From the NCBI GenBank assembly GCA_945905815.1, contig CAMDQH010000013.1:1-55654 (forward strand): a stretch of 55,654 nt of DNA, given 5' to 3'. Of the stretch, positions 1-55,654 are shown piece by piece. The notes under the pieces were generated by a model. The model was not told the origin of the DNA and ran no database searches. It saw only the letters and a list, made by a program, of their open reading frames with translations. This DNA is from Bacteriovorax stolpii (lineage in GTDB: Bacteria; Bdellovibrionota; Bacteriovoracia; Bacteriovoracales; Bacteriovoracaceae). Numbering within the stretch: position 1 is the first letter of the stretch; each line of letters starts with the position of its first letter. Position numbers and translations under genes: made by a program.

Positions 1-3
1 AAG

Positions 4-80
4 TGGTGGGACCAGTAGGACTTGAACCTACGACCACCCGGTTATGAGCCGGGAGCTCTAACCAACTGAGCTATAATCCC
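4..80 (-). tRNA. tRNA-Met (anticodon CAT)
   Basis: Read on the minus strand this folds into a full cloverleaf: acceptor GGGATTA/TGGTCCC, D stem GCTC/GAGC, anticodon stem CCCGG/CCGGG with loop CTCATAA, T stem GTAGG/CCTAC with TTCAAGT loop, discriminator A and encoded CCA. The anticodon is CAT. G1-C72 pairing and the absence of the three G-C pairs of the initiator anticodon stem exclude initiator tRNA. Elongator Met is most likely; a lysidine-modified tRNA-Ile2 also carries CAT and cannot be fully excluded by eye. Confidence 0.95.
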
Positions 81-96
81 ACTAAATGAAGTCATA

Positions 97-125
97 AATT
101 TACTGCATCTCTATGTTTCTGCCAA
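97..125 (-). promoter_or_regulatory. Putative sigma70 promoter for tRNA-Met
   Basis: On the minus strand TTGGCA (120-125) and TAAATT (97-102) are 17 bases apart, and the tRNA 5' end follows about 17 bases after the -10 box. It lies back to back with the dapF promoter. Confidence 0.55.
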
Positions 126-145
126 GAAGACTCGAGGCAAAGTTT

Positions 146-174
146 TTGACGCGGTCTCTTTCTCGACCTATACT
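146..174 (+). promoter_or_regulatory. Putative sigma70 promoter for dapF-tlyA
   Basis: TTGACG (146-151), a 17-base spacer, then TATACT (169-174). Only six bases separate the -10 box from the dapF ATG, so transcription should start at or next to the A of the start codon, giving a leaderless message. No Shine-Dalgarno sequence precedes the ATG. Confidence 0.7.
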
Positions 175-180
175 CTTGGT

Positions 181-960
181 ATGACAACTACATCTTTCGT
201 AAAATATTCAGGAAATGGCAACGACTTCATCATTATGTCTGAAAGCGCCCCTCTTTCAAAGGATCTCGTCATTCAGCTCTGCCATCGGAACTTTGGTATT
301 GGGGCAGATGGGGTGATTACGTTTGGCGCCTCAGCTAAGGCCGATGCCCGCATGAAAATCTATAATGCGGATGGCGGGGAAGCCGAGATGTGTGGCAACG
401 GGCTGAGATGCCTGGCGACCTATTTTGATTCAATCAGTTCACCTCATAAAGACTCTTATTTAATTGAAACAATGAATTCGGTTTATCCTGTTTTTAGAAA
501 AGGTAGAAGTTTTGCGCTTGAGATGTCGGAGATTAAAGACAAAAATATTTACGATCTTTCTCAATTCAAAGATTACTCTAATTCTTTTTATATCAATACA
601 GGTGTGCCGCATTTAGTATTTTTAACCGAGAATGTTAAATCACTTGATGTTAAAAAAGTGGGTGCTTATTATCGGCACCATTCAATGTTTAAAAAAGGGA
701 CAAATGTCACTTTTGTTGAAGTCATTGAGAGTGATAATAAAAAAGCCTACGCCCGAACTTATGAAAGAGGCGTTGAAAATGAAACATACTCTTGTGGCAC
801 CGGTCTAACGGCCACTGCCCTGGCACTTTCTGATTGGTTAAAATGGACTGGTGATATTAAACTCGAGACCAAAGGTGGTCAGCAAGTTGTATCCGTAGGA
901 GATCAAATCTTTTATTCGGGTGAAGTAAGTGAGATTTTCAAAGGTGAAGTTACATTGTGA
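181..960 (+). CDS. dapF: Diaminopimelate epimerase
   Basis: Converts LL- to meso-diaminopimelate, the precursor of lysine and of peptidoglycan cross-links, in the cytoplasm. The 259-residue protein has GNGND at 11-15, the first catalytic Cys in MCGNGLRC (C71) and the second in YSCGTG (C205), plus the NTGVPH and ERGVE substrate-binding motifs. Length is slightly below the usual 270-280. It overlaps tlyA by four bases (GTGA), so the two are likely co-transcribed and translationally coupled. There is no ribosome binding site; the promoter position suggests leaderless translation. Confidence 0.96.
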   Translation: MTTTSFVKYSGNGNDFIIMSESAPLSKDLVIQLCHRNFGIGADGVITFGASAKADARMKIYNADGGEAEMCGNGLRCLATYFDSISSPHKDSYLIETMNSVYPVFRKGRSFALEMSEIKDKNIYDLSQFKDYSNSFYINTGVPHLVFLTENVKSLDVKKVGAYYRHHSMFKKGTNVTFVEVIESDNKKAYARTYERGVENETYSCGTGLTATALALSDWLKWTGDIKLETKGGQQVVSVGDQIFYSGEVSEIFKGEVTL

Positions 961-1676
961 AAGAGCGAGCTGACAAAGTTTTAGCAGATTTGAAACTCGT
1001 TACCTCAAGGTCTCAGGCAAAAAGTTTGATTGAGAAAGGTGACGTACTAGTTGATGGAGTCCCAGTCAAAAAAGCCTCTGAACTCATTAGTCCATTATCT
1101 AAAATCGAAATAAATGTTCCTCTTTTTGTTGGTCGTGGTGCCTTTAAACTTGAAAAGGCCCTAGAAGAATTTAAAATTGATGTTCAGGATAAAGTCATAC
1201 TCGATGTTGGTGCTAGTACGGGTGGTTTTACTGAAATTCTCTTAATGAAAGATGCTGCAAAGGTTTATGCTATTGATGTTGGGCATGGACAGTTGGCCGC
1301 AAAAATAAGATTAAATCCAAAAGTAATCAATCTTGAGGGAACAAACATCAAGGATGTGACATCGCTACCAGAGCTTGCAGATGGTGCCGTTATGGATTTG
1401 TCATTTATTTCAATAACCAAAGTTTTGGATCACGTTAAAAATCTACTCAAACCGCAGTCTTTTCTTATGGCGTTAGTAAAACCTCAATTTGAAGCTGGTG
1501 TGGAGCGATTACCTAAAGATGGTGTAGTTAAAGACGAAGTTGTTCGCAAGCAGATTTTAAACGAGGTCATTCAGCATGCAGTTACTCATGGTTGGAAACA
1601 TGTGGAGACAATTCTTTCTCCTATTCAGGGTAAAAGTGGAAATGTTGAATTTTTGGTTTATTTTATTTCTAACTAA
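957..1676 (+). CDS. tlyA: TlyA family rRNA cytidine 2'-O-methyltransferase / putative hemolysin
   Basis: Predicted to 2'-O-methylate a cytidine in 16S and/or 23S rRNA. Residues 4-60 form an S4 RNA-binding domain and the rest an FtsJ-like SAM methyltransferase with motif I DVGASTGGF at 83-91. The 239-residue length is normal for the family. It starts with GTG at 957 inside the dapF stop region, so translation is probably coupled. Its TAA stop shares the tetranucleotide CTAA with the stop of the convergent gene. TlyA members are often labelled hemolysins, but the rRNA role is the better supported one. Confidence 0.9.
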   Translation: MKERADKVLADLKLVTSRSQAKSLIEKGDVLVDGVPVKKASELISPLSKIEINVPLFVGRGAFKLEKALEEFKIDVQDKVILDVGASTGGFTEILLMKDAAKVYAIDVGHGQLAAKIRLNPKVINLEGTNIKDVTSLPELADGAVMDLSFISITKVLDHVKNLLKPQSFLMALVKPQFEAGVERLPKDGVVKDEVVRKQILNEVIQHAVTHGWKHVETILSPIQGKSGNVEFLVYFISN

Positions 1677-2932
1677 ATATCAAAATCATATCTGAAATTA
1701 ATAGAATTTATGGTGTTCGTTGATGGCAAGTCACTTAAAGTTCTCCACAGCTTATCGTATTGATATACCAGATTGTAATCCAAAAACAGGCTTCCTGAGA
1801 GATTGAAGACGAATTTCATGTCATTGGATAAGTTTAAATCAGACCCATCGATTTCCCAAGTTGCGAGGCTCTGATAAGGTCTGACCCAAAGAAGATTCTC
1901 GAAGGATACACGTTCATTAATTTTTGTTTTTACGGCTAAGCGGAAACCGTGCCGGAGAGCACGAGTTTTAATTTCACTATTTGAACCTGTGTCTGAGTTT
2001 ATCACTTCGGTTGCGCGATAGTCATAAAGAGGAACATAACTTAAGTCAAAGTATTCCCACGTACGATTCTCAAACATATGCCAAGTGAATCCAATTGGCC
2101 CAAATTGCCAATGAGATTTAGGTGTTCCTAGTTCTGTAAACCTCATTGAGTTATAATTAATGAGAGTCAATGAGGATATATCAGGAGTTAGTCTATGAAT
2201 GACAAACTGAGCTTGTGCTGTAGTACTTCGGGTCGAGACAGTTTCTTCTGTTTTAGGATCTTTCAGTTTTGATTGTTGTTGCTCAAACTGGCCTTGAAGG
2301 CGGTATTTTGAAGCTATATTGCCTGCGCGGGCACCGTATCGAAAACTTTCCGCTTCATTGATTGATTGGCGAGTGTAGGGTGAAGCAAAAAATGAAACTT
2401 TATAGTCTCGTAGGTCTCTATTTATTTGATCTTTATTCAAGACTTTTTCTACGTATAGCTTTCTTTGTTCTGGCCCAATAGTCTCAATGATATCTCTTTC
2501 CGTTAATTTCTCTGGAAGATCTCTTTTTATAAACGGGTCATTTCCAAGTGGGATTTTTTTGATATCATCTGGGTCTTCATACCTTGTAGTATTATCTCTC
2601 ATGGCTTCGTAAGGTGCCGGGATTTCTTTATCGGCCATGCCAACCAGAGTGTAACTAAGGTCTTTTGAAATGGTTTCTGCATAAGGAATTCGATAAAGCT
2701 TCCAATATGAAACATTGGCCTTAGTCAGAAGACATAATGCACGTGCTGAGTATCCATCAGTTTCTTGAGAAAGCTTGGCGTGGTCGTTTATGAGAATTCC
2801 ATCTTCAAGACCGCGATCTATCATGATTATATTTGTTTCTATGACTTTTAGAATCTTTACGTTTTTGAGGCTTTCAAATGATTCAAGAGAAAAGCCTTGC
2901 ACAGAAAATAATAAACCCAAAATAATCCACAT
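1673..2932 (-). CDS. Hypothetical secreted, possibly outer-membrane protein
   Basis: A 419-residue protein of no family that I recognise. It begins with a hydrophobic signal-like segment (first ~15 residues, IILGLLFSVQGFS). The C-terminal half is rich in alternating hydrophobic/polar stretches with aromatic residues and ends in ...FRYDFDI, which resembles outer-membrane beta-strand style, although the last residue is Ile rather than Phe. No Shine-Dalgarno is visible; TACACT lies exactly six bases before the ATG, as in other candidate leaderless genes here. It ends head-on against tlyA with a shared CTAA. Confidence 0.75.
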   Translation of the reverse strand: MWIILGLLFSVQGFSLESFESLKNVKILKVIETNIIMIDRGLEDGILINDHAKLSQETDGYSARALCLLTKANVSYWKLYRIPYAETISKDLSYTLVGMADKEIPAPYEAMRDNTTRYEDPDDIKKIPLGNDPFIKRDLPEKLTERDIIETIGPEQRKLYVEKVLNKDQINRDLRDYKVSFFASPYTRQSINEAESFRYGARAGNIASKYRLQGQFEQQQSKLKDPKTEETVSTRSTTAQAQFVIHRLTPDISSLTLINYNSMRFTELGTPKSHWQFGPIGFTWHMFENRTWEYFDLSYVPLYDYRATEVINSDTGSNSEIKTRALRHGFRLAVKTKINERVSFENLLWVRPYQSLATWEIDGSDLNLSNDMKFVFNLSGSLFLDYNLVYQYDKLWRTLSDLPSTNTINSINFRYDFDI

Positions 2933-2970
2933 TTATTAAGTGTAGTCTATTTTGAGTTTATTAAAAGAGT

Positions 2971-3471
2971 TTAGTAATTGAGAACTGAATGAACTGGATG
3001 ACCTTCTTCGACAAACTTATTCAAAAAAGTCAGGTTAATGAGTAGGGCCATTGCCTTAACATCAAGCTTATTTTTCTGGCAGAGATTCAAAACAGCATTA
3101 AGTGTTCCACCTGTAGCTAAAACATCATCTACTAAGACTACTCGACCCGGTTTGTGGTTAATGATCATTTCAAGCGTATCCGTTCCATACTCAAGGGCAT
3201 AGGATTCAGAGATTACAGGAGGAGGAAGTTTTCCCTTTTTCCTTACCGGAATAAACCCTTTACCCTTAAGCGTTGCCATTGCTGCCCCTAGGATGAAACC
3301 GCGAGACTCAATGCCTACAACGTAATCAATTTCTTCCCAATTAATGGTTTTTGACATGGCCTCAATGACTTCATGAAAACGCTCTTGCAACAGAGGGGTA
3401 ATATCCTTAAACAGGACTCCTGCTTTAGGAAAGTCTGGAACGTTGCGAATATGGGATTCAAATGAATGCAT
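2971..3471 (-). CDS. apt: Adenine phosphoribosyltransferase
   Basis: Purine salvage: adenine + PRPP to AMP + PPi. The protein shows the PRPP-binding loop VVLVDDVLATGGT and the typical Apt N terminus (IRNVPDFPKAGVLFKDITPLL begins after residue 5). The start at 3471 was chosen over an upstream one at 3492 because AGGAG stands seven bases before that ATG and the N terminus then matches the family. About 166 residues, normal length. It lies 38 bases upstream of the secreted-protein gene on the same strand and may be co-transcribed with it. Confidence 0.95.
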   Translation of the reverse strand: MHSFESHIRNVPDFPKAGVLFKDITPLLQERFHEVIEAMSKTINWEEIDYVVGIESRGFILGAAMATLKGKGFIPVRKKGKLPPPVISESYALEYGTDTLEMIINHKPGRVVLVDDVLATGGTLNAVLNLCQKNKLDVKAMALLINLTFLNKFVEEGHPVHSVLNY

Positions 3472-3632
3472 AATATCTCCTGAAAAACTCAAAATTGGGC
3501 CTCAAGTTACCACCCCCAATGCCCAAAAACTAGACGCCATTTAAGTTCTTGACTGATTGGGAATAGGTAACTGTCTGGAATCTTATATGGTCACTGGCCT
3601 AGGGCTTGCTCTAATAGAAGAAAGGGGTCTGC

Positions 3633-3947
3633 ATGATATGTAAAATAATTTTTGTTTTGTTATTAGGAATGTCGACTCATGCATTTGCCAAGCAACATAA
3701 CAAAATTGATACCCTCGGTATGTCTAAAGCTGGGCAATTTGTAGCGCTAGAAGAATATGGATACAAGGCCAATACTCATTCGTATTTTGTAACAATTAAA
3801 ATTATCAATGTTTGGACGAAAGAATATGTTGGCTCGACTGTTGAAGTTGAAGAGCCAGCACTTCGCCCAATAAGTTTAAATCAGGCCAGAGAAAAAGCTA
3901 AAAAACTCGCTTCAGATGATCTGAAAAGATTTAAAATCTTAGGATAG
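3633..3947 (+). CDS. Small hypothetical secreted protein
   Basis: 104 residues with an N-terminal signal peptide (IIFVLLLGMSTHAFA, cleavage likely after AFA about residue 19). The mature part is lysine-rich and has no family that I recognise. An AAAGGGG stretch seven or so bases upstream is a good ribosome binding site. It stands alone between the divergent apt gene and asnB, with about 100 bases before asnB. Confidence 0.7.
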   Translation: MICKIIFVLLLGMSTHAFAKQHNKIDTLGMSKAGQFVALEEYGYKANTHSYFVTIKIINVWTKEYVGSTVEVEEPALRPISLNQAREKAKKLASDDLKRFKILG

Positions 3948-4045
3948 GCAAAATTGGCCTGTCTCAAAAACACCCACATTTCGCGATAAGATAAGTCAGG
4001 GATCTCATTGAGAAATCTCTCTCAAAATCTCGTCAGGATTTAATC

Positions 4046-5641
4046 ATGTGCGGACTTCTCGCTTATTCAGGTGATGCAACTAATTTCGAAAATTTTTCTA
4101 CTAAATTTAATGAGCTTCGTCATCGTGGGCCGGATGATACAGAGATCGTAAAAATAGAAAATGGTAAGGCGACATTTTGCTTTCATCGTTTAGCGATAAT
4201 GGATCCTACACAAAAAGGTCATCAACCTTTCCAAGATCAGCCTACTGGCAACGTCATCATGTGTAATGGTGAGATTTATAATTATGAAGAATTGAAAACG
4301 ACATATGAAAATTCATATGTTTTTAAATCCGAATCTGACTGCGAAGTTCTGGTTCCCATGTACAAAGAATTAGGGATACAGAGATTGTGCCAAAAATTAG
4401 ATGCAGAATTTGCGGTCGTTATTTGGGATCATGTCAAAGGTAAGTTAGTAGCAGGCAGAGATCCTATTGGAATACGTCCATTATTTTATGGTTATACATC
4501 AGAAAATAAAATTATGTTTGCATCAGAAATTAAAGTACTTACTCCTTTTTGCACCAAAATCGAAGCATTCCCCCCTGGATATTGTTTTGATGGAGAAAAA
4601 TTCGAAAAATACACAGACATTACAACAGTGATCAAGCACAGTTCTAAAACTTTAGAGTCTCATTTGAAAGATATCCGTGAAAAACTTATTGAAGGTGTAA
4701 GGAAACGACTGGTCGCCGATGTTCCTGTCGGTTTTCTATTGTCGGGTGGCCTAGATTCAAGTTTGGTGTGTGCTATCGCAAATGATATTTTAAAAAAACC
4801 AATTACAACTTTTGCAGTTGGTTTAGATCATAACCCAATTGATATTCATTATGCCAAAATCGTTGCTGATTATATTAAATCAAATCACCATCCGGTCTAT
4901 TTCAATAAAGAAGATACGCTTGGTGTTTTAGATAAACTCATATGGCATCTTGAGACTTGGGATATTACTTCGGTTCGTGCTTCCATTGGTATGTATCTTG
5001 TTTGTAAGTACATTCGCGAAAAAACAAACATAAAAGTTGTATTAACCGGTGAGATCTCTGACGAGCTTTTTGGTTATAAGTATACCGACTTTGCGCCTTC
5101 ACCTGAAGCATTCCAAAAGGAATCTAAAAAGCGCATGGATGAGCTTTACATGTATGACGTTCTTAGGGCCGATCGCTGTATCGCTGCAAATTCAATTGAG
5201 GCCCGCGTTCCATTTGGTGATTTAGACTTTGTCAGAACTGTTATGGAAATCCCGCCTGAGTTTAAAATGAATACAACAGGCATGGGTAAGTGGATTCTTC
5301 GAGAAGCTTTTAAAGGCACAAATCTTTTACCTGAATCAATTCTTTGGCGTGAAAAGGCAGCTTTTTCAGATGCTGTTGGACATTCAATGGTGGATTACTT
5401 AAAAGAATTTGCCGATTCAAAATACTCAGATCAAGACCTCATAGCCGCTAAAGAAAAATATCCTTACGGAACTCCTTTCACAAAAGAGTCTCTACTTTAT
5501 AGGGACATTTTTGAGAAACATTTTTCTGGTCAGTCTGGATTAATTAAAGACTTCTGGATGCCAAACAAAGAATGGTCCAACTGCAACGTAGCAGATCCGT
5601 CTGCTAGAGTTCTTCCTAATTATGGTAAGTCCGGAGTTTAG
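4046..5641 (+). CDS. asnB: Asparagine synthase (glutamine-hydrolysing)
   Basis: Makes asparagine from aspartate, glutamine and ATP. Residues 2-180 are a class II glutamine amidotransferase domain: the catalytic Cys2 follows the initiator Met (MCGLLAYSG) and RHRGPD and CNGEIYN (73-79) are present. The synthetase domain carries the pyrophosphate loop SGGLDSS at 233-239. At 531 residues it is close to E. coli AsnB (554). AGGA eight bases upstream serves as ribosome binding site. The TAG stop shares TTAG with the stop of the convergent protease gene. Confidence 0.95.
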   Translation: MCGLLAYSGDATNFENFSTKFNELRHRGPDDTEIVKIENGKATFCFHRLAIMDPTQKGHQPFQDQPTGNVIMCNGEIYNYEELKTTYENSYVFKSESDCEVLVPMYKELGIQRLCQKLDAEFAVVIWDHVKGKLVAGRDPIGIRPLFYGYTSENKIMFASEIKVLTPFCTKIEAFPPGYCFDGEKFEKYTDITTVIKHSSKTLESHLKDIREKLIEGVRKRLVADVPVGFLLSGGLDSSLVCAIANDILKKPITTFAVGLDHNPIDIHYAKIVADYIKSNHHPVYFNKEDTLGVLDKLIWHLETWDITSVRASIGMYLVCKYIREKTNIKVVLTGEISDELFGYKYTDFAPSPEAFQKESKKRMDELYMYDVLRADRCIAANSIEARVPFGDLDFVRTVMEIPPEFKMNTTGMGKWILREAFKGTNLLPESILWREKAAFSDAVGHSMVDYLKEFADSKYSDQDLIAAKEKYPYGTPFTKESLLYRDIFEKHFSGQSGLIKDFWMPNKEWSNCNVADPSARVLPNYGKSGV

Positions 5642-6600
5642 ATTCCCACGGCCTTGAGAGCTTCATCAACAATCGTGCAAGTATCAGAGCTTTGAGTTTT
5701 GCATTCTTCCATTAGAGCGGAACGATAATCAGCGAATTGAGAGTTTTCAGTTAATCTCTTCGTCATAACATTATAGAAAAGCTCTGCAGATTCTTGAATA
5801 CCAATGGCGGACATGACAAGGGCTGACATTTTATTCGGAATACCACTAAGTACGTGTACGCCACAGTTATCATTTTCCCGTGTTGATTTACAGCCTTCAC
5901 CAAATTTTGCAAATCTTTCTGTTTTTAAATCATTCATGTGTCCAGGTTGTTTGGAAAGACCTTTACCTGGATCCATCATATCTCTTAATGCGTGAGCTTT
6001 TTTAGCGTATTCACCAGCGAGAACAGTTGCACCAATAAGGTAGGGGTTGCTTAAACTTTTATTGTGGAGGTTGTTTACAATGATTCCAAAGACATCTGCT
6101 AAATGTTCGTTCAAGGCGCCTGACTGACCTTCGTATTTAAGATTTGAAGTCGTCTGAATAACTGCATGTGTATATTCATGTCCAACAACGTCTAATGCTT
6201 TTTCAAAGTTATCTAAACCTTTGTCACTACCTGCTCCAAATATAAATCTTTTTTTTGCCCACGCTGCATTTTGTTTTGAGCCTAAGATGTCAAAAATTGT
6301 GAACCGGTTAATATTAAGTGAGGCAAGGATATCAGAACCCTTGTCATCCCAACTTCTTCTTGAAAACTCTTCTGAATAGAAGTCTCTCACTTTTTCAAGA
6401 TTTGAATTCAAAATGCGAGCAGTTTTGGGCAGGATAAGCGTTTTCTTTTGGCCATCTTCTAAAACCAGATTTCCGGGCTTGAAAATACTTATGATTTGCG
6501 GAACAAACTTAGCATCGTATATTTTAATCGTCCCATTTTCATGTGCGAAAGCTGCCGTTGATAAACAAGCTAGTCCAAGAATTATTCCGTGAAGTTTCAT
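5638..6600 (-). CDS. Secreted thermolysin-like (M4 family) metalloprotease
   Basis: A zinc endopeptidase: HEYTH at 141-145 with the third ligand Glu in NEHLAD (about residue 165), and a GVHxxSGIPNK segment near the C terminus that matches the M4 catalytic-His region. A signal peptide occupies residues 1-19 (ends AAFA). At 320 residues it lacks the long propeptide of thermolysin and resembles the short protealysin-type members. Start 6600 was preferred to 6624 because AGGAA precedes it and the signal peptide begins there. It is the first of three adjacent minus-strand genes for exported proteins, suited to digesting extracellular or prey protein. Confidence 0.88.
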   Translation of the reverse strand: MKLHGIILGLACLSTAAFAHENGTIKIYDAKFVPQIISIFKPGNLVLEDGQKKTLILPKTARILNSNLEKVRDFYSEEFSRRSWDDKGSDILASLNINRFTIFDILGSKQNAAWAKKRFIFGAGSDKGLDNFEKALDVVGHEYTHAVIQTTSNLKYEGQSGALNEHLADVFGIIVNNLHNKSLSNPYLIGATVLAGEYAKKAHALRDMMDPGKGLSKQPGHMNDLKTERFAKFGEGCKSTRENDNCGVHVLSGIPNKMSALVMSAIGIQESAELFYNVMTKRLTENSQFADYRSALMEECKTQSSDTCTIVDEALKAVGI

Positions 6601-6718
6601 GCATTTTTCCTGGGTAATAAACAATGCAGAGATATTACTTTAGGTTTTAATGCGACGCAGTGGTGGTTGTAAAAATGACCGGTTACGGACTAATTAGCCG
6701 CCCGAAAGGACCCAAGTA

Positions 6719-8077
6719 TCAGAGAATAGATCTAAGTTCGACACCGGAGATTTTACGGTGAAGGTGAAACTGAGCAGATTTTAGCTTTTGAGGTTTTCCG
6801 TAAACATATTTATTAAACATGTCCTGAACTTTTTCACCGTAAAATAGTTCCATCTCTTGAATAAAGTCTTCAGTAACCAAGGGCTCAAAGATTTTCTTTT
6901 CAAGCAGCTTGTTCATAAACGGCTTCAGACCACCTTTAGAGGCAAACTTATTATCTAGAAATGACATGAAGCGAGCTCCAAAACCATAAGCAGCTGTATC
7001 AGTTTTGCGGGTATATGGCGCATGAGCGGCCATTGAAGATGTACCTGACAGGGTTGCCAATCGTGGGTATCCATCATCTCGCCAACTAGCGAGTGCTTCA
7101 TCAATCCATCCGGCATTACCATTGGCAGGGGTCATGGCGCGCGCGAAGTAGGAATGAAAAAGTTCATGTGCAAGAGCGGATTTACTGGTCACTGTAGCAC
7201 CAGCATACTCCATCCCACCAAGACCCATGCTACCGAGATTGGCATTGTAGATAGTGATTGAAGGATGCGGGAAAGCTCCATAGTCTTTTTCTAATTCGTT
7301 AAAAACTCTCAGGGCCACATTTTTTAATCCGTTCAAACCCTCAGGATCAGAATCTTCCGGTACTTGATAAACAGCGACTGGAATTTCCCGACCGTTCACT
7401 GATTTGAAAGTTGTTTCTAAAAGCTCCACCTCACCCAATGGTGTCGTGTGGAAATACAGACTATTTACCGTGAAATATTCCGGAAAATCAATTGTAGCCT
7501 TTTGATCCGTTGTCCATTTTACGAGACCATTGGCAAACAGATGTTGCTTCGTCTTTAGACCTTTGAAATTTATATTAAAAGTCATTTTCACCCGGTCGTA
7601 TTCTAAATTTACTGGAATGTAGCGTTCTAAATAATTTCGGTCTTGAAGATCGGTTACCCAGTAGGCGCTCTTTACTCCGGTTGTCGTATATTCAATTAAG
7701 TTTGTAAGAGGAACTTGAATTTCGAGATCGTAGCGTCCAATTGAAAGCTTTTTATTAATCACGCGAATCTTAGTTTCATTTGAGGGAGTTGAAACTTCAG
7801 GGGCCTTAACTTCAAGACCATCGACTTTTACTAAGGTTGGTTCCTGGATGAGATCAAAAATTGGATAACCAGCTTCCACTACATTCATTTTAAATTTAGC
7901 GATAACTTCCGCTTTTTTCTTATCGATGTCGTAAGTTATGTCATAGATAGCTTCCTCGAAATCTACGAAAACAGCATTCCCACTAAGGTAATTAAAACTT
8001 TTTGGTCTATGAGTAACATCATTGTCTTGAGCGTAAGCCGACATGATCGTAAAAACAAAAATAAAAAGCATTTTCAT
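6719..8077 (-). CDS. Secreted M1-like zinc aminopeptidase
   Basis: Gluzincin with HELFH at about 304-308, then 18 residues to Glu327 (WIDEA), the M1 HEXXH-X18-E pattern; GGMEYAG upstream stands for the GAMEN exopeptidase motif. The N-terminal beta-rich half (residues 20-230) fits the M1 N-terminal domain. Signal peptide: KMLFIFVFTIMSAYAQ. The start at 8077 is supported by AAAGGA seven bases upstream, giving 452 residues, shorter than full-length M1 enzymes (no large C-terminal helical domain). The gap to the Kelch gene upstream is about 70 bases, so co-transcription is plausible. Confidence 0.82.
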   Translation of the reverse strand: MKMLFIFVFTIMSAYAQDNDVTHRPKSFNYLSGNAVFVDFEEAIYDITYDIDKKKAEVIAKFKMNVVEAGYPIFDLIQEPTLVKVDGLEVKAPEVSTPSNETKIRVINKKLSIGRYDLEIQVPLTNLIEYTTTGVKSAYWVTDLQDRNYLERYIPVNLEYDRVKMTFNINFKGLKTKQHLFANGLVKWTTDQKATIDFPEYFTVNSLYFHTTPLGEVELLETTFKSVNGREIPVAVYQVPEDSDPEGLNGLKNVALRVFNELEKDYGAFPHPSITIYNANLGSMGLGGMEYAGATVTSKSALAHELFHSYFARAMTPANGNAGWIDEALASWRDDGYPRLATLSGTSSMAAHAPYTRKTDTAAYGFGARFMSFLDNKFASKGGLKPFMNKLLEKKIFEPLVTEDFIQEMELFYGEKVQDMFNKYVYGKPQKLKSAQFHLHRKISGVELRSIL

Positions 8078-8148
8078 ATGGGGTCCTTTGGGATGTCGTA
8101 AGCTACCCCATTGAGTTATACAATGCCCAATTGTGAGCAATTTTTACA

Positions 8149-10008
8149 TTACTTAGAAGGACTAAAAGCTTCAAAAGTTGAAACAGGCAAATCATTACCT
8201 TCAAAATAATGGTGCCCTCCAAGAATTCCCAGTGTTTTTTCATCTAACTTAAAGACTTGAGAAAACCCTTTCGTTTCTTTTAGGCAGCGACCAGTATGGT
8301 CCCAAGAAGATAAAAGTAAGTTCATGTCATAGATGTGTGAAACATATTCATAATTCATCGTGCCAGTCTTATACATCCCACCAAATACATACAGATGATT
8401 GTTTAGAATCTCTGCGGCCGGTGCAAATGTAGGAAATGGGAGTGGGCTTAATTCCTGGGCATAACCATCAACAGGATTAATGGCTGTAACATTATTTATC
8501 AATTCAAAGTGAGATGCACCCTGACCTAAACCACCAATCAAAAGAATTTTACCATTATACTCAATTCCTGTAAGTGCCCGACGAAGCGGTAATGGGAGTT
8601 TATAATTTGCTAGTTCACTCGTTTGAGTTTTAAGATCAAAAACTTCTATAGCATCTAAGAATCTACCATCTTTATCATTAGGAAATTTTGGAGTCGAATC
8701 CCAACCACCCGCAAGATAAACTTTGCCATCAATTTGAACTGCTATGTTTGAAGATCGTGGAGAAAAAAGTTTACCAATCGTCACCCACTGATTGGTTAAA
8801 ATGTCGTAACGATCAATTTGATCCAGAGACTTCCACGCAGGTTTGTAGTCTGCTGAATACGCAAAGCCTCCAAAGGCATAAATGTAATTACCATAAGCAG
8901 CTAGTTGAAATCCATGGGCCTTTACAGGGCGAGGAGCGAGTTCTTTCCAGGAATTGGATTCAGAGTCATAAACAATAAACATATCCGTAAATGATTCAGG
9001 TGGGTAAGTGTGTTCTGCACCTTGATGGCCACCACACAAATAGAGTTTTCCATTATGAGAAACAGTCCCGAAAGATGATCGAGGATTACCTATAAAAGGG
9101 GCCTTGAGAGTTTGCGTAATTTGAGTGTTTCCCGAGAATTGAGGAGAGTAAAAATCTACTTCTTCATTTATTTCTATTCCTTGATTCATTGATATCCATT
9201 CACCTTTAATAAGTTTAAATAACCGAAAGTGGTTATCCTTATTTGAAGCAAAAGCTATGGTGTTGTCTGGCATAAAACTTGGTGCCATTTCATCTTTTGG
9301 ATCAGAAGTGACTTGGATAGTTTGCCCTGTAGACCTCTCAAGAGCATAGATATTCCAGTTACCATCTTTTTTAGAAGTATAAGCAATCCAGCGTTCATCG
9401 AATGAAAGTGCTGGCGACATCCCTTCAGCGAGAATAGTTTTTGTATTTTCCAAGCGGTCAAAAAGAACGATCTCTTTTTTTCCTTCAGTGTTACGTTGAT
9501 AAACAACAAAGTTTCCATCAGAAGAAGGTCTTGGGAAGTAGGACTCTTCGGTTCCATCTAAAAGTTTGGCACTCTCTAAAGAGTAATCAGTTAATCCATG
9601 ACCTTGGCGGTAAACTTCTGAAGCACGATCAAAATAGAAAATTGTATTTTTTGATTTTGGTCCAGGCGCTGAATAGTAAATTAGTCGGCCATTTCGGGAA
9701 AACTTCGGATGAAGGATCATTCCTTTCTGAGGTGCATGAAAATGTTGAACGACATTTTTTTCGAGATGCTGATATGTAATACTGAGGTCATTAGTTGCAG
9801 GGCCTTCAACGTAAACCACTTCTAGGCCATCGGGAGTGATGTCAGGATAAATAGCTAAATTCTTTGAAGATAGGTCGTTAAGCGTGCGTGGAGAACTATT
9901 ATAAGGTTGAAGAATAACAGATTTTCCAATTTTGCTTTCTTGCATATAAACAACGTCGGCAAATACTATATTTGAGATTATGAAACCGAGGATGATAAGA
10001 ATTTTCAT
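8149..10008 (-). CDS. Secreted WD40-like (TolB/PD40) plus Kelch repeat protein
   Basis: Signal peptide in the first ~20 residues. Residues ~35-270 contain TolB-type repeats (PDITPDG, PKFSRNGRLIYYS, PRPSSDGNFVVYQ, ALSFDERWIAYTS, PSFMPDNTIAFAS). The second half (about 310-615) has Kelch repeats with the GG doublets (LCGGHQG, AFGGFAY, LAGGWD, LIGGLG, VFGGMY, LGGHHY). Two propellers in one 619-residue exported protein; enzymatic activity is not evident, so a binding or scaffold role is likely. Start 10008 was chosen for AAAGGAC upstream. Encoded upstream of the M1-like peptidase gene on the same strand. Confidence 0.85.
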   Translation of the reverse strand: MKILIILGFIISNIVFADVVYMQESKIGKSVILQPYNSSPRTLNDLSSKNLAIYPDITPDGLEVVYVEGPATNDLSITYQHLEKNVVQHFHAPQKGMILHPKFSRNGRLIYYSAPGPKSKNTIFYFDRASEVYRQGHGLTDYSLESAKLLDGTEESYFPRPSSDGNFVVYQRNTEGKKEIVLFDRLENTKTILAEGMSPALSFDERWIAYTSKKDGNWNIYALERSTGQTIQVTSDPKDEMAPSFMPDNTIAFASNKDNHFRLFKLIKGEWISMNQGIEINEEVDFYSPQFSGNTQITQTLKAPFIGNPRSSFGTVSHNGKLYLCGGHQGAEHTYPPESFTDMFIVYDSESNSWKELAPRPVKAHGFQLAAYGNYIYAFGGFAYSADYKPAWKSLDQIDRYDILTNQWVTIGKLFSPRSSNIAVQIDGKVYLAGGWDSTPKFPNDKDGRFLDAIEVFDLKTQTSELANYKLPLPLRRALTGIEYNGKILLIGGLGQGASHFELINNVTAINPVDGYAQELSPLPFPTFAPAAEILNNHLYVFGGMYKTGTMNYEYVSHIYDMNLLLSSWDHTGRCLKETKGFSQVFKLDEKTLGILGGHHYFEGNDLPVSTFEAFSPSK

Positions 10009-10142
10009 GAACAGTCCTTTTGAGCTAATCACGGGATGATAGCTAAGGGTGTTTGATATATCAAACTAATTTGCTTTGGCGGTATGTTAAAAACATTATT
10101 TTCCCGATTTCTAAGCTCTCAAATAGTCGCTAAGATACCAGC

Positions 10143-11390
10143 ATGGTTCGCGGTTATCACATCCACATTAAGCAATTATCAAGCAACGTTAAGCTCTTTC
10201 TAGCAGGAAATGCCATTCAAGGAATTGGTCTCTCAATTTATGCTCTTTTATTCAATCTCTATCTCAAAAAATTAGGATACGGCGAATCATCTATTGGTAA
10301 TCTGATCTCAACTACCAGTCTTGGCATTTCTTTGATGGCAATCCCGGCCGCATTTATAATTGATAAGTTTCATGTAAAACATCTTGTTGTTACCGGTATA
10401 GTTTTATCTTCTGTTTTCTATTTTTTTCAAGTGATCAATACAAGCGAGTCTTCACTTTTTGCATTTGGTTTACTCGCTAGTATGTTTCAAGCATTGTTTA
10501 ATATTTCAGTGTCGCCATTTTATTTTCGTAATTCTACCCCTCAGGTAAGAATTTATTTATTTACACTGAATTCTGGGCTTAATATGCTCGCGCATTTTGT
10601 AGGTTATCTCGTGGGAGGTTATTTACCAGGGATGGTAAGACACTTTCGCCCAGAGATGACTCAAATTGACCTCTACCGAACATCGATCATGTTGGCCTTA
10701 ATGGTTGTTTTCCTTTCGAACCTCATGTTTATTCGGATTCGTCGTATACCAATTCCAAAAACGAAAAGAAAAATTTTGGATGGCCTTAAAGGAACAGACT
10801 GGGAAGTCTTATGCAAACTGATCTTGCCTAAATTGTGTTTTGCTTTCGGCGGAGGATTAATAGTTCCTTTTATGAATCTGTACCTTAAAGAACGCTTTAA
10901 CTTCTCTATTAAAATGATCGGAATCTCTTACGCACTATTACAGCTATTTATTTTTGCTGGAATTTTCATGACTCCGATTTTAATTAAGAAAACGACTCCG
11001 TTGCGCTTTATTATGATAACGGCAACTCTTTCAATTCCCTTTATGCTTACGATGGGTATGACCGCTAATATTAGCATCGTGCTGGGTTGTTTTTTTATTC
11101 GCGGTATGCTTATGAATATGTCGAGTCCAGTGACTTCAATATTTGAAATGGAACACGTTCAAGAAAAAGAGTGTGTGCTCGCCTCAGCAATTATTTTGTT
11201 TTTTTATCATATCATCTACACTTCGAGTACTCGTCTAGGTGGTCACTTAATCGAAAAATATTCTTTTGGTCCAACCTTCTTTACGGCAGCTTTTTTTTAT
11301 GGTCTCGCAATATTTTTATATCACCGATTCTTTAAAAGAGAAGAGAAGGTTGTAGCTAGGAATGAAGCTTCATTTATTGATGCAGCCTAA
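10143..11390 (+). CDS. Major facilitator superfamily permease
   Basis: 415 residues with about 12 hydrophobic segments and the MFS-type loop after helix 2 (AAFIIDKFHVKH). Substrate cannot be read from the sequence. There is no Shine-Dalgarno; TAAGAT ends six bases before the ATG, the same spacing as at dapF, so the message may be leaderless. It is divergent from the Kelch gene (134-base gap) and ends two bases from the stop of the convergent HD gene. Confidence 0.85.
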   Translation: MVRGYHIHIKQLSSNVKLFLAGNAIQGIGLSIYALLFNLYLKKLGYGESSIGNLISTTSLGISLMAIPAAFIIDKFHVKHLVVTGIVLSSVFYFFQVINTSESSLFAFGLLASMFQALFNISVSPFYFRNSTPQVRIYLFTLNSGLNMLAHFVGYLVGGYLPGMVRHFRPEMTQIDLYRTSIMLALMVVFLSNLMFIRIRRIPIPKTKRKILDGLKGTDWEVLCKLILPKLCFAFGGGLIVPFMNLYLKERFNFSIKMIGISYALLQLFIFAGIFMTPILIKKTTPLRFIMITATLSIPFMLTMGMTANISIVLGCFFIRGMLMNMSSPVTSIFEMEHVQEKECVLASAIILFFYHIIYTSSTRLGGHLIEKYSFGPTFFTAAFFYGLAIFLYHRFFKREEKVVARNEASFIDAA

Positions 11391-11392
11391 AA

Positions 11393-12022
11393 TTAGCCAT
11401 TAATTTCAGTCATAAGCGTCTCTAAAAAATTTTTCATGAATGAGACTCTTTTTTGAGCCTCTACTTTACCCTTATTGGTGTTCATCATTTCAGGTAATTT
11501 AAATATTTTAACAAAGTAATGATCAACCATATATTTTTTGTCATCAAGTTCACGTAATTCCGCAAGAGGATCGAATGGTTCATAAAAACTAGATTTCATC
11601 TGAGTATTAACGGATGCGCACCTCAAAACGCCAATAGCACCAAGCGTATCAAGGCGGTCAGAATCTTGCAAAATTGCTGCTTCAAGACTGGTTGGCTTAA
11701 GTCCCTTTGAAAAACTATGCTCTATTACATATTGTTGAATATTCTTTACTTCCTCATTTGAAAAACCACATTGAAACAACAAGGGAGCTGCTTTTTCAGC
11801 TGCCATTTGAGAAGCTTGAGAACGCTCAGGATGATTTTTGGAAAGATTGACAATATCATGGCAGTAAACTGCTGCTAACAAACATGGAAGATTGACGGCC
11901 TCATCCACCGCCAGTTTCTTTGCTGTCGAAATAACACGCCCAACATGAGGCCAGTCATGAGCAGGATCGTCCGGGGTATAAAATGGTTTAACCAATGAAA
12001 TAAGGACTTCTAATCTCTTCAT
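11393..12022 (-). CDS. HD-domain phosphohydrolase (YedJ-like)
   Basis: 209 residues with the HD superfamily metal-site series: H in HDWPHVGRVI (about residue 22), CHDIV (about 53-57), H in IEHSF and D in LQDSDRLDTLGA. The layout matches YedJ-type HD hydrolases of unknown substrate. Its ATG directly follows the TAA of the upstream secreted-protein gene (TAAATG), indicating an operon and probable translational coupling. Confidence 0.85.
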   Translation of the reverse strand: MKRLEVLISLVKPFYTPDDPAHDWPHVGRVISTAKKLAVDEAVNLPCLLAAVYCHDIVNLSKNHPERSQASQMAAEKAAPLLFQCGFSNEEVKNIQQYVIEHSFSKGLKPTSLEAAILQDSDRLDTLGAIGVLRCASVNTQMKSSFYEPFDPLAELRELDDKKYMVDHYFVKIFKLPEMMNTNKGKVEAQKRVSFMKNFLETLMTEING

Positions 12023-12520
12023 TTATTCTACTTTAAAACGGTCTTTAATTTTTTTAATCACAAATCCGATAACAGGAAGTCTTTCATAAATAAATGCTCC
12101 CATGTCAAAATAATCGCGATGATAAATTGCCTTCCCGTTTGCACCAAATTTGATGATGGAATTACCATCAACCGTAAAGGGTTCTCCACCATTTAGTTTA
12201 TCAGTCTGAAGTGTCATCTTCCATATAGCTACAACACTATTTTCTGATTCATAAAATTGGCTATAATCGAATTTAATGCTTTTCACATTTTGATACATAT
12301 TTGAGTAATAAGCTTTGATCTTTTCAGTCCCATTAATTGATCCAACAGAATCAATAAACTCAATTTTGCCATCATAAAACTCATCGACTAGTTGCATGTT
12401 ATCTTTTGAGAGTTTATCAAAGAAGAATTTAATTTTGTCTTTATTGTTTAGATCTTTCATAGATTGTCCCCAAGTTGAAACTGAAAATAAAACAAGTACA
12501 AGGATGAAAATGAAACGCAT
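12023..12520 (-). CDS. Secreted SnoaL/NTF2-like protein
   Basis: Signal peptide in residues 1-18 (FIFILVLVLFSVSTWGQ), followed by a ~140-residue NTF2-like fold pattern: FFDKLSKDN...LVDEFYDGKIEFIDSVGSI, GTEKIKAYY, and the C-terminal strand FGANGKAIYHRDYFD. These folds bind small hydrophobic ligands or form enzyme pockets; the ligand is unknown. GGAG lies eight bases before the ATG. First gene of a two-gene unit with the HD hydrolase. Confidence 0.75.
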   Translation of the reverse strand: MRFIFILVLVLFSVSTWGQSMKDLNNKDKIKFFFDKLSKDNMQLVDEFYDGKIEFIDSVGSINGTEKIKAYYSNMYQNVKSIKFDYSQFYESENSVVAIWKMTLQTDKLNGGEPFTVDGNSIIKFGANGKAIYHRDYFDMGAFIYERLPVIGFVIKKIKDRFKVE

Positions 12521-12559
12521 AAAATCTCCACTTGAATTAGTAACTTCGATTACAATCCA

Positions 12560-13477
12560 TTACTCCCGAGCAGTTGTAAACCATCCTCTGCGTCGAAAAT
12601 ACCATACCGCCATAATGGTAATAAAAAGCATAGCGAGTGATAAAATCACCACAGACGATTGAGAATGAATCCCTGGTAGATAATCAAAGTTCATTCCGTA
12701 GAATGAAGCAATAAAGTTTAATGGGAGCAAGATGGAAGAGAACACAGTTAAAAGTTTCATCACGTCATTTGCACGCTGATCATTCAAGGCAACGTGTAAA
12801 TTGAAGAGATGCTCAAAGTTAACCGAGAGTTCATCAAGCTGAAAGTAAAGCTGATCAACATTTTCCCTTAGATCTTGAAGCATTGAAGGATGATCAACCC
12901 AAAAATCTTTACAGCGATAGAGGGCATCATTTGTTTGTTTTAGAATTCGTTTTAAAATAAAGGTCTGCCTACGGAAATGATAAATACGAATCGTTGAAAG
13001 ATGTTCATTTTTTTTCGCAAGAATCTCGTGTTCAAATCCATCATAAAGATCCTGAAGTCTTATAACAGGAACATCATACGTCCGTATTACACCTAAAATC
13101 ACTTGGTGAATTAGACCGTGGAAAGTTTTAGGTAGATCTGTTTTTTTTGATTTTTCAGCAATACTACTCAAGTAGGGGAGTTCAATTCGGTGAATAGTAA
13201 CCAATCGATTATCGCTAATAAAGAGAGCAATCTTCCTTGTAAGTTCCTGAACAGAGGTGTCATGATGATGAGATTCATTATCGAAACTTCTCATCATTAA
13301 AAAGTGACCACCTTCCTCACTCTCTTCATATTTTGGCAGATGCTCCGGCCGCAAACAGTCTTGAACCAAAAGATATGGTAGTGAAAAATCCGTATTGAGA
13401 CGCTCAAAATCCTCTGTCTCAGGTTCTTGAACATCAACCCATTTAAAATCTTTTTTTGAAAGGAATTCTGTAATCAT
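12560..13477 (-). CDS. corA: CorA-like Mg2+/divalent cation channel
   Basis: 305 residues with the CorA signature: cytoplasmic N-terminal domain, a long helix, then a first membrane segment ending in YGMNF (GMN at 261-263, the selectivity motif), a short loop and a second membrane segment, and a basic C terminus (RRRGW). Imports Mg2+ or related divalents. The start at 13477 has no clear Shine-Dalgarno. It is the last gene before the RRM cluster and is separated from it by a terminator. Confidence 0.9.
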   Translation of the reverse strand: MITEFLSKKDFKWVDVQEPETEDFERLNTDFSLPYLLVQDCLRPEHLPKYEESEEGGHFLMMRSFDNESHHHDTSVQELTRKIALFISDNRLVTIHRIELPYLSSIAEKSKKTDLPKTFHGLIHQVILGVIRTYDVPVIRLQDLYDGFEHEILAKKNEHLSTIRIYHFRRQTFILKRILKQTNDALYRCKDFWVDHPSMLQDLRENVDQLYFQLDELSVNFEHLFNLHVALNDQRANDVMKLLTVFSSILLPLNFIASFYGMNFDYLPGIHSQSSVVILSLAMLFITIMAVWYFRRRGWFTTARE

Positions 13478-13518
13478 AATATTATTAAAACATCAAATTT
13501 GAATCATGTCCTTAAAGA

Positions 13519-13546
13519 TAAAAAAAAAGCCCGCTTTCGCGGGCTT
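13519..13546 (-). terminator. Rho-independent terminator of the first RRM gene
   Basis: Stem GCCCGC/GCGGGC (13529-13534 with 13539-13544), 4-base loop and, on the minus strand, a run of T. A near-identical copy lies 659 bases away at 14188-14203. Confidence 0.9.
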
Positions 13547-13573
13547 CTTTAAAAAATAAATTTTAAGGTTGGA

Positions 13574-13960
13574 CTACCAACGGCTTCCGCCACGGTCTCC
13601 GCCGCGATCACCACCACCGCCGCGTCCACCACCGAAACCACCACGCCCGCCGCCACCGCCGCGATCGCCACCACGTCCACCGCCGCCGCCACCGAATCCA
13701 CCAGTACGTGGCTCCATAGGACGAGCTTCGTTAACAACAAGTGAACGTCCACCGTTGTCTTGACCATTGAGTTTTTCAATTGCTTTTGCAGCATCGTCAG
13801 CAGAAGCCATTTCTACAAATCCAAAACCCTTTGAACGGTTTGTGTCTCTGTCCATGACGATCTTTGCTGATTCAACAGTTCCGAACTTTGCGAACATCTC
13901 GTTAAGAGACTCGCTTGTTGCAGAAAATGGTAAATTACCAACGTAAATCTTACTACCCAT
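13574..13960 (-). CDS. RRM RNA-binding protein with glycine-rich tail (copy 1)
   Basis: 128 residues: one RRM with RNP2 IYVGNL (5-10) and RNP1 KGFGFVEM (44-51), then a ~47-residue Gly/Arg (RGG-like) tail ending in SRW. Such bacterial glycine-rich RRM proteins resemble plant and cyanobacterial cold-induced RNA chaperones; a cold or stress role is inference. AAGGAGG precedes the ATG. Same length as copy 2 and offset from it by exactly 659 bases including the terminator, so the two arose by tandem duplication. A 5' region of about 220 bases lies between it and the copy 2 terminator. Confidence 0.93.
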   Translation of the reverse strand: MGSKIYVGNLPFSATSESLNEMFAKFGTVESAKIVMDRDTNRSKGFGFVEMASADDAAKAIEKLNGQDNGGRSLVVNEARPMEPRTGGFGGGGGGRGGDRGGGGGRGGFGGGRGGGGDRGGDRGGSRW

Positions 13961-14182
13961 AGATACCTCCTTAAGGCTCTAGATGCGCTCTCAGAGGATC
14001 TTAAGCAACTCGCTTGAAACTCTTTACCTGCGACAATAATTGCGGAATTAAATACAATAACTCCAGACTTCAAGGATAGCACAATTAGGGGTACTTATAA
14101 AAATTAAAGGAAAAATCAAGGTTGGCCAGTAACGCGACGCAGTTCAAGGGTAACGAAATCAAATATTTAATAATTCAGTAAA

Positions 14183-14206
14183 AAAAAGCCCGCTTGCGCG
14201 GGCTTC
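14183..14206 (-). terminator. Rho-independent terminator of the second RRM gene
   Basis: Stem GCCCGC/GCGGGC (14188-14193 with 14198-14203), loop TTGC, followed on the minus strand by a T run. Copy of the 13519 terminator. Confidence 0.9.
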
Positions 14207-14232
14207 TTTAAAAAATAAATTTTAAGGTTGGA

Positions 14233-14619
14233 CTACCAACGGTTTCCACCACGGTCTCCACCGCGATCACCACCACCACTGCGTCCACCACCGAAACCAC
14301 CACGTCCGCCGCCACCGCCGCGATCGCCACCACGTCCGCCGCCGCCGCCGCCGAATCCACCTGTACGAGGCTCCATAGGACGAGCTTCGTTAACAGTTAG
14401 TGAACGGCCGCCGAAATCAGCACCGTTAAGTTTTTCGATAGCTGCATCAGCTTCAGAAGAATCTGACATTTCAACAAAGCCGAAGCCTTTTGAACGACCA
14501 GTATCTCTGTCTGTTACGATTTTTGATGAATCAACATTACCGAAAGATGCGAACATCTCAGATAGTGATTCGTTAGTTGCTGTGAACGGTAGGTTACCGA
14601 CATAAATCTTCTTACCCAT
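14233..14619 (-). CDS. RRM RNA-binding protein with glycine-rich tail (copy 2)
   Basis: 128 residues with RNP2 IYVGNL and RNP1 KGFGFVEM and a Gly/Arg tail ending in NRW that differs from copy 1 at only a couple of positions. The start was placed at 14619 (MGKKIYVG), not at an upstream in-frame Met, because GGAGG stands just before it and both paralogues begin there. Each gene has its own terminator, so they appear to be separate transcription units. Confidence 0.93.
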   Translation of the reverse strand: MGKKIYVGNLPFTATNESLSEMFASFGNVDSSKIVTDRDTGRSKGFGFVEMSDSSEADAAIEKLNGADFGGRSLTVNEARPMEPRTGGFGGGGGGRGGDRGGGGGRGGFGGGRSGGGDRGGDRGGNRW

Positions 14620-14794
14620 AAAACCTCCAAAGGCCAGGGAGCCGCTTAGAGGACATGGAGTAACTTTACTCGGGACACTCTGAAACGAACGTTGAACCAA
14701 ACATTTAACACTGTTAATTAGAAAAAGCGACAAAATTCAACTACAAGGAATCATAGTGATATAACGCATTGATTTTAAGTTGAGTTAAGCGTGT

Positions 14795-15133
14795 TTATCG
14801 CCCTGAGTTATCTTGTACAGGATTGCCATAATTCATGGTTGAATGGTTACGTTGAAAACTTCCGGCCTGTGAAGATGGCCTTTTCTCCATTGGACGAGCT
14901 TCGTTAACGGTTAAAGCTCGGCCACCAAAATCTGAGCCTTGAAGCTTTTCAATTGCAGAAATTGCCTCATGATCTAATGACATTTCTACAAAGCCAAACC
15001 CTTTGCTTCTGCCTGAGTCTCGATCCATTACAATTTTAGAAGAATCTACTATTCCAAATGAGGAAAAAATCTCAGAAAGAGATTCGCTTGTTGCAGTAAA
15101 TGGTAAGTTTCCTACGTAAATCTTTTTTCCCAT
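14795..15133 (-). CDS. RRM RNA-binding protein without glycine tail (copy 3)
   Basis: 112 residues: the same RRM (MGKKIYVGNLPFTATSESLS..., RNP1 KGFGFVEM) but the C terminus after NEARPMEKR is a short Ser/Asn/Gln-rich segment in place of the RGG tail. The start at 15133 is set by AAGGAG upstream and by homology to the other copies. No obvious GC-rich terminator follows it. It is the most diverged member, probably the older paralogue. Confidence 0.9.
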   Translation of the reverse strand: MGKKIYVGNLPFTATSESLSEIFSSFGIVDSSKIVMDRDSGRSKGFGFVEMSLDHEAISAIEKLQGSDFGGRALTVNEARPMEKRPSSQAGSFQRNHSTMNYGNPVQDNSGR

Positions 15134-15242
15134 AAAATACTCCTTATAAATTTTATCCCTCTCTAAGTGAGGCCAATTTAAGTAAGGATGTAGCATTTAA
15201 AAAAATGAATTGAATACTAAAGATACCTTGAGGAGGAATGCA

Positions 15243-16619
15243 TTAAGCAGCTTGTTTCTTATTTAGCAGCTTAGTAACTGCCCTCTCGATTTGAGGCGAA
15301 AAATTTTTTAAGTTTATTTGAACAAAATTATGAAGCTTCACATCGTCAAGTTTTGTTCCAATGAAAATATTATGAAGTTCATCTGCTGCACCAATTATTT
15401 CAGCGAGCATGTTTATGTTGTTTGCACGTCGAGAAGGGTCATTGCCTCGACGGCGCATATGGTGACTCTCAACAGACTGATAAATGACTTCATCAAATCC
15501 ACCGCACTTCCTAAGAATTTCTCCACCGTGCTTTTGATGTTGCTCAAAGTTTTTTTTCTGTTCTTCATTTAAAGTCTCAAGTGACTCTTCTTTAAAATGT
15601 GGGTCCAAGTCGTACAAGCCGATGTCATGAAGTAGTGCAGCGATACCCACAAGTTTGACGGACTTGATAGATTCTATGCCTACTTCGTTAGCAATCATGC
15701 CTGCCAAAAAAGATACAGCAGCGCTATGCTCGTTCATTTCAATTGAATCAATGAATTTTTTCAAAGATTCATTTTTTAATCTCATGTTTTTAATCAAGCC
15801 CACGCTTTGGTTGAGAAAAGTATTCGCAGAATCAAGTTTTTCCTGAGAAATTCCTGAGTGGATGAAGCTTTGGGCAATATTTGATCCAAGATTTAAAACG
15901 TTATTCATCTTTTTCATAGAACTAGCATTAGGGTTATTTAAAATTTTCTTACTTAATTCTTCACAGAAACGGATATACTTTTTGTGTTCTTCTGTTGAAA
16001 TAAAAAGATGAGTGACACCTTTATTTGCATAAGTCTGAAGGAGCTCTTGATTAAGAGCGTCGCCAGAATTCAAAACTTTGATGAATTTGTTTGACCCAAG
16101 TTTAATGAAGATATTAAAAAAAGACTTTGGCGTTAGCACAAAATCTGTCAGTGAGGTTGGGACGTATCCGTCAGCTAATAGGTCAAGTTCTATGTTTTTT
16201 TCTTCTTTGGAAGCCACGATATCTACCCAGGATTCTTTTGATATAAAGAGGTCGTCAATTTCTTTAACTAGTGCCAAGTAATTAATTGGCGAGTGTAGAA
16301 TTTTTGTAAAACCACATTCATTCGCCATTAACTCTTTCGGCTCTCTTTCTGGGGCATGAGAAATCAAAAATACGGGAGTCAGTGGTCGATCAATTCTAAT
16401 TTCTTTTAACTCATCAATGCCGTGGCTTGGTCCAATAGCACTCGAAATAAAAATGATCCTGATATTATGCTTAGGCAGCTTCAATATTTGAGAGGCTTCC
16501 TTAAAGGTCTTGGTGAATAAGCATGGGTAATCGTTCAGAAGATTTTGTTCTTCTTTAATTCCATCGACAAATTTCACATTACTGTCGATTACCAGTGCTT
16601 TTCCAAAAAAATTTCCCAT
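15243..16619 (-). CDS. HD-GYP-like protein with degenerate receiver domain
   Basis: 458 residues. Residues ~1-125 look like a response-regulator receiver (ALVIDSN start, K-containing HSPINYLALVKEI end), but the phospho-acceptor Asp region reads IIFISSAIGP and has no Asp. A middle domain follows (~145-225). The C-terminal HD domain has HDIG at about 330 and ESHHMRRRGNDPSR where active HD-GYP proteins have HHExxDGxGYP, so the GYP motif is lost. It may be a c-di-GMP sensor or scaffold and not an active phosphodiesterase; that is inference. GAGG precedes the ATG. Confidence 0.8.
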   Translation of the reverse strand: MGNFFGKALVIDSNVKFVDGIKEEQNLLNDYPCLFTKTFKEASQILKLPKHNIRIIFISSAIGPSHGIDELKEIRIDRPLTPVFLISHAPEREPKELMANECGFTKILHSPINYLALVKEIDDLFISKESWVDIVASKEEKNIELDLLADGYVPTSLTDFVLTPKSFFNIFIKLGSNKFIKVLNSGDALNQELLQTYANKGVTHLFISTEEHKKYIRFCEELSKKILNNPNASSMKKMNNVLNLGSNIAQSFIHSGISQEKLDSANTFLNQSVGLIKNMRLKNESLKKFIDSIEMNEHSAAVSFLAGMIANEVGIESIKSVKLVGIAALLHDIGLYDLDPHFKEESLETLNEEQKKNFEQHQKHGGEILRKCGGFDEVIYQSVESHHMRRRGNDPSRRANNINMLAEIIGAADELHNIFIGTKLDDVKLHNFVQINLKNFSPQIERAVTKLLNKKQAA

Positions 16620-16835
16620 TAATCCCTCATGAACTTATCGGCTTAAAAAAGCCTTTGATTGATTGATATTCCAAAATAATTTAATATGGCTTAAACTATC
16701 TTTCCAAGTACCTGTTTTTAGGTGGGATTATAGAGTGGAGCAAGGATAGCAATCTCAGATGTCATTGATTTAGACGGTTGGGGAAATTGTTTCAAAGTCA
16801 TGAAATGATGAGAAAAAGTCTGCTAAAATTCACAT

Positions 16836-17252
16836 ATGAGCAAATTGTTACTTTTAATATTTTTTCTTAGTGTTAATTCTTATGCTCAAGAGTTACCCGA
16901 ACACCTGAAGATAATGCTGGCCAAGGGCCAGGATTGCTTTGAAATTTACAATAAAAAAAAGCCACTAGAAATTGAAGATGGCGAATATGATGAGTCAGAG
17001 TTTTTACTATTTTCCCAAGTAGATCAGATGCAAGGTCTGGACGTGGTTTTCACAAGGCTTGAAATTAAAAGAGCTAAGTTGAAAATGTTAGAAATTATAA
17101 ATCAATCATTTGACCCGGAACAATTAGAGGCGATTATTAGAGTAGGGCGATCAGCTGATTTAAATAAAAAGGAAGCGGCTATATTTTTTGAAGTTGCTCT
17201 AGAGTTTAAAAGAGGCCAGCTGAAGGATCTCAGACTCCCCATTCGTCTTTGA
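16836..17252 (+). CDS. Small hypothetical secreted protein
   Basis: 138 residues with a clear signal peptide (KLLLLIFFLSVNSYAQ, cleavage near residue 17). The mature part is acidic to mixed and helical, with no family that I recognise. There is no Shine-Dalgarno; TAAAAT ends exactly six bases before the ATG, consistent with a leaderless transcript, although no convincing -35 box is seen. Confidence 0.7.
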   Translation: MSKLLLLIFFLSVNSYAQELPEHLKIMLAKGQDCFEIYNKKKPLEIEDGEYDESEFLLFSQVDQMQGLDVVFTRLEIKRAKLKMLEIINQSFDPEQLEAIIRVGRSADLNKKEAAIFFEVALEFKRGQLKDLRLPIRL

Positions 17253-17393
17253 ATAAACTTTAGTAAAAAGTTATCCCCCTCATTCATGAAGTCTTTTTTA
17301 CCTACTTTTAGGACTTAATTCCCGAGTCTTTCACCTCTTCATTTGGCATCACCGATACCTTGGCAAGTTGACAATTAACCAAGGCGCTATTCT

Positions 17394-18200
17394 ATGAAGA
17401 CACTTCTATTTTCACTGTTCATGACGTCCATGGCCTGGGGCCAAGTCTCTCAGGTGAGCATTAAGAATTTCAATTTTAATTATCAGGCACCCCAAGGCGA
17501 TGGGACGGCTGAATCTTTCTCGTATCAACAAAAAATTGTTGATACTCAAAAGGTCCATGCGGAAAAGATTGGAGACGATTTTAAATTTATTTTTGAAGGA
17601 GTTGAAAATCAGGAATTGACGTTTAAAGACGCACCAGATCTTATGAAGAGCGCTCAACAAATTAAACTCAGCGCATTTAATCTTTCATTCGCGACTTCAG
17701 TCTCTTTGTCAGCAGCGTCTGCTGTTTTTAATTCCCCTGATAAACATATTGATCTCCAAAATATGAATCTTGCCTGTAATAGGATTTCTACTTTCCCCGA
17801 AGTTATGGATCAAGTGATTAACGGTTGTATTCAAAAGATGAGTCTTAAAACCGCAGCATTAAGAACTGATGGTGAGTCTGGTTTTGATCAGGCCTTGATG
17901 AAGGCAATCGATGAAACCCATGACGAAATTCTTGGAGGCGTTAGTATTAAGAATTTAAGCCTTAAGGTAACGGGTGGAAAATTTGAATTAAGTGCGGAAG
18001 TTAAAGCTCAAGTTTCAGGAACTGCAACTGCTACTGGAACAATTAAATACGAAGCTCCCGTAAAAAAGCTGACAATAAAAGTCTCTGAAATCAAATTTGG
18101 TTTTTTAGATCTAACATCTAAAGTTTTTGATGAATTAAAAAAGCAGGAAAGTACGACTTTTAAAGTTAGCAAGCCTTATGTTTATATAACAATAAAATAA
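17394..18200 (+). CDS. Hypothetical secreted/periplasmic protein
   Basis: 268 residues, signal peptide about 1-16 (ending AWGQ). The mature part is beta-rich with repeated patterns of the kind SIKNFNFNY and SIKNLSLKVTGGKFELS, and has only one Cys. No catalytic motif seen. AAGG about ten bases before the ATG may serve as ribosome binding site. It ends ten bases from the convergent HutD-like gene. Confidence 0.75.
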   Translation: MKTLLFSLFMTSMAWGQVSQVSIKNFNFNYQAPQGDGTAESFSYQQKIVDTQKVHAEKIGDDFKFIFEGVENQELTFKDAPDLMKSAQQIKLSAFNLSFATSVSLSAASAVFNSPDKHIDLQNMNLACNRISTFPEVMDQVINGCIQKMSLKTAALRTDGESGFDQALMKAIDETHDEILGGVSIKNLSLKVTGGKFELSAEVKAQVSGTATATGTIKYEAPVKKLTIKVSEIKFGFLDLTSKVFDELKKQESTTFKVSKPYVYITIK

Positions 18201-18209
18201 AAGTTACTT

Positions 18210-18755
18210 CTAGTGGCTTGTTTTTGTGATCTCAACTTCAATCACAATCACATTTTCAGAAGCCTTAAACTCGTATTTATCATTGGGCTCAAGAACGATG
18301 AGTTTTGGTGAGGTTTGGTATAAATAGAGAAAAGTTTGGTGCTTGGGCTGATATTTTTTAATCTGATTCATTTTAAGATGGGCAAGATTAACATTTGATT
18401 GGCCCCAGCTACGATCAGTCATGACATTGAAGTCAATGCAGTTTTTGTCTATTAATTCACATTGAATTTTTTCTTCACCTTCAAACTCAAATGAATCAAA
18501 GGCGTTTACTAGTTTTACATTGCTTTTGTCTTCGAAATTCAAAATGAAGCCTTTCCCATCAAGCAACATGAGAAAACGATCGATGCCAGGAAACACAGAA
18601 AAAGGACCTGATTGGTTTACCTGTGCGATTGAAATTCGGAAATAGAATTTATTTTTGTCGCTTTCATTCGCTATTTGATAAATCTCGCGAGTGGTACCTC
18701 CGCCATTTTCCCAAGGCATGTCTTTAAAGTCTTTTGCATATAATATATTTGACAT
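18210..18755 (-). CDS. HutD/Ves family protein
   Basis: 181-residue cupin-like protein with the family hallmark PWENGGGTTREIYQ near the N terminus and RISIAQVNQSGPFSVFPGIDR, both typical of HutD/Ves. The family's biochemical role is unclear; HutD is linked to histidine-utilisation loci and Ves to cold response in E. coli. No hut genes are present here. Start lacks a good Shine-Dalgarno; TATCAT ends five bases before it. Confidence 0.85.
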   Translation of the reverse strand: MSNILYAKDFKDMPWENGGGTTREIYQIANESDKNKFYFRISIAQVNQSGPFSVFPGIDRFLMLLDGKGFILNFEDKSNVKLVNAFDSFEFEGEEKIQCELIDKNCIDFNVMTDRSWGQSNVNLAHLKMNQIKKYQPKHQTFLYLYQTSPKLIVLEPNDKYEFKASENVIVIEVEITKTSH

Positions 18756-18918
18756 GATTCATGATAACACTAAACATCATTTGTCGCATTAAAGAAGAAT
18801 ACAAAATTACCGGACCATAGTAGTTAATTAAAATATTTGTGAAAAAGATTAAATTTTTTCAACTTTAAATACGATAAATCATAGGTCGATTTCCTAAAAC
18901 ATTTTGGAAAATATACAT

Positions 18919-19029
18919 ATGTCAAAGCGCAGCCCCTTCAAACTATCTCCTGAAACTGCAATTATAGCGATTGTACTTGGTCTGGCCGCCTTCTATTCCA
19001 TGAAAGAACTACTTCGCGATTTTTCGTAA
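18919..19029 (+). CDS. 36-residue single-pass membrane peptide (candidate)
   Basis: A short open frame read directly from the DNA: MSKRSPFKLSPETA, then a hydrophobic stretch IIAIVLGLAAFYS, then a charged tail MKELLRDFS. A basic N-terminal segment, a 13-17-residue membrane helix and a TTGGAAA stretch upstream make it plausible. It lies in an otherwise empty 400-base gap between hutD-like and the next secreted-protein gene. Not proven; function unknown. Confidence 0.5.
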   Translation: MSKRSPFKLSPETAIIAIVLGLAAFYSMKELLRDFS

Positions 19030-19159
19030 GCTTCTTTTTTGTAACTAGTTAAAATCATGGTCCCTAAATATCCAAAGCTTATAAAGTTTTCCACTTTTAA
19101 GACTTTGCTCACTAACCTTGGTAAATCTAGCCCAACCAATTCTTCTGGTGGGGGTATTT

Positions 19160-19657
19160 ATGAAGTTTTTATTAATTGGCATAATCTCGGTAACTTTTGG
19201 ATGGAATGTTTTTGCTGCAGAAACAAAAATTTGTCTTATCACAACAGATGTTGGGCCTGAGCAAACTCAACTTTTAATTGAGACTGATTCGAAGGGAGAC
19301 CTGGATACAATTCGAATTTATGAAACTGAAGACAATAAGGTGACTAGCGATGAGTTTTATACTGCTGAGCAAGCAATCGCTGATGGAATTGTAGCTTCTG
19401 AAAGAGATGGTCGCCAGGTAGTGATTTTGAGGGCACAAAATTTTACTGCGAGTAGTGGAGGAACGATTGCTCTTGATTACCTTTACAATGCAATTAAAGG
19501 TTCAAGAAAAGTGTTTAACCTTAAGCTAGTCAAGGTTGCAGGAAAGTTTGTTCTTTTGACTAAAGAAGGAGCAAGAGTGAATCAACTGGTTTTTGTTGGG
19601 AATCGCTTCGTAGGACAGGTCATTGGTATAAAAGAGGTTCTGGCCAGTTTCAAATAA
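19160..19657 (+). CDS. Hypothetical secreted protein
   Basis: 165 residues from the ATG at 19160, preceded by GGTGGGGG; an upstream in-frame start at 19118 would bury the signal peptide (KFLLIGIISVTFGWNVFAA). The mature part (TKICLITTDVGPEQTQLL...) is beta-rich and ends in VGNRFVGQVIGIKEVLASFK. No family recognised. Stands alone, convergent with the DUF1456 gene. Confidence 0.72.
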   Translation: MKFLLIGIISVTFGWNVFAAETKICLITTDVGPEQTQLLIETDSKGDLDTIRIYETEDNKVTSDEFYTAEQAIADGIVASERDGRQVVILRAQNFTASSGGTIALDYLYNAIKGSRKVFNLKLVKVAGKFVLLTKEGARVNQLVFVGNRFVGQVIGIKEVLASFK

Positions 19658-19687
19658 ATAACTCTTGAAGTAGATCCAACAAGGGGT

Positions 19688-20152
19688 CTACTTCGGTCCT
19701 TTCACTTTTGCTGTGAGACCTTTAAGAAAGCTTCTTAAAAATTGATCACCGCACGGACGATAGTTTTGATGTCCTTCTTTTCGGAACAAGGCACTAAGTT
19801 CTGTTTTTGAAACTTTAAAACCATCACTATCTAACATCGAAATAATATCTTCATCTTTGAGCTCAAAAGCTACTCGAAGTTTTTTTAGGACTACATTGTT
19901 AGTAGGTAGTTCAGGACCAAGTGGTGGCCTGCTTTCATCCTTGCCGCGTTTAAAATAAATGAGTCCATTGAGAAAACGTGACATAACATTTTGACCGCAC
20001 TCCTCAAAGCCTGGTTCATCTTCTTTCTTTATATAAGCATTCATTGCGGCTTGGGTTACTTCACCGCCACCGAGCTTGACGATTTCTACCAGCTTAAACT
20101 CGCTAATGTTGAGCATGTATCTAACACTTCGAATCACATCATTATTTATCAT
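19688..20152 (-). CDS. DUF1456 (YehS-like) protein
   Basis: 154 residues made of two similar halves, each with a helical pattern: NNDVIRSVRYMLNISEFKLV...KKEDEPGFEECGQNVMSRFLNGLI and NNVVLKKLRVAFELKDEDII...RKEGHQNYRPCGDQFLRSFLKGL. This is the DUF1456/YehS arrangement. Function is not established for the family; YehS-type proteins are cytoplasmic. The start at 20152 was chosen because it matches the family's N terminus; an upstream TTG start is possible, and no strong Shine-Dalgarno is visible for either. Confidence 0.88.
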   Translation of the reverse strand: MINNDVIRSVRYMLNISEFKLVEIVKLGGGEVTQAAMNAYIKKEDEPGFEECGQNVMSRFLNGLIYFKRGKDESRPPLGPELPTNNVVLKKLRVAFELKDEDIISMLDSDGFKVSKTELSALFRKEGHQNYRPCGDQFLRSFLKGLTAKVKGPK

Positions 20153-20189
20153 GGTTATTTTTAGCAATTTTTATGCAAAACGAAAATTA

Positions 20190-20477
20190 TTATCTTTGCT
20201 TGTTTTGAAAAAGAACCCAATCTCTTTCCAATTGATTTCGATGATCAAGATGAGCAATGCTGATCATTGCGTTGGCACGCTCACGAAGTTTTTTTCCAAA
20301 TAAATTAACAACCCCCGCACCTAGTTTGAGTTCAGAAAAGATGCGGGATATACCCTTATTCGTCGTTGATGGTAGCGCTGAATAAAGTCCATTTAGATTG
20401 TACTGGAACGAGAACTTCATTAATTGATTGGCAAATTTTAATGTTGCAACAATCACAGAATGTTTTTTTAGCCTCAA
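20190..20477 (-). CDS. Doubtful small open frame
   Basis: A 95-codon frame starting at TTG with no ribosome binding site; a first internal ATG would give about 75 residues (MKFSFQYNLNGLYS...). The basic C terminus (LRERANAMISIAHLDHRN...) looks protein-like but no family is recognised. The surrounding gap from 20153 to 20642 otherwise holds only a 12-base A run at 20549-20560. Confidence 0.25.
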   Translation of the reverse strand: MRLKKHSVIVATLKFANQLMKFSFQYNLNGLYSALPSTTNKGISRIFSELKLGAGVVNLFGKKLRERANAMISIAHLDHRNQLERDWVLFQNKQR

Positions 20478-20642
20478 TTACATTCGCGATGTTATTAATA
20501 AGTATAATACGGCGCGAAGGAATGCTTCACTAAATCAAAATGAATTTTAAAAAAAAAAAACTGATATTGTTTGCTGTGTAAGGTGATAAACTTTAGTGCG
20601 GTTTAGCTTTCTCATGGCCTGTTTAATCTTGAATGGTGATTT

Positions 20643-23147
20643 ATGAATGACAAGAACATCATCCAATTATCCGGCGGAGGCCTATCGCAATCAATTGTTT
20701 TACGCCGACAAGAAGAAGAGGGCTACAATGAGTTACCTCAATCTCGTCCGAAGCGAACTATTTCCATCGTTATAAATATTCTGAAAGAACCCACTGTTTA
20801 TATTCTGCTCGCTTGTGGAGCTATTTATTTTCTCATTGGTGATCGGCAAGAAGCCTTGATGCTACTGGGATTTTTGGTACTGATTATTGGTATCACTGTC
20901 ACACAGGAAGCTAAGGCAGAGCGGGCTCTTGAAGCCCTTAAAGATCTTTCTAGTCCGCGAGCTCTTGTTTTAAGGGATGGGGTAAAACTGCGGATAGCGG
21001 GAAGAGAAGTTGTTAGGGGTGATATTCTTTTCATTAATGAAGGCGATCGTGTGCCTGCCGACTCCACTCTTGTTTCAGGAGATTATATTTCATCTGATGA
21101 ATCCCTAATAACTGGTGAATCTGTACCCTTGGATAAAAAAAAGGATTCCAAGATTTTTGCTGGTGCAACTATTGTTCGTGGCCAGGGAATTGCCTTGGTT
21201 ACTGCAATTGGTGCAAAAACTGAAATTGGAAAGATTGGTAAATCGTTACAGGGAACTGATGCGGAATCAACTAATCTCGAAAAACAAACTAATGGTCTTG
21301 TTAAGCAGGTAACGTGGATTGCTGCTCTTCTTTGTGTGCTGGTTGTGGTTGTCTATGCTTTGACTCGAGGCAATTGGTTGGAGGGAGCACTCGTTGGACT
21401 TTCGCTTGCCATGGCAATCATGCCTAATGAATTACCTGCAGTCCTTGCCATCTTCTTATCCTTAGGGGCCTGGAGACTTTCGCAAAGAAGAGTTTTGACT
21501 CGAAAACTTTCGGCAGTTGAAAACTTGGGGGCAGTGACTGTTTTATGTGTCGATAAAACGGGTACTCTCACTTTAAATCAAATGACTATTCAGAAAATTT
21601 ATTCTCAAGGTCGTTATGTAGATCTTTTAGATTCGAAAACCCATTCATTAGATGAAGAGTTTCATGAGGCGCTTGAGTTTGGAATTTTGGCCAGTAGGAA
21701 AGATCCCTATGATCCGATGGAGCTGGCGTTCGTTAGTGCTGGTTCGAAATTTCTGCAGGGCACAGAACATCTTCACCATGACTGGTCACTTAAAAAAGAA
21801 TATCCACTTTCCTCAGAGCTTCTTTCTATTACGCATGCTTGGAAACCTAAGGTCGGTGGTGGTTTTGTAGTCGGAGCTAAAGGTGCCCCTGAGGCCATAA
21901 TTGATCTTTGTCACATGTCTAAAGAAAATGCAGAAGCTGCAGTGAAAGCTGCCGACGCCATGGCCAGTGAAGGCTTGAGGGTATTAGGAGTGGCCAAGGC
22001 TTCTTCAGATCAAGCTGCACTTCCAATGAAGCAACATGATTTTGAATTTGTTTTTGTAGGTTTCATAGGACTCATTGATCCAGTAAGGTCAGAAGTACCA
22101 AGCGCCGTTTCCGAATGTCATAAAGCAGGAATTAGAGTCGTTATGATCACGGGCGATCATCCAACGACAGCGTGTAGTATCGCCAGGGAAATTGGACTAG
22201 AAAATCCCAATCTCGTGATGACCGGGTCTGAAATGGAAAAGATTTCTGATTTTGATTTAGGAGTCATGGCAAAAAAAATAAGTGTCTTTTCGAGAGTCAT
22301 GCCTGAGCAAAAATTACGATTAGTAAATTGTCTAAAATCGGCCGGGGAAGTTGTGGCGATGACTGGTGATGGAGTAAACGATGCACCTGCACTGAAGAGT
22401 GCAGACATTGGGATTGCAATGGGAGAAAGAGGGACTGATGTCGCGCGAGAGTCAGCCGATCTTGTTCTTCTTGATGATGATTTTGCTTCAATAGTAGAGG
22501 CCATTCGCATGGGCCGTAAAATTTATTCTAATCTCCGAAATGCCTTAGTGTATTTATTTGCCGTGCATATTCCCATCGCGGGAATGTCTATCTTTCCAGT
22601 TTTTTTTGGACATCCTCTTGTTTTTTTTCCTGCGCATATTGCCTTTCTTCACCTGATTATCGAGCCTGCTTCATCTATTGCATTTGAGGCAGAACCAGCT
22701 GGAAAAGATACGATGTCAGGCCCTCCAAGGGATCCTCAAGAAAAACTTTTGAACCGTGAACTATGGCTACCTAGTATTACAATGGGTGTAAGTATTTTGA
22801 TTGCACTGTTAAGTATTTACTATATTTCTCTTCAAAAAGGTTTAGGAGAGCCTGAAATTAGAGCATTGGTGTTCACTACGCTTATTATTTCAAATATTAC
22901 TCTTATCTTTATTAGCCGGGGATCCAAGACATCTTTTATTCAGAAACTAACGTCCAAACCTAATAAGGTTGTTCAGTACATAATCCTCGCCTCTCTTTTG
23001 ATGTTAGGTGGTGTTCTATATAATGAAAGTCTTCGTAAAATGTTCAGCTTTTCATACTTGCATTCTATTGATTTGGTGATTTGTATAATGATAGGAATTG
23101 TTAGCGTTATCTGGATAGAAATCATTCCTAAGAAAACTAAGCTTTGA
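20643..23147 (+). CDS. P2-type cation-transporting ATPase (Ca2+-ATPase-like)
   Basis: 834 residues. Visible in order: N-terminal cation-ATPase domain, actuator motif TGES (157-160), M4 motif PNELP (261-265), phosphorylation site DKTGT (D304), nucleotide-binding KGAPE (413-417), MTGD (502-505) and hinge TGDGVND (574-580), then six C-terminal membrane helices with HLIIEPASSIAFEAEP in M6. This fits the bacterial P2 branch that moves Ca2+ or other cations outward; ion identity is inferred only. In M4 the usual PEExP acid is Asn. It ends in an 11-base overlap with the convergent membrane-protein gene. Confidence 0.92.
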   Translation: MNDKNIIQLSGGGLSQSIVLRRQEEEGYNELPQSRPKRTISIVINILKEPTVYILLACGAIYFLIGDRQEALMLLGFLVLIIGITVTQEAKAERALEALKDLSSPRALVLRDGVKLRIAGREVVRGDILFINEGDRVPADSTLVSGDYISSDESLITGESVPLDKKKDSKIFAGATIVRGQGIALVTAIGAKTEIGKIGKSLQGTDAESTNLEKQTNGLVKQVTWIAALLCVLVVVVYALTRGNWLEGALVGLSLAMAIMPNELPAVLAIFLSLGAWRLSQRRVLTRKLSAVENLGAVTVLCVDKTGTLTLNQMTIQKIYSQGRYVDLLDSKTHSLDEEFHEALEFGILASRKDPYDPMELAFVSAGSKFLQGTEHLHHDWSLKKEYPLSSELLSITHAWKPKVGGGFVVGAKGAPEAIIDLCHMSKENAEAAVKAADAMASEGLRVLGVAKASSDQAALPMKQHDFEFVFVGFIGLIDPVRSEVPSAVSECHKAGIRVVMITGDHPTTACSIAREIGLENPNLVMTGSEMEKISDFDLGVMAKKISVFSRVMPEQKLRLVNCLKSAGEVVAMTGDGVNDAPALKSADIGIAMGERGTDVARESADLVLLDDDFASIVEAIRMGRKIYSNLRNALVYLFAVHIPIAGMSIFPVFFGHPLVFFPAHIAFLHLIIEPASSIAFEAEPAGKDTMSGPPRDPQEKLLNRELWLPSITMGVSILIALLSIYYISLQKGLGEPEIRALVFTTLIISNITLIFISRGSKTSFIQKLTSKPNKVVQYIILASLLMLGGVLYNESLRKMFSFSYLHSIDLVICIMIGIVSVIWIEIIPKKTKL

Positions 23148-23556
23148 GATTTTTAATTGAAGCTGTTAATCGACTTGATCCGGCACCAAAGACATTGAGA
23201 ATAACGGCCAGGTTCCATAAAGAAAGATGATCAGGCGGGAGCTGTTTTATAAACCCTCCTCCAATCACAATCGCAACTAATGAAAATGAAAGTAGAACAT
23301 CAATTGAATTTCCTAAGTCCTGCCACTTGGGCTGCATTCCGATCACTGGTTTCTTGATTAAACGTACAAGAAAAGAGAGAGAGCACGCATCGAGAACCCT
23401 TCTTTTTAAAAAAAACAATGCTAAAAAATTAATGGCATTTATGAAAAGATCTAATGCACCCAAAGCCACTAACCAGTATTGATGAAAAAATAAACCTGTC
23501 ACGATCTTAAACGCGCAGAATGGTAGACCTATAGTTAATATTTCAAGAGATTGCAT
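23137..23556 (-). CDS. Hypothetical integral membrane protein
   Basis: 139 residues with about three or four hydrophobic segments (ILTIGLPFCAFKIVTGLFF, VALGALDLFINAINFLALFF, VLLSFSLVAIVIGGGF, LWNLAVILNVFGAG) and a basic loop between them. No family recognised. Its start codon overlaps the ATG of the divergent small gene (shared CATG at 23554-23557), and the nearest Shine-Dalgarno-like GGAGAA is about 18 bases away, so the true start is uncertain. Confidence 0.6.
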   Translation of the reverse strand: MQSLEILTIGLPFCAFKIVTGLFFHQYWLVALGALDLFINAINFLALFFLKRRVLDACSLSFLVRLIKKPVIGMQPKWQDLGNSIDVLLSFSLVAIVIGGGFIKQLPPDHLSLWNLAVILNVFGAGSSRLTASIKNLKA

Positions 23557-23897
23557 GGGCCAAGCTTACATAATTTCTCCTGCAGAAGCAATGAGTGAGC
23601 ATATCAGTCGGATTATTGGTCCTGATAATATCGGCGACGGTGCTGGTATCATGACTTCCATTCCTCAAGACCTCAAAAAGCAGAAACAATCTCTAAAATT
23701 TTTTGAAGAAACATTTTGGCAATAAAGATATTAATTTTGAATACGTTAAACAAGTACCTATCAAAGAAGAAGATTATCAAACTCTCATTGGCCTTGGTCG
23801 GGATTATCTTAAAGAAAAGGGCAGTAAAACAATGAAAGAGCTTTTGGATGGTGAAAGTATAAAATCCACTTTCATAAAGCTTATTCCGAAGAAATAA
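23555..23897 (+). pseudogene. Small hypothetical gene interrupted by a +1 frameshift
   Basis: From the ATG at 23555 a 56-residue frame runs (MGQAYIISPAEAMSEHISR...) to TAA at 23723. The next frame continues from about 23703 without a good start of its own (HFGNKDINFEYVKQVPIKEED...) to 23897. Removing one base in the T6 or AAA runs near 23699-23711 joins them into one ~113-residue protein reading ...SLKFFEEHFGNKDINF.... This suggests a recent indel, a sequencing error in a homopolymer, or programmed frameshifting. AAGAGA before the ATG is a usable ribosome binding site. Function unknown. Confidence 0.5.
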
Positions 23898-23900
23898 GGA

Positions 23901-25181
23901 CTAGATAATTTCTTGTTTTAAACTTTCTAAGTCAGCAGGAATTATTTTTTTAAACGTAGGGCGATCTAGTATTTGCTCGAGCGCTTTTGGTATTCTTACT
24001 GTCCTGCAAATTAAGGGCTCGACAATACTTTCAAATTTGGCCGGATGGGCAGTTGCTACGATGATCCAATGTGGTGTCTTTAATTGTTCTCTCACAAAAA
24101 CTGCGGTTGCGGTATGTGGACAAAAAACTTCGCCCCAATTCTTTTGTCCATTTTGAATTGTGTCTTTAATTTGTCTATCATTGACGGATAAAACCTTCAC
24201 TTCATTTTTAAATTCTTGGTGATCAGGAGAAAAGTCTAAAATTCGTTCTATATTACTAGGATTTCCCACATCCATGGCGTTAGCAAGAGTAGTTAGCGTT
24301 GCATGTGGGTGAAATACTCCAGTTAAGGCATAGTCCAAAACCGAATGGTTAGCATTAGTACTCATCACTACTTCACGAATAGGAAATCCCATCTTTTTTG
24401 CCCAGAGGCAAGCAGTGGCATTACCTAAATTACCGGACGGTATGATAAATCCAGGTTTATTTCCAGTCTCGTTGAAATATTTTAAAGAAGCCCAGGCATA
24501 ATAAAAGGTTTGTGGCAAAATTCTTCCGACACTAATACTGTTGGCACTGATAAGGTTCTTATTCGTCTTCCACCAGGGATCAAGAAATGCTTGCTTGACC
24601 ATCCTTTGACAATCATCAAAATCACCCTGAACTGCAAAGCTTTCAATGTTTTCACCCCAGCATGTGAGTTGAATTTCTTGTCTTGGTGAAATCTTCCCAT
24701 GCGGGTAAAGGACTATGACATCTACAAAAGGTTTTTTATAAAAAGCACTTGCAACGGCACTTCCAGTGTCACCGCTGGTAGCAACGAGAACAGTGAGACT
24801 CTGTTTTTTTTCTGATTGAAGCTGACTAATTGCCGAAGCTAAAAATCTTGCCCCGATATCTTTAAAAGCACAGGTGGGTCCATGGTAGAGTTCTAAAAAA
24901 GCGGTGTCATTTCTTAGTGTCTTAAGCGGAACAGGAAAGTTAAAAGCTTCGTCACAAATTTTATCAATTTTATTATGTAACAAATCGTCTTCTGTGAAAG
25001 ATTTTGCAATCATTTTTGCAATATCTTGAAACGAAGCAAGTGCCAATTGCGCCATATCACTTTTAGAGAAATCTGGGAAATGATCTGGAATTAAAAGTCC
25101 ACCATCGGGGGCAAGGCCCATAAGCAAACTTTCTGAAAAATAAATTGATGGTGTCGATTTTCGTGTCGAATGAAATTTCAC
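23901..25181 (-). CDS. thrC: Threonine synthase
   Basis: Last step of threonine synthesis: O-phosphohomoserine to threonine, PLP-dependent. The PLP lysine lies in PTCAFKDIGARF (about residues 104-115) and ATSGDTGSA follows, both threonine-synthase signatures. 426 residues, normal for the E. coli-like class. Starts with GTG behind GAGG. Third gene of thrA-thrB-thrC, ten bases after thrB. Confidence 0.95.
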   Translation of the reverse strand: MKFHSTRKSTPSIYFSESLLMGLAPDGGLLIPDHFPDFSKSDMAQLALASFQDIAKMIAKSFTEDDLLHNKIDKICDEAFNFPVPLKTLRNDTAFLELYHGPTCAFKDIGARFLASAISQLQSEKKQSLTVLVATSGDTGSAVASAFYKKPFVDVIVLYPHGKISPRQEIQLTCWGENIESFAVQGDFDDCQRMVKQAFLDPWWKTNKNLISANSISVGRILPQTFYYAWASLKYFNETGNKPGFIIPSGNLGNATACLWAKKMGFPIREVVMSTNANHSVLDYALTGVFHPHATLTTLANAMDVGNPSNIERILDFSPDHQEFKNEVKVLSVNDRQIKDTIQNGQKNWGEVFCPHTATAVFVREQLKTPHWIIVATAHPAKFESIVEPLICRTVRIPKALEQILDRPTFKKIIPADLESLKQEII

Positions 25182-25191
25182 GTATGCCTCA

Positions 25192-26130
25192 TTAAATTAT
25201 TCTCGCACCTATTTGATTAATAGGAGAAATCCATGAATCCAGTTTAGAAATACCATTTTTATTAAAAGCCAAAATCATGGCATCTTTTATGAGCTTGCTG
25301 TCTTGTTCGTTGGCGGCCAGTGCAAAGATACTTGGACCAGAGCCTGAAATTGAACATGCGAGTGCATTCGCTTTTAGAGCAGCAATTTGTACGTCATAAA
25401 ATCCAGCAATAAGATGGGCCCTTTGTTCTTCAATCACAAAATCTTTGCAAGAACGCTTGATTAGTTCAACGTCCTGTTGGAAGCATCCAGCAATAAAAGA
25501 GGCAAGATGAGCACTTTGCTGAACAAACTGATGAAGCGATAGGTGCGTTGCAAGAACACTTCGTGCATACTTTGTTTCAACTTTAATATCAGGATGAATA
25601 AGAACACAAAAAAGTTTTGGGTAAGGAATATTAATAACATCTATAGGGTCAGTTGATCTTATAAGAGTCAGTCCACCAAAAAGAGAAGGGGCCACATTAT
25701 CCGCGTGGATTGCGCCACTAGCGGCCCTTTCACCTTCAAGAGCAAATCGTAATAACTCTGATTTAGAAAGTGAATTGGGTAAAAAACCATTGGCGGCCAC
25801 AACTGCAGCAACGCTTGATGCAGCTGATCCGCCCATTCCAGAACTAAGTGGAATTCCCTTTTCAATTGAAACCTTAAAACCAAAAGGTAGTCCAAGCTCT
25901 TGAAGCATTTTAACTAAACCAACAGTCGCAGTATTTTTAGCTGGATCGTAAGGCAATCCCTCAAGTCCTTTAATAGATTCAATTTCAATTTTCCCAACAT
26001 CAGTTGTTTTCGTTAAGGTAACCGTATCTCCAACAGCATCTAAGGCAAATCCCAAAACATCAAAGCCAACTGCCACATTGGCAACTGTCGCTGGCGCAAA
26101 TGCCGTAATGGAGGTTTTGTCTGAGCTCAT
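25192..26130 (-). CDS. thrB: Homoserine kinase
   Basis: GHMP kinase that phosphorylates homoserine. FAPATVANVAVGFDVLGFAL at the N terminus and the ATP loop PLSSGMGGSAAS (about 93-104) are diagnostic, as is CSISGSGPSIFAL near the C terminus. 312 residues. The start codon overlaps the thrA stop by one base (TAATG), so translation is coupled. Confidence 0.96.
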   Translation of the reverse strand: MSSDKTSITAFAPATVANVAVGFDVLGFALDAVGDTVTLTKTTDVGKIEIESIKGLEGLPYDPAKNTATVGLVKMLQELGLPFGFKVSIEKGIPLSSGMGGSAASSVAAVVAANGFLPNSLSKSELLRFALEGERAASGAIHADNVAPSLFGGLTLIRSTDPIDVINIPYPKLFCVLIHPDIKVETKYARSVLATHLSLHQFVQQSAHLASFIAGCFQQDVELIKRSCKDFVIEEQRAHLIAGFYDVQIAALKANALACSISGSGPSIFALAANEQDSKLIKDAMILAFNKNGISKLDSWISPINQIGARII

Positions 26131-28595
26131 TATTCAGCTCCCAAATATGATGAAAGTCTCAGTAAATCTGAAAATACTCCAGCGGCAGTGACTTCTGGGC
26201 CAGCTCCTGGCCCTTGAATAACTAATGGCCGTTTATTGTATCTTTCAGTTGTAAATATGACCATGTTATCACTGCCAGAAAGCCTTCCCAAAGGATGGTT
26301 GACTGAATAATTTAATAACTTAACTGTAGCTTTTTTATTCTGATCGATCTTTGCAACATAGCGAAGAATTTTATCTTCACTTTTAGCTTCTGATAATTTT
26401 TTTGAAAAGAGTTGATCAAGACTTGGAACTTGATTTAAAAAATCCGTAACGGAAACCTTTTGCAAAGACTCAGGCACAAGATTTTCTATCTCAACGTCTT
26501 TAATATCAATTTTAATACCAATTTCACGAGCCAAAATAACAATTTTACGAGCAACATCTTGGCCAGAAAGATCATCCCGAGGATCAGGTTCAGTGAATCC
26601 TAAGTTTTTAGCTTCTAATAAGATTTCAGAAAAAGGTCTCTCACCATTGAATGAATTGAAAATAAACGAAAGAGTTCCGCTTAATACGCCCTCGATACTG
26701 ACAATTTTATCACCGGTGTTATGTAAATCTCTAAGGGTGTTAATTATCGGCAACCCGGCCCCAACGTTGGTGGCATAGAGAAAGTGGGTATGCTTTTCTT
26801 TGCTCCATAATCGTAAATTATCATAAAAGTCCTGAGACTTAGTATTGGCCTTCTTATTAGGCGTAATTATATGCAAGCCACTCTTAAGCCATGATTCATA
26901 ATGTTCAATAATTTTGTCATCGGCCGTGGCTTCGATAATTACGGCATGTGGAGTGTAGGGAGTTTTAACATGTTGAGAAAATTTCTCGTAATTAATGGGT
27001 TCACCTGAGGCCAAAGCCGCTTCCCAATTGTCGAGTGCAACTGGTTTTTGGGATAAATACATTTTTTTTGAATTCATTAAACCCAAAACATGAATATCAA
27101 GATTTTTTTCTTTTTGTAAGTACTCCAGGTGCTCTTTTAACTGTCTTAAAAATGCTTTTCCAATAACTCCCGTGCCGATCAGTCCCACTGAAATGGTTTG
27201 CCTTGAAAGGTAGAAGGCAGCATGAGCAGCTCTTAGCGCTTTTTTAGTATCTTTTGAGTCAATAACGACTGATATGTTTCTTTCGCTTGATCCTTGAGCA
27301 ATGGCCTTAATATTTATTTGAGATTTTGATAAAGCTGTAAATAGTTTCCCAGCAACTCCCGCGTGCTTAACCATGTTGTCACCAACGGCGGCCAAGACAC
27401 TACATGACTTAGTGATGTCTATTTTTTCAATAATCTTCTGATGTATTTCTGCATAAAGATCTTTTTCAAGAACTTTTCTTGCTAACTCCGCTTGCTCTTC
27501 ACTTATCGCCAAACAAATAGAGTGCTCACTACTTGCTTGAGATATAAACACAATTGAAATTCCAGACGTTCGAAAAGAAGAGAAAATCTTCTCAGCTATT
27601 CCTGGAACACCGACCATTCCTTTACCTTCAATATTAACCAGGGCCATATTTTCAATGGCCGAGAACCCACTTATCAAATGCTGACCTTGTGAATTTTTGT
27701 GAATTCTTGTTCCAGAGAATGTCGGGTTGAAAGTATTTTTTATGATCACAGGTATATTTTTTTCAATCGCAGGACCCATCGTGGCCGGGTGAACAACTTT
27801 GGCCCCAAAATAAGCAAGCTCAGTTACTTCATCGTATGACAGTTCCAGTAGAGTCACGGCTTCTGGCACGAGCCTTGGATCTGCACTTAAAACACCGTCG
27901 ACGTCAGTCCAGATAACGATCTCTTTTGCATCAAACAAATTACCAAAGATAGAACCTGAGAAATCACTACCGTTTCTTTTCAGAGTCGTCGCTATGCCTT
28001 CGTGAGTGCTCGCAACGAAACCTGTAATGATAACGAGATCATTTTGATTAATTTCAAGCCAGGCGTTTAGTTTTTCTTGAGATTTTGCAAAATCAACTGT
28101 GACACTTTTTTCATTTGATTTAACCACTAATACTTTTCGAGCATCAAGCCAGACGGAATTAATTCCAATAGTCTGAAAGTATCCATTCAAAAGCTGGGCC
28201 GACCAGACTTCTCCAAAACCAGAAATAAGCTCGACAACATTAGGTGAAGCCATTTTGGTGAGAAACACACCCCTTAAGATCTCTCCAATATTGGAAAAAT
28301 CTTGGCAAAGGCTATTCTGAATCTCTTCGTTTAATTGGCCTTTACCTGTCGTTAATTGACCAACTGTTTCAAAATGTTGTTTTTTAAGCTTCTCAAGCTG
28401 GTTTTGCCAATCAGGATTTTGCTTCTCTGCACTCAAAACCATATTTATAAGTGCGTCAGTCACACCTTTCATGGCGGATACGACTACTGCCTTTTGGGGT
28501 TCTTGCTTAAGATCCAGAATAATTTTGGCAACATCCTTGTATCGATCAGTATTTGCAACACTGGTTCCGCCAAATTTATGTACTGTCCAGGTCAT
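26130..28595 (-). CDS. thrA: Bifunctional aspartate kinase / homoserine dehydrogenase
   Basis: 821 residues fusing two enzymes, first and third steps from aspartate to homoserine. The kinase begins with KFGGTSVAN (8-16) and has the NGSDFSGS segment; two ACT domains follow (about 310-460, IEGKGMVGVPG and GDNMVKHAGVAGK), where threonine feedback usually acts. The dehydrogenase starts near 475 with the NAD(P) loop GLIGTGVIGK and contains the conserved GVLSGTLSFIFNSF and EPDPRDDLSGQDVARK. GGAGA lies eight bases before the ATG. Head of the thrABC operon. Confidence 0.97.
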   Translation of the reverse strand: MTWTVHKFGGTSVANTDRYKDVAKIILDLKQEPQKAVVVSAMKGVTDALINMVLSAEKQNPDWQNQLEKLKKQHFETVGQLTTGKGQLNEEIQNSLCQDFSNIGEILRGVFLTKMASPNVVELISGFGEVWSAQLLNGYFQTIGINSVWLDARKVLVVKSNEKSVTVDFAKSQEKLNAWLEINQNDLVIITGFVASTHEGIATTLKRNGSDFSGSIFGNLFDAKEIVIWTDVDGVLSADPRLVPEAVTLLELSYDEVTELAYFGAKVVHPATMGPAIEKNIPVIIKNTFNPTFSGTRIHKNSQGQHLISGFSAIENMALVNIEGKGMVGVPGIAEKIFSSFRTSGISIVFISQASSEHSICLAISEEQAELARKVLEKDLYAEIHQKIIEKIDITKSCSVLAAVGDNMVKHAGVAGKLFTALSKSQINIKAIAQGSSERNISVVIDSKDTKKALRAAHAAFYLSRQTISVGLIGTGVIGKAFLRQLKEHLEYLQKEKNLDIHVLGLMNSKKMYLSQKPVALDNWEAALASGEPINYEKFSQHVKTPYTPHAVIIEATADDKIIEHYESWLKSGLHIITPNKKANTKSQDFYDNLRLWSKEKHTHFLYATNVGAGLPIINTLRDLHNTGDKIVSIEGVLSGTLSFIFNSFNGERPFSEILLEAKNLGFTEPDPRDDLSGQDVARKIVILAREIGIKIDIKDVEIENLVPESLQKVSVTDFLNQVPSLDQLFSKKLSEAKSEDKILRYVAKIDQNKKATVKLLNYSVNHPLGRLSGSDNMVIFTTERYNKRPLVIQGPGAGPEVTAAGVFSDLLRLSSYLGAE

Positions 28596-28625
28596 TTGTG
28601 ATTCTCCATAAAATTACTTTCCGTA

Positions 28626-28654
28626 ATCTTAACCTCACCTGTTACTTAGGTCGA
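28626..28654 (-). promoter_or_regulatory. Putative thrABC promoter
   Basis: On the minus strand TCGACC (28649-28654), 17-base spacer, TAAGAT (28626-28631), about 30 bases before the thrA start. No Thr/Ile-rich leader peptide or attenuator is present, so regulation by attenuation of the E. coli type is not supported. Confidence 0.45.
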
Positions 28655-28723
28655 GTTCTATTGAGTATTTTAAAAATGAGAGTACGATTATTTCTTAGAC
28701 GCTAGTTATCATAGCGAACAATC

Positions 28724-29095
28724 ATGAAATTACAAATACTGGAAAAGTCATTTGCTGTTTGCAGGCTTGAGCCTAATTCCATTATTCCAAATTGGGCTTT
28801 AGCTAGCCCTTTTTTTTCTCTATCCCGTACTGGAGCAGAACTTTCTGTTGTATGTGAGGAAAGCTTGGTTCCAAAAGAAATAAGATCTGAAACTGGCTGG
28901 AGGATATTAAAAGTTGTTGGAACGCTTGATTTTTCTCTGACAGGCATTCTGGCAAGCATCGCTAATCCACTGGCAGAGGCTAAAATTAGCATCTTTTCAA
29001 TTTCAACTTTTGATACCGACTATGTTTTGGTCAAAGATGTCAGTCTAGACTTTGCATGCAAAGTACTTCGTTCTAATGGGATGGAGATTACTTAA
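28724..29095 (+). CDS. ACT-domain amino-acid-binding protein
   Basis: 123 residues, with an N-terminal half (KLQILEKSFAVCRLEPNSII) and a C-terminal ACT domain (GWRILKVVGTLDFSLTGILASIANPLAEAKISIF, split by the usual LTGILA turn). Small stand-alone ACT proteins bind amino acids and act as sensors or enzyme modulators. It diverges from thrA across 128 bases; a role in sensing threonine-family amino acids is a reasonable inference only. No clear Shine-Dalgarno. Confidence 0.82.
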   Translation: MKLQILEKSFAVCRLEPNSIIPNWALASPFFSLSRTGAELSVVCEESLVPKEIRSETGWRILKVVGTLDFSLTGILASIANPLAEAKISIFSISTFDTDYVLVKDVSLDFACKVLRSNGMEIT

Positions 29096-29177
29096 TACCC
29101 AAGACTTACGTTACGGGATTGAGCTAGAGACAAATTGGAGCGATCAAAGGGTATTATAGAAATCAGATTGAATAGAA

Positions 29178-29194
29178 ATAAAAAAGCCCAGTGG
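29178..29194. repeat. Direct repeat copy 1 (half-terminator flanking the S9 peptidase)
   Basis: ATAAAAAAGCCCAGTGG, matching 31094-31111 apart from one A in the A run. It resembles the 3' half (arm plus T tract on the minus strand) of the tRNA-His terminator but lacks the opposing arm. Confidence 0.5.
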
Positions 29195-29245
29195 AATATC
29201 CTACAATCTTTTGAGTTTAGAAGCCTATGGCCCCTGTTCATTTCA

Positions 29246-31075
29246 TTATGTCGTCAACGCAGTATTTTTTAAAAAACTGACTAATTTCTCATAAAGAATA
29301 AGTTCTTCATTTTTATTCCCAGTTCCGTGCCCTAAACCATCCATTAGATGCAATACATATGGTTTATCTGATTTCTTCAATTTGTTAATAAAGCCTTCCA
29401 TTGAAGTTGCACTTACTCTAGAATCATTAGTCCCATGAGATATAAACAGGGGAGATCTTAGATTTTCAAAGTAGTGAATTGGCGATCTCTCTCTGTATTT
29501 TTCTTCATTTCCTTCGTAGGGTCCAAGCATGTTCACAAGCCAGTCAGGAATATTTGAGGTCCTATAAAAATCTTCTAAATCAGCAAACCCCGCCCAGCAT
29601 ATACCAAATCCATAAGGGTAAGAGCTCCCCTTAACATCTTTAAAACCTTCAGGCATGGTCATGGCCCTTAGAACTGAGTACCCACCATGACTTCCTCCCT
29701 CTACGCCGATTTGTTTAGGAGAGAGACCGAATTCTTTTTCTAAAAAACGACATCCCCAGTGAACATCAAGGATTTCATTGCCACCTAAGTCTCCTTTGAT
29801 TAAGTTTTGCCACTCCAGTCCTTCGGTCCAGGAACCTCTAACGGAGGGGGAAAGATGAACAAACCCTAGCTCAGCAAAAAGCTGTGTTTGCCAAGAGTAG
29901 TGATTGGAACCACCATAGAAAGCGGTGACAATCGCACCCTTAATCTTACTTTCAGGGAGGGAAATGAACGATGGAATGATCTTGCCATCAAAGGACTCAT
30001 ACTCAACATAATTATATGTATTATGAACAAGGCTCTCTTTGGTTCCTATGTAGTGTGGAAGTTCTCTTTTAATTCTAAGTTCATTAGAGAATTGATACTG
30101 AAATAAAGTGAGAGGTACGTCCATGTTGGAACAACTGATCCATATATCATCGCCTGGAACTATTGAGTGAGATCCCATCAAGGCATGAAAGATCGTTTCA
30201 GGGGCACGGGAACTATTTAATGTTATCTTGGTGTAAAGAGTCTGATCATTTTCCTTATCAGTCAACGTCGTATAAAGAGTTCTGTTATCATTTGAAAAAT
30301 GAAAGCCGGTATTGCTTTTGGTGAAAAAAGTCAGTTGAGTCACTACTTTTGAATGCAAGTCACAATGATAATAATTTAAAAAACCATCACCTTGTGAACA
30401 AAAATAGAGATTGTTGTTCTCACAGAGTTTTCCAATGGTGAAAATGATCGGGCATTCTATATTTGCCGGCAAAAGCTTCGCGATTTCTTTACTCGAGAGA
30501 TTAATCTTGATGAGGTTTGCCTTTAACCTGGCGTTATCCTTGTCGACTGAAAGAAAAATGTTTTCTTTGGCATCATCAAAAATAACATTAGACCAGCCAA
30601 GGCGATATTCCCATTCCTTGTCATCGGCGAGAAGCTCTATCGTCCCCGATGCTAAGTCCATGAGGTACAGGCGGGTATAAAATTTCCCATCCAATTTCTG
30701 ATAACGATCGCCATAGGCAAGAAGCTGATAGTCCTTGCAGAACCCATATACACCGCAATAGCTAGTATCAGTTACTTGTTTGATAGCCTTGGTTGCGAGG
30801 TCTATTGAATAAATATTAAAGTTTTCTTGGTTTGCTTGATCAGATAAAAAATAAAACAGGTTTGTCTCAGTATGATATGCGATTGGACGAAAGCTTCTCT
30901 TTGAAAAGTCTTCCTCCGAGATTTGAACTGCATCACTTCGATCTAAAGATTTACTTAGATCAAGCGCCATCAACTTTTTAGACTCATGACTGTGCATTAA
31001 ATAGAAAATATATTGAGAGTCTTTGGAAATATAAGTGTAAGAGTAGGGGAAGGCATCTAAGTATTTTTTAATCAT
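29246..31075 (-). CDS. S9 family (prolyl oligopeptidase-like) serine peptidase
   Basis: 609 residues: an N-terminal beta-propeller (about 1-340) and a C-terminal alpha/beta hydrolase. The nucleophile is in GGSHGGYS (about S460), with Asp in GTNDSRVS (D551) and His in GLGHGTGN (H583). No signal peptide, so likely cytoplasmic, cleaving small peptides. AAAGG lies about ten bases before the ATG. It sits just downstream of tRNA-His and is flanked by short direct repeats that match the tRNA terminator, which may mark an insertion. Confidence 0.9.
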   Translation of the reverse strand: MIKKYLDAFPYSYTYISKDSQYIFYLMHSHESKKLMALDLSKSLDRSDAVQISEEDFSKRSFRPIAYHTETNLFYFLSDQANQENFNIYSIDLATKAIKQVTDTSYCGVYGFCKDYQLLAYGDRYQKLDGKFYTRLYLMDLASGTIELLADDKEWEYRLGWSNVIFDDAKENIFLSVDKDNARLKANLIKINLSSKEIAKLLPANIECPIIFTIGKLCENNNLYFCSQGDGFLNYYHCDLHSKVVTQLTFFTKSNTGFHFSNDNRTLYTTLTDKENDQTLYTKITLNSSRAPETIFHALMGSHSIVPGDDIWISCSNMDVPLTLFQYQFSNELRIKRELPHYIGTKESLVHNTYNYVEYESFDGKIIPSFISLPESKIKGAIVTAFYGGSNHYSWQTQLFAELGFVHLSPSVRGSWTEGLEWQNLIKGDLGGNEILDVHWGCRFLEKEFGLSPKQIGVEGGSHGGYSVLRAMTMPEGFKDVKGSSYPYGFGICWAGFADLEDFYRTSNIPDWLVNMLGPYEGNEEKYRERSPIHYFENLRSPLFISHGTNDSRVSATSMEGFINKLKKSDKPYVLHLMDGLGHGTGNKNEELILYEKLVSFLKNTALTT

Positions 31076-31094
31076 GTATGTACGACCTTTGGGA

Positions 31095-31123
31095 ATAAAA
31101 AAAGCCCAGTGGGTTAAACTGGG
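31095..31123 (-). terminator. Rho-independent terminator of tRNA-His
   Basis: Stem GCCCAGT/ACTGGGC (31103-31109 with 31117-31123), 7-base loop, followed on the minus strand by seven T. Confidence 0.88.
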
Positions 31124-31163
31124 CTTTAGTATAATTCACTCCTTGCGGAGATCGTCACTTAAA

Positions 31164-31239
31164 TGGGGTGGATGACGGGACTCGAACCCGCGACAACCAG
31201 AATCACAATCTAGCGCTCTACCAACTGAACTACATCCAC
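31164..31239 (-). tRNA. tRNA-His (anticodon GTG)
   Basis: Minus-strand cloverleaf: acceptor GTGGATG/CATCCAC, D arm GTTC...GAGC, anticodon stem with loop TTGTGAT, T arm with GGTTCGAGTCC, discriminator C73 and encoded CCA. A G at position -1 (complement of 31240) is encoded too, the typical G-1:C73 identity pair of tRNA-His. Confidence 0.96.
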
Positions 31240-31257
31240 CATTGAGAGAAGACCCAA

Positions 31258-31285
31258 TTTATAGGACACACCATTCCAAAGTCAA
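31258..31285 (-). promoter_or_regulatory. Putative sigma70 promoter for tRNA-His
   Basis: Minus strand: TTGACT (31280-31285), 16-base spacer, TATAAA (31258-31263), about 18 bases upstream of the tRNA 5' end. Confidence 0.7.
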
Positions 31286-31383
31286 CGATTTCCTTCCCAA
31301 AACCAGGTTTGACGCGACTTGTTAGAGCCAGTTTTCTTCGAAGTGTTTGCACTTTTTCTAAATGACACTGATAATTAAACTAT

Positions 31384-31986
31384 ATGAAACACATTCTTAT
31401 TTGCCTTCTTTTTTTCAGCTTTTATTCTCAGGCCTCTGTGGTGGGAATTTCCACGCATCCGCTAAATGACGAGGCCAAAGTCCTGTCGGCCGAAATGACT
31501 GGTTATATGAGCCAGAGGCAAGAAGTAGGATTGGGTATGAGATACACTCAAGAATTAAACCCTGGCCGCATATTAGATATATCGGCAAGTGGGGCGCAGG
31601 ATTCCCGTGGCCTAGCATTATGCACTGGAGTGGATTTTGAACTTCTTCAAGAAGACGTTAGTCAGCCTCGCGTTTCCTTGAAACCATATTATCAGTACCT
31701 AAAATTTGAAGATATTAATCAGAACCTAATAGGAGCTGCCCCAACAATAAGAAAAGGCTTCAGCATCCAAGGTAATGAATTTTTTCCTTATTTGGCGGTA
31801 CCAACTGGAATAAAAATTCATAGTGATAGCCAAGAATTTGATTACTATGCCTCGCTGACTCTGGGTGCAAGTATGCCACTTCCAGCAGCTGGTGGTGATA
31901 AGCTTTTAGTTTCTGTTGAAGGAAACAAGAACCTAGGTGCTTCTTCGGATTATCTTGGAGTTCTTCTTTCTTGGGTTTGGAAATAG
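31384..31986 (+). CDS. Hypothetical secreted protein, beta-barrel-like
   Basis: 200 residues: signal peptide HILICLLFFSFYSQAS (1-17), then alternating strands (EVGLGMRYTQEL, RILDISASGA, VSLKPYYQYLKF, YYASLTLGASM, KLLVSVEGNK, YLGVLLSWVW) ending in a WVWK C terminus. This looks like a small outer-membrane barrel or porin-like protein, but no family is recognised. A GATAAT box lies eight bases before the ATG with TTGCAC 17 bases upstream of it, so the leader would be 0-2 bases. One base separates it from the HAD gene. Confidence 0.7.
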   Translation: MKHILICLLFFSFYSQASVVGISTHPLNDEAKVLSAEMTGYMSQRQEVGLGMRYTQELNPGRILDISASGAQDSRGLALCTGVDFELLQEDVSQPRVSLKPYYQYLKFEDINQNLIGAAPTIRKGFSIQGNEFFPYLAVPTGIKIHSDSQEFDYYASLTLGASMPLPAAGGDKLLVSVEGNKNLGASSDYLGVLLSWVWK

Positions 31987-31987
31987 C

Positions 31988-32704
31988 ATGATCTTTTATT
32001 CTGATTTCGATGGCACTCTCACGAAAGAGGGCCGTGAGCTGACTCGTGAGTTTTTTGATATTCTGGATTTAATTGCAAAATATAATCATGAACTCGTTAT
32101 TGTTTCTGGTCGCTCGCTTTCATGGGGACATTTTTTTCTCACACATTTTCCACTTCGTGCCTGCATAATGGAAGGCGGTGGAGTGGTTTTGTATCTAGAT
32201 GACAATGGTGAGATTGTGGAGAAACCACTTGTTTCTCAAATTGAAATAGATCGTCTCGCAAGTTTTACTACAAATTTAAAGAATCATTTTCCGGGCATTC
32301 CAATGTCAGCAGATAGTTTTGGCCGTTTGACGGATAGAGCGATTGAATTTCATTTGATGGACGCAGAGTTGATTAAGGAAGTGGAAGATTTTATGGTTCA
32401 ACATAAAATTAATTTTTCCAAATCTAATGTCCATATTAATTTCTGGGCCGGTGATATTTCAAAGTATTTAGGTGTGAAGCAATTCAAAGAAGCGTTTCGT
32501 CCAGATATCAAGGATGAGAACTGTTGGTTTTTCGGAGATGCTCCGAATGATCAAAGTATGTTTGAATTCTTTCATAACTCAGTAGGGGTGAGTAATATCC
32601 ATCATTGTTTGAATCGTTTAACTCATAAGCCACGGATTATTTTAGAAGGGCCAGAGAATGCAGGACCTAAAGGTGTCTTAAATTATATTAAGAAATTGTG
32701 CTAA
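31988..32704 (+). CDS. HAD-family phosphatase (Cof/MPGP-like)
   Basis: 238 residues from the ATG at 31988. Motif I is DFDGTL (D6 nucleophile, D8) and the C-terminal motif is FFGDAPNDQSM. The cap between them is of the type seen in sugar-phosphate and mannosyl-3-phosphoglycerate phosphatases; the substrate is unknown. A longer start at 31937 would overlap the preceding gene and add a sequence that is a shadow of it, so it was rejected. Stop shares CTAA with the convergent rluA-like gene. Confidence 0.85.
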   Translation: MIFYSDFDGTLTKEGRELTREFFDILDLIAKYNHELVIVSGRSLSWGHFFLTHFPLRACIMEGGGVVLYLDDNGEIVEKPLVSQIEIDRLASFTTNLKNHFPGIPMSADSFGRLTDRAIEFHLMDAELIKEVEDFMVQHKINFSKSNVHINFWAGDISKYLGVKQFKEAFRPDIKDENCWFFGDAPNDQSMFEFFHNSVGVSNIHHCLNRLTHKPRIILEGPENAGPKGVLNYIKKLC

Positions 32705-33771
32705 GTTAGGAACTTTTCAACTTTTTCTTTTATCAGTTGCTCAACTTCATCATCTTTAAGACCAAGCTTTGTTTCAATCCAATCAACTAAATCTTTCGGC
32801 AGTGGAGCAATGAAATGCTTCATGTCCTCTTTAGGGTAAGATAGTTTTAAGGCGACAGCATGGAGCGCTTGTCTTGGGATTTGCATCAGAGAATGGTCAT
32901 CCTTTGTTGCAGTAGTGTCTTTAAAACGAATAAAGACACTGGCATCCCCGTTATAAAGTTTGTCACCTAAAAGAGGATATCCGTTGCAGGCAGCATGAAC
33001 TCGGATCTGGTGCTGTCTTCCAGTTTTTGGAAATGCGAGAGCGAGGACATAGCCATCCTTTTCAAGGACAAGTTCGAAATGAGTTTCGGCGTCTTTTCCT
33101 TCTTCAGCTGTCTCGTCATAAGCGCTAATCATCCCCTGAGGAACCGCATTTTCATCTCTACCTAGTCTGTCCTTCGCCGTAAAAGGAAAAGTTTTAGCAT
33201 TAGGCTTTATATGAGCAATCAGAAAGTAGCATTTTCTAACTTTATCTTCTTCAAACAGCAGACTAACTTTTTGAGAAACTTTTGGGTTCTTTCCTAACAT
33301 TAAAATACCAGAAGTCTCTCGGTCTAATCGGTGTATGGAATGCATTGTATGTTTATAAAGTGTTTCGTAAAAGACAGTGGCGCAGTAAAAAAGGTTTTTG
33401 CCAGCAGGATGAGTAATCATAAAGGGAGGTTTATTAATAACCAAAAGCCCTGGATCTTCGAAGATGATAGTGGGTTCTTGATCACGTGAAACGACTTCAT
33501 CGTGCCAGTATTCATCCTCAATCATGCCATCATTATGAGTGGTGACGGTAACCCGTTCACCGGAATGAACTTTTACACTGGATTTGTGAGGAGGAGTTCT
33601 GCCTGAAATAGTTACTTCTCCCTTTTCAATTTTCTTTTTAAGAAACTGACGAGACAGAGTAGGCATCTGAGTCATGACAAATTGATCAAGACGCAAGTTA
33701 TCGTGTTCTGTGCACACGGGATAACTTACGACATACCTTTCTGTGGTAAAGGATTTCTCTATTTCACTCAT
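32701..33771 (-). CDS. RluA-family RNA pseudouridine synthase
   Basis: 356 residues with an S4 domain near residues 22-75 (LDQFVMTQMPTLSRQFLKKK) and the catalytic domain with HRLDRETSGILML (nucleophilic Asp) and the RQHQIRVH segment. It modifies uridines in rRNA or tRNA; which one cannot be told. Starts within the prkA stop (ATGA overlap), so coupled to prkA. Confidence 0.9.
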   Translation of the reverse strand: MSEIEKSFTTERYVVSYPVCTEHDNLRLDQFVMTQMPTLSRQFLKKKIEKGEVTISGRTPPHKSSVKVHSGERVTVTTHNDGMIEDEYWHDEVVSRDQEPTIIFEDPGLLVINKPPFMITHPAGKNLFYCATVFYETLYKHTMHSIHRLDRETSGILMLGKNPKVSQKVSLLFEEDKVRKCYFLIAHIKPNAKTFPFTAKDRLGRDENAVPQGMISAYDETAEEGKDAETHFELVLEKDGYVLALAFPKTGRQHQIRVHAACNGYPLLGDKLYNGDASVFIRFKDTTATKDDHSLMQIPRQALHAVALKLSYPKEDMKHFIAPLPKDLVDWIETKLGLKDDEVEQLIKEKVEKFLT

Positions 33772-35963
33772 CTCTGAGTGTCATATCGCATTTTTAACAG
33801 ATATTGAAGTGATGATATCGCCCCATTCTCAGAATAATGGTACTTACTTTGAAGCGTCTCAATTATACCTGTAATTTGATCTTTAACTGTCTTCTCAAGC
33901 CCATTTCTAGTGCCTTCGTGCTTCTCAGCAAGATATAACACAAGATTTTTACCAATTTTATCGATTATTTTTTTCTGTTCCTTACGATAAGACTCTTGAA
34001 GTAAATGAACAAGATCTTCAAATATTTCGCTATAAACGATAGGTCTTCCCGGATGATCTAAAGAATAGGCACCGAGACGGGCTATAAGATTTGAACGGAA
34101 TTTCTCCGGTGCCTCGCTCATATGTACATTGGCTTCAAACTCATTTATGAAATATGAATCAGGAGTTTCGAATTTTCCTGTAACCATATTTTTGGTCTTT
34201 TCACCTTTAATCACTGCATTGATACTTAAAATATATTTTGAAACATACTCTTCGTAGGATCTATCATCAACTAATCCTAATGATTCTCTAACCTCTGTAT
34301 CTAAAAGATTTAGTGAGTAAGCTTCAATTAAATCAATCGCTTTCTTAGGGTTATGATAATCTCCCTGATGTGAAATATTTAGAAAGTCGTATTCCGCCTT
34401 TTTTTCATTTAGCGTTCGAAGGTACTCCGTGACTTCAATAAAAGTCACACTCTTGTGAGAATAGGCCAGATCATATAGTATTTGTTTCACTTCACGTGGT
34501 GAAATACCAAACTTGCCTTCATACATAGAATCATTGTCGTATTCGTTTTGAATTTCTTCGACACTCATTTTGAGTAGTTGCCGTGATTCTGAATCAAATT
34601 TTTCAGGAGTTTCTTTTTCAGCGTAAAGAAGGCACTTTTCAATCGGAGAAAGTGCTTCAGCAATTTTACCAAGTTTTTCATCTCGAAAGTTCTTACCAAT
34701 TGGTGCCCGCATTCTTGTCATGATGGACCAAAGACATATGGCCGATAAAGAGTGAGGCTCGAATGAGGCCTGTTCTTTTAATTTCGAAATTTGATCTTGA
34801 TAGATTTTTTCTTCCTCTTTGTAGTTTAAGAGGTAGGGTACTTTTAGAAAGTTAAAGCGACCTTTGAATGAATTAAAATCAGGATGCTGTTTAAAAGCAG
34901 CAAAATGAATTTCATTTGAAGACCCAATAAAGAAAATATCTAATTCGGTTAAAATGCCGTGTAGATTGATCGTTTTAGATTCCATTGTCATAAGGAGATA
35001 CTTGAATGTGTCTAAAGGCCGTTTGAGAAGATCTGAGAATTCCAAGATTCCTCTATTTGCCAGGACCACTTCGCCTGAGACAGAAAAGAGATTTAATGAT
35101 TGAAGGCTAGGCGGAAGAGAGGCAAGCCTTCTATCCATCGTTATTTGCTGTAATTGAGCATCTACATGAAGTTGAGGTTCAATTGTTGTCGCACCAATTG
35201 AATATCTGCGATTAATGAGCAATCTTTCTACACGGATATGTTTAAAAACTTCCTTGTAATCACCTTTATAGTTTTTTAAGAGTGCATCGAAAATTAGCCG
35301 GTTTCGTTGTGAAAGATCTCCATTATAGAGATAACTCTTTTTAACCTCTTCCAAACGGTTTTTATCTTTTTTAAATGCATCCTCAATCAATTTCTGACGA
35401 GACTTTATTGGAATCAACAAAAGCGGATGATCTTTAAGTTCAGAAGTCATAATCGCACTAATGTCTTTATCTTCTAAAAAAGCATAGGAGTTAAGATTAC
35501 GATCAGACATGCCACCAGATAAACCGAGTGATCCCTTGGTAAACTGGTCAATAGGAAAAATCCAATTAAAAGAAAAAAGTGATCCTTCATCAGTTGCAGC
35601 GTAGTCTTCGGCTGAAAGCATGATCTTTTTAACCAGACTAGACTTGGAAGAGCCATTAGGACCAATTAAGAGAATGAACTTATTGTTAAATCCTTCCTCC
35701 ATAAAATTTTGAAGAAACTGGTAAATTCTATTTTGAGTTTTTACTTGCCCGTGTACTGGTGGTGCGTCTGAATGTTCACGGGTGAACAGCTTGAAGCTGC
35801 CATTTTCATTTTGTCCGAAATAATCGAACATATCACGCAGGTAAATGTTCGTCGGCCGCAATTCTTTTTGAGGGTGTTTCTCAAAGAGATTCATGTAATC
35901 ATCGAACGCTAAAAGATTAACGTAACGACCTTCTTCTTTATTTACTTCTTCCATCCATTTCAT
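33768..35963 (-). CDS. prkA: PrkA family AAA-like serine protein kinase
   Basis: About 731 residues. The PrkA AAA domain carries the P-loop LLIGPNGSSKSSLVKK and the typical segments GLSGGMSDRNLN, SAIMTSELKDHPLLLIP, EFSDLLKRPLDTFKYLL and ELDIFFIGSSNEIHF; the C-terminal half is the PrkA domain (RMRAPIG...). PrkA proteins are soluble stress and sporulation regulators with kinase and, in some reports, protease activity. Several starts exist (36086, 35996, 35963). 35963 is preferred for AGGATCAGG upstream. The two longer versions would overlap the divergent gene. Confidence 0.9.
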   Translation of the reverse strand: MKWMEEVNKEEGRYVNLLAFDDYMNLFEKHPQKELRPTNIYLRDMFDYFGQNENGSFKLFTREHSDAPPVHGQVKTQNRIYQFLQNFMEEGFNNKFILLIGPNGSSKSSLVKKIMLSAEDYAATDEGSLFSFNWIFPIDQFTKGSLGLSGGMSDRNLNSYAFLEDKDISAIMTSELKDHPLLLIPIKSRQKLIEDAFKKDKNRLEEVKKSYLYNGDLSQRNRLIFDALLKNYKGDYKEVFKHIRVERLLINRRYSIGATTIEPQLHVDAQLQQITMDRRLASLPPSLQSLNLFSVSGEVVLANRGILEFSDLLKRPLDTFKYLLMTMESKTINLHGILTELDIFFIGSSNEIHFAAFKQHPDFNSFKGRFNFLKVPYLLNYKEEEKIYQDQISKLKEQASFEPHSLSAICLWSIMTRMRAPIGKNFRDEKLGKIAEALSPIEKCLLYAEKETPEKFDSESRQLLKMSVEEIQNEYDNDSMYEGKFGISPREVKQILYDLAYSHKSVTFIEVTEYLRTLNEKKAEYDFLNISHQGDYHNPKKAIDLIEAYSLNLLDTEVRESLGLVDDRSYEEYVSKYILSINAVIKGEKTKNMVTGKFETPDSYFINEFEANVHMSEAPEKFRSNLIARLGAYSLDHPGRPIVYSEIFEDLVHLLQESYRKEQKKIIDKIGKNLVLYLAEKHEGTRNGLEKTVKDQITGIIETLQSKYHYSENGAISSLQYLLKMRYDTQR

Positions 35964-35976
35964 ATAACCTGATCCT

Positions 35977-37209
35977 GTGAATAGGGATTCTTCCATTATA
36001 CCAAAGATCATCGTGATCTTGGGTTTTCTTAGTGTTATAGGCATAATTTTGCTTTTCTTTCGGCACCGCCCGGAAAATCGCAACAAATACCAGCGTCCAG
36101 CATCCTCAGAAAAGCTTTTTGCTCAAGTGATTCTTGCGTCCCAGCCCCAGATTTTGAAACTTTGGGAGGATGGCGACCAATTCATCAAAAAAAATGGCAT
36201 GACATGTAACGATGAGATTCTGTTTGATCAAAGTGTTGGCCGAAGCTATTACCAGTGCCAGCCACATTTTTGGCAATGCTACTGGGCCGGGGGAATAAGA
36301 AAAGAGCCTGCGCTAAAAATAGATTTATTTGGTCAAACCTTTCATGTCCGCGCCAAGCCCAGTTTTCAGCCCATTCTGAAGTACTCACCTTATCCCCGGT
36401 TTTATGAAATATTAAAAGGCCCTTTTCAAGGACTCAATTTCCACTACGGAGTTCTTGTAGAGCTTACCCTGGATGAAGTACCAGATATGACTTGGCCCAT
36501 TGTTCTTACAGACAGTTGTCGCGATGTATATCTGCCAGAAAGAATTTATGGTTATGGTAAGGTCGATCCTAAAAAAAATGACCAAGATTTTCTTTGGGAC
36601 AACTTTGATCGAAAAATTTTTATAGATAAGTTTTATGTTTCCAATCAACAAGTAAATGAGTGGCGCATTTTAAATGGGGAGCCAGACAAGGTTGTAACAG
36701 ACAGAGCAACATGGTCACACCCTGCGATTTTGAACCTAACCGAGCAAAAGAACTATTGCTCGTTCTTTGGAAAAAAAGTTTTAGAAGCGAAAATGTTTGA
36801 TGCTGCAACGATGACACCTTCAGATATTAAAAATCCATTGCCTGATAGAGTTTCAAGGCCTCAAACGCCATGGCAAAGAGATATAGGAAAAAGTTTTCTC
36901 GGCATGTCACAGATTAACCCGGATTATCAACTTACTCCACTTGACTGCCAACTGGCTCAAGTCAAAGGCTGCCAGGAAAAATATTTTACAACAGATTCTG
37001 TCACATGGATGGGAATGAACTTTGCTTTAGGTTTTTATCCTGAATCTTTACCTAATCCTATCGAGCCAAAGAAAAACTTGAAACTATCTTCAAAGTTTTT
37101 ACCACCAGAATCTCCCCTTCATGAATTGGGTGTTCTTAGCAATTGGCAGGGTCAGCTTGAGGCCAATATGCCAATCGCTTTTCGATGTTATGAAGAGGTT
37201 TCTCTGTGA
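35977..37209 (+). CDS. Membrane-anchored FGE/SUMF1-like protein
   Basis: 410 residues. An N-terminal membrane segment (IIPKIIVILGFLSVIGIILLF) is followed by ~180 residues of unknown type and then a C-terminal region that resembles the formylglycine-generating-enzyme fold: IDKFYVSNQQVNEWR, WSHPAILNLTEQKNYCSFFGKKV, AATM and a final AFRCYEE. Such folds in predatory and gliding bacteria are often non-catalytic; the active-site Cys pair is not evident. Start GTG at 35977 has no good Shine-Dalgarno; a downstream GTG (36013) is possible. Divergent from prkA, coupled to the next gene by a 4-base overlap. Confidence 0.65.
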   Translation: MNRDSSIIPKIIVILGFLSVIGIILLFFRHRPENRNKYQRPASSEKLFAQVILASQPQILKLWEDGDQFIKKNGMTCNDEILFDQSVGRSYYQCQPHFWQCYWAGGIRKEPALKIDLFGQTFHVRAKPSFQPILKYSPYPRFYEILKGPFQGLNFHYGVLVELTLDEVPDMTWPIVLTDSCRDVYLPERIYGYGKVDPKKNDQDFLWDNFDRKIFIDKFYVSNQQVNEWRILNGEPDKVVTDRATWSHPAILNLTEQKNYCSFFGKKVLEAKMFDAATMTPSDIKNPLPDRVSRPQTPWQRDIGKSFLGMSQINPDYQLTPLDCQLAQVKGCQEKYFTTDSVTWMGMNFALGFYPESLPNPIEPKKNLKLSSKFLPPESPLHELGVLSNWQGQLEANMPIAFRCYEEVSL

Positions 37210-38027
37210 TTATATATTTTCTTTTAGCGATAATGAATTTAGCAAATGCAGATCCAACATGGAAATGGTCAAACGCTATTAAAATAGTTGAAAAGCATGA
37301 GTTCTATCTGGACAATGAAATCATAATAAAACCTAAAAATTCATGGCAAACATTGTTTGCTGTCGTTTATAGTGACTCCAGCTTGAAAACATTTAAAGAT
37401 TGTATTTACTATCGCGTTCCTGGAGACGGGCCTGGAATACTGAAGCTCAAAACGATTACAGCAAATATAAAATGCGACGAATATCTCTATCAACCTGGGG
37501 AAAAAGAATGGAAAAATCTTAAAGCTGTTCAATACTCAGTTCAGAATAATTTGTTATCAATCAGTTTAACCAACGAGCAGTTTCAAATTGAAAGATGGGA
37601 AGTGCCATTATTTAATATTTTTGTTCATCCTGAGCCCAAGGCATTAATGTCTTCAGCCGAATATCGCTCACCTAAGGTCTTTTATTTGACGCCTCATAAA
37701 GGTGACCTTAGGGTGCGGCCTCAAGGAGCAATTCAACTGGCCGACAGGCAAATTTGTCACAGGATAAGTGAGGATTGTGTTGAGCAGGAACCATCTACTT
37801 GTACTCAGTGCACTGGTGGATGGTATGAAATTCCAAATGGATGTGCTCAAGGACCTAAGTATTGTGGATCAATCGAATGTGGTTTAAAAAATAAACCTGC
37901 CTGCAGGCGTGGGATGAAGTATCAAAAAACTCAAACTACATTTAGCTGCCGAGAGAATCATAGTTTTGCATATTGCGCGAAAGGCCTAAACATAGAATGT
38001 CAGGGTAATCTACCTTACTGTTTGTGA
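37206..38027 (+). CDS. Secreted protein with Cys-rich C-terminal domain
   Basis: 273 residues starting at GTG (37206) inside the stop of the FGE-like gene. A signal peptide (IIYFLLAIMNLANA) is followed by a beta-rich region, then from about residue 180 a Cys-rich tail with about 15 Cys in 90 residues (for example CTQCTGGWYEIPNGC, KYCGSIECG), probably disulphide-bonded in the periplasm or outside. No known family. The stop overlaps the end of the convergent lipoprotein gene by 18 bases. Confidence 0.7.
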   Translation: MIIYFLLAIMNLANADPTWKWSNAIKIVEKHEFYLDNEIIIKPKNSWQTLFAVVYSDSSLKTFKDCIYYRVPGDGPGILKLKTITANIKCDEYLYQPGEKEWKNLKAVQYSVQNNLLSISLTNEQFQIERWEVPLFNIFVHPEPKALMSSAEYRSPKVFYLTPHKGDLRVRPQGAIQLADRQICHRISEDCVEQEPSTCTQCTGGWYEIPNGCAQGPKYCGSIECGLKNKPACRRGMKYQKTQTTFSCRENHSFAYCAKGLNIECQGNLPYCL

Positions 38028-39650
38028 CGAGGACATCGTAGTTGAGACAGCATCTTTTTCAATCCCAGGCTCATTCCACGAAACTGTATTTAGTGACTTG
38101 GTACTTGATTGTGAAATGAATTTTTTAAGAGCGATATGCCGCTGCGCCTCTCCAAGGTCTACTAACACGCTATAATATTTATCATTTTCAATTGATGATC
38201 CTTGAATACTTAGCGATAGATTACTTTGGTTCAGACTAAATGGCGAAGGCCGCCAGTTTGATTCCAGTCCCTGGTTATAATCATCTTCTAATATATTTAT
38301 AATATCTGCGCCTCTTAAACTTATAAGAACTAATTTGGCCACACCCAACCCGGTACTACTATAAGAAATATCCCCTCCATGAAAGTCTACAATGGACTGA
38401 ATATTTTTGGAACGGATCGAACTTGTATTAGATTTATCATTCAGATAATAATGAAATTTTTGCATAAGATTTGTATCAGGCTCGATTATCTTCCCAAGGA
38501 ATTCTGCAGAAGTTCTAACTTTATGGTCAACGGAAGAGTCTTCTGTATAGCAATCATTGGTTTCCTTAAAAAACTCCTGACAAAACATCACTGGTTGGTG
38601 AACGACAGTTTTCTCTTTTTGTAGTTTTCTTGTTTTGGTGTTAACAAATAATTCAGCATAAGAAAAACTCAAGCCATTATTGAAACTATTAATGACCAAC
38701 GTATTATTTATAAAATTTGCTGTTTTATTCTCTGTTCTTCCGCCAATCACTAAATCGACAAGTCCTGGAGGAAGACGATTTAAATATTCTCCCATTTTGC
38801 TGGCAAGATCACATATACCTTTTTTTTCGGGTTCAAAATTAACTTTAGATAAAGGGATTTTTAACTCTTGTGCGAGTTCTTCTCCGCAAGTTAAACCTTG
38901 ATGAGTCAGTACGACAATTATTTCTGCGCCAAGTGATCTGAGGAGGCGTGATTGTCTAAGTGTTGATTCAAGCATGCTGTCAACATACAGACCGATTCGA
39001 TTATCAATTGGAGTTAGTTCCACTACATCATCTGGAATGAGACCGAGAATGCCAACCTTAACACCATTCACTTCGCGTATAAGATAAGGCAATGTTCCTG
39101 TCCATTCCACCGCACGAGCAGTCTTTACTTCGTATAGGTTACTGAGGATTAGAGGCGTTTTAGATTTTGCAGAAAAATCCTTAATGAAGTCTGAACTACT
39201 TTTAAATTTGGATGGAAGTTTGATATTGAAGTCATCGAGCCCAACAGTTACAGCATCATAATCAAGTTCTGAATAAAAATCGGAAATAAAATTAACTTCT
39301 TGAGATTTTGACGAAAAAAGATCGCCTGAATCCAGCAGTAAAACATTGCCATAGTGTTTTCGAAGAATTTGGAAATAACTACTAATGTAATTAACCCCAC
39401 CAACATTAATTGATTGCTGTCCTTCTTGCTGCCTATCTTTAAAGATTATTTTGTTAGGCCGATAATGCCCTTGGATGTCATTTGTAGCGGCAATTATCAC
39501 CCGCGAAAATCCCTCTTTACTTCCGGATGAAGGACTTTCTGGCTCTGAATAAAGTTCTGAGTGCCCACTTTGAGTCTGATTTTCAAGCAAGTTCTTTTTG
39601 AACGAACAAGAGGACAGAATAACTAAAAAGAGTAGGGAGCTTAATTTCAT
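38010..39650 (-). CDS. 5'-nucleotidase (UshA)-like lipoprotein, probably catalytically inactive
   Basis: 546 residues from the start at 39650. A lipoprotein signal peptide with lipobox LSSC (C15) is followed by a metallophosphatase-like domain and a 5'-nucleotidase C-terminal-like region. Metal and catalytic residues of UshA are mostly missing: TNDIQGH replaces TNDHHGH (H43 to Q60), GLDDF replaces GNHEF (N116 and H117 to L and D), GGRTEN replaces GGHSQ. DSGD (107-110) and THQG are kept. Probably a binding protein or pseudoenzyme. The longer frame upstream lacks a signal peptide and was rejected. Confidence 0.82.
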   Translation of the reverse strand: MKLSSLLFLVILSSCSFKKNLLENQTQSGHSELYSEPESPSSGSKEGFSRVIIAATNDIQGHYRPNKIIFKDRQQEGQQSINVGGVNYISSYFQILRKHYGNVLLLDSGDLFSSKSQEVNFISDFYSELDYDAVTVGLDDFNIKLPSKFKSSSDFIKDFSAKSKTPLILSNLYEVKTARAVEWTGTLPYLIREVNGVKVGILGLIPDDVVELTPIDNRIGLYVDSMLESTLRQSRLLRSLGAEIIVVLTHQGLTCGEELAQELKIPLSKVNFEPEKKGICDLASKMGEYLNRLPPGLVDLVIGGRTENKTANFINNTLVINSFNNGLSFSYAELFVNTKTRKLQKEKTVVHQPVMFCQEFFKETNDCYTEDSSVDHKVRTSAEFLGKIIEPDTNLMQKFHYYLNDKSNTSSIRSKNIQSIVDFHGGDISYSSTGLGVAKLVLISLRGADIINILEDDYNQGLESNWRPSPFSLNQSNLSLSIQGSSIENDKYYSVLVDLGEAQRHIALKKFISQSSTKSLNTVSWNEPGIEKDAVSTTMSSSQTVR

Positions 39651-39799
39651 GATCATCCAGCAATTTTTGTTTTCTTTATTATAGCTATTTTCATAATTTC
39701 TGCCAGAGTGGAAGTAGGAATAACTAATCACCGCGTGAAAAGCTCGGAAGTTAGTAATACCTCTGAGATCTTTTTTAACATCCTTATAAGTGAGAATAT

Positions 39800-40648
39800 A
39801 TGCGAAAAGTATTGATAACAGGTGCCACATCAGGTTTTGGGAAATTGCTCGTTGATGCTTTTCTACAAAATGGTGATTATGTCATAGCTACTGGAAGAAA
39901 CATTCATTCCCGTAAAGAAATATTTGAAGACGAGCGCTTAAAATATAAGGACCATTTTCAAGAGATAGATCTTGATGTCACTAATCCTGATCAAGTGATC
40001 CTGGCCGCTGATTCGGTTTTTAAAAAATTTGGGAGTCTTGATATCCTTATAAATAATGCAGGCTATGGACTTTTTGGTGCATTAGAAGATCTTGAAAAAG
40101 AAGAAATTCGATATCAAATGGAAGTAAACTTTTTCGGAACAGTTGATGTTACTTGTGCATTTTTGCCAATGTTAAGAAAGTCCCGCGGCAAAATCTTTAA
40201 TTTCTCATCAGTTTTTGGTTTCATGGGATTTCCCTTAACCAGCTTATACTGTGCTAGTAAATACGCTATTGAAGGGTTAACAGAATCACTTCGTGCAGAA
40301 CTGGCACCACACGGTGTACAAGTTTGTCTTATTGAGCCAGGCGGATATAGGACAAATTTTGGTAAAAATTTGAGTTGGAGTCAGAAAAACCCAGACTCTA
40401 TCTATAGACTTCAAATGAAAAACTATAGGGAACTTCATGAGAAAGTCTCAAAGAAAAAACCTCAGGAGCCCAATGAAGTTTCTAAAGGCCTGCTAAAGCT
40501 GTCATTGAAAACGAAGTTACCAATGCGCAAAGTGTATGGAAAAGATGGTTTGTTCAGTTATATTCTTAAAAACTATATTCCAGAACGGATGTATTTCTTT
40601 ATTATGGATAATTTTCTCAAAATCGTTTTACTCCGCAAGGCTTCATGA
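39800..40648 (+). CDS. Short-chain dehydrogenase/reductase
   Basis: 282 residues, classical SDR: cofactor loop TGATSGFGK (7-15), NNAGYG, catalytic Ser in FSSVFGF and YCASK with Tyr and Lys; the C terminus is extended by basic, hydrophobic residues. Substrate unknown. AAGTGAG precedes the ATG. Its TGA abuts the stop of the convergent cysteine desulfurase gene with no gap. Confidence 0.9.
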   Translation: MRKVLITGATSGFGKLLVDAFLQNGDYVIATGRNIHSRKEIFEDERLKYKDHFQEIDLDVTNPDQVILAADSVFKKFGSLDILINNAGYGLFGALEDLEKEEIRYQMEVNFFGTVDVTCAFLPMLRKSRGKIFNFSSVFGFMGFPLTSLYCASKYAIEGLTESLRAELAPHGVQVCLIEPGGYRTNFGKNLSWSQKNPDSIYRLQMKNYRELHEKVSKKKPQEPNEVSKGLLKLSLKTKLPMRKVYGKDGLFSYILKNYIPERMYFFIMDNFLKIVLLRKAS

Positions 40649-41806
40649 TTAGTAGGATTTGATTTTAATTAATTTCGAATACGATGATTTTAGAGCGTTT
40701 TCAATTATTGAATACTCTCTTGCCCCGTGATTATAACTGAGTGATATTCGAATTACACCTCTGCCCACATCATCATTGATGCCCATCGCTTTAAGAACTG
40801 CGGAAGTTTCCGGTTGATTATCTGCGCACGCAGCTGATGTTGTGACAAAAATATCATGTGCCTCAAGTTCTATTTGAACGGCCTGTCCGTGAATCCCCGG
40901 ATAACTCATAAGAGTTGTTCCGGCCAAACGCGGAACTTTGTCACCAATGATTACAAGTTCTGGAAATAAATTTTTCATTGTAGCTTCAAACTTTAAGCGC
41001 GCTTCTTTTAAATTTTCAAGTTTAAGTTTGTTGGATTGAAAATCTGAAAGCGCGATAGCAAGAGTTTCGACTCCTATATAATTCTGAGTCCCGCCACGCA
41101 AACTTTTCTCTTGAGTACTCCCAAAAACGTGGGATTTCAGTTTGGTGGGTTCTTTAACCATAACAAACCCTGTTCCTGGTAAAGCACCAACTTTGTGGCC
41201 GGAGCAGACTGCATAATCAACATCAGAGTCTTCAAAACTAAATTCGCCTTTGCCTATGAGTTGAGTTGTATCGCAAAAATATTCCACTTTGTATTTCTGG
41301 CAAAGCTCCGCAATCTGTTTATACGGTTGAATGACCCCAGTTTCATTGTTAACTGCCATAATTATTACAAGGGCTATAGAGTCTGCATTCAGTTTTAATA
41401 ATCTTTCCAGGCTTTCGATACGAATCATTCCATTGTTATCAATTTCAACTTTTTCAATTTTAAAGCCTCTGCGCTCCTGATAAAAGCTTAGTGCCTTAGG
41501 TATTACAACGTGTTCAATCGGGCTTGTAATCACTAAGTTCTTATTTTGAGGCGCATATTCAAGGATAGAAAAAAAAATGTGCGAAATTCCTTCAGACGAT
41601 CCAGAATTAAAATAGAGTTGATCGGGGTAGCAGCCCATGTATCCTGCAATTACATCCCGGCATTTTTCAATGCCCTGAAATACTTTTTGGCCAATGGAAT
41701 GAATGGCATTTGGATTAGCATAGATATCTGTATCAATTCTTTTTTTTAAATAATCTCTAACAGAAGGAAGTAGGGGAGCCGAGCCATTATAGTCTGCATA
41801 GATCAT
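40649..41806 (-). CDS. Cysteine desulfurase (NifS/IscS-like aminotransferase class V)
   Basis: 385 residues, PLP enzyme: PLP lysine in CSGHKVGALPG and a Cys in TTSAACADNQPET, plus SLRGGTQNYIG. Releases sulfur from cysteine for Fe-S cluster assembly. It follows nadA by eight bases; NadA is a 4Fe-4S enzyme, so a dedicated sulfur donor for quinolinate synthase is the likely role, as in other nadA-nifS operons. AGGAAA lies upstream of the ATG. Confidence 0.9.
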   Translation of the reverse strand: MIYADYNGSAPLLPSVRDYLKKRIDTDIYANPNAIHSIGQKVFQGIEKCRDVIAGYMGCYPDQLYFNSGSSEGISHIFFSILEYAPQNKNLVITSPIEHVVIPKALSFYQERRGFKIEKVEIDNNGMIRIESLERLLKLNADSIALVIIMAVNNETGVIQPYKQIAELCQKYKVEYFCDTTQLIGKGEFSFEDSDVDYAVCSGHKVGALPGTGFVMVKEPTKLKSHVFGSTQEKSLRGGTQNYIGVETLAIALSDFQSNKLKLENLKEARLKFEATMKNLFPELVIIGDKVPRLAGTTLMSYPGIHGQAVQIELEAHDIFVTTSAACADNQPETSAVLKAMGINDDVGRGVIRISLSYNHGAREYSIIENALKSSYSKLIKIKSY

Positions 41807-41814
41807 ATTATTTC

Positions 41815-42927
41815 CTAAGAGATTTTGAGCATCTGATCTAGTGCCTTGAGAGCAAACTTTTTTGTCACCTCATCCACTTTGATAACGTTAATAGGTTCGC
41901 CGCGCTCAATGGCCCGGTAGCTCTCAAGTAACCAGCGAGGGCGTATACGGTACATCGTTGTGCAAAGACACTGATAAGGCGAAAGCGAAGTAATATCTAA
42001 TTGGGGATACTGAGCGGCCAAGCGATTCACAAGATTAATCTCAGTACCTACGGCAAACTTAGTTCCGGCCGAAGCCGCTTTAATCTGATTCACAATAAAA
42101 GAAGTTGATCCGGCCAAGTCAGCTCCTTGAACCACTTCGAAGCTACACTCGGGATGAACAATCAAGATTCGTTCAGGATCTTTCTCACGCCAAGTTTTTA
42201 TCTGATCAGCGTTGAATCCCTGATGAACGGAACAAAATCCATACCATAAAATAACTTTTGCTTTTTGAATCTGCTCAACGGTTAAACCACCATGCCGCTG
42301 GCGTGGATCATATACCACCATATCCTCAAGTTTTATTCCTAGTTTAAAGCAGGTATTTCGTCCCAGATGTTGATCCGGGAAAAATAAAAGTTTCTCACCT
42401 TGAGATAATCCCCAAGTAATAACTTTTTCAGCATTTGAAGAGGTACAAATGGAACCATTATTCTCACCAACAAAACTTTTTAAAGCAGCGGTGCAGTTGA
42501 TATAGGTAATAGGAACGATTTTATCTTTAGTTGAGTTAGTAAGATATTTCCAGGCCACATCAATCTCACGTCGATTGGCCATATCGGCCATGGAACATCC
42601 TGCGCGCAGATCAGGCAGAATCACTTTTTGGTTTTCCGTCGTCAGCATATCTGCTGTCTCGGCCATAAAGTGCACTCCACAAAACAAAATGTATTCGGCA
42701 TCTTTAATTTCGGCGGCCTTGCGAGCAAGTTCCAGTGAGTCTCCTGTAATATCAGCAAACGCAATCACATCATCTTGTTGATAGTGGTGACCAAGCACTA
42801 CGACTTTAGTGCTTAAGCGTTTTTTGATTGCAGTTAATTCTACTAAAACATCTTCATCGCTGAGTTCTGCTTCAGGAATTTGTGGAAGATGATCTTTGTT
42901 TTTTAAATCACCATAAATATCTATCAT
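41815..42927 (-). CDS. nadA: Quinolinate synthase
   Basis: NAD synthesis: iminoaspartate plus dihydroxyacetone phosphate to quinolinate, with a 4Fe-4S cluster. Signature VVLGHHYQQDDVIAFAD near residue 43 and the three cluster Cys regions (LFCGVHFMAE, NNGSICTSSNAE, HPECSFEVV), plus a late YQCLCTTMYRI. 370 residues. AGAGG precedes the ATG. First gene of nadA-cysteine desulfurase; nadB and nadC are not in this window. Confidence 0.96.
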   Translation of the reverse strand: MIDIYGDLKNKDHLPQIPEAELSDEDVLVELTAIKKRLSTKVVVLGHHYQQDDVIAFADITGDSLELARKAAEIKDAEYILFCGVHFMAETADMLTTENQKVILPDLRAGCSMADMANRREIDVAWKYLTNSTKDKIVPITYINCTAALKSFVGENNGSICTSSNAEKVITWGLSQGEKLLFFPDQHLGRNTCFKLGIKLEDMVVYDPRQRHGGLTVEQIQKAKVILWYGFCSVHQGFNADQIKTWREKDPERILIVHPECSFEVVQGADLAGSTSFIVNQIKAASAGTKFAVGTEINLVNRLAAQYPQLDITSLSPYQCLCTTMYRIRPRWLLESYRAIERGEPINVIKVDEVTKKFALKALDQMLKIS

Positions 42928-43071
42928 TGGGGCCTCTTGAATTTGGACATTAACATACTCTTCTAAATAAAAAGGGGCAAGGAAGGGGCTATTTTATTGT
43001 TGTGCGTCGGGCCAAACAAGTCTTTTTGGGCCGCGCAGCATAAATCTTTTTATTTTTAATCACTTGGCCCT

Positions 43072-43100
43072 TTGACGAAGTGTGACCAGTTCCTTAAACT
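43072..43100 (+). promoter_or_regulatory. Putative parAB promoter
   Basis: TTGACG (43072-43077), 17-base spacer, TAAACT (43095-43100), about 48 bases before the parA ATG. Good match to sigma70. Confidence 0.65.
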
Positions 43101-43148
43101 TTTATTAATAGGACCATTAACGAACCACTCTTTTTAGGAGATCGGGTT

Positions 43149-43925
43149 ATGAAAATTATCACAATCGGTAATAACAAAGGTGGCGTGGGTAAAACCATGC
43201 AATGCTTTCAACTTGTTTGTCACTTGGCAAACCAAGGGCACAGAGTCCTCGCAATTGACCTGGATTCACAGGCAAATTTGAGTTCAACACTTGGTGTGAA
43301 CATTCAAAGAACACTCATTCCTGAGTGGCTAATTGGCGATGTAAAAGTGGATGAAATCATCGTGGATGCTGTTGGTGAATTTGATTTTTATAAAAATATT
43401 AAATTGATCGCTTCAAGTCGTCACATGGCGAATCTTGCAAAACTTCTTATTCTTTCTGAGAATGAAGTTAGAAGATCAGCTGGGCGTAAAGAGCGTCTTT
43501 TGAAAATGCGCTTGAAAGAAGTTGAAAATCAATTCGACTTCGTGATCATTGATACTCCACCAATGCTTGGTGATGAATTAATTATGTCACTTGTTGCTTC
43601 AAATTTAATTTTGATCCCGACTCAAGCTCAGGACTATTCAATCGATGGTCTTGAAGAATTGATGGATACTTTCGAAATTATCAAAGAAACTGAAAATCCT
43701 CAGCTTGAATTCAATATTATTCCTTCTATGGTGAATCCAAGAAGAAAAATTGAACGCACTCGCTTAGAAGAACTATCTCAGTCGTTCAATGTTACTCCGA
43801 TGATCAGAAATTTGGTGGATATGCAGGAATCGGTTGCTATGAAAAAGCCGGTTTTCATGTTTAACAAAAATTCTAAAGGCAAGAACGACTATCAGGTGCT
43901 TTGGGATTCTCTAGGATTAAATTAG
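43149..43925 (+). CDS. parA: ParA/Soj-type partition ATPase
   Basis: 258 residues, deviant Walker A KGGVGKT (10-16), Walker B-like VIIDTPP (about 134-140). No N-terminal DNA-binding extension, so of the small chromosomal (Soj-like) type. AGGAG before the ATG. Followed by parB after 40 bases. Confidence 0.95.
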   Translation: MKIITIGNNKGGVGKTMQCFQLVCHLANQGHRVLAIDLDSQANLSSTLGVNIQRTLIPEWLIGDVKVDEIIVDAVGEFDFYKNIKLIASSRHMANLAKLLILSENEVRRSAGRKERLLKMRLKEVENQFDFVIIDTPPMLGDELIMSLVASNLILIPTQAQDYSIDGLEELMDTFEIIKETENPQLEFNIIPSMVNPRRKIERTRLEELSQSFNVTPMIRNLVDMQESVAMKKPVFMFNKNSKGKNDYQVLWDSLGLN

Positions 43926-43965
43926 TATTTTAAGTTTTTAAACATATAAATTGTGAGGAGAGGGC

Positions 43966-44808
43966 ATGGCCAAGGAATTTTCTGCACGCGTTTCAAAACG
44001 TGAGCGCAAGGTCACCGACATTACTTCAGGAATTGACGAGAAAATTTTACGTGCAAACGATCTTAAGCTTCTTAAGGGAGCACAGCTTGCAAATATTCCT
44101 TTAAAGGATATTGAAGTTAGAGATCAGGTAAGAACAAAATTTAATGATGAGTCTCTTCGTGAACTTGGTGAAAACATCAAGATTAACGGCTTGATTCAAC
44201 CTTTAGTCCTTCACCGTGAAGGTAATAAGTTTGTATTGATTTGTGGTGAGCGGCGTTTTCGCGCCATGACGATCATTAATATGGAAGAGGCTCCGTGTTT
44301 CATTCTTGATAATAAGTCGAAAGAAGAATTAATGGCGATCCAGTTCTCTGAGAACCAGGCCAGAGAAGATCTTCATTATATCGATCAAGCAGATTCTATT
44401 TATGGTTACCAGAAACTAACTGGTACATCGGAAAGAAAAATCACGGCCGCACTAGGGATTTCAAAATCTGAAGTTCACCGTTGTTTGATGATTGCAAAAC
44501 TTCCAAGAGATATCAAAGAAGCTGCTAAAGAATTTAATACTGAAAAATATGTTTTACTCGAGTGGGATGAACTCCCAAGAAATGAATTCAAGGATGAAAT
44601 CAAATCTCGCATTTTAAGCGGCGAAATAAATAAAAGATTGCAGTTGAAAAGGATCATTTCTCAACTTAAGATTGAGAAACCTAAAAAGAAAAAAGAAGAT
44701 TCGGTTGAGAAACTCATGAAGGTTATTAAGACCCAAATGAAGGATCCCAAACTTCAGGCTCGCGCCAAGGAAATGATGAAGGAATTAGTAGGTGAACGGA
44801 TTCACTAA
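43966..44808 (+). CDS. parB: ParB/Spo0J-type DNA-binding partition protein
   Basis: 280 residues: ParB N-terminal domain with GERRFRA (94-100) and ENQARED (CTP-binding motifs), then a helix-turn-helix (ERKITAALGISKSEVHRCLM) and a Lys-rich C terminus. AGGAGAGGG precedes the ATG. Ends at a strong terminator. Neighbours are not the usual origin genes (gid, rnpA, dnaA), so this may be a second or relocated partition system. Confidence 0.93.
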   Translation: MAKEFSARVSKRERKVTDITSGIDEKILRANDLKLLKGAQLANIPLKDIEVRDQVRTKFNDESLRELGENIKINGLIQPLVLHREGNKFVLICGERRFRAMTIINMEEAPCFILDNKSKEELMAIQFSENQAREDLHYIDQADSIYGYQKLTGTSERKITAALGISKSEVHRCLMIAKLPRDIKEAAKEFNTEKYVLLEWDELPRNEFKDEIKSRILSGEINKRLQLKRIISQLKIEKPKKKKEDSVEKLMKVIKTQMKDPKLQARAKEMMKELVGERIH

Positions 44809-44836
44809 AAAAAAGCCCTCGAAAGAGGGCTTTTTT
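44807..44836. terminator. Bidirectional terminator after parB
   Basis: GCCCTC (44815-44820), GAAA loop, GAGGGC (44825-44830), flanked by an A run and a T run, so it can end both parB and the minus-strand small gene. Confidence 0.93.
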
Positions 44837-44849
44837 ATTTCTGCTATTG

Positions 44850-44918
44850 TTAAGTCACCGCATGCGCATTCACATAAATCGCCCAGAAAGTTGCCAAGAG
44901 AATTAAAAGTTTAAACAT
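44850..44918 (-). CDS. 22-residue membrane/secreted peptide (candidate)
   Basis: Read from the DNA: start ATG at 44918 behind a strong GGAGGCGAAC Shine-Dalgarno, translating to MFKLLILLATFWAIYVNAHA then VT and a stop. Hydrophobic throughout, of signal-peptide or single-helix type. It lies between two terminators, with an AT-rich region upstream that could hold its promoter, so it is a good candidate small gene of unknown function. Confidence 0.5.
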   Translation of the reverse strand: MFKLLILLATFWAIYVNAHAVT

Positions 44919-44994
44919 GTTCGCCTCCGGGTTCCCATAAATAGGGACTGGAGAAGTATCACGTCAGTTATTAGATGCCATATTAAGAGAACCT

Positions 44995-45020
44995 AAAAAA
45001 AAAAGGGCCCTTTCGGACCC
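44995..45020 (-). terminator. Rho-independent terminator of the 45036-45821 gene
   Basis: On the minus strand GGGTCC, GAAA loop, GGGCCC (stem with one G-T pair), followed by a run of ten T. Confidence 0.88.
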
Positions 45021-45035
45021 CTCAAAAAATCAGGA

Positions 45036-45821
45036 CTATTGAATTCGATTATCAATATTCAAAATCATCGCCTTACAAGCTCTTGTAGGTGTCGTCCACC
45101 ATCCAGAAGTTGTGATTCTCTCGAAAGGAGCACCATTCAAAGAGAAAGTTAATTCATCAGTAGATCCCTGACGAGTGTTAGTCAAAGCACCAATACAGTT
45201 AGTCAAAAGCGAAGCACGGTCAAAAGCTTCCATCTGAAACGGAGCGCGCTCAAGACTTCCAACAATTCTCATAGAATTAGTGTAAACCGACATACTAGCT
45301 CTACGTGCCTCTTGCTCGATGATTGAACAGATTTGAGTATCGTTGTACCAACCAGAAGTTGAAGTTGATACGAAGCGATTGTTATTTACAGAAAAGAATA
45401 GCTCATCAGATGAACCATACATAACACGACGGATATCAGTTAAGCAGTTGATGTAAAGTTGAGAAGCATCACGAGCAGTAAATGTGAATGCATTATCTTC
45501 AATCACACCTGTCACATTTACGCCGTAAGTAGGGTACGGATTTGGATTTGGATTCGGGTATGGATTAGGATTTGGAGTAGGGTTGTAGCCTCCAGCACGT
45601 ACACAATCCAAACTTCCGTTCGGGTAACGAGGATTATTTGAATAATCAAAACGAATAGATTTGCGACATTCTTTCATGCCTTCAAGACACGAATTTTGGT
45701 CACCGTATCCAGTGAATGTTCTGACAACGCGGCTGTATCTATCAACCATATCAACATAACAAGTTTGACTGAAGGCTTGAGTAGACAAGCTTAAAAGTCC
45801 AAGTACAAAAAGCTTTTTCAT
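45036..45821 (-). CDS. Secreted protein with Pro/Asn linker and duplicated domain
   Basis: 261 residues: signal peptide (KKLFVLGLLSLSTQAFSQ), a Cys-containing N-terminal domain with TFTGYGDQNSCLEGMKEC, a linker of repeated P-N-P-Y units (about 82-95), then two copies of a ~70-residue domain (VIEDNAFTFTARDASQLYINC... and SLERAPFQMEAFDRASLLTNC...), each containing SSDELFFS/STDELTFS, TSGWY/TSGWW and late Cys. No known family. AGGGAG upstream. Confidence 0.78.
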   Translation of the reverse strand: MKKLFVLGLLSLSTQAFSQTCYVDMVDRYSRVVRTFTGYGDQNSCLEGMKECRKSIRFDYSNNPRYPNGSLDCVRAGGYNPTPNPNPYPNPNPNPYPTYGVNVTGVIEDNAFTFTARDASQLYINCLTDIRRVMYGSSDELFFSVNNNRFVSTSTSGWYNDTQICSIIEQEARRASMSVYTNSMRIVGSLERAPFQMEAFDRASLLTNCIGALTNTRQGSTDELTFSLNGAPFERITTSGWWTTPTRACKAMILNIDNRIQ

Positions 45822-45911
45822 TACTGACTCCCTTAGAGTTAAGAATACATAGGCTGGCGCTGTGTATCATAAGTGGGTAAACATTGGTCAAGTGGTGTAA
45901 TTCTTTTAGGA

Positions 45912-45960
45912 TTGATTTGGCATACCCCTTGCTTTAATAAAGGTAAGAGAGACCTTTATT
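45912..45960 (+). promoter_or_regulatory. Promoter with overlapping 9-bp inverted repeat (operator candidate)
   Basis: TTGATT (45912-45917), 17-base spacer, TAATAA (45935-45940). A perfect inverted repeat AATAAAGGT/ACCTTTATT (45936-45944 with 45952-45960, 7-base loop) covers the -10 box and start site. It could be a repressor operator or a 5' hairpin. It precedes the secreted-protein gene at 46016. Confidence 0.55.
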
Positions 45961-46015
45961 CTGCCAAGAAGACTAAACAATACAGGCGGTTACAGGTTTT
46001 TAGGGGTTACAAGAA

Positions 46016-46879
46016 ATGTACACTTTTTGGTCAAAGCAATCGAACTCACTAGGTTTTAGACACCTAGGCCTGATGATAGGCCTGATGCTTACAAGTATGT
46101 GTTATGGACAAACTGCCCCTCTTAATCGTAACCCTGCTAGTTATATTCCTGATGATGATGTGATTATTAAGCCTGAAATGAATGAAGTGTCTTTCTATCA
46201 ACAATATGTTGCTAAAGATGAAAGTAATGACGTTGTTAAGCTGCGTAACCAAATTAAAATTTGGAATGATAACGAAGCATTTGCTCAACAGTATGGTTTA
46301 AGAACGACGCTCGCCGGTTCACCTTACTTTGTTCCTAGCCAAGAGGATAAGTGGGAATATTTTAAGAGTAAGTACCTTCGTTACCTAAGACAAAAAGGCG
46401 AGCAGCCACTTAAAGATGCTCCTAAAAACTGGTACCAGGATAATAGAGCATCTAACGAAGTTGATACGATTGATGAAATCGAATCACGTTTTAAAAAATC
46501 AAATAAAATGACTGCAAGTGGTGGTTCGGCTTTACCTAAGTCCCTTCAAGCAAAAGAAGTGAGTCTTTGGAAAAATACAAAATTTACTTTCCAGCCACGT
46601 GTTGATCAAGGTCTCGTGATTGTAGGATTTAAAACATCTTTTGTTGTGGCCCGCGCATGGGTCGGTGTTAACGGTAGTACAGAAATTAACGTGCAACAAA
46701 CTTATGATTCTATTGGTCTTCGTGCCATGTTCAACTATTACGCAGATACAGGTAAATACTTTACCTCAGTGGATCAGCGACTTATGGAAAATATTTATGC
46801 ACGTTATACGGCGAATAAGGACCCAGCGACTGAAGTTAATGATAATACGTTAATGCTGCTATACGCAAAAACCTTCTAG
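46016..46879 (+). CDS. Hypothetical secreted protein
   Basis: 287 residues; an N-terminal signal-type segment (HLGLMIGLMLTSMCYGQ, cleavage near residue 32) and a mature part rich in Tyr, Asn and Lys with FYQQYVAKDESN..., a central region and a C-terminal segment RVDQGLVIVGFKTSFVVARAWVG. No known family. A promoter with an unusual palindrome lies upstream. AGGGG about 11 bases before the ATG. Confidence 0.65.
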   Translation: MYTFWSKQSNSLGFRHLGLMIGLMLTSMCYGQTAPLNRNPASYIPDDDVIIKPEMNEVSFYQQYVAKDESNDVVKLRNQIKIWNDNEAFAQQYGLRTTLAGSPYFVPSQEDKWEYFKSKYLRYLRQKGEQPLKDAPKNWYQDNRASNEVDTIDEIESRFKKSNKMTASGGSALPKSLQAKEVSLWKNTKFTFQPRVDQGLVIVGFKTSFVVARAWVGVNGSTEINVQQTYDSIGLRAMFNYYADTGKYFTSVDQRLMENIYARYTANKDPATEVNDNTLMLLYAKTF

Positions 46880-46958
46880 AGTCACCATTTCTCTAGCCGA
46901 AAAATCCCTCCAAGAGTAGACTACGGCCACTTAAATTTTCACCTACATTGGAGTTTTC

Positions 46959-48218
46959 ATGAGTCTCTTCGAGAGTCCATTTTTCCAAGATGCATTTTCT
47001 CAGCTTGAATCAGCTGGCGCCACAATGAATATGGATCCAAACGTTCTTGAGCGTTTAAAGTATCCTAAGCGTGCATTACAAGTTTCAGTTCCTGTTCGTC
47101 TTGATGACGGAACAGTAAAAGTGTTTGAAGGTTACCGCGTTCAACACAATATGACTCTCGGCCCAGGTAAAGGTGGAGTTCGTTTTCATCCGCACGTAAG
47201 TCTTTCTGAAACTGCTGCACTCGCCATGCTCATGACATTTAAATGTGCTCTGGTTGGTCTTCCACTTGGTGGAGCGAAGGGTGGTATCAAAGTTGATCCT
47301 AACGATTTATCTCGTGCAGAACTTCAAGCGATGACTCGTCGATATACGACTGAGATCGCGATGATGATTGGCCCTGATAAAGATATTCCAGCTCCGGATA
47401 TCGGTACTGATGGTCAGACAATGGCATGGATGATGGATACATATTCTCAGCTCGGTGGTTACGCTGTTCCAGGTGTTGTGACAGGTAAACCCATTGCTAT
47501 TGGTGGATCTCTTGGTCGTGCAGAATCAACCGGTAAAGGTGTTGTTTTTTGTATTAACTTTGCTTACGAAAAATTGAACAAAAAAATAGATAAGGATACG
47601 ACTGTTGCTATTCACGGTTTTGGTAAAGTGGGTATGCCTGCCGCTCAAGATCTAAATAAGCAAGGTGCTAAGATCGTAGCTATCTCAGATGTTTCTGGTG
47701 CTATCTATAATGAGAAAGGTTTAAATATCCCTCAGTGTGTTGACTGGGTTAGAAATCGTAAACTTCTTCGTGAGCTTCCAGATTGTCAGCATATTACGAA
47801 TGAAGAACTGCTTGAGCTGAACGTTGATATTCTTATTCCAGCGGCAATCGATGGTGTTGTTACAAAAGACAACGCTCACAGAGTAAAAGCGAAGATCATT
47901 GCAGAAGGTGCAAACGGTCCGCTTACACACGAAGCTGTTGATATTATCACTGAAAGAGGTGGACTCATTATCCCAGACATTCTTTGTAATGCTGGTGGTG
48001 TAATTGTGTCTTACTTTGAATGGGTACAAGGTCTTCAGATGTTCTTCTGGGATCTAGAAACAGTAAATACTAAGCTTCACGATATTATGAAACTTGCTTT
48101 TGATAAAGTTTGGGATTGTGCTCAAACTTATAAAGTAAATATGAAGCAAGCCGCTTTCATCGCATCTTTGGATAGAATTCAAGTTGCCATGAGACTTCGT
48201 GGAATGTGGCCAGGTTAA
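46959..48218 (+). CDS. gdhA: Glutamate dehydrogenase
   Basis: 419 residues: interconverts glutamate and 2-oxoglutarate with ammonia. Catalytic and substrate Lys residues lie in GPGKGGVRFHP and CALVGLPLGGAKGGIKVDP, with PAPDIGTDGQTMAWMMD; the NAD(P) domain has AIHGFGKVGMPAAQ. Length and motifs match the hexameric class used for glutamate breakdown (GdhA/RocG type); cofactor choice is not certain. GGAG stands before the ATG. Confidence 0.95.
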   Translation: MSLFESPFFQDAFSQLESAGATMNMDPNVLERLKYPKRALQVSVPVRLDDGTVKVFEGYRVQHNMTLGPGKGGVRFHPHVSLSETAALAMLMTFKCALVGLPLGGAKGGIKVDPNDLSRAELQAMTRRYTTEIAMMIGPDKDIPAPDIGTDGQTMAWMMDTYSQLGGYAVPGVVTGKPIAIGGSLGRAESTGKGVVFCINFAYEKLNKKIDKDTTVAIHGFGKVGMPAAQDLNKQGAKIVAISDVSGAIYNEKGLNIPQCVDWVRNRKLLRELPDCQHITNEELLELNVDILIPAAIDGVVTKDNAHRVKAKIIAEGANGPLTHEAVDIITERGGLIIPDILCNAGGVIVSYFEWVQGLQMFFWDLETVNTKLHDIMKLAFDKVWDCAQTYKVNMKQAAFIASLDRIQVAMRLRGMWPG

Positions 48219-48232
48219 TAGTTAAATAATGC

Positions 48233-48260
48233 TTGCGAAGATCATTACCTCTTCTACAAT
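48233..48260 (+). promoter_or_regulatory. Putative promoter, leaderless arrangement
   Basis: TTGCGA (48233-48238), 16-base spacer, TACAAT (48255-48260), then exactly six bases to the ATG at 48267. Confidence 0.6.
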
Positions 48261-48266
48261 AGGTAT

Positions 48267-48752
48267 ATGATCTTCGCATTTTTCTTTGTCCCTCTTTTTG
48301 CTTTTTCCAGTATCGTTCAAGACGACGTTTCTACTACCGATAAAACCAGATTCGCTTTTACAACTGTCTGCCAAAAAATGGTTTCTCATGAGAGTCCGCT
48401 GATTGATGTCGTTTCAGGCACTGAACTGGAATGCATGGGCAAGAAAGTTGATGTAGGGGCTTTCTGCGATAAAGAAATGGCCGCTGATCCTTATTATCTT
48501 AGGGCCTATGTTGATCGTGCAACCAAAGAAGTGGTCTGCCATAGTGGGAAGAAAGTGTTATTCAAATACCAATGTGTGAAATTAACAGACCGCAAACTTT
48601 GTAAATCAACAGCGAAAGCAAGCTGTGAAGAAATGAAACTGAATCTGGCCAAGCGATTGGATATTGTTCATTCGTCGTTTACGAAAAATGAGAAGGGCAT
48701 TAAGGAACTGAATTGTTATTTTGAATCTTTGCCTTTGAAAGATAAGCTTTAA
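48267..48752 (+). CDS. Small secreted Cys-containing protein
   Basis: 161 residues, signal peptide FAFFFVPLFAFSS at the start and about nine Cys in the mature part (VCQKM, LECMGKK, AFCDKEM, VVCHSG, QCVKL, LCKST, SCEEM, LNCYF), suggesting disulphide bonds. No family recognised. No Shine-Dalgarno; a promoter box ends six bases before the ATG, so it may be leaderless. Confidence 0.65.
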   Translation: MIFAFFFVPLFAFSSIVQDDVSTTDKTRFAFTTVCQKMVSHESPLIDVVSGTELECMGKKVDVGAFCDKEMAADPYYLRAYVDRATKEVVCHSGKKVLFKYQCVKLTDRKLCKSTAKASCEEMKLNLAKRLDIVHSSFTKNEKGIKELNCYFESLPLKDKL

Positions 48753-48847
48753 AAGCTCCCTCTTTTGCAAAATCATCCGGTAATAATCTTTAAGTATAGT
48801 GTCAAACTCTCAAACATTATGAAGCCTTAGCTAAAAGTTAATTGGCC

Positions 48848-48885
48848 CCATTAGTGTATATACCCTCCCTGGAGGTCACTAATGG
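48848..48885 (+). promoter_or_regulatory. Inverted repeat sequestering the ribosome binding site and start codon
   Basis: CCATTAGTG (48848-48856) and CACTAATGG (48877-48885) are perfect inverted repeats; the second arm contains the ATG of the next gene (48882). Inside lies CCTCC/GGAGG, where GGAGG (48871-48875) is the Shine-Dalgarno. The mRNA would fold the start site shut, or the palindrome is a protein-binding operator. Confidence 0.55.
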
Positions 48886-49409
48886 AAACTCAATTGCAAT
48901 CTTGTTACTTCACGAAAAAAGGTCCATCACTCGTTACGCTTTTTGGCTATGCCACCAAGAGTGTGCCAGGGCTTGAAATCAATGGTCTTGGAAAATATGG
49001 TAAGGCCATCAAAGAGAAAATTGTTTTTGTCACTCGCTCGAGACAGCTTCAAATTCCGCTAAAGCGTTTTGTTTTGAATGTGGAAATCACCGATGATCTG
49101 GGAGATCTTGAAGGCTCTTCAGTTAAATGGCTGGAGTATCCACTTTTACTTCATTACTGGTATCTTGCAGGGTTATTACCGATTTCAAAGCTGGATAATT
49201 GTCTGGCGATAGGTTCACTGACTCCCAATGGAGAAGTGGTGGAGCCGATTAATTCTTCGGTTATGGCCCTGTGTGAAGAACATGAGCTTCACTTGATTTC
49301 ATCCAGTGACGTTGAGACCCCGAATGGAGTGATTGATGGGAAAGACTTGTTTGGTTCGATAGCGGAATTGCATTTTATGACTAACAATCCGACAGCAGTG
49401 ATGGCTTGA
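48882..49409 (+). CDS. Orphan ComM/ChlI N-terminal (S5-like) domain protein
   Basis: 175 residues that align with the N-terminal domain of ComM/YifB Mg-chelatase-like proteins: LVTLFGYATKSVPGLEINGLGK, LKRFVLNVEITDDLGDLEGSS, LDNCLAIGSLTPNGEVVEPI. The AAA+ ATPase that normally follows is missing, and the frame ends cleanly with TGA, so it is a stand-alone domain. ComM acts in natural transformation in other bacteria; the role of the isolated domain is unknown. The Shine-Dalgarno GGAGG and start are inside a hairpin. Confidence 0.72.
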   Translation: METQLQSCYFTKKGPSLVTLFGYATKSVPGLEINGLGKYGKAIKEKIVFVTRSRQLQIPLKRFVLNVEITDDLGDLEGSSVKWLEYPLLLHYWYLAGLLPISKLDNCLAIGSLTPNGEVVEPINSSVMALCEEHELHLISSSDVETPNGVIDGKDLFGSIAELHFMTNNPTAVMA

Positions 49410-49438
49410 TTGACAATTGTGTATATTGTATGTATAAG
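49410..49438 (+). promoter_or_regulatory. Strong putative promoter for the DUF4160/RHH pair
   Basis: TTGACA (49410-49415), 17-base spacer, TATAAG (49433-49438), starting right after the stop of the ComM-domain gene. The spacer contains ACAATTGT and TGTAT repeats, which could be an operator. The predicted start site is only about eight bases from the GTG. Confidence 0.6.
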
Positions 49439-49452
49439 GATAGGGATTTGAT

Positions 49453-49683
49453 GTGCCAACTGTATTCATCATTAATGGAGTAAGATTTTACTTTTATTCT
49501 CGAGAAGAGACTAGAATGCACATCCATGTGGCTTTCCAAGGTAGAGAATCTAAAATTTGGCTTGATACATTTGACGTTGCCTATAATCATGGATTTAAGC
49601 TGCGCGAAATGAGAAGAATTTTAATAATTGTGAGGAAACATGAAAAAATACTCAAAAAAGCGTGGAACTCGCATTTCGGATGA
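49453..49683 (+). CDS. DUF4160 domain protein
   Basis: 76 residues starting at GTG, with the family pattern MPTVFIINGVRFYFYS, then MHIHVAF, SKIWLD and the C-terminal LKKAWNSHFG. DUF4160 proteins occur in toxin-antitoxin-like pairs, with function unproven. AAGGATAGGG precedes the start. Its 3' end overlaps the next gene by 44 bases, so the two are translated together. Confidence 0.85.
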   Translation: MPTVFIINGVRFYFYSREETRMHIHVAFQGRESKIWLDTFDVAYNHGFKLREMRRILIIVRKHEKILKKAWNSHFG

Positions 49684-49912
49684 GGAAGTTAGCAAGGCAA
49701 TTGAAAAAGCCCTCAATGCCCCAAAACGCGACGTTAAAATGCGAGTGAATACCTTTATTGATCTCGATATCTATGAAGCATTGAATGATGAGGCGGACCG
49801 AACGGGACAAAAGTATCAGACGCTACTTAATAAATACCTAAGAGCGGCCGTCTTAAAAGAAGTAAGCGAATCTGATATTAAGGCCATTAAGATTGCTCTT
49901 GGTGCTAAATAG
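49640..49912 (+). CDS. Ribbon-helix-helix (BrnA/CopG-like) DNA-binding protein
   Basis: 90 residues: a basic N terminus (KKYSKKRGTRISDEE), a central RHH pattern (RVNTFIDLDIYEALNDEA) and helix DRTGQKYQTLLNKYL, the shape of BrnA and other CopG-type antitoxins. Likely represses its own operon. Overlaps DUF4160 by 44 bases; together they look like a type II toxin-antitoxin or a two-gene regulator. The stop overlaps the convergent pfkA by eight bases. Confidence 0.8.
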   Translation: MKKYSKKRGTRISDEEVSKAIEKALNAPKRDVKMRVNTFIDLDIYEALNDEADRTGQKYQTLLNKYLRAAVLKEVSESDIKAIKIALGAK

Positions 49913-50879
49913 AAAGCGTCTCCGCCAATTTCTGATACTCCACAAAATTATGATCTGATTTTGTAATGCATTCACTCAACGGCGCCATTAAAACTTTTCC
50001 TGCTCTCACCACCGTGACAGTTGGAAAGTGACCATCAATTAATGTTTGCACGGCCATATTTCCCATCTGAGAAGCAACAAAGCGATCATTAGCAGACGGT
50101 GAACCACCACGTTGAATGTGACCCAAGATTGCCACGTGGGCCTCAAGGTGAAACAAATCTTTTAGCACATGCTGAATATCATAACTACGTCCAGCAGTTG
50201 GACCTTCGGCCACGATGATAATAGAAGAATCTTTTCCACGCGCCATACCCCGTTGAATATCGTCGGAGAGTTTTTGATGATTTACTTTTTCATGAGAGAG
50301 AAGAATATTTTCTGCACCTGTGCACACTCCGACTTTTAGTGCGATCGCGGAAGAGTTTCTTCCCATCACTTCAACCAAAAATGTACGAGCATGCGAGTGG
50401 GCCGTATCACGAATTCTATCGACAGCTTCGATACCCGTTTGAACGGCCGTATCAAAACCAATGGTGTATTCAGTCCCTGAAATGTCGTTATCAATAGTGC
50501 CGGGAATTCCAACCACTGGAAAACGATGCTCATCCCAAAGTGCTTTCGCTCCGTTAAAAGATCCATCTCCACCAATGATGATCAAGGCCTCGATACCTTG
50601 ATGTTTCATGATATCCACTGCTTTTGCGCGAAATTCTTTCTTCTGCCATTCAGCACATCGTGAAGTTTGAAGAATGGTTCCTCCACGCTGAATAATATTT
50701 CCTACACTAGAGAGATTCATCGGTTGAAACTCACCGCGCAGAAGACCTGCGTAGCCGCGCTTGATTCCGGTTACTTTAATTCCATTATAGATGGCGGTTC
50801 TCACTACAGCGCGAATGGCACAGTTCATTCCAGGTGCATCTCCGCCAGAGCATAGGATTCCAATGTGGGCAAAACTCAT
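49905..50879 (-). CDS. pfkA: 6-phosphofructokinase (ATP-dependent)
   Basis: Phosphorylates fructose-6-phosphate in glycolysis. 324 residues with the N-terminal GILCSGGDAPGMNC and the nucleotide motif GGDGS (103-107; the ATP-type sequence, not GGDDT of PPi enzymes), catalytic GTIDND and MGRNSS. AAGGA upstream of the ATG. Eleven bases after gpmI, so both glycolytic genes appear to be in one operon. Confidence 0.96.
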   Translation of the reverse strand: MSFAHIGILCSGGDAPGMNCAIRAVVRTAIYNGIKVTGIKRGYAGLLRGEFQPMNLSSVGNIIQRGGTILQTSRCAEWQKKEFRAKAVDIMKHQGIEALIIIGGDGSFNGAKALWDEHRFPVVGIPGTIDNDISGTEYTIGFDTAVQTGIEAVDRIRDTAHSHARTFLVEVMGRNSSAIALKVGVCTGAENILLSHEKVNHQKLSDDIQRGMARGKDSSIIIVAEGPTAGRSYDIQHVLKDLFHLEAHVAILGHIQRGGSPSANDRFVASQMGNMAVQTLIDGHFPTVTVVRAGKVLMAPLSECITKSDHNFVEYQKLAETLSI

Positions 50880-50889
50880 GAATCAATCC

Positions 50890-52434
50890 TTAGACAAAAA
50901 TCGGCCGTCCCGAAAAATCTTTCGGTTTAGGTAAGTTTAATATTTTCAATATGGTTGGAGCAACATCTTTAAGGGCCATAACTTTATTATCACTTGTTGG
51001 CATGATATCGACGTCTTTCAGTTTCGGATGAACAATACAAAAAGGAACATCAGAATCTGAATGTGATGTGTGAACAGCCTCATCCTCATAGGCCATCTGA
51101 TCAGCATTGCCATGATCAGCGGTAATAATCATCGTTATATTTTCAGCTTCACATTTGGCCTTCAATTTTCCGACACATTCATCAAGCGCTTCAACGGCCT
51201 TGACTGCAGCATCAAAGTTGCCGGTGTGGCCAACCATATCGGCGTTGGCAAAATTTACGAGATAAAATGAAAAAGATTTATCACCTAAAGCTGCTGTTAG
51301 TTTTTCTGCAACTTCATTGGCACTCATTTCAGGTTTTAAATCATAGGTTGCCACGTCTCTTGGTGAGGGAACCAGACAGCGCTCTTCACCAGGAAAAGGT
51401 TTTTCTTCGCCGCCATTAAAAAAGTAAGTTACGTGAGCGTATTTTTCAGTCTCAGCAATTTTAAATTGTTTTTTTCCAAGTGTGGATAAGTACTCAGACA
51501 GAGTTCCCTTAACTTTTTCTTTATCAAACAAAATGGGAATCTCCGGACACTCGTCCTGAACGTAGGGTGACATACAAAGAAAGTATCCCGGTCTTACGGG
51601 TACAGGAAATTCTTTAAAAGATTTATCCATCATGGCCAAAGTCATCTCGCGCGCTCGATCTGGTCTGAAGTTGAAAAAGAAAATGGAATCGCCCGTTTGA
51701 ATCGCACCATCTTCAGCAAAAAGCGCAGGGGTGATGAATTCATCAAAATTACCTTTTTTATACTCACTCAAAAGGTAGGCTTCTGGTTTGAGTTGAGTTT
51801 TCTCTGCCGAACCAATCATCATTTTATAAGACCGCTCAATCTTTTCCCATCTGCGGTCTCGGTCCATGCCGATGGATCGCCCTTGCATACTTGCAAAAAC
51901 ATAACCCGGACATTGAAGAATTTCTTTAAGGTACTGAACGCCCTTATCTTTGGCCGTATCTCGTCCGTCCATAAATACGTGAAGGTAAATACGAAGATCA
52001 GAATAAGGACTTAGGATTTTTAAAATTTCTTTCAAATGATTAATGTGTGAATGAACAGACCCATCAGAGAGTAGTCCCATGAGATGGATGCGTTTAGTTC
52101 CGCTCTTGGCTTTTTCAATAAGCTCTTTCATCTTCGGCATATCTTTCAAAGTTTTATTCTCAATCGCCTCATTAATTCGTACCAGATCCTGCCGAACTGG
52201 ACGACCAGCACCTAAATTAATATGTCCAACTTCAGAATTTCCGGCCACACCTTTGGGAAGACCAACAGCTTCGCCGCCAGGTTGTATGGTTGTTAATGGG
52301 TAATGAGAAAAAAGATAATCAATGTTTGGTTTCTTAGCAGCTTTGATTGCGTTTTTGTGTTCATTCGGACTCATGCCAAAGCCATCTAGTATCACGAGAA
52401 GAACTCGAGAACTTATTCCTTGTATTGAATGCAT
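50890..52434 (-). CDS. gpmI: 2,3-bisphosphoglycerate-independent phosphoglycerate mutase
   Basis: 514 residues, Mn2+ enzyme of the alkaline-phosphatase superfamily: metal Asp in VILDGFG (D17) and the nucleophilic Ser in GNSEVGH (S67), with DGRDT, ITADHGNAD and HTSHSD for the second metal site. AGGG precedes the ATG. Upstream of pfkA, nine bases after rlmH. Confidence 0.97.
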   Translation of the reverse strand: MHSIQGISSRVLLVILDGFGMSPNEHKNAIKAAKKPNIDYLFSHYPLTTIQPGGEAVGLPKGVAGNSEVGHINLGAGRPVRQDLVRINEAIENKTLKDMPKMKELIEKAKSGTKRIHLMGLLSDGSVHSHINHLKEILKILSPYSDLRIYLHVFMDGRDTAKDKGVQYLKEILQCPGYVFASMQGRSIGMDRDRRWEKIERSYKMMIGSAEKTQLKPEAYLLSEYKKGNFDEFITPALFAEDGAIQTGDSIFFFNFRPDRAREMTLAMMDKSFKEFPVPVRPGYFLCMSPYVQDECPEIPILFDKEKVKGTLSEYLSTLGKKQFKIAETEKYAHVTYFFNGGEEKPFPGEERCLVPSPRDVATYDLKPEMSANEVAEKLTAALGDKSFSFYLVNFANADMVGHTGNFDAAVKAVEALDECVGKLKAKCEAENITMIITADHGNADQMAYEDEAVHTSHSDSDVPFCIVHPKLKDVDIMPTSDNKVMALKDVAPTILKILNLPKPKDFSGRPIFV

Positions 52435-52443
52435 GTCATTTCC

Positions 52444-52896
52444 CTAGTTATGGTAAGGGTGACCGGTACGTATGGTTTGGGCCCGGTATAGTTGTTCTAC
52501 CAGTAATATTCTGGCCAACTTATGAGGGAATGTCAGCTCGGAAAGGGAGAAACGCTCTTGGCAAAGGCTGAGGACTTCACTTGCAAATCCTTCCGCCCCT
52601 GCAATTACGAAGATTAGTTTATTTGATCTTTCAAGCTGCACTTGACTCCATTCAGCAAAGGCTACCGAAGTGTAGCGCTTGCCCCACTCAGTCAGAGCAA
52701 CCATATGGCCACCGCCCAGATCTTTCACTTTTTTGATAATAGCTTCGCCTTCAGCTTCTTTGTTTTCAGCGGAGGCCTTTAATTCATGAATAATGAGTTC
52801 GGGATTATTGATACGTTTGAGATAGTCGTCTTCAATAGCTTCAAGATGAGAATCTTTAAGTTTGCCCACCACGATCAGATGAATCTGGCGGGCCAT
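52444..52896 (-). CDS. rlmH: 23S rRNA (pseudouridine1915-N3) methyltransferase
   Basis: 150 residues, SPOUT enzyme: FVIAGAEGFASEVL cofactor knot and the C-terminal LVEQLYRAQTIRTGHPYHN are diagnostic. Methylates pseudouridine 1915 of 23S rRNA. The start has no Shine-Dalgarno and follows rsfS by three bases, so it is probably translated by coupling. The rlmH-rsfS pairing is common in bacteria. Confidence 0.96.
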   Translation of the reverse strand: MARQIHLIVVGKLKDSHLEAIEDDYLKRINNPELIIHELKASAENKEAEGEAIIKKVKDLGGGHMVALTEWGKRYTSVAFAEWSQVQLERSNKLIFVIAGAEGFASEVLSLCQERFSLSELTFPHKLARILLVEQLYRAQTIRTGHPYHN

Positions 52897-52899
52897 AAT

Positions 52900-53367
52900 T
52901 TAGAAATAGCCTTTAAGGTCTGCTTTCTCTGTTGCAACGTTTGTTGGTTTTCCGAAATAAAACTCGTCCGGAATTTTAACTTGGGCATTTTTAATTAGAA
53001 CCATATCAAGATCATAAACATCACGAGCAGGACCATTGAAGATATGAACGATGATGTCACCAGTATCGAGAAGAATCCAGTTAGCAGATTCATAACCTTC
53101 ATAACTTACAATTGAAGCACCATTGTGTTGTAGGTTGGCAGAAATTTCATCCACCATAGCGCGAGCTTGCATCGTGTTCTGAGCGGTTGCAATGATTGCA
53201 TAATCGCAAAGTGCACTCGTTTTACGTAGATCAAAAACCTTAAGGTTATCACCTTTATAGTTTGCCACGATCCAGGCAGAAGCCATGGCGTGATTCAATG
53301 GAAATTCAAATCCATCGTTTGATATAACTTTCTTAACTTCACCTTGTACGTACTCATTTATGGCCAT
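52900..53367 (-). CDS. rsfS: Ribosome silencing factor
   Basis: 155 residues, Iojap/RsfS: LRKTSALCDYAIIATAQNTMQARAM, YEGYESANWILLDTGDIIVHIF and RDVYDLDMV. Binds L14 and blocks subunit joining under starvation. AAGAGA upstream. Two bases after obgE in the same operon. Confidence 0.95.
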   Translation of the reverse strand: MAINEYVQGEVKKVISNDGFEFPLNHAMASAWIVANYKGDNLKVFDLRKTSALCDYAIIATAQNTMQARAMVDEISANLQHNGASIVSYEGYESANWILLDTGDIIVHIFNGPARDVYDLDMVLIKNAQVKIPDEFYFGKPTNVATEKADLKGYF

Positions 53368-53369
53368 AA

Positions 53370-54395
53370 TTATTTCTCTTTTTTGAGCTCTTCTTGGATA
53401 ACTTCTTTGGTTCTTAGCATAAGTTGCTTCAGTAATTCAATATTGCGTCCAGAAATACCCGATATAGGGAGAACCTTGCGGTCCAACTGAAGCTCCATAG
53501 ATGAGCGAAATTTCTCAATTTCATCCTCAGTCATGGCATCAATCTTGGTTAAACACACGATTTCTTTTTTTAGAAGAAGCTCTGGATTGAATTTTTCAAG
53601 CTCATCTCTGACTGTTGAATAGGCTTCAATCGCCTCAAATTCTTCTAGAAACATCGAACAATCAACTAGATGAACTAATGCTGAGGTTCTTTCAATGTGC
53701 TTCAAGAATTTAATCCCAAGGCCTTTACCTTCAGCAGCACCTTCTATGAGTCCTGGAATATCTGTAACGACTAGAGTTTTATCGCCCAACTCTACGACGC
53801 CTAAATTTGGTTCAAGTGTCGTAAAAGGGTAGTCAGCAATTTTAGGGCGAGCTGAACTGATAGCACTAATAAGAGTTGATTTTCCTGCGTTAGGAAGCCC
53901 AATAAGAGCAATATCTGCAAGAAGCTTAAGTTCTAAGTGAATAAGTAGTTTCGTTCCAGGCTCACCGTTTTGGGCGAATGCTGGAGTTTGTTTCACAGAA
54001 GTTTTGAAGTGGGCATTTCCTTTACCGCCGCGGCCACCTTCACAGGCCTTATACATTTGTCCATGTTCGGTGATATCAGTAATGAGATTGCCCGTTTCAC
54101 GGTCTACCAGCATCGTACCGACTGGAACTTTCAGGATGAGATCCGTACCGCAAGCGCCTTGCATGTTTGAACCGCCACCGTTACCGCCAGCTTCAGCGAT
54201 AAAAGTTTTTAGGCCTCTAAAATGTAATAGGGTATTGAGACCTTCGTCCCCTTGAAAATAAACGTTACCACCCTCGGCGCCGTCTCCACCATCTGGTCCA
54301 CCTAAGGGCACATATTTTTCACGACGATAGCCTACAAAGCCTTTGCCGCCTTCGCCTGAGATCACTTCAATGTCTACTTCATCAATGAATTTCAT
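53370..54395 (-). CDS. obgE: Obg GTPase
   Basis: 341 residues: Gly-rich Obg fold at the N terminus (EVISGEGGKGFVGYRREKYV) and a G domain with P-loop GLPNAGKST, DIPGLIEGA and LTKID. Acts in large-subunit assembly and stress control. Lacks the C-terminal OCT domain of some Obg proteins. CAGG precedes the ATG. Lies about 25 bases after the rpmA terminator, with a second small hairpin between. Confidence 0.96.
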   Translation of the reverse strand: MKFIDEVDIEVISGEGGKGFVGYRREKYVPLGGPDGGDGAEGGNVYFQGDEGLNTLLHFRGLKTFIAEAGGNGGGSNMQGACGTDLILKVPVGTMLVDRETGNLITDITEHGQMYKACEGGRGGKGNAHFKTSVKQTPAFAQNGEPGTKLLIHLELKLLADIALIGLPNAGKSTLISAISSARPKIADYPFTTLEPNLGVVELGDKTLVVTDIPGLIEGAAEGKGLGIKFLKHIERTSALVHLVDCSMFLEEFEAIEAYSTVRDELEKFNPELLLKKEIVCLTKIDAMTEDEIEKFRSSMELQLDRKVLPISGISGRNIELLKQLMLRTKEVIQEELKKEK

Positions 54396-54405
54396 AAAAA
54401 CCTGA

Positions 54406-54419
54406 CCGTCTCGCGACGG
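54406..54419 (-). other. Small GNRA-like hairpin just upstream of obgE
   Basis: Minus strand CCGTC, GCGA loop, GACGG: a perfect 5-bp stem between the rpmA terminator and the obgE Shine-Dalgarno. Confidence 0.45.
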
Positions 54420-54451
54420 AAAAAAAAAGAGGGAGCTATTTAAGCCCCCTC
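54420..54451 (-). terminator. Rho-independent terminator or attenuator after rpmA
   Basis: Nine-bp stem (54429-54437 with 54443-54451, one G-T pair), 5-base loop, then a run of nine T on the minus strand. obgE begins only ~25 bases further, too close for a separate promoter, so partial read-through is likely. Confidence 0.88.
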
Positions 54452-54478
54452 AGTATCTTAAAAATCTTTAAAAATCAA

Positions 54479-54733
54479 TTAAGCTGGAACAACTGAAATG
54501 ATTTTTGTTTCTTTGTTGTAAAAGCCAAATTTCACAGTACCAGGACACATAGAATAGAGCGTGAAATCACGACCCATTTTTACGTTTACTCCTGCATGGA
54601 ATTTTGTACCTTTTTGACGAACAATAATCATGCCCGTTTTAACAACTTCACCACCGAATTTTTTTACACCGCGCATTTTTGGGTTAGAGTCACGTCCGTT
54701 AGATGTACTACCACCCGATTTCTTATGTGCCAT
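54479..54733 (-). CDS. rpmA: 50S ribosomal protein L27
   Basis: 84 residues, starts [17 protein letters not shown], the typical L27 N terminus reaching the peptidyl transferase centre, and has [18 protein letters not shown]. Follows rplU by 33 bases in the L21-L27 operon. GGAGATACGAT region precedes the ATG. Confidence 0.97.
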
Positions 54734-54766
54734 ATATCGTATCTCCTAAAATTAAATTCTTATTTA

Positions 54767-55114
54767 TTACTTTTTAGCTTTTGCTTCAGCCTTACTAACT
54801 CCACCCTGACCATCATTGATTTCAGTGATCAAAAGACCAGTGTAACACTGACGGTGACCGTTCTTACGACGGTAAGCACCTGGCTTACGTTTAAGAACTA
54901 AAATCTTACGAGTACGGCCTTGTCTTACAATTTTAGCTGTAACTTTAGCGCCGCCAACAACTGGTGCACCAACAATAGTTTTTGCTCCACCAACAAGAAG
55001 AATTTGGTCGAAAGTAACAATTGCGCCTTCTTCAGCATCAATTTTTTCAACGTCAATTAGATCGCCAGCTTTCAATTTGTACTGGTGACCCTTGATTTCA
55101 ACAACCGTATACAT
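54767..55114 (-). CDS. rplU: 50S ribosomal protein L21
   Basis: 115 residues: MYTVVEIKGHQYKLKAGD, VTFDQILLVGG and RKPGAYRRKNGHRQ, diagnostic of L21. Basic C-terminal tail. GAAGGAG stands seven bases before the ATG. First gene of rplU-rpmA-(obgE). Confidence 0.97.
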   Translation of the reverse strand: MYTVVEIKGHQYKLKAGDLIDVEKIDAEEGAIVTFDQILLVGGAKTIVGAPVVGGAKVTAKIVRQGRTRKILVLKRKPGAYRRKNGHRQCYTGLLITEINDGQGGVSKAEAKAKK

Positions 55115-55189
55115 GAGGACTCCTTCGAGAATACCACCTGTCGGAGAGGAACTTGATTCCTGCTTTAAGCCCTAGGTGAGTTAATTTGA

Positions 55190-55654
55190 TCATAGGGTTG
55201 TAAACGGTGCGGGCGGATTTGTCAATTTACGTCTCTTTTCGGCAACTAATAAGAAGAGTGAAAATGGTGCAAAAAGCCATAAAGGGTATTGGTATTTAAA
55301 ATAACCGGCCGGGGCGATAAGGCAAACTAGAATGATTCTTGCTCCTAGAATAAGGCACAGTAACGCGTAGAAGCGAGAGGCGTAGCGCGTTATAAATAAG
55401 CCTAATATGAGGAGAAGTGGGATGATATAGGAGGCAAAAACGATTGGGTGTTGCCTAATTAACCTTCCCGAATAGGAAGTCATATTACTACCCCAGGCAG
55501 GTCTTGAGTATTTAGGAACGGATAATTCAGATTTCACATCTTCGATATATTCAGACGATCTAGCCGGACTGAAAGAATATTCGTCAGAGTAAATGAATGA
55601 CCAATTTGTGTTAAATCCAAAAATATAGCCGGCCATATTTATGCGATTTTTTAA
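55190..55654 (-). CDS. C-terminal part of an integral membrane protein (cut by the window edge)
   Basis: The frame is open to the edge, so the gene is partial. Visible: a soluble stretch (FGFNTNWSFIYSDEYSFS) then at least three membrane helices (VFASYIIPLLLILGLFITRY, FYALLCLILGARIILVCLI, YPLWLFAPFSLFLLVA) and a basic tail. Resembles the C-terminal end of a polytopic glycosyltransferase-type (GT39-like) protein, but this is weak inference. An internal Met at 55636 could be mistaken for a start. Confidence 0.5.
   Translation of the reverse strand, partial: LKNRINMAGYIFGFNTNWSFIYSDEYSFSPARSSEYIEDVKSELSVPKYSRPAWGSNMTSYSGRLIRQHPIVFASYIIPLLLILGLFITRYASRFYALLCLILGARIILVCLIAPAGYFKYQYPLWLFAPFSLFLLVAEKRRKLTNPPAPFTTL
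55197..55225 (-). promoter_or_regulatory. Putative rplU-rpmA promoter
   Basis: Minus strand TTGACA (55220-55225), 17-base spacer, TACAAC (55197-55202), inside the 3' end of the upstream gene. The leader of about 75 bases can form small stems (GGAA/TTCC). It might hold an L21-type autoregulatory leader; not proven. Confidence 0.5.

Follow-up and report, generated by a model that had tools for sequence, protein, structure and literature searches.

The gene at 48882..49409 on the forward strand of the Bacteriovorax stolpii window, the window being the whole 55,654-nucleotide stretch that was analyzed, raises the question of why its translation signals are embedded in an inverted repeat, and when a ribosome would reach them. 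The repeat consists of a left outer arm CCATTAGTG (48848..48856, +) and a right outer arm CACTAATGG (48877..48885, +). These arms, recovered both by repeat search and by folding, are perfect over 9 nt and lie 20 nt apart, and the repeat described in an initial sequence-only reading is therefore real. The placement of the ATG (48882–48884) within the right outer arm, and of the Shine-Dalgarno sequence GGAGG (48871..48875, +) in the inner arm, was also confirmed. The inner pairing of CCTCC with GGAGG proposed in that reading forms in part: four pairs join CCTC (48864..48867, +) to GAGG (48872–48875) in the minimum free energy fold, but full pairing is impossible with a loop of 2 nt.

The hairpin and the gene that it precedes

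RNA folding of positions 48840–48900 produced the nine outer pairs together with the CCTC/GAGG stem at −15.8 kcal/mol. Compared with dinucleotide shuffles, the z value reached only −1.83, with equal stability in 11 of 200 shuffles. Perfect stems of at least 9 bp overlapping the AUG were found in two of 388 genes of the genome that bear a Shine-Dalgarno sequence, with the target gene counted in, and nine-bp inverted repeats with spacers of 3–20 nt numbered 15 in the window compared to 3–8 in five simple shuffles. The predicted cost of opening the Shine-Dalgarno sequence and AUG in the window was 10.4 kcal/mol, a value reached by 12% of control genes with a Shine-Dalgarno sequence; controls here and below were drawn from ~0.8 Mb of the Bacteriovorax stolpii genome. 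Considered alone, the repeat in the window is moderately unusual but not decisive, and its significance comes from the comparative evidence.

The downstream gene had been viewed as an orphan, which proved incorrect: among the genomes compared, it is present in all 26 of the genus and in 117 of 129 of the Bacteriovoracaceae, relatives of the predatory Bdellovibrio, with related loci titled Bacteriovorax and Bacteriovoracaceae. The 175-amino acid product gave no match in Pfam, NCBIfam, or PDB sequence searches and was placed only by fold search. A confident structural model (pLDDT 87) matched best to the Lon-like domain of ComM (Foldseek E 1.7e-8; Z 15.0 over 165 residues), followed by BrxL, Lon, and RadA (Z 12.5 for RadA). 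Thus, the fold is common with the Lon-like domains of ComM and RadA (PDB 8rxd, 8rxs, and 8rxc; PMC11612176), which build the hexamer ring and contact DNA in those proteins (PMC11612176). The product differs from ComM and RadA in comprising the Lon-like domain alone without the ATPase part, in sharing 13–14% identity with them, and in lacking a Pfam match. Identification of the protein as a ComM helicase was rejected as both the AAA+ ATPase and the Mg-chelatase C domain are absent, leaving the Lon-like fold only. As the genome gave no match to PF13335, the Mg-chelatase C domain, it probably is without full ComM. A stand-alone Lon-like domain protein of the ComM/RadA type occurs in nearly every Bacteriovoracaceae genome, and full ComM seems to be missing from that of Bacteriovorax stolpii. 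Downstream, at 49453–49912, a DUF4160 gene overlaps a second gene, for which the match is weak and BrnA-antitoxin-like, in an arrangement that resembles a small toxin–antitoxin-type pair. The pair is located between the target gene and a convergent pfkA-like gene (49905–50879, minus strand), and the two overlap at their ends.

Pairing and letters among orthologues

The start region was compared in 86 orthologues, 27 in a set consisting of the genus plus close outgroups and 59 from outside the genus, each of which was folded over positions −45 to +12. The outer arms lack conservation of their letters. One outer pair is already lost in the nearest relative (95% protein identity), and conservation of the arms by letters was rejected with a T:C mismatch already evident in orthologue L002. 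The stems differ among orthologues, yet repeatedly cover the Shine-Dalgarno sequence and AUG in the predicted folds. Examples include TTTCTGTAGA/TCTATGGAAA in L005, an inner stem of 11 pairs in L009, a long stem in L017 in which GCACCTC is paired with GAGGTGC, and TTTGCATA/TATGCAAA in L025. The mean shuffle z value was −1.62 for the orthologues versus −0.26 for control genes.

Co-adaptation of the two sides of the hairpin was assessed in a half-swap test in which sequences were cut at position −14 and left halves were joined to right halves from other lineages. The chimeras all retain composition, Shine-Dalgarno sequence, and promoter motifs. In the genus-plus-outgroup set (20 clades), native combinations averaged −13.68 kcal/mol compared to −10.54 kcal/mol for swapped combinations, an advantage of 3.1 kcal/mol (p<5e-5). 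An independent, freshly fetched family set analyzed with settings fixed beforehand gave −10.45 and −8.30 kcal/mol, respectively (p<5e-5); the p-values of the test are approximate because it is not tree-aware. When the 86 orthologues were arranged in 68 groups by upstream similarity, the values were −11.4 (native) and −9.1 kcal/mol (swapped) with z −8.1, and the native pairing was better in 51 of the 68 groups. Displaced controls, of which there were two for the 20 clades, were null in both sets (p 0.30–0.91). For 387 other genes of the genome, the same procedure gave a mean of −0.28 ± 0.16 kcal/mol (49% lower), which is not a clear effect.

These data bear on whether the hairpin has any function. 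The repeat in the window might have arisen by chance, with the comparative signal an artefact of shared composition or of promoter constraints. The modest single-sequence z value and the unconserved outer-arm letters are compatible with this possibility, as is the behavior of the inner stem, for which the signal in individual sequences is weak (mean shuffle p 0.27) and the swap test gave p 0.46 in the first setting but p 0.0005 in another. However, composition, Shine-Dalgarno sequence, and promoter motifs are all preserved in the chimeras, the displaced controls were null, the independent set repeated the result, and ordinary genes lacked a clear effect, which together render a functionless hairpin improbable. 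A second possibility is a DNA operator, one of the options listed in the sequence-only reading; the dyad, overlapping the start site, would then be bound by a repressor or activator. The dyad does straddle the predicted start of transcription, where operators are often found. Nevertheless, a protein binding site would be expected to keep its letters, whereas here the letters vary and the pairing stays, and the paired sequence is largely Shine-Dalgarno sequence and start codon. As the arm letters change freely, an operator is considered very improbable. Instead, the comparison of orthologues provides good evidence for selection that maintains an RNA hairpin over the start region of the Lon-like-domain gene. 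Concealment of the Shine-Dalgarno sequence and ATG in an RNA hairpin, as first suggested from the window, is supported in predicted folds by the co-adapted halves, and conservation of the arms among relatives holds for the pairing but not for the 9-bp letters.

A promoter-like element overlapping the left arm

The left outer arm overlaps the spacer of a putative sigma-54-like −24/−12 promoter, TTGGCCCCATTAGTGTA (48842..48858, +), with the GG at 48844–48845 and a GT at 48856–48857; location of the left arm within this element is a feature of the genus. Among the 27 orthologues in the genus-plus-outgroup set, 23 carry the pattern GG-N10-GC/GT/GG at 21–27 nt 5′ of the ATG. GG-N10-GC/GT occurs in 21 and the form with GC in 15 of these 27 sequences, compared to 14% and 6% of controls, respectively. 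Misfits are L010, whose element is too close at 13 nt, L018, in which the element is at 32 nt with GT replacing GG, and L025 and L026 in which the promoter GG is absent. A consensus score of at least 14 within the allowed distance was obtained for 24 of the 27 orthologues versus 4.9% of control genes, using weights that were set by the authors after the motif had been spotted by eye. The match in the window is middling, with a score of 15.0 and GT rather than GC at −12. In an unsupervised spaced-dinucleotide scan, likewise run once the motif was known, TT-N15-GG came top among 4415 patterns, followed by GG-N10-GC. The genome encodes RpoN (PF04552, one match, E 1.5e-62) and activator-type proteins (PF00158, nine strong matches). 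The element resembles promoters of the RpoN class, for which the consensus is mrNrYTGGCACG-N4-TTGCWNNw (PMC2725144), in the 10-nt separation of its GG from G[C/T] and in its fixed distance from the gene, with RpoN encoded and an IHF-like sequence upstream in several relatives. It is unlike such promoters in that −12 is GT in the window, the GG is lost outside the genus, and no activator site was identified. A literature search for Bacteriovorax or Bdellovibrio in connection with sigma-54 produced nothing useful. Overall, these patterns suggest that a sigma-54 promoter is likely to be used in the genus.

A CTTA box (48826..48829, +), detected by unsupervised spaced-pattern scans and counts of IHF cores, is positioned 14 nt 5′ of the GG. 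The box belongs to an upstream element whose sequence in several relatives is TCAANNNNTTR, corresponding to the IHF core. At least 6 of 7 core positions were matched by 48% of genus-set sequences and by 41% of those from elsewhere in the family, compared to 16% of controls, and two HU/IHF-type proteins are encoded. The candidate IHF-like site is only partly supported, and the match in the window is poor. In orthologues from outside the genus, the −24 GG is missing (5% of 59 versus 14% of controls), and TTA-N24-TGC persists (14 of 59 versus 1% of controls). The corresponding family-wide motif in orthologues L106–L169, approximately AATTTCA-N4-YTTA-N23-TTTGCA, is situated ~10–60 nt 5′ of the start codon and is without the −24 GG. 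The promoter in the wider family may not be of the sigma-54 type because the GG is missing there while the hairpin persists; the family-wide motif could mark a different type of promoter, or else a variant of the sigma-54 type accompanied by an IHF-like site.

Retention of the hairpin throughout the family, even where the −24 GG is absent, and the extra conserved upstream box (CTTA or TTA-N24-TGC) also would be compatible with a different arrangement in which the hairpin belongs to the main mRNA, started further upstream, and acts as a switch regulated by a protein, ligand, small RNA, or temperature, with the −24/−12 motif being something else. However, the stems are too divergent between relatives for a visible shared ligand or protein site, and a search of the hairpin region in Rfam yielded no match and no known thermometer family. 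Thermosensing, which had been raised for the window, is not favored and has nothing in support: the opening cost drops smoothly in folds from 15.3 kcal/mol at 10°C to 8.3 kcal/mol at 50°C with no transition predicted. Moreover, a regulated switch leaves the fixed-distance GG-N10-G[CT] unexplained, and a scan of the window for sigma-70 promoters found sites in numbers no higher than in shuffles. This arrangement is judged unlikely, with perhaps a quarter of the weight.

A candidate lock on read-in RNA

The position of the promoter-like element suggests how the hairpin may act. Transcription is predicted to start at 48869..48871 (+), 12 nt after the −12 element with a tolerance of 2 nt. The usual 12-nt spacing places the start at ~48869, which is 2 nt 5′ of the Shine-Dalgarno sequence and within the inner loop. 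As the predicted start is in the loop, an mRNA initiated at this promoter would be without the left arm and could not form the hairpin. The median predicted cost of opening the Shine-Dalgarno sequence and AUG was 10.1 kcal/mol for the long RNA and 4.2 kcal/mol for the promoter-started RNA, compared to 6.05 kcal/mol for control genes; little sequestration was predicted in L010, L016, and L023. The sequence-only reading had regarded a transcript that begins inside the hairpin as evidence against the latter. Such a start is indeed predicted by the conserved promoter, but it alters the mechanism rather than removing a role for the hairpin, since the action of the hairpin would be confined to longer RNAs.

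Selection on the hairpin would imply that a longer RNA exists. A possible source of read-through RNA is the co-directional upstream gene (48267..48752, +), an open reading frame of 161 amino acids without a Pfam match whose C-terminal ELNCYFES also closes the upstream gene in many relatives. An open reading frame in the same direction is located upstream of the target gene at 25 of 27 loci, and a simple scan of the window and the 27 loci found no terminator-like site between the two genes. L013 and L015 are the sole orthologues that lack a co-directional upstream open reading frame, and in neither of them did the swap test clearly favor the native halves. This pattern is what protection from read-through would predict, in two cases only.

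The hairpin is therefore proposed as a translation lock on RNA that enters from upstream. In such RNA the Shine-Dalgarno sequence and AUG would be hidden by pairing with sequence that overlaps the −24/−12 promoter of the gene itself. RNA from that promoter would start in the loop just 5′ of the Shine-Dalgarno sequence, the left arm would be missing, and the ribosome site would be open. The protein would be made only upon firing of the dedicated promoter, which in the genus probably involves RpoN and an activator. Hairpins of this kind enclose the ribosome binding sites of the phage T4 late genes I-TevI, e, soc, and segB, and mobE of phage Aeh1 (reviewed in PMC2988022). In T4 the structure forms only on RNA from upstream promoters, whereas RNA from a nearby or internal promoter lacks the left arm and is translated (PMC2988022). 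The Bacteriovorax locus is similar in that the hairpin is predicted to hide the Shine-Dalgarno sequence and AUG in RNA begun upstream. The sigma-54-like element, which loses its −24 GG outside the genus, would place the start of the gene's own transcript in the loop. The locus is dissimilar in that the gene is chromosomal and bacterial, the promoter is sigma-54-like rather than a phage late promoter, the start is a predicted one, and the pairing is retained across the whole family while the letters turn over. The insertion sequences IS10, IS50, and IS200 are protected from outside transcription because read-in RNA forms a structure in which the start of the transposase gene is concealed, and their own promoters generate RNA without this structure. 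Unlike these elements, the target locus has no mobile element, terminal inverted repeats, or transposase. A lock of the T4 type, in which read-in RNA would be poorly translated and RNA from the gene's own promoter would be free, is assigned an even chance of being correct. The broader proposition, held tentatively and at somewhat less than even confidence, is of a family of chromosomal genes in which the promoter from which the RNA derives licenses translation, with an RpoN-type promoter inside the hairpin at the ribosome binding site and family-wide selection on pairing rather than on letters.

Hairpins that silence read-in RNA are already known in phage T4 and insertion sequences. If the proposed lock is correct, a family-wide chromosomal case would mean that bacteria license the translation of their own genes through the position of transcript initiation. 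In the Bacteriovoracaceae, the gene licensed in this way would encode a Lon-like domain that stands alone and has relatives among the helicases of DNA branch migration. The half-swap test also offers a simple search for such locks where turnover is too fast for ordinary covariation.
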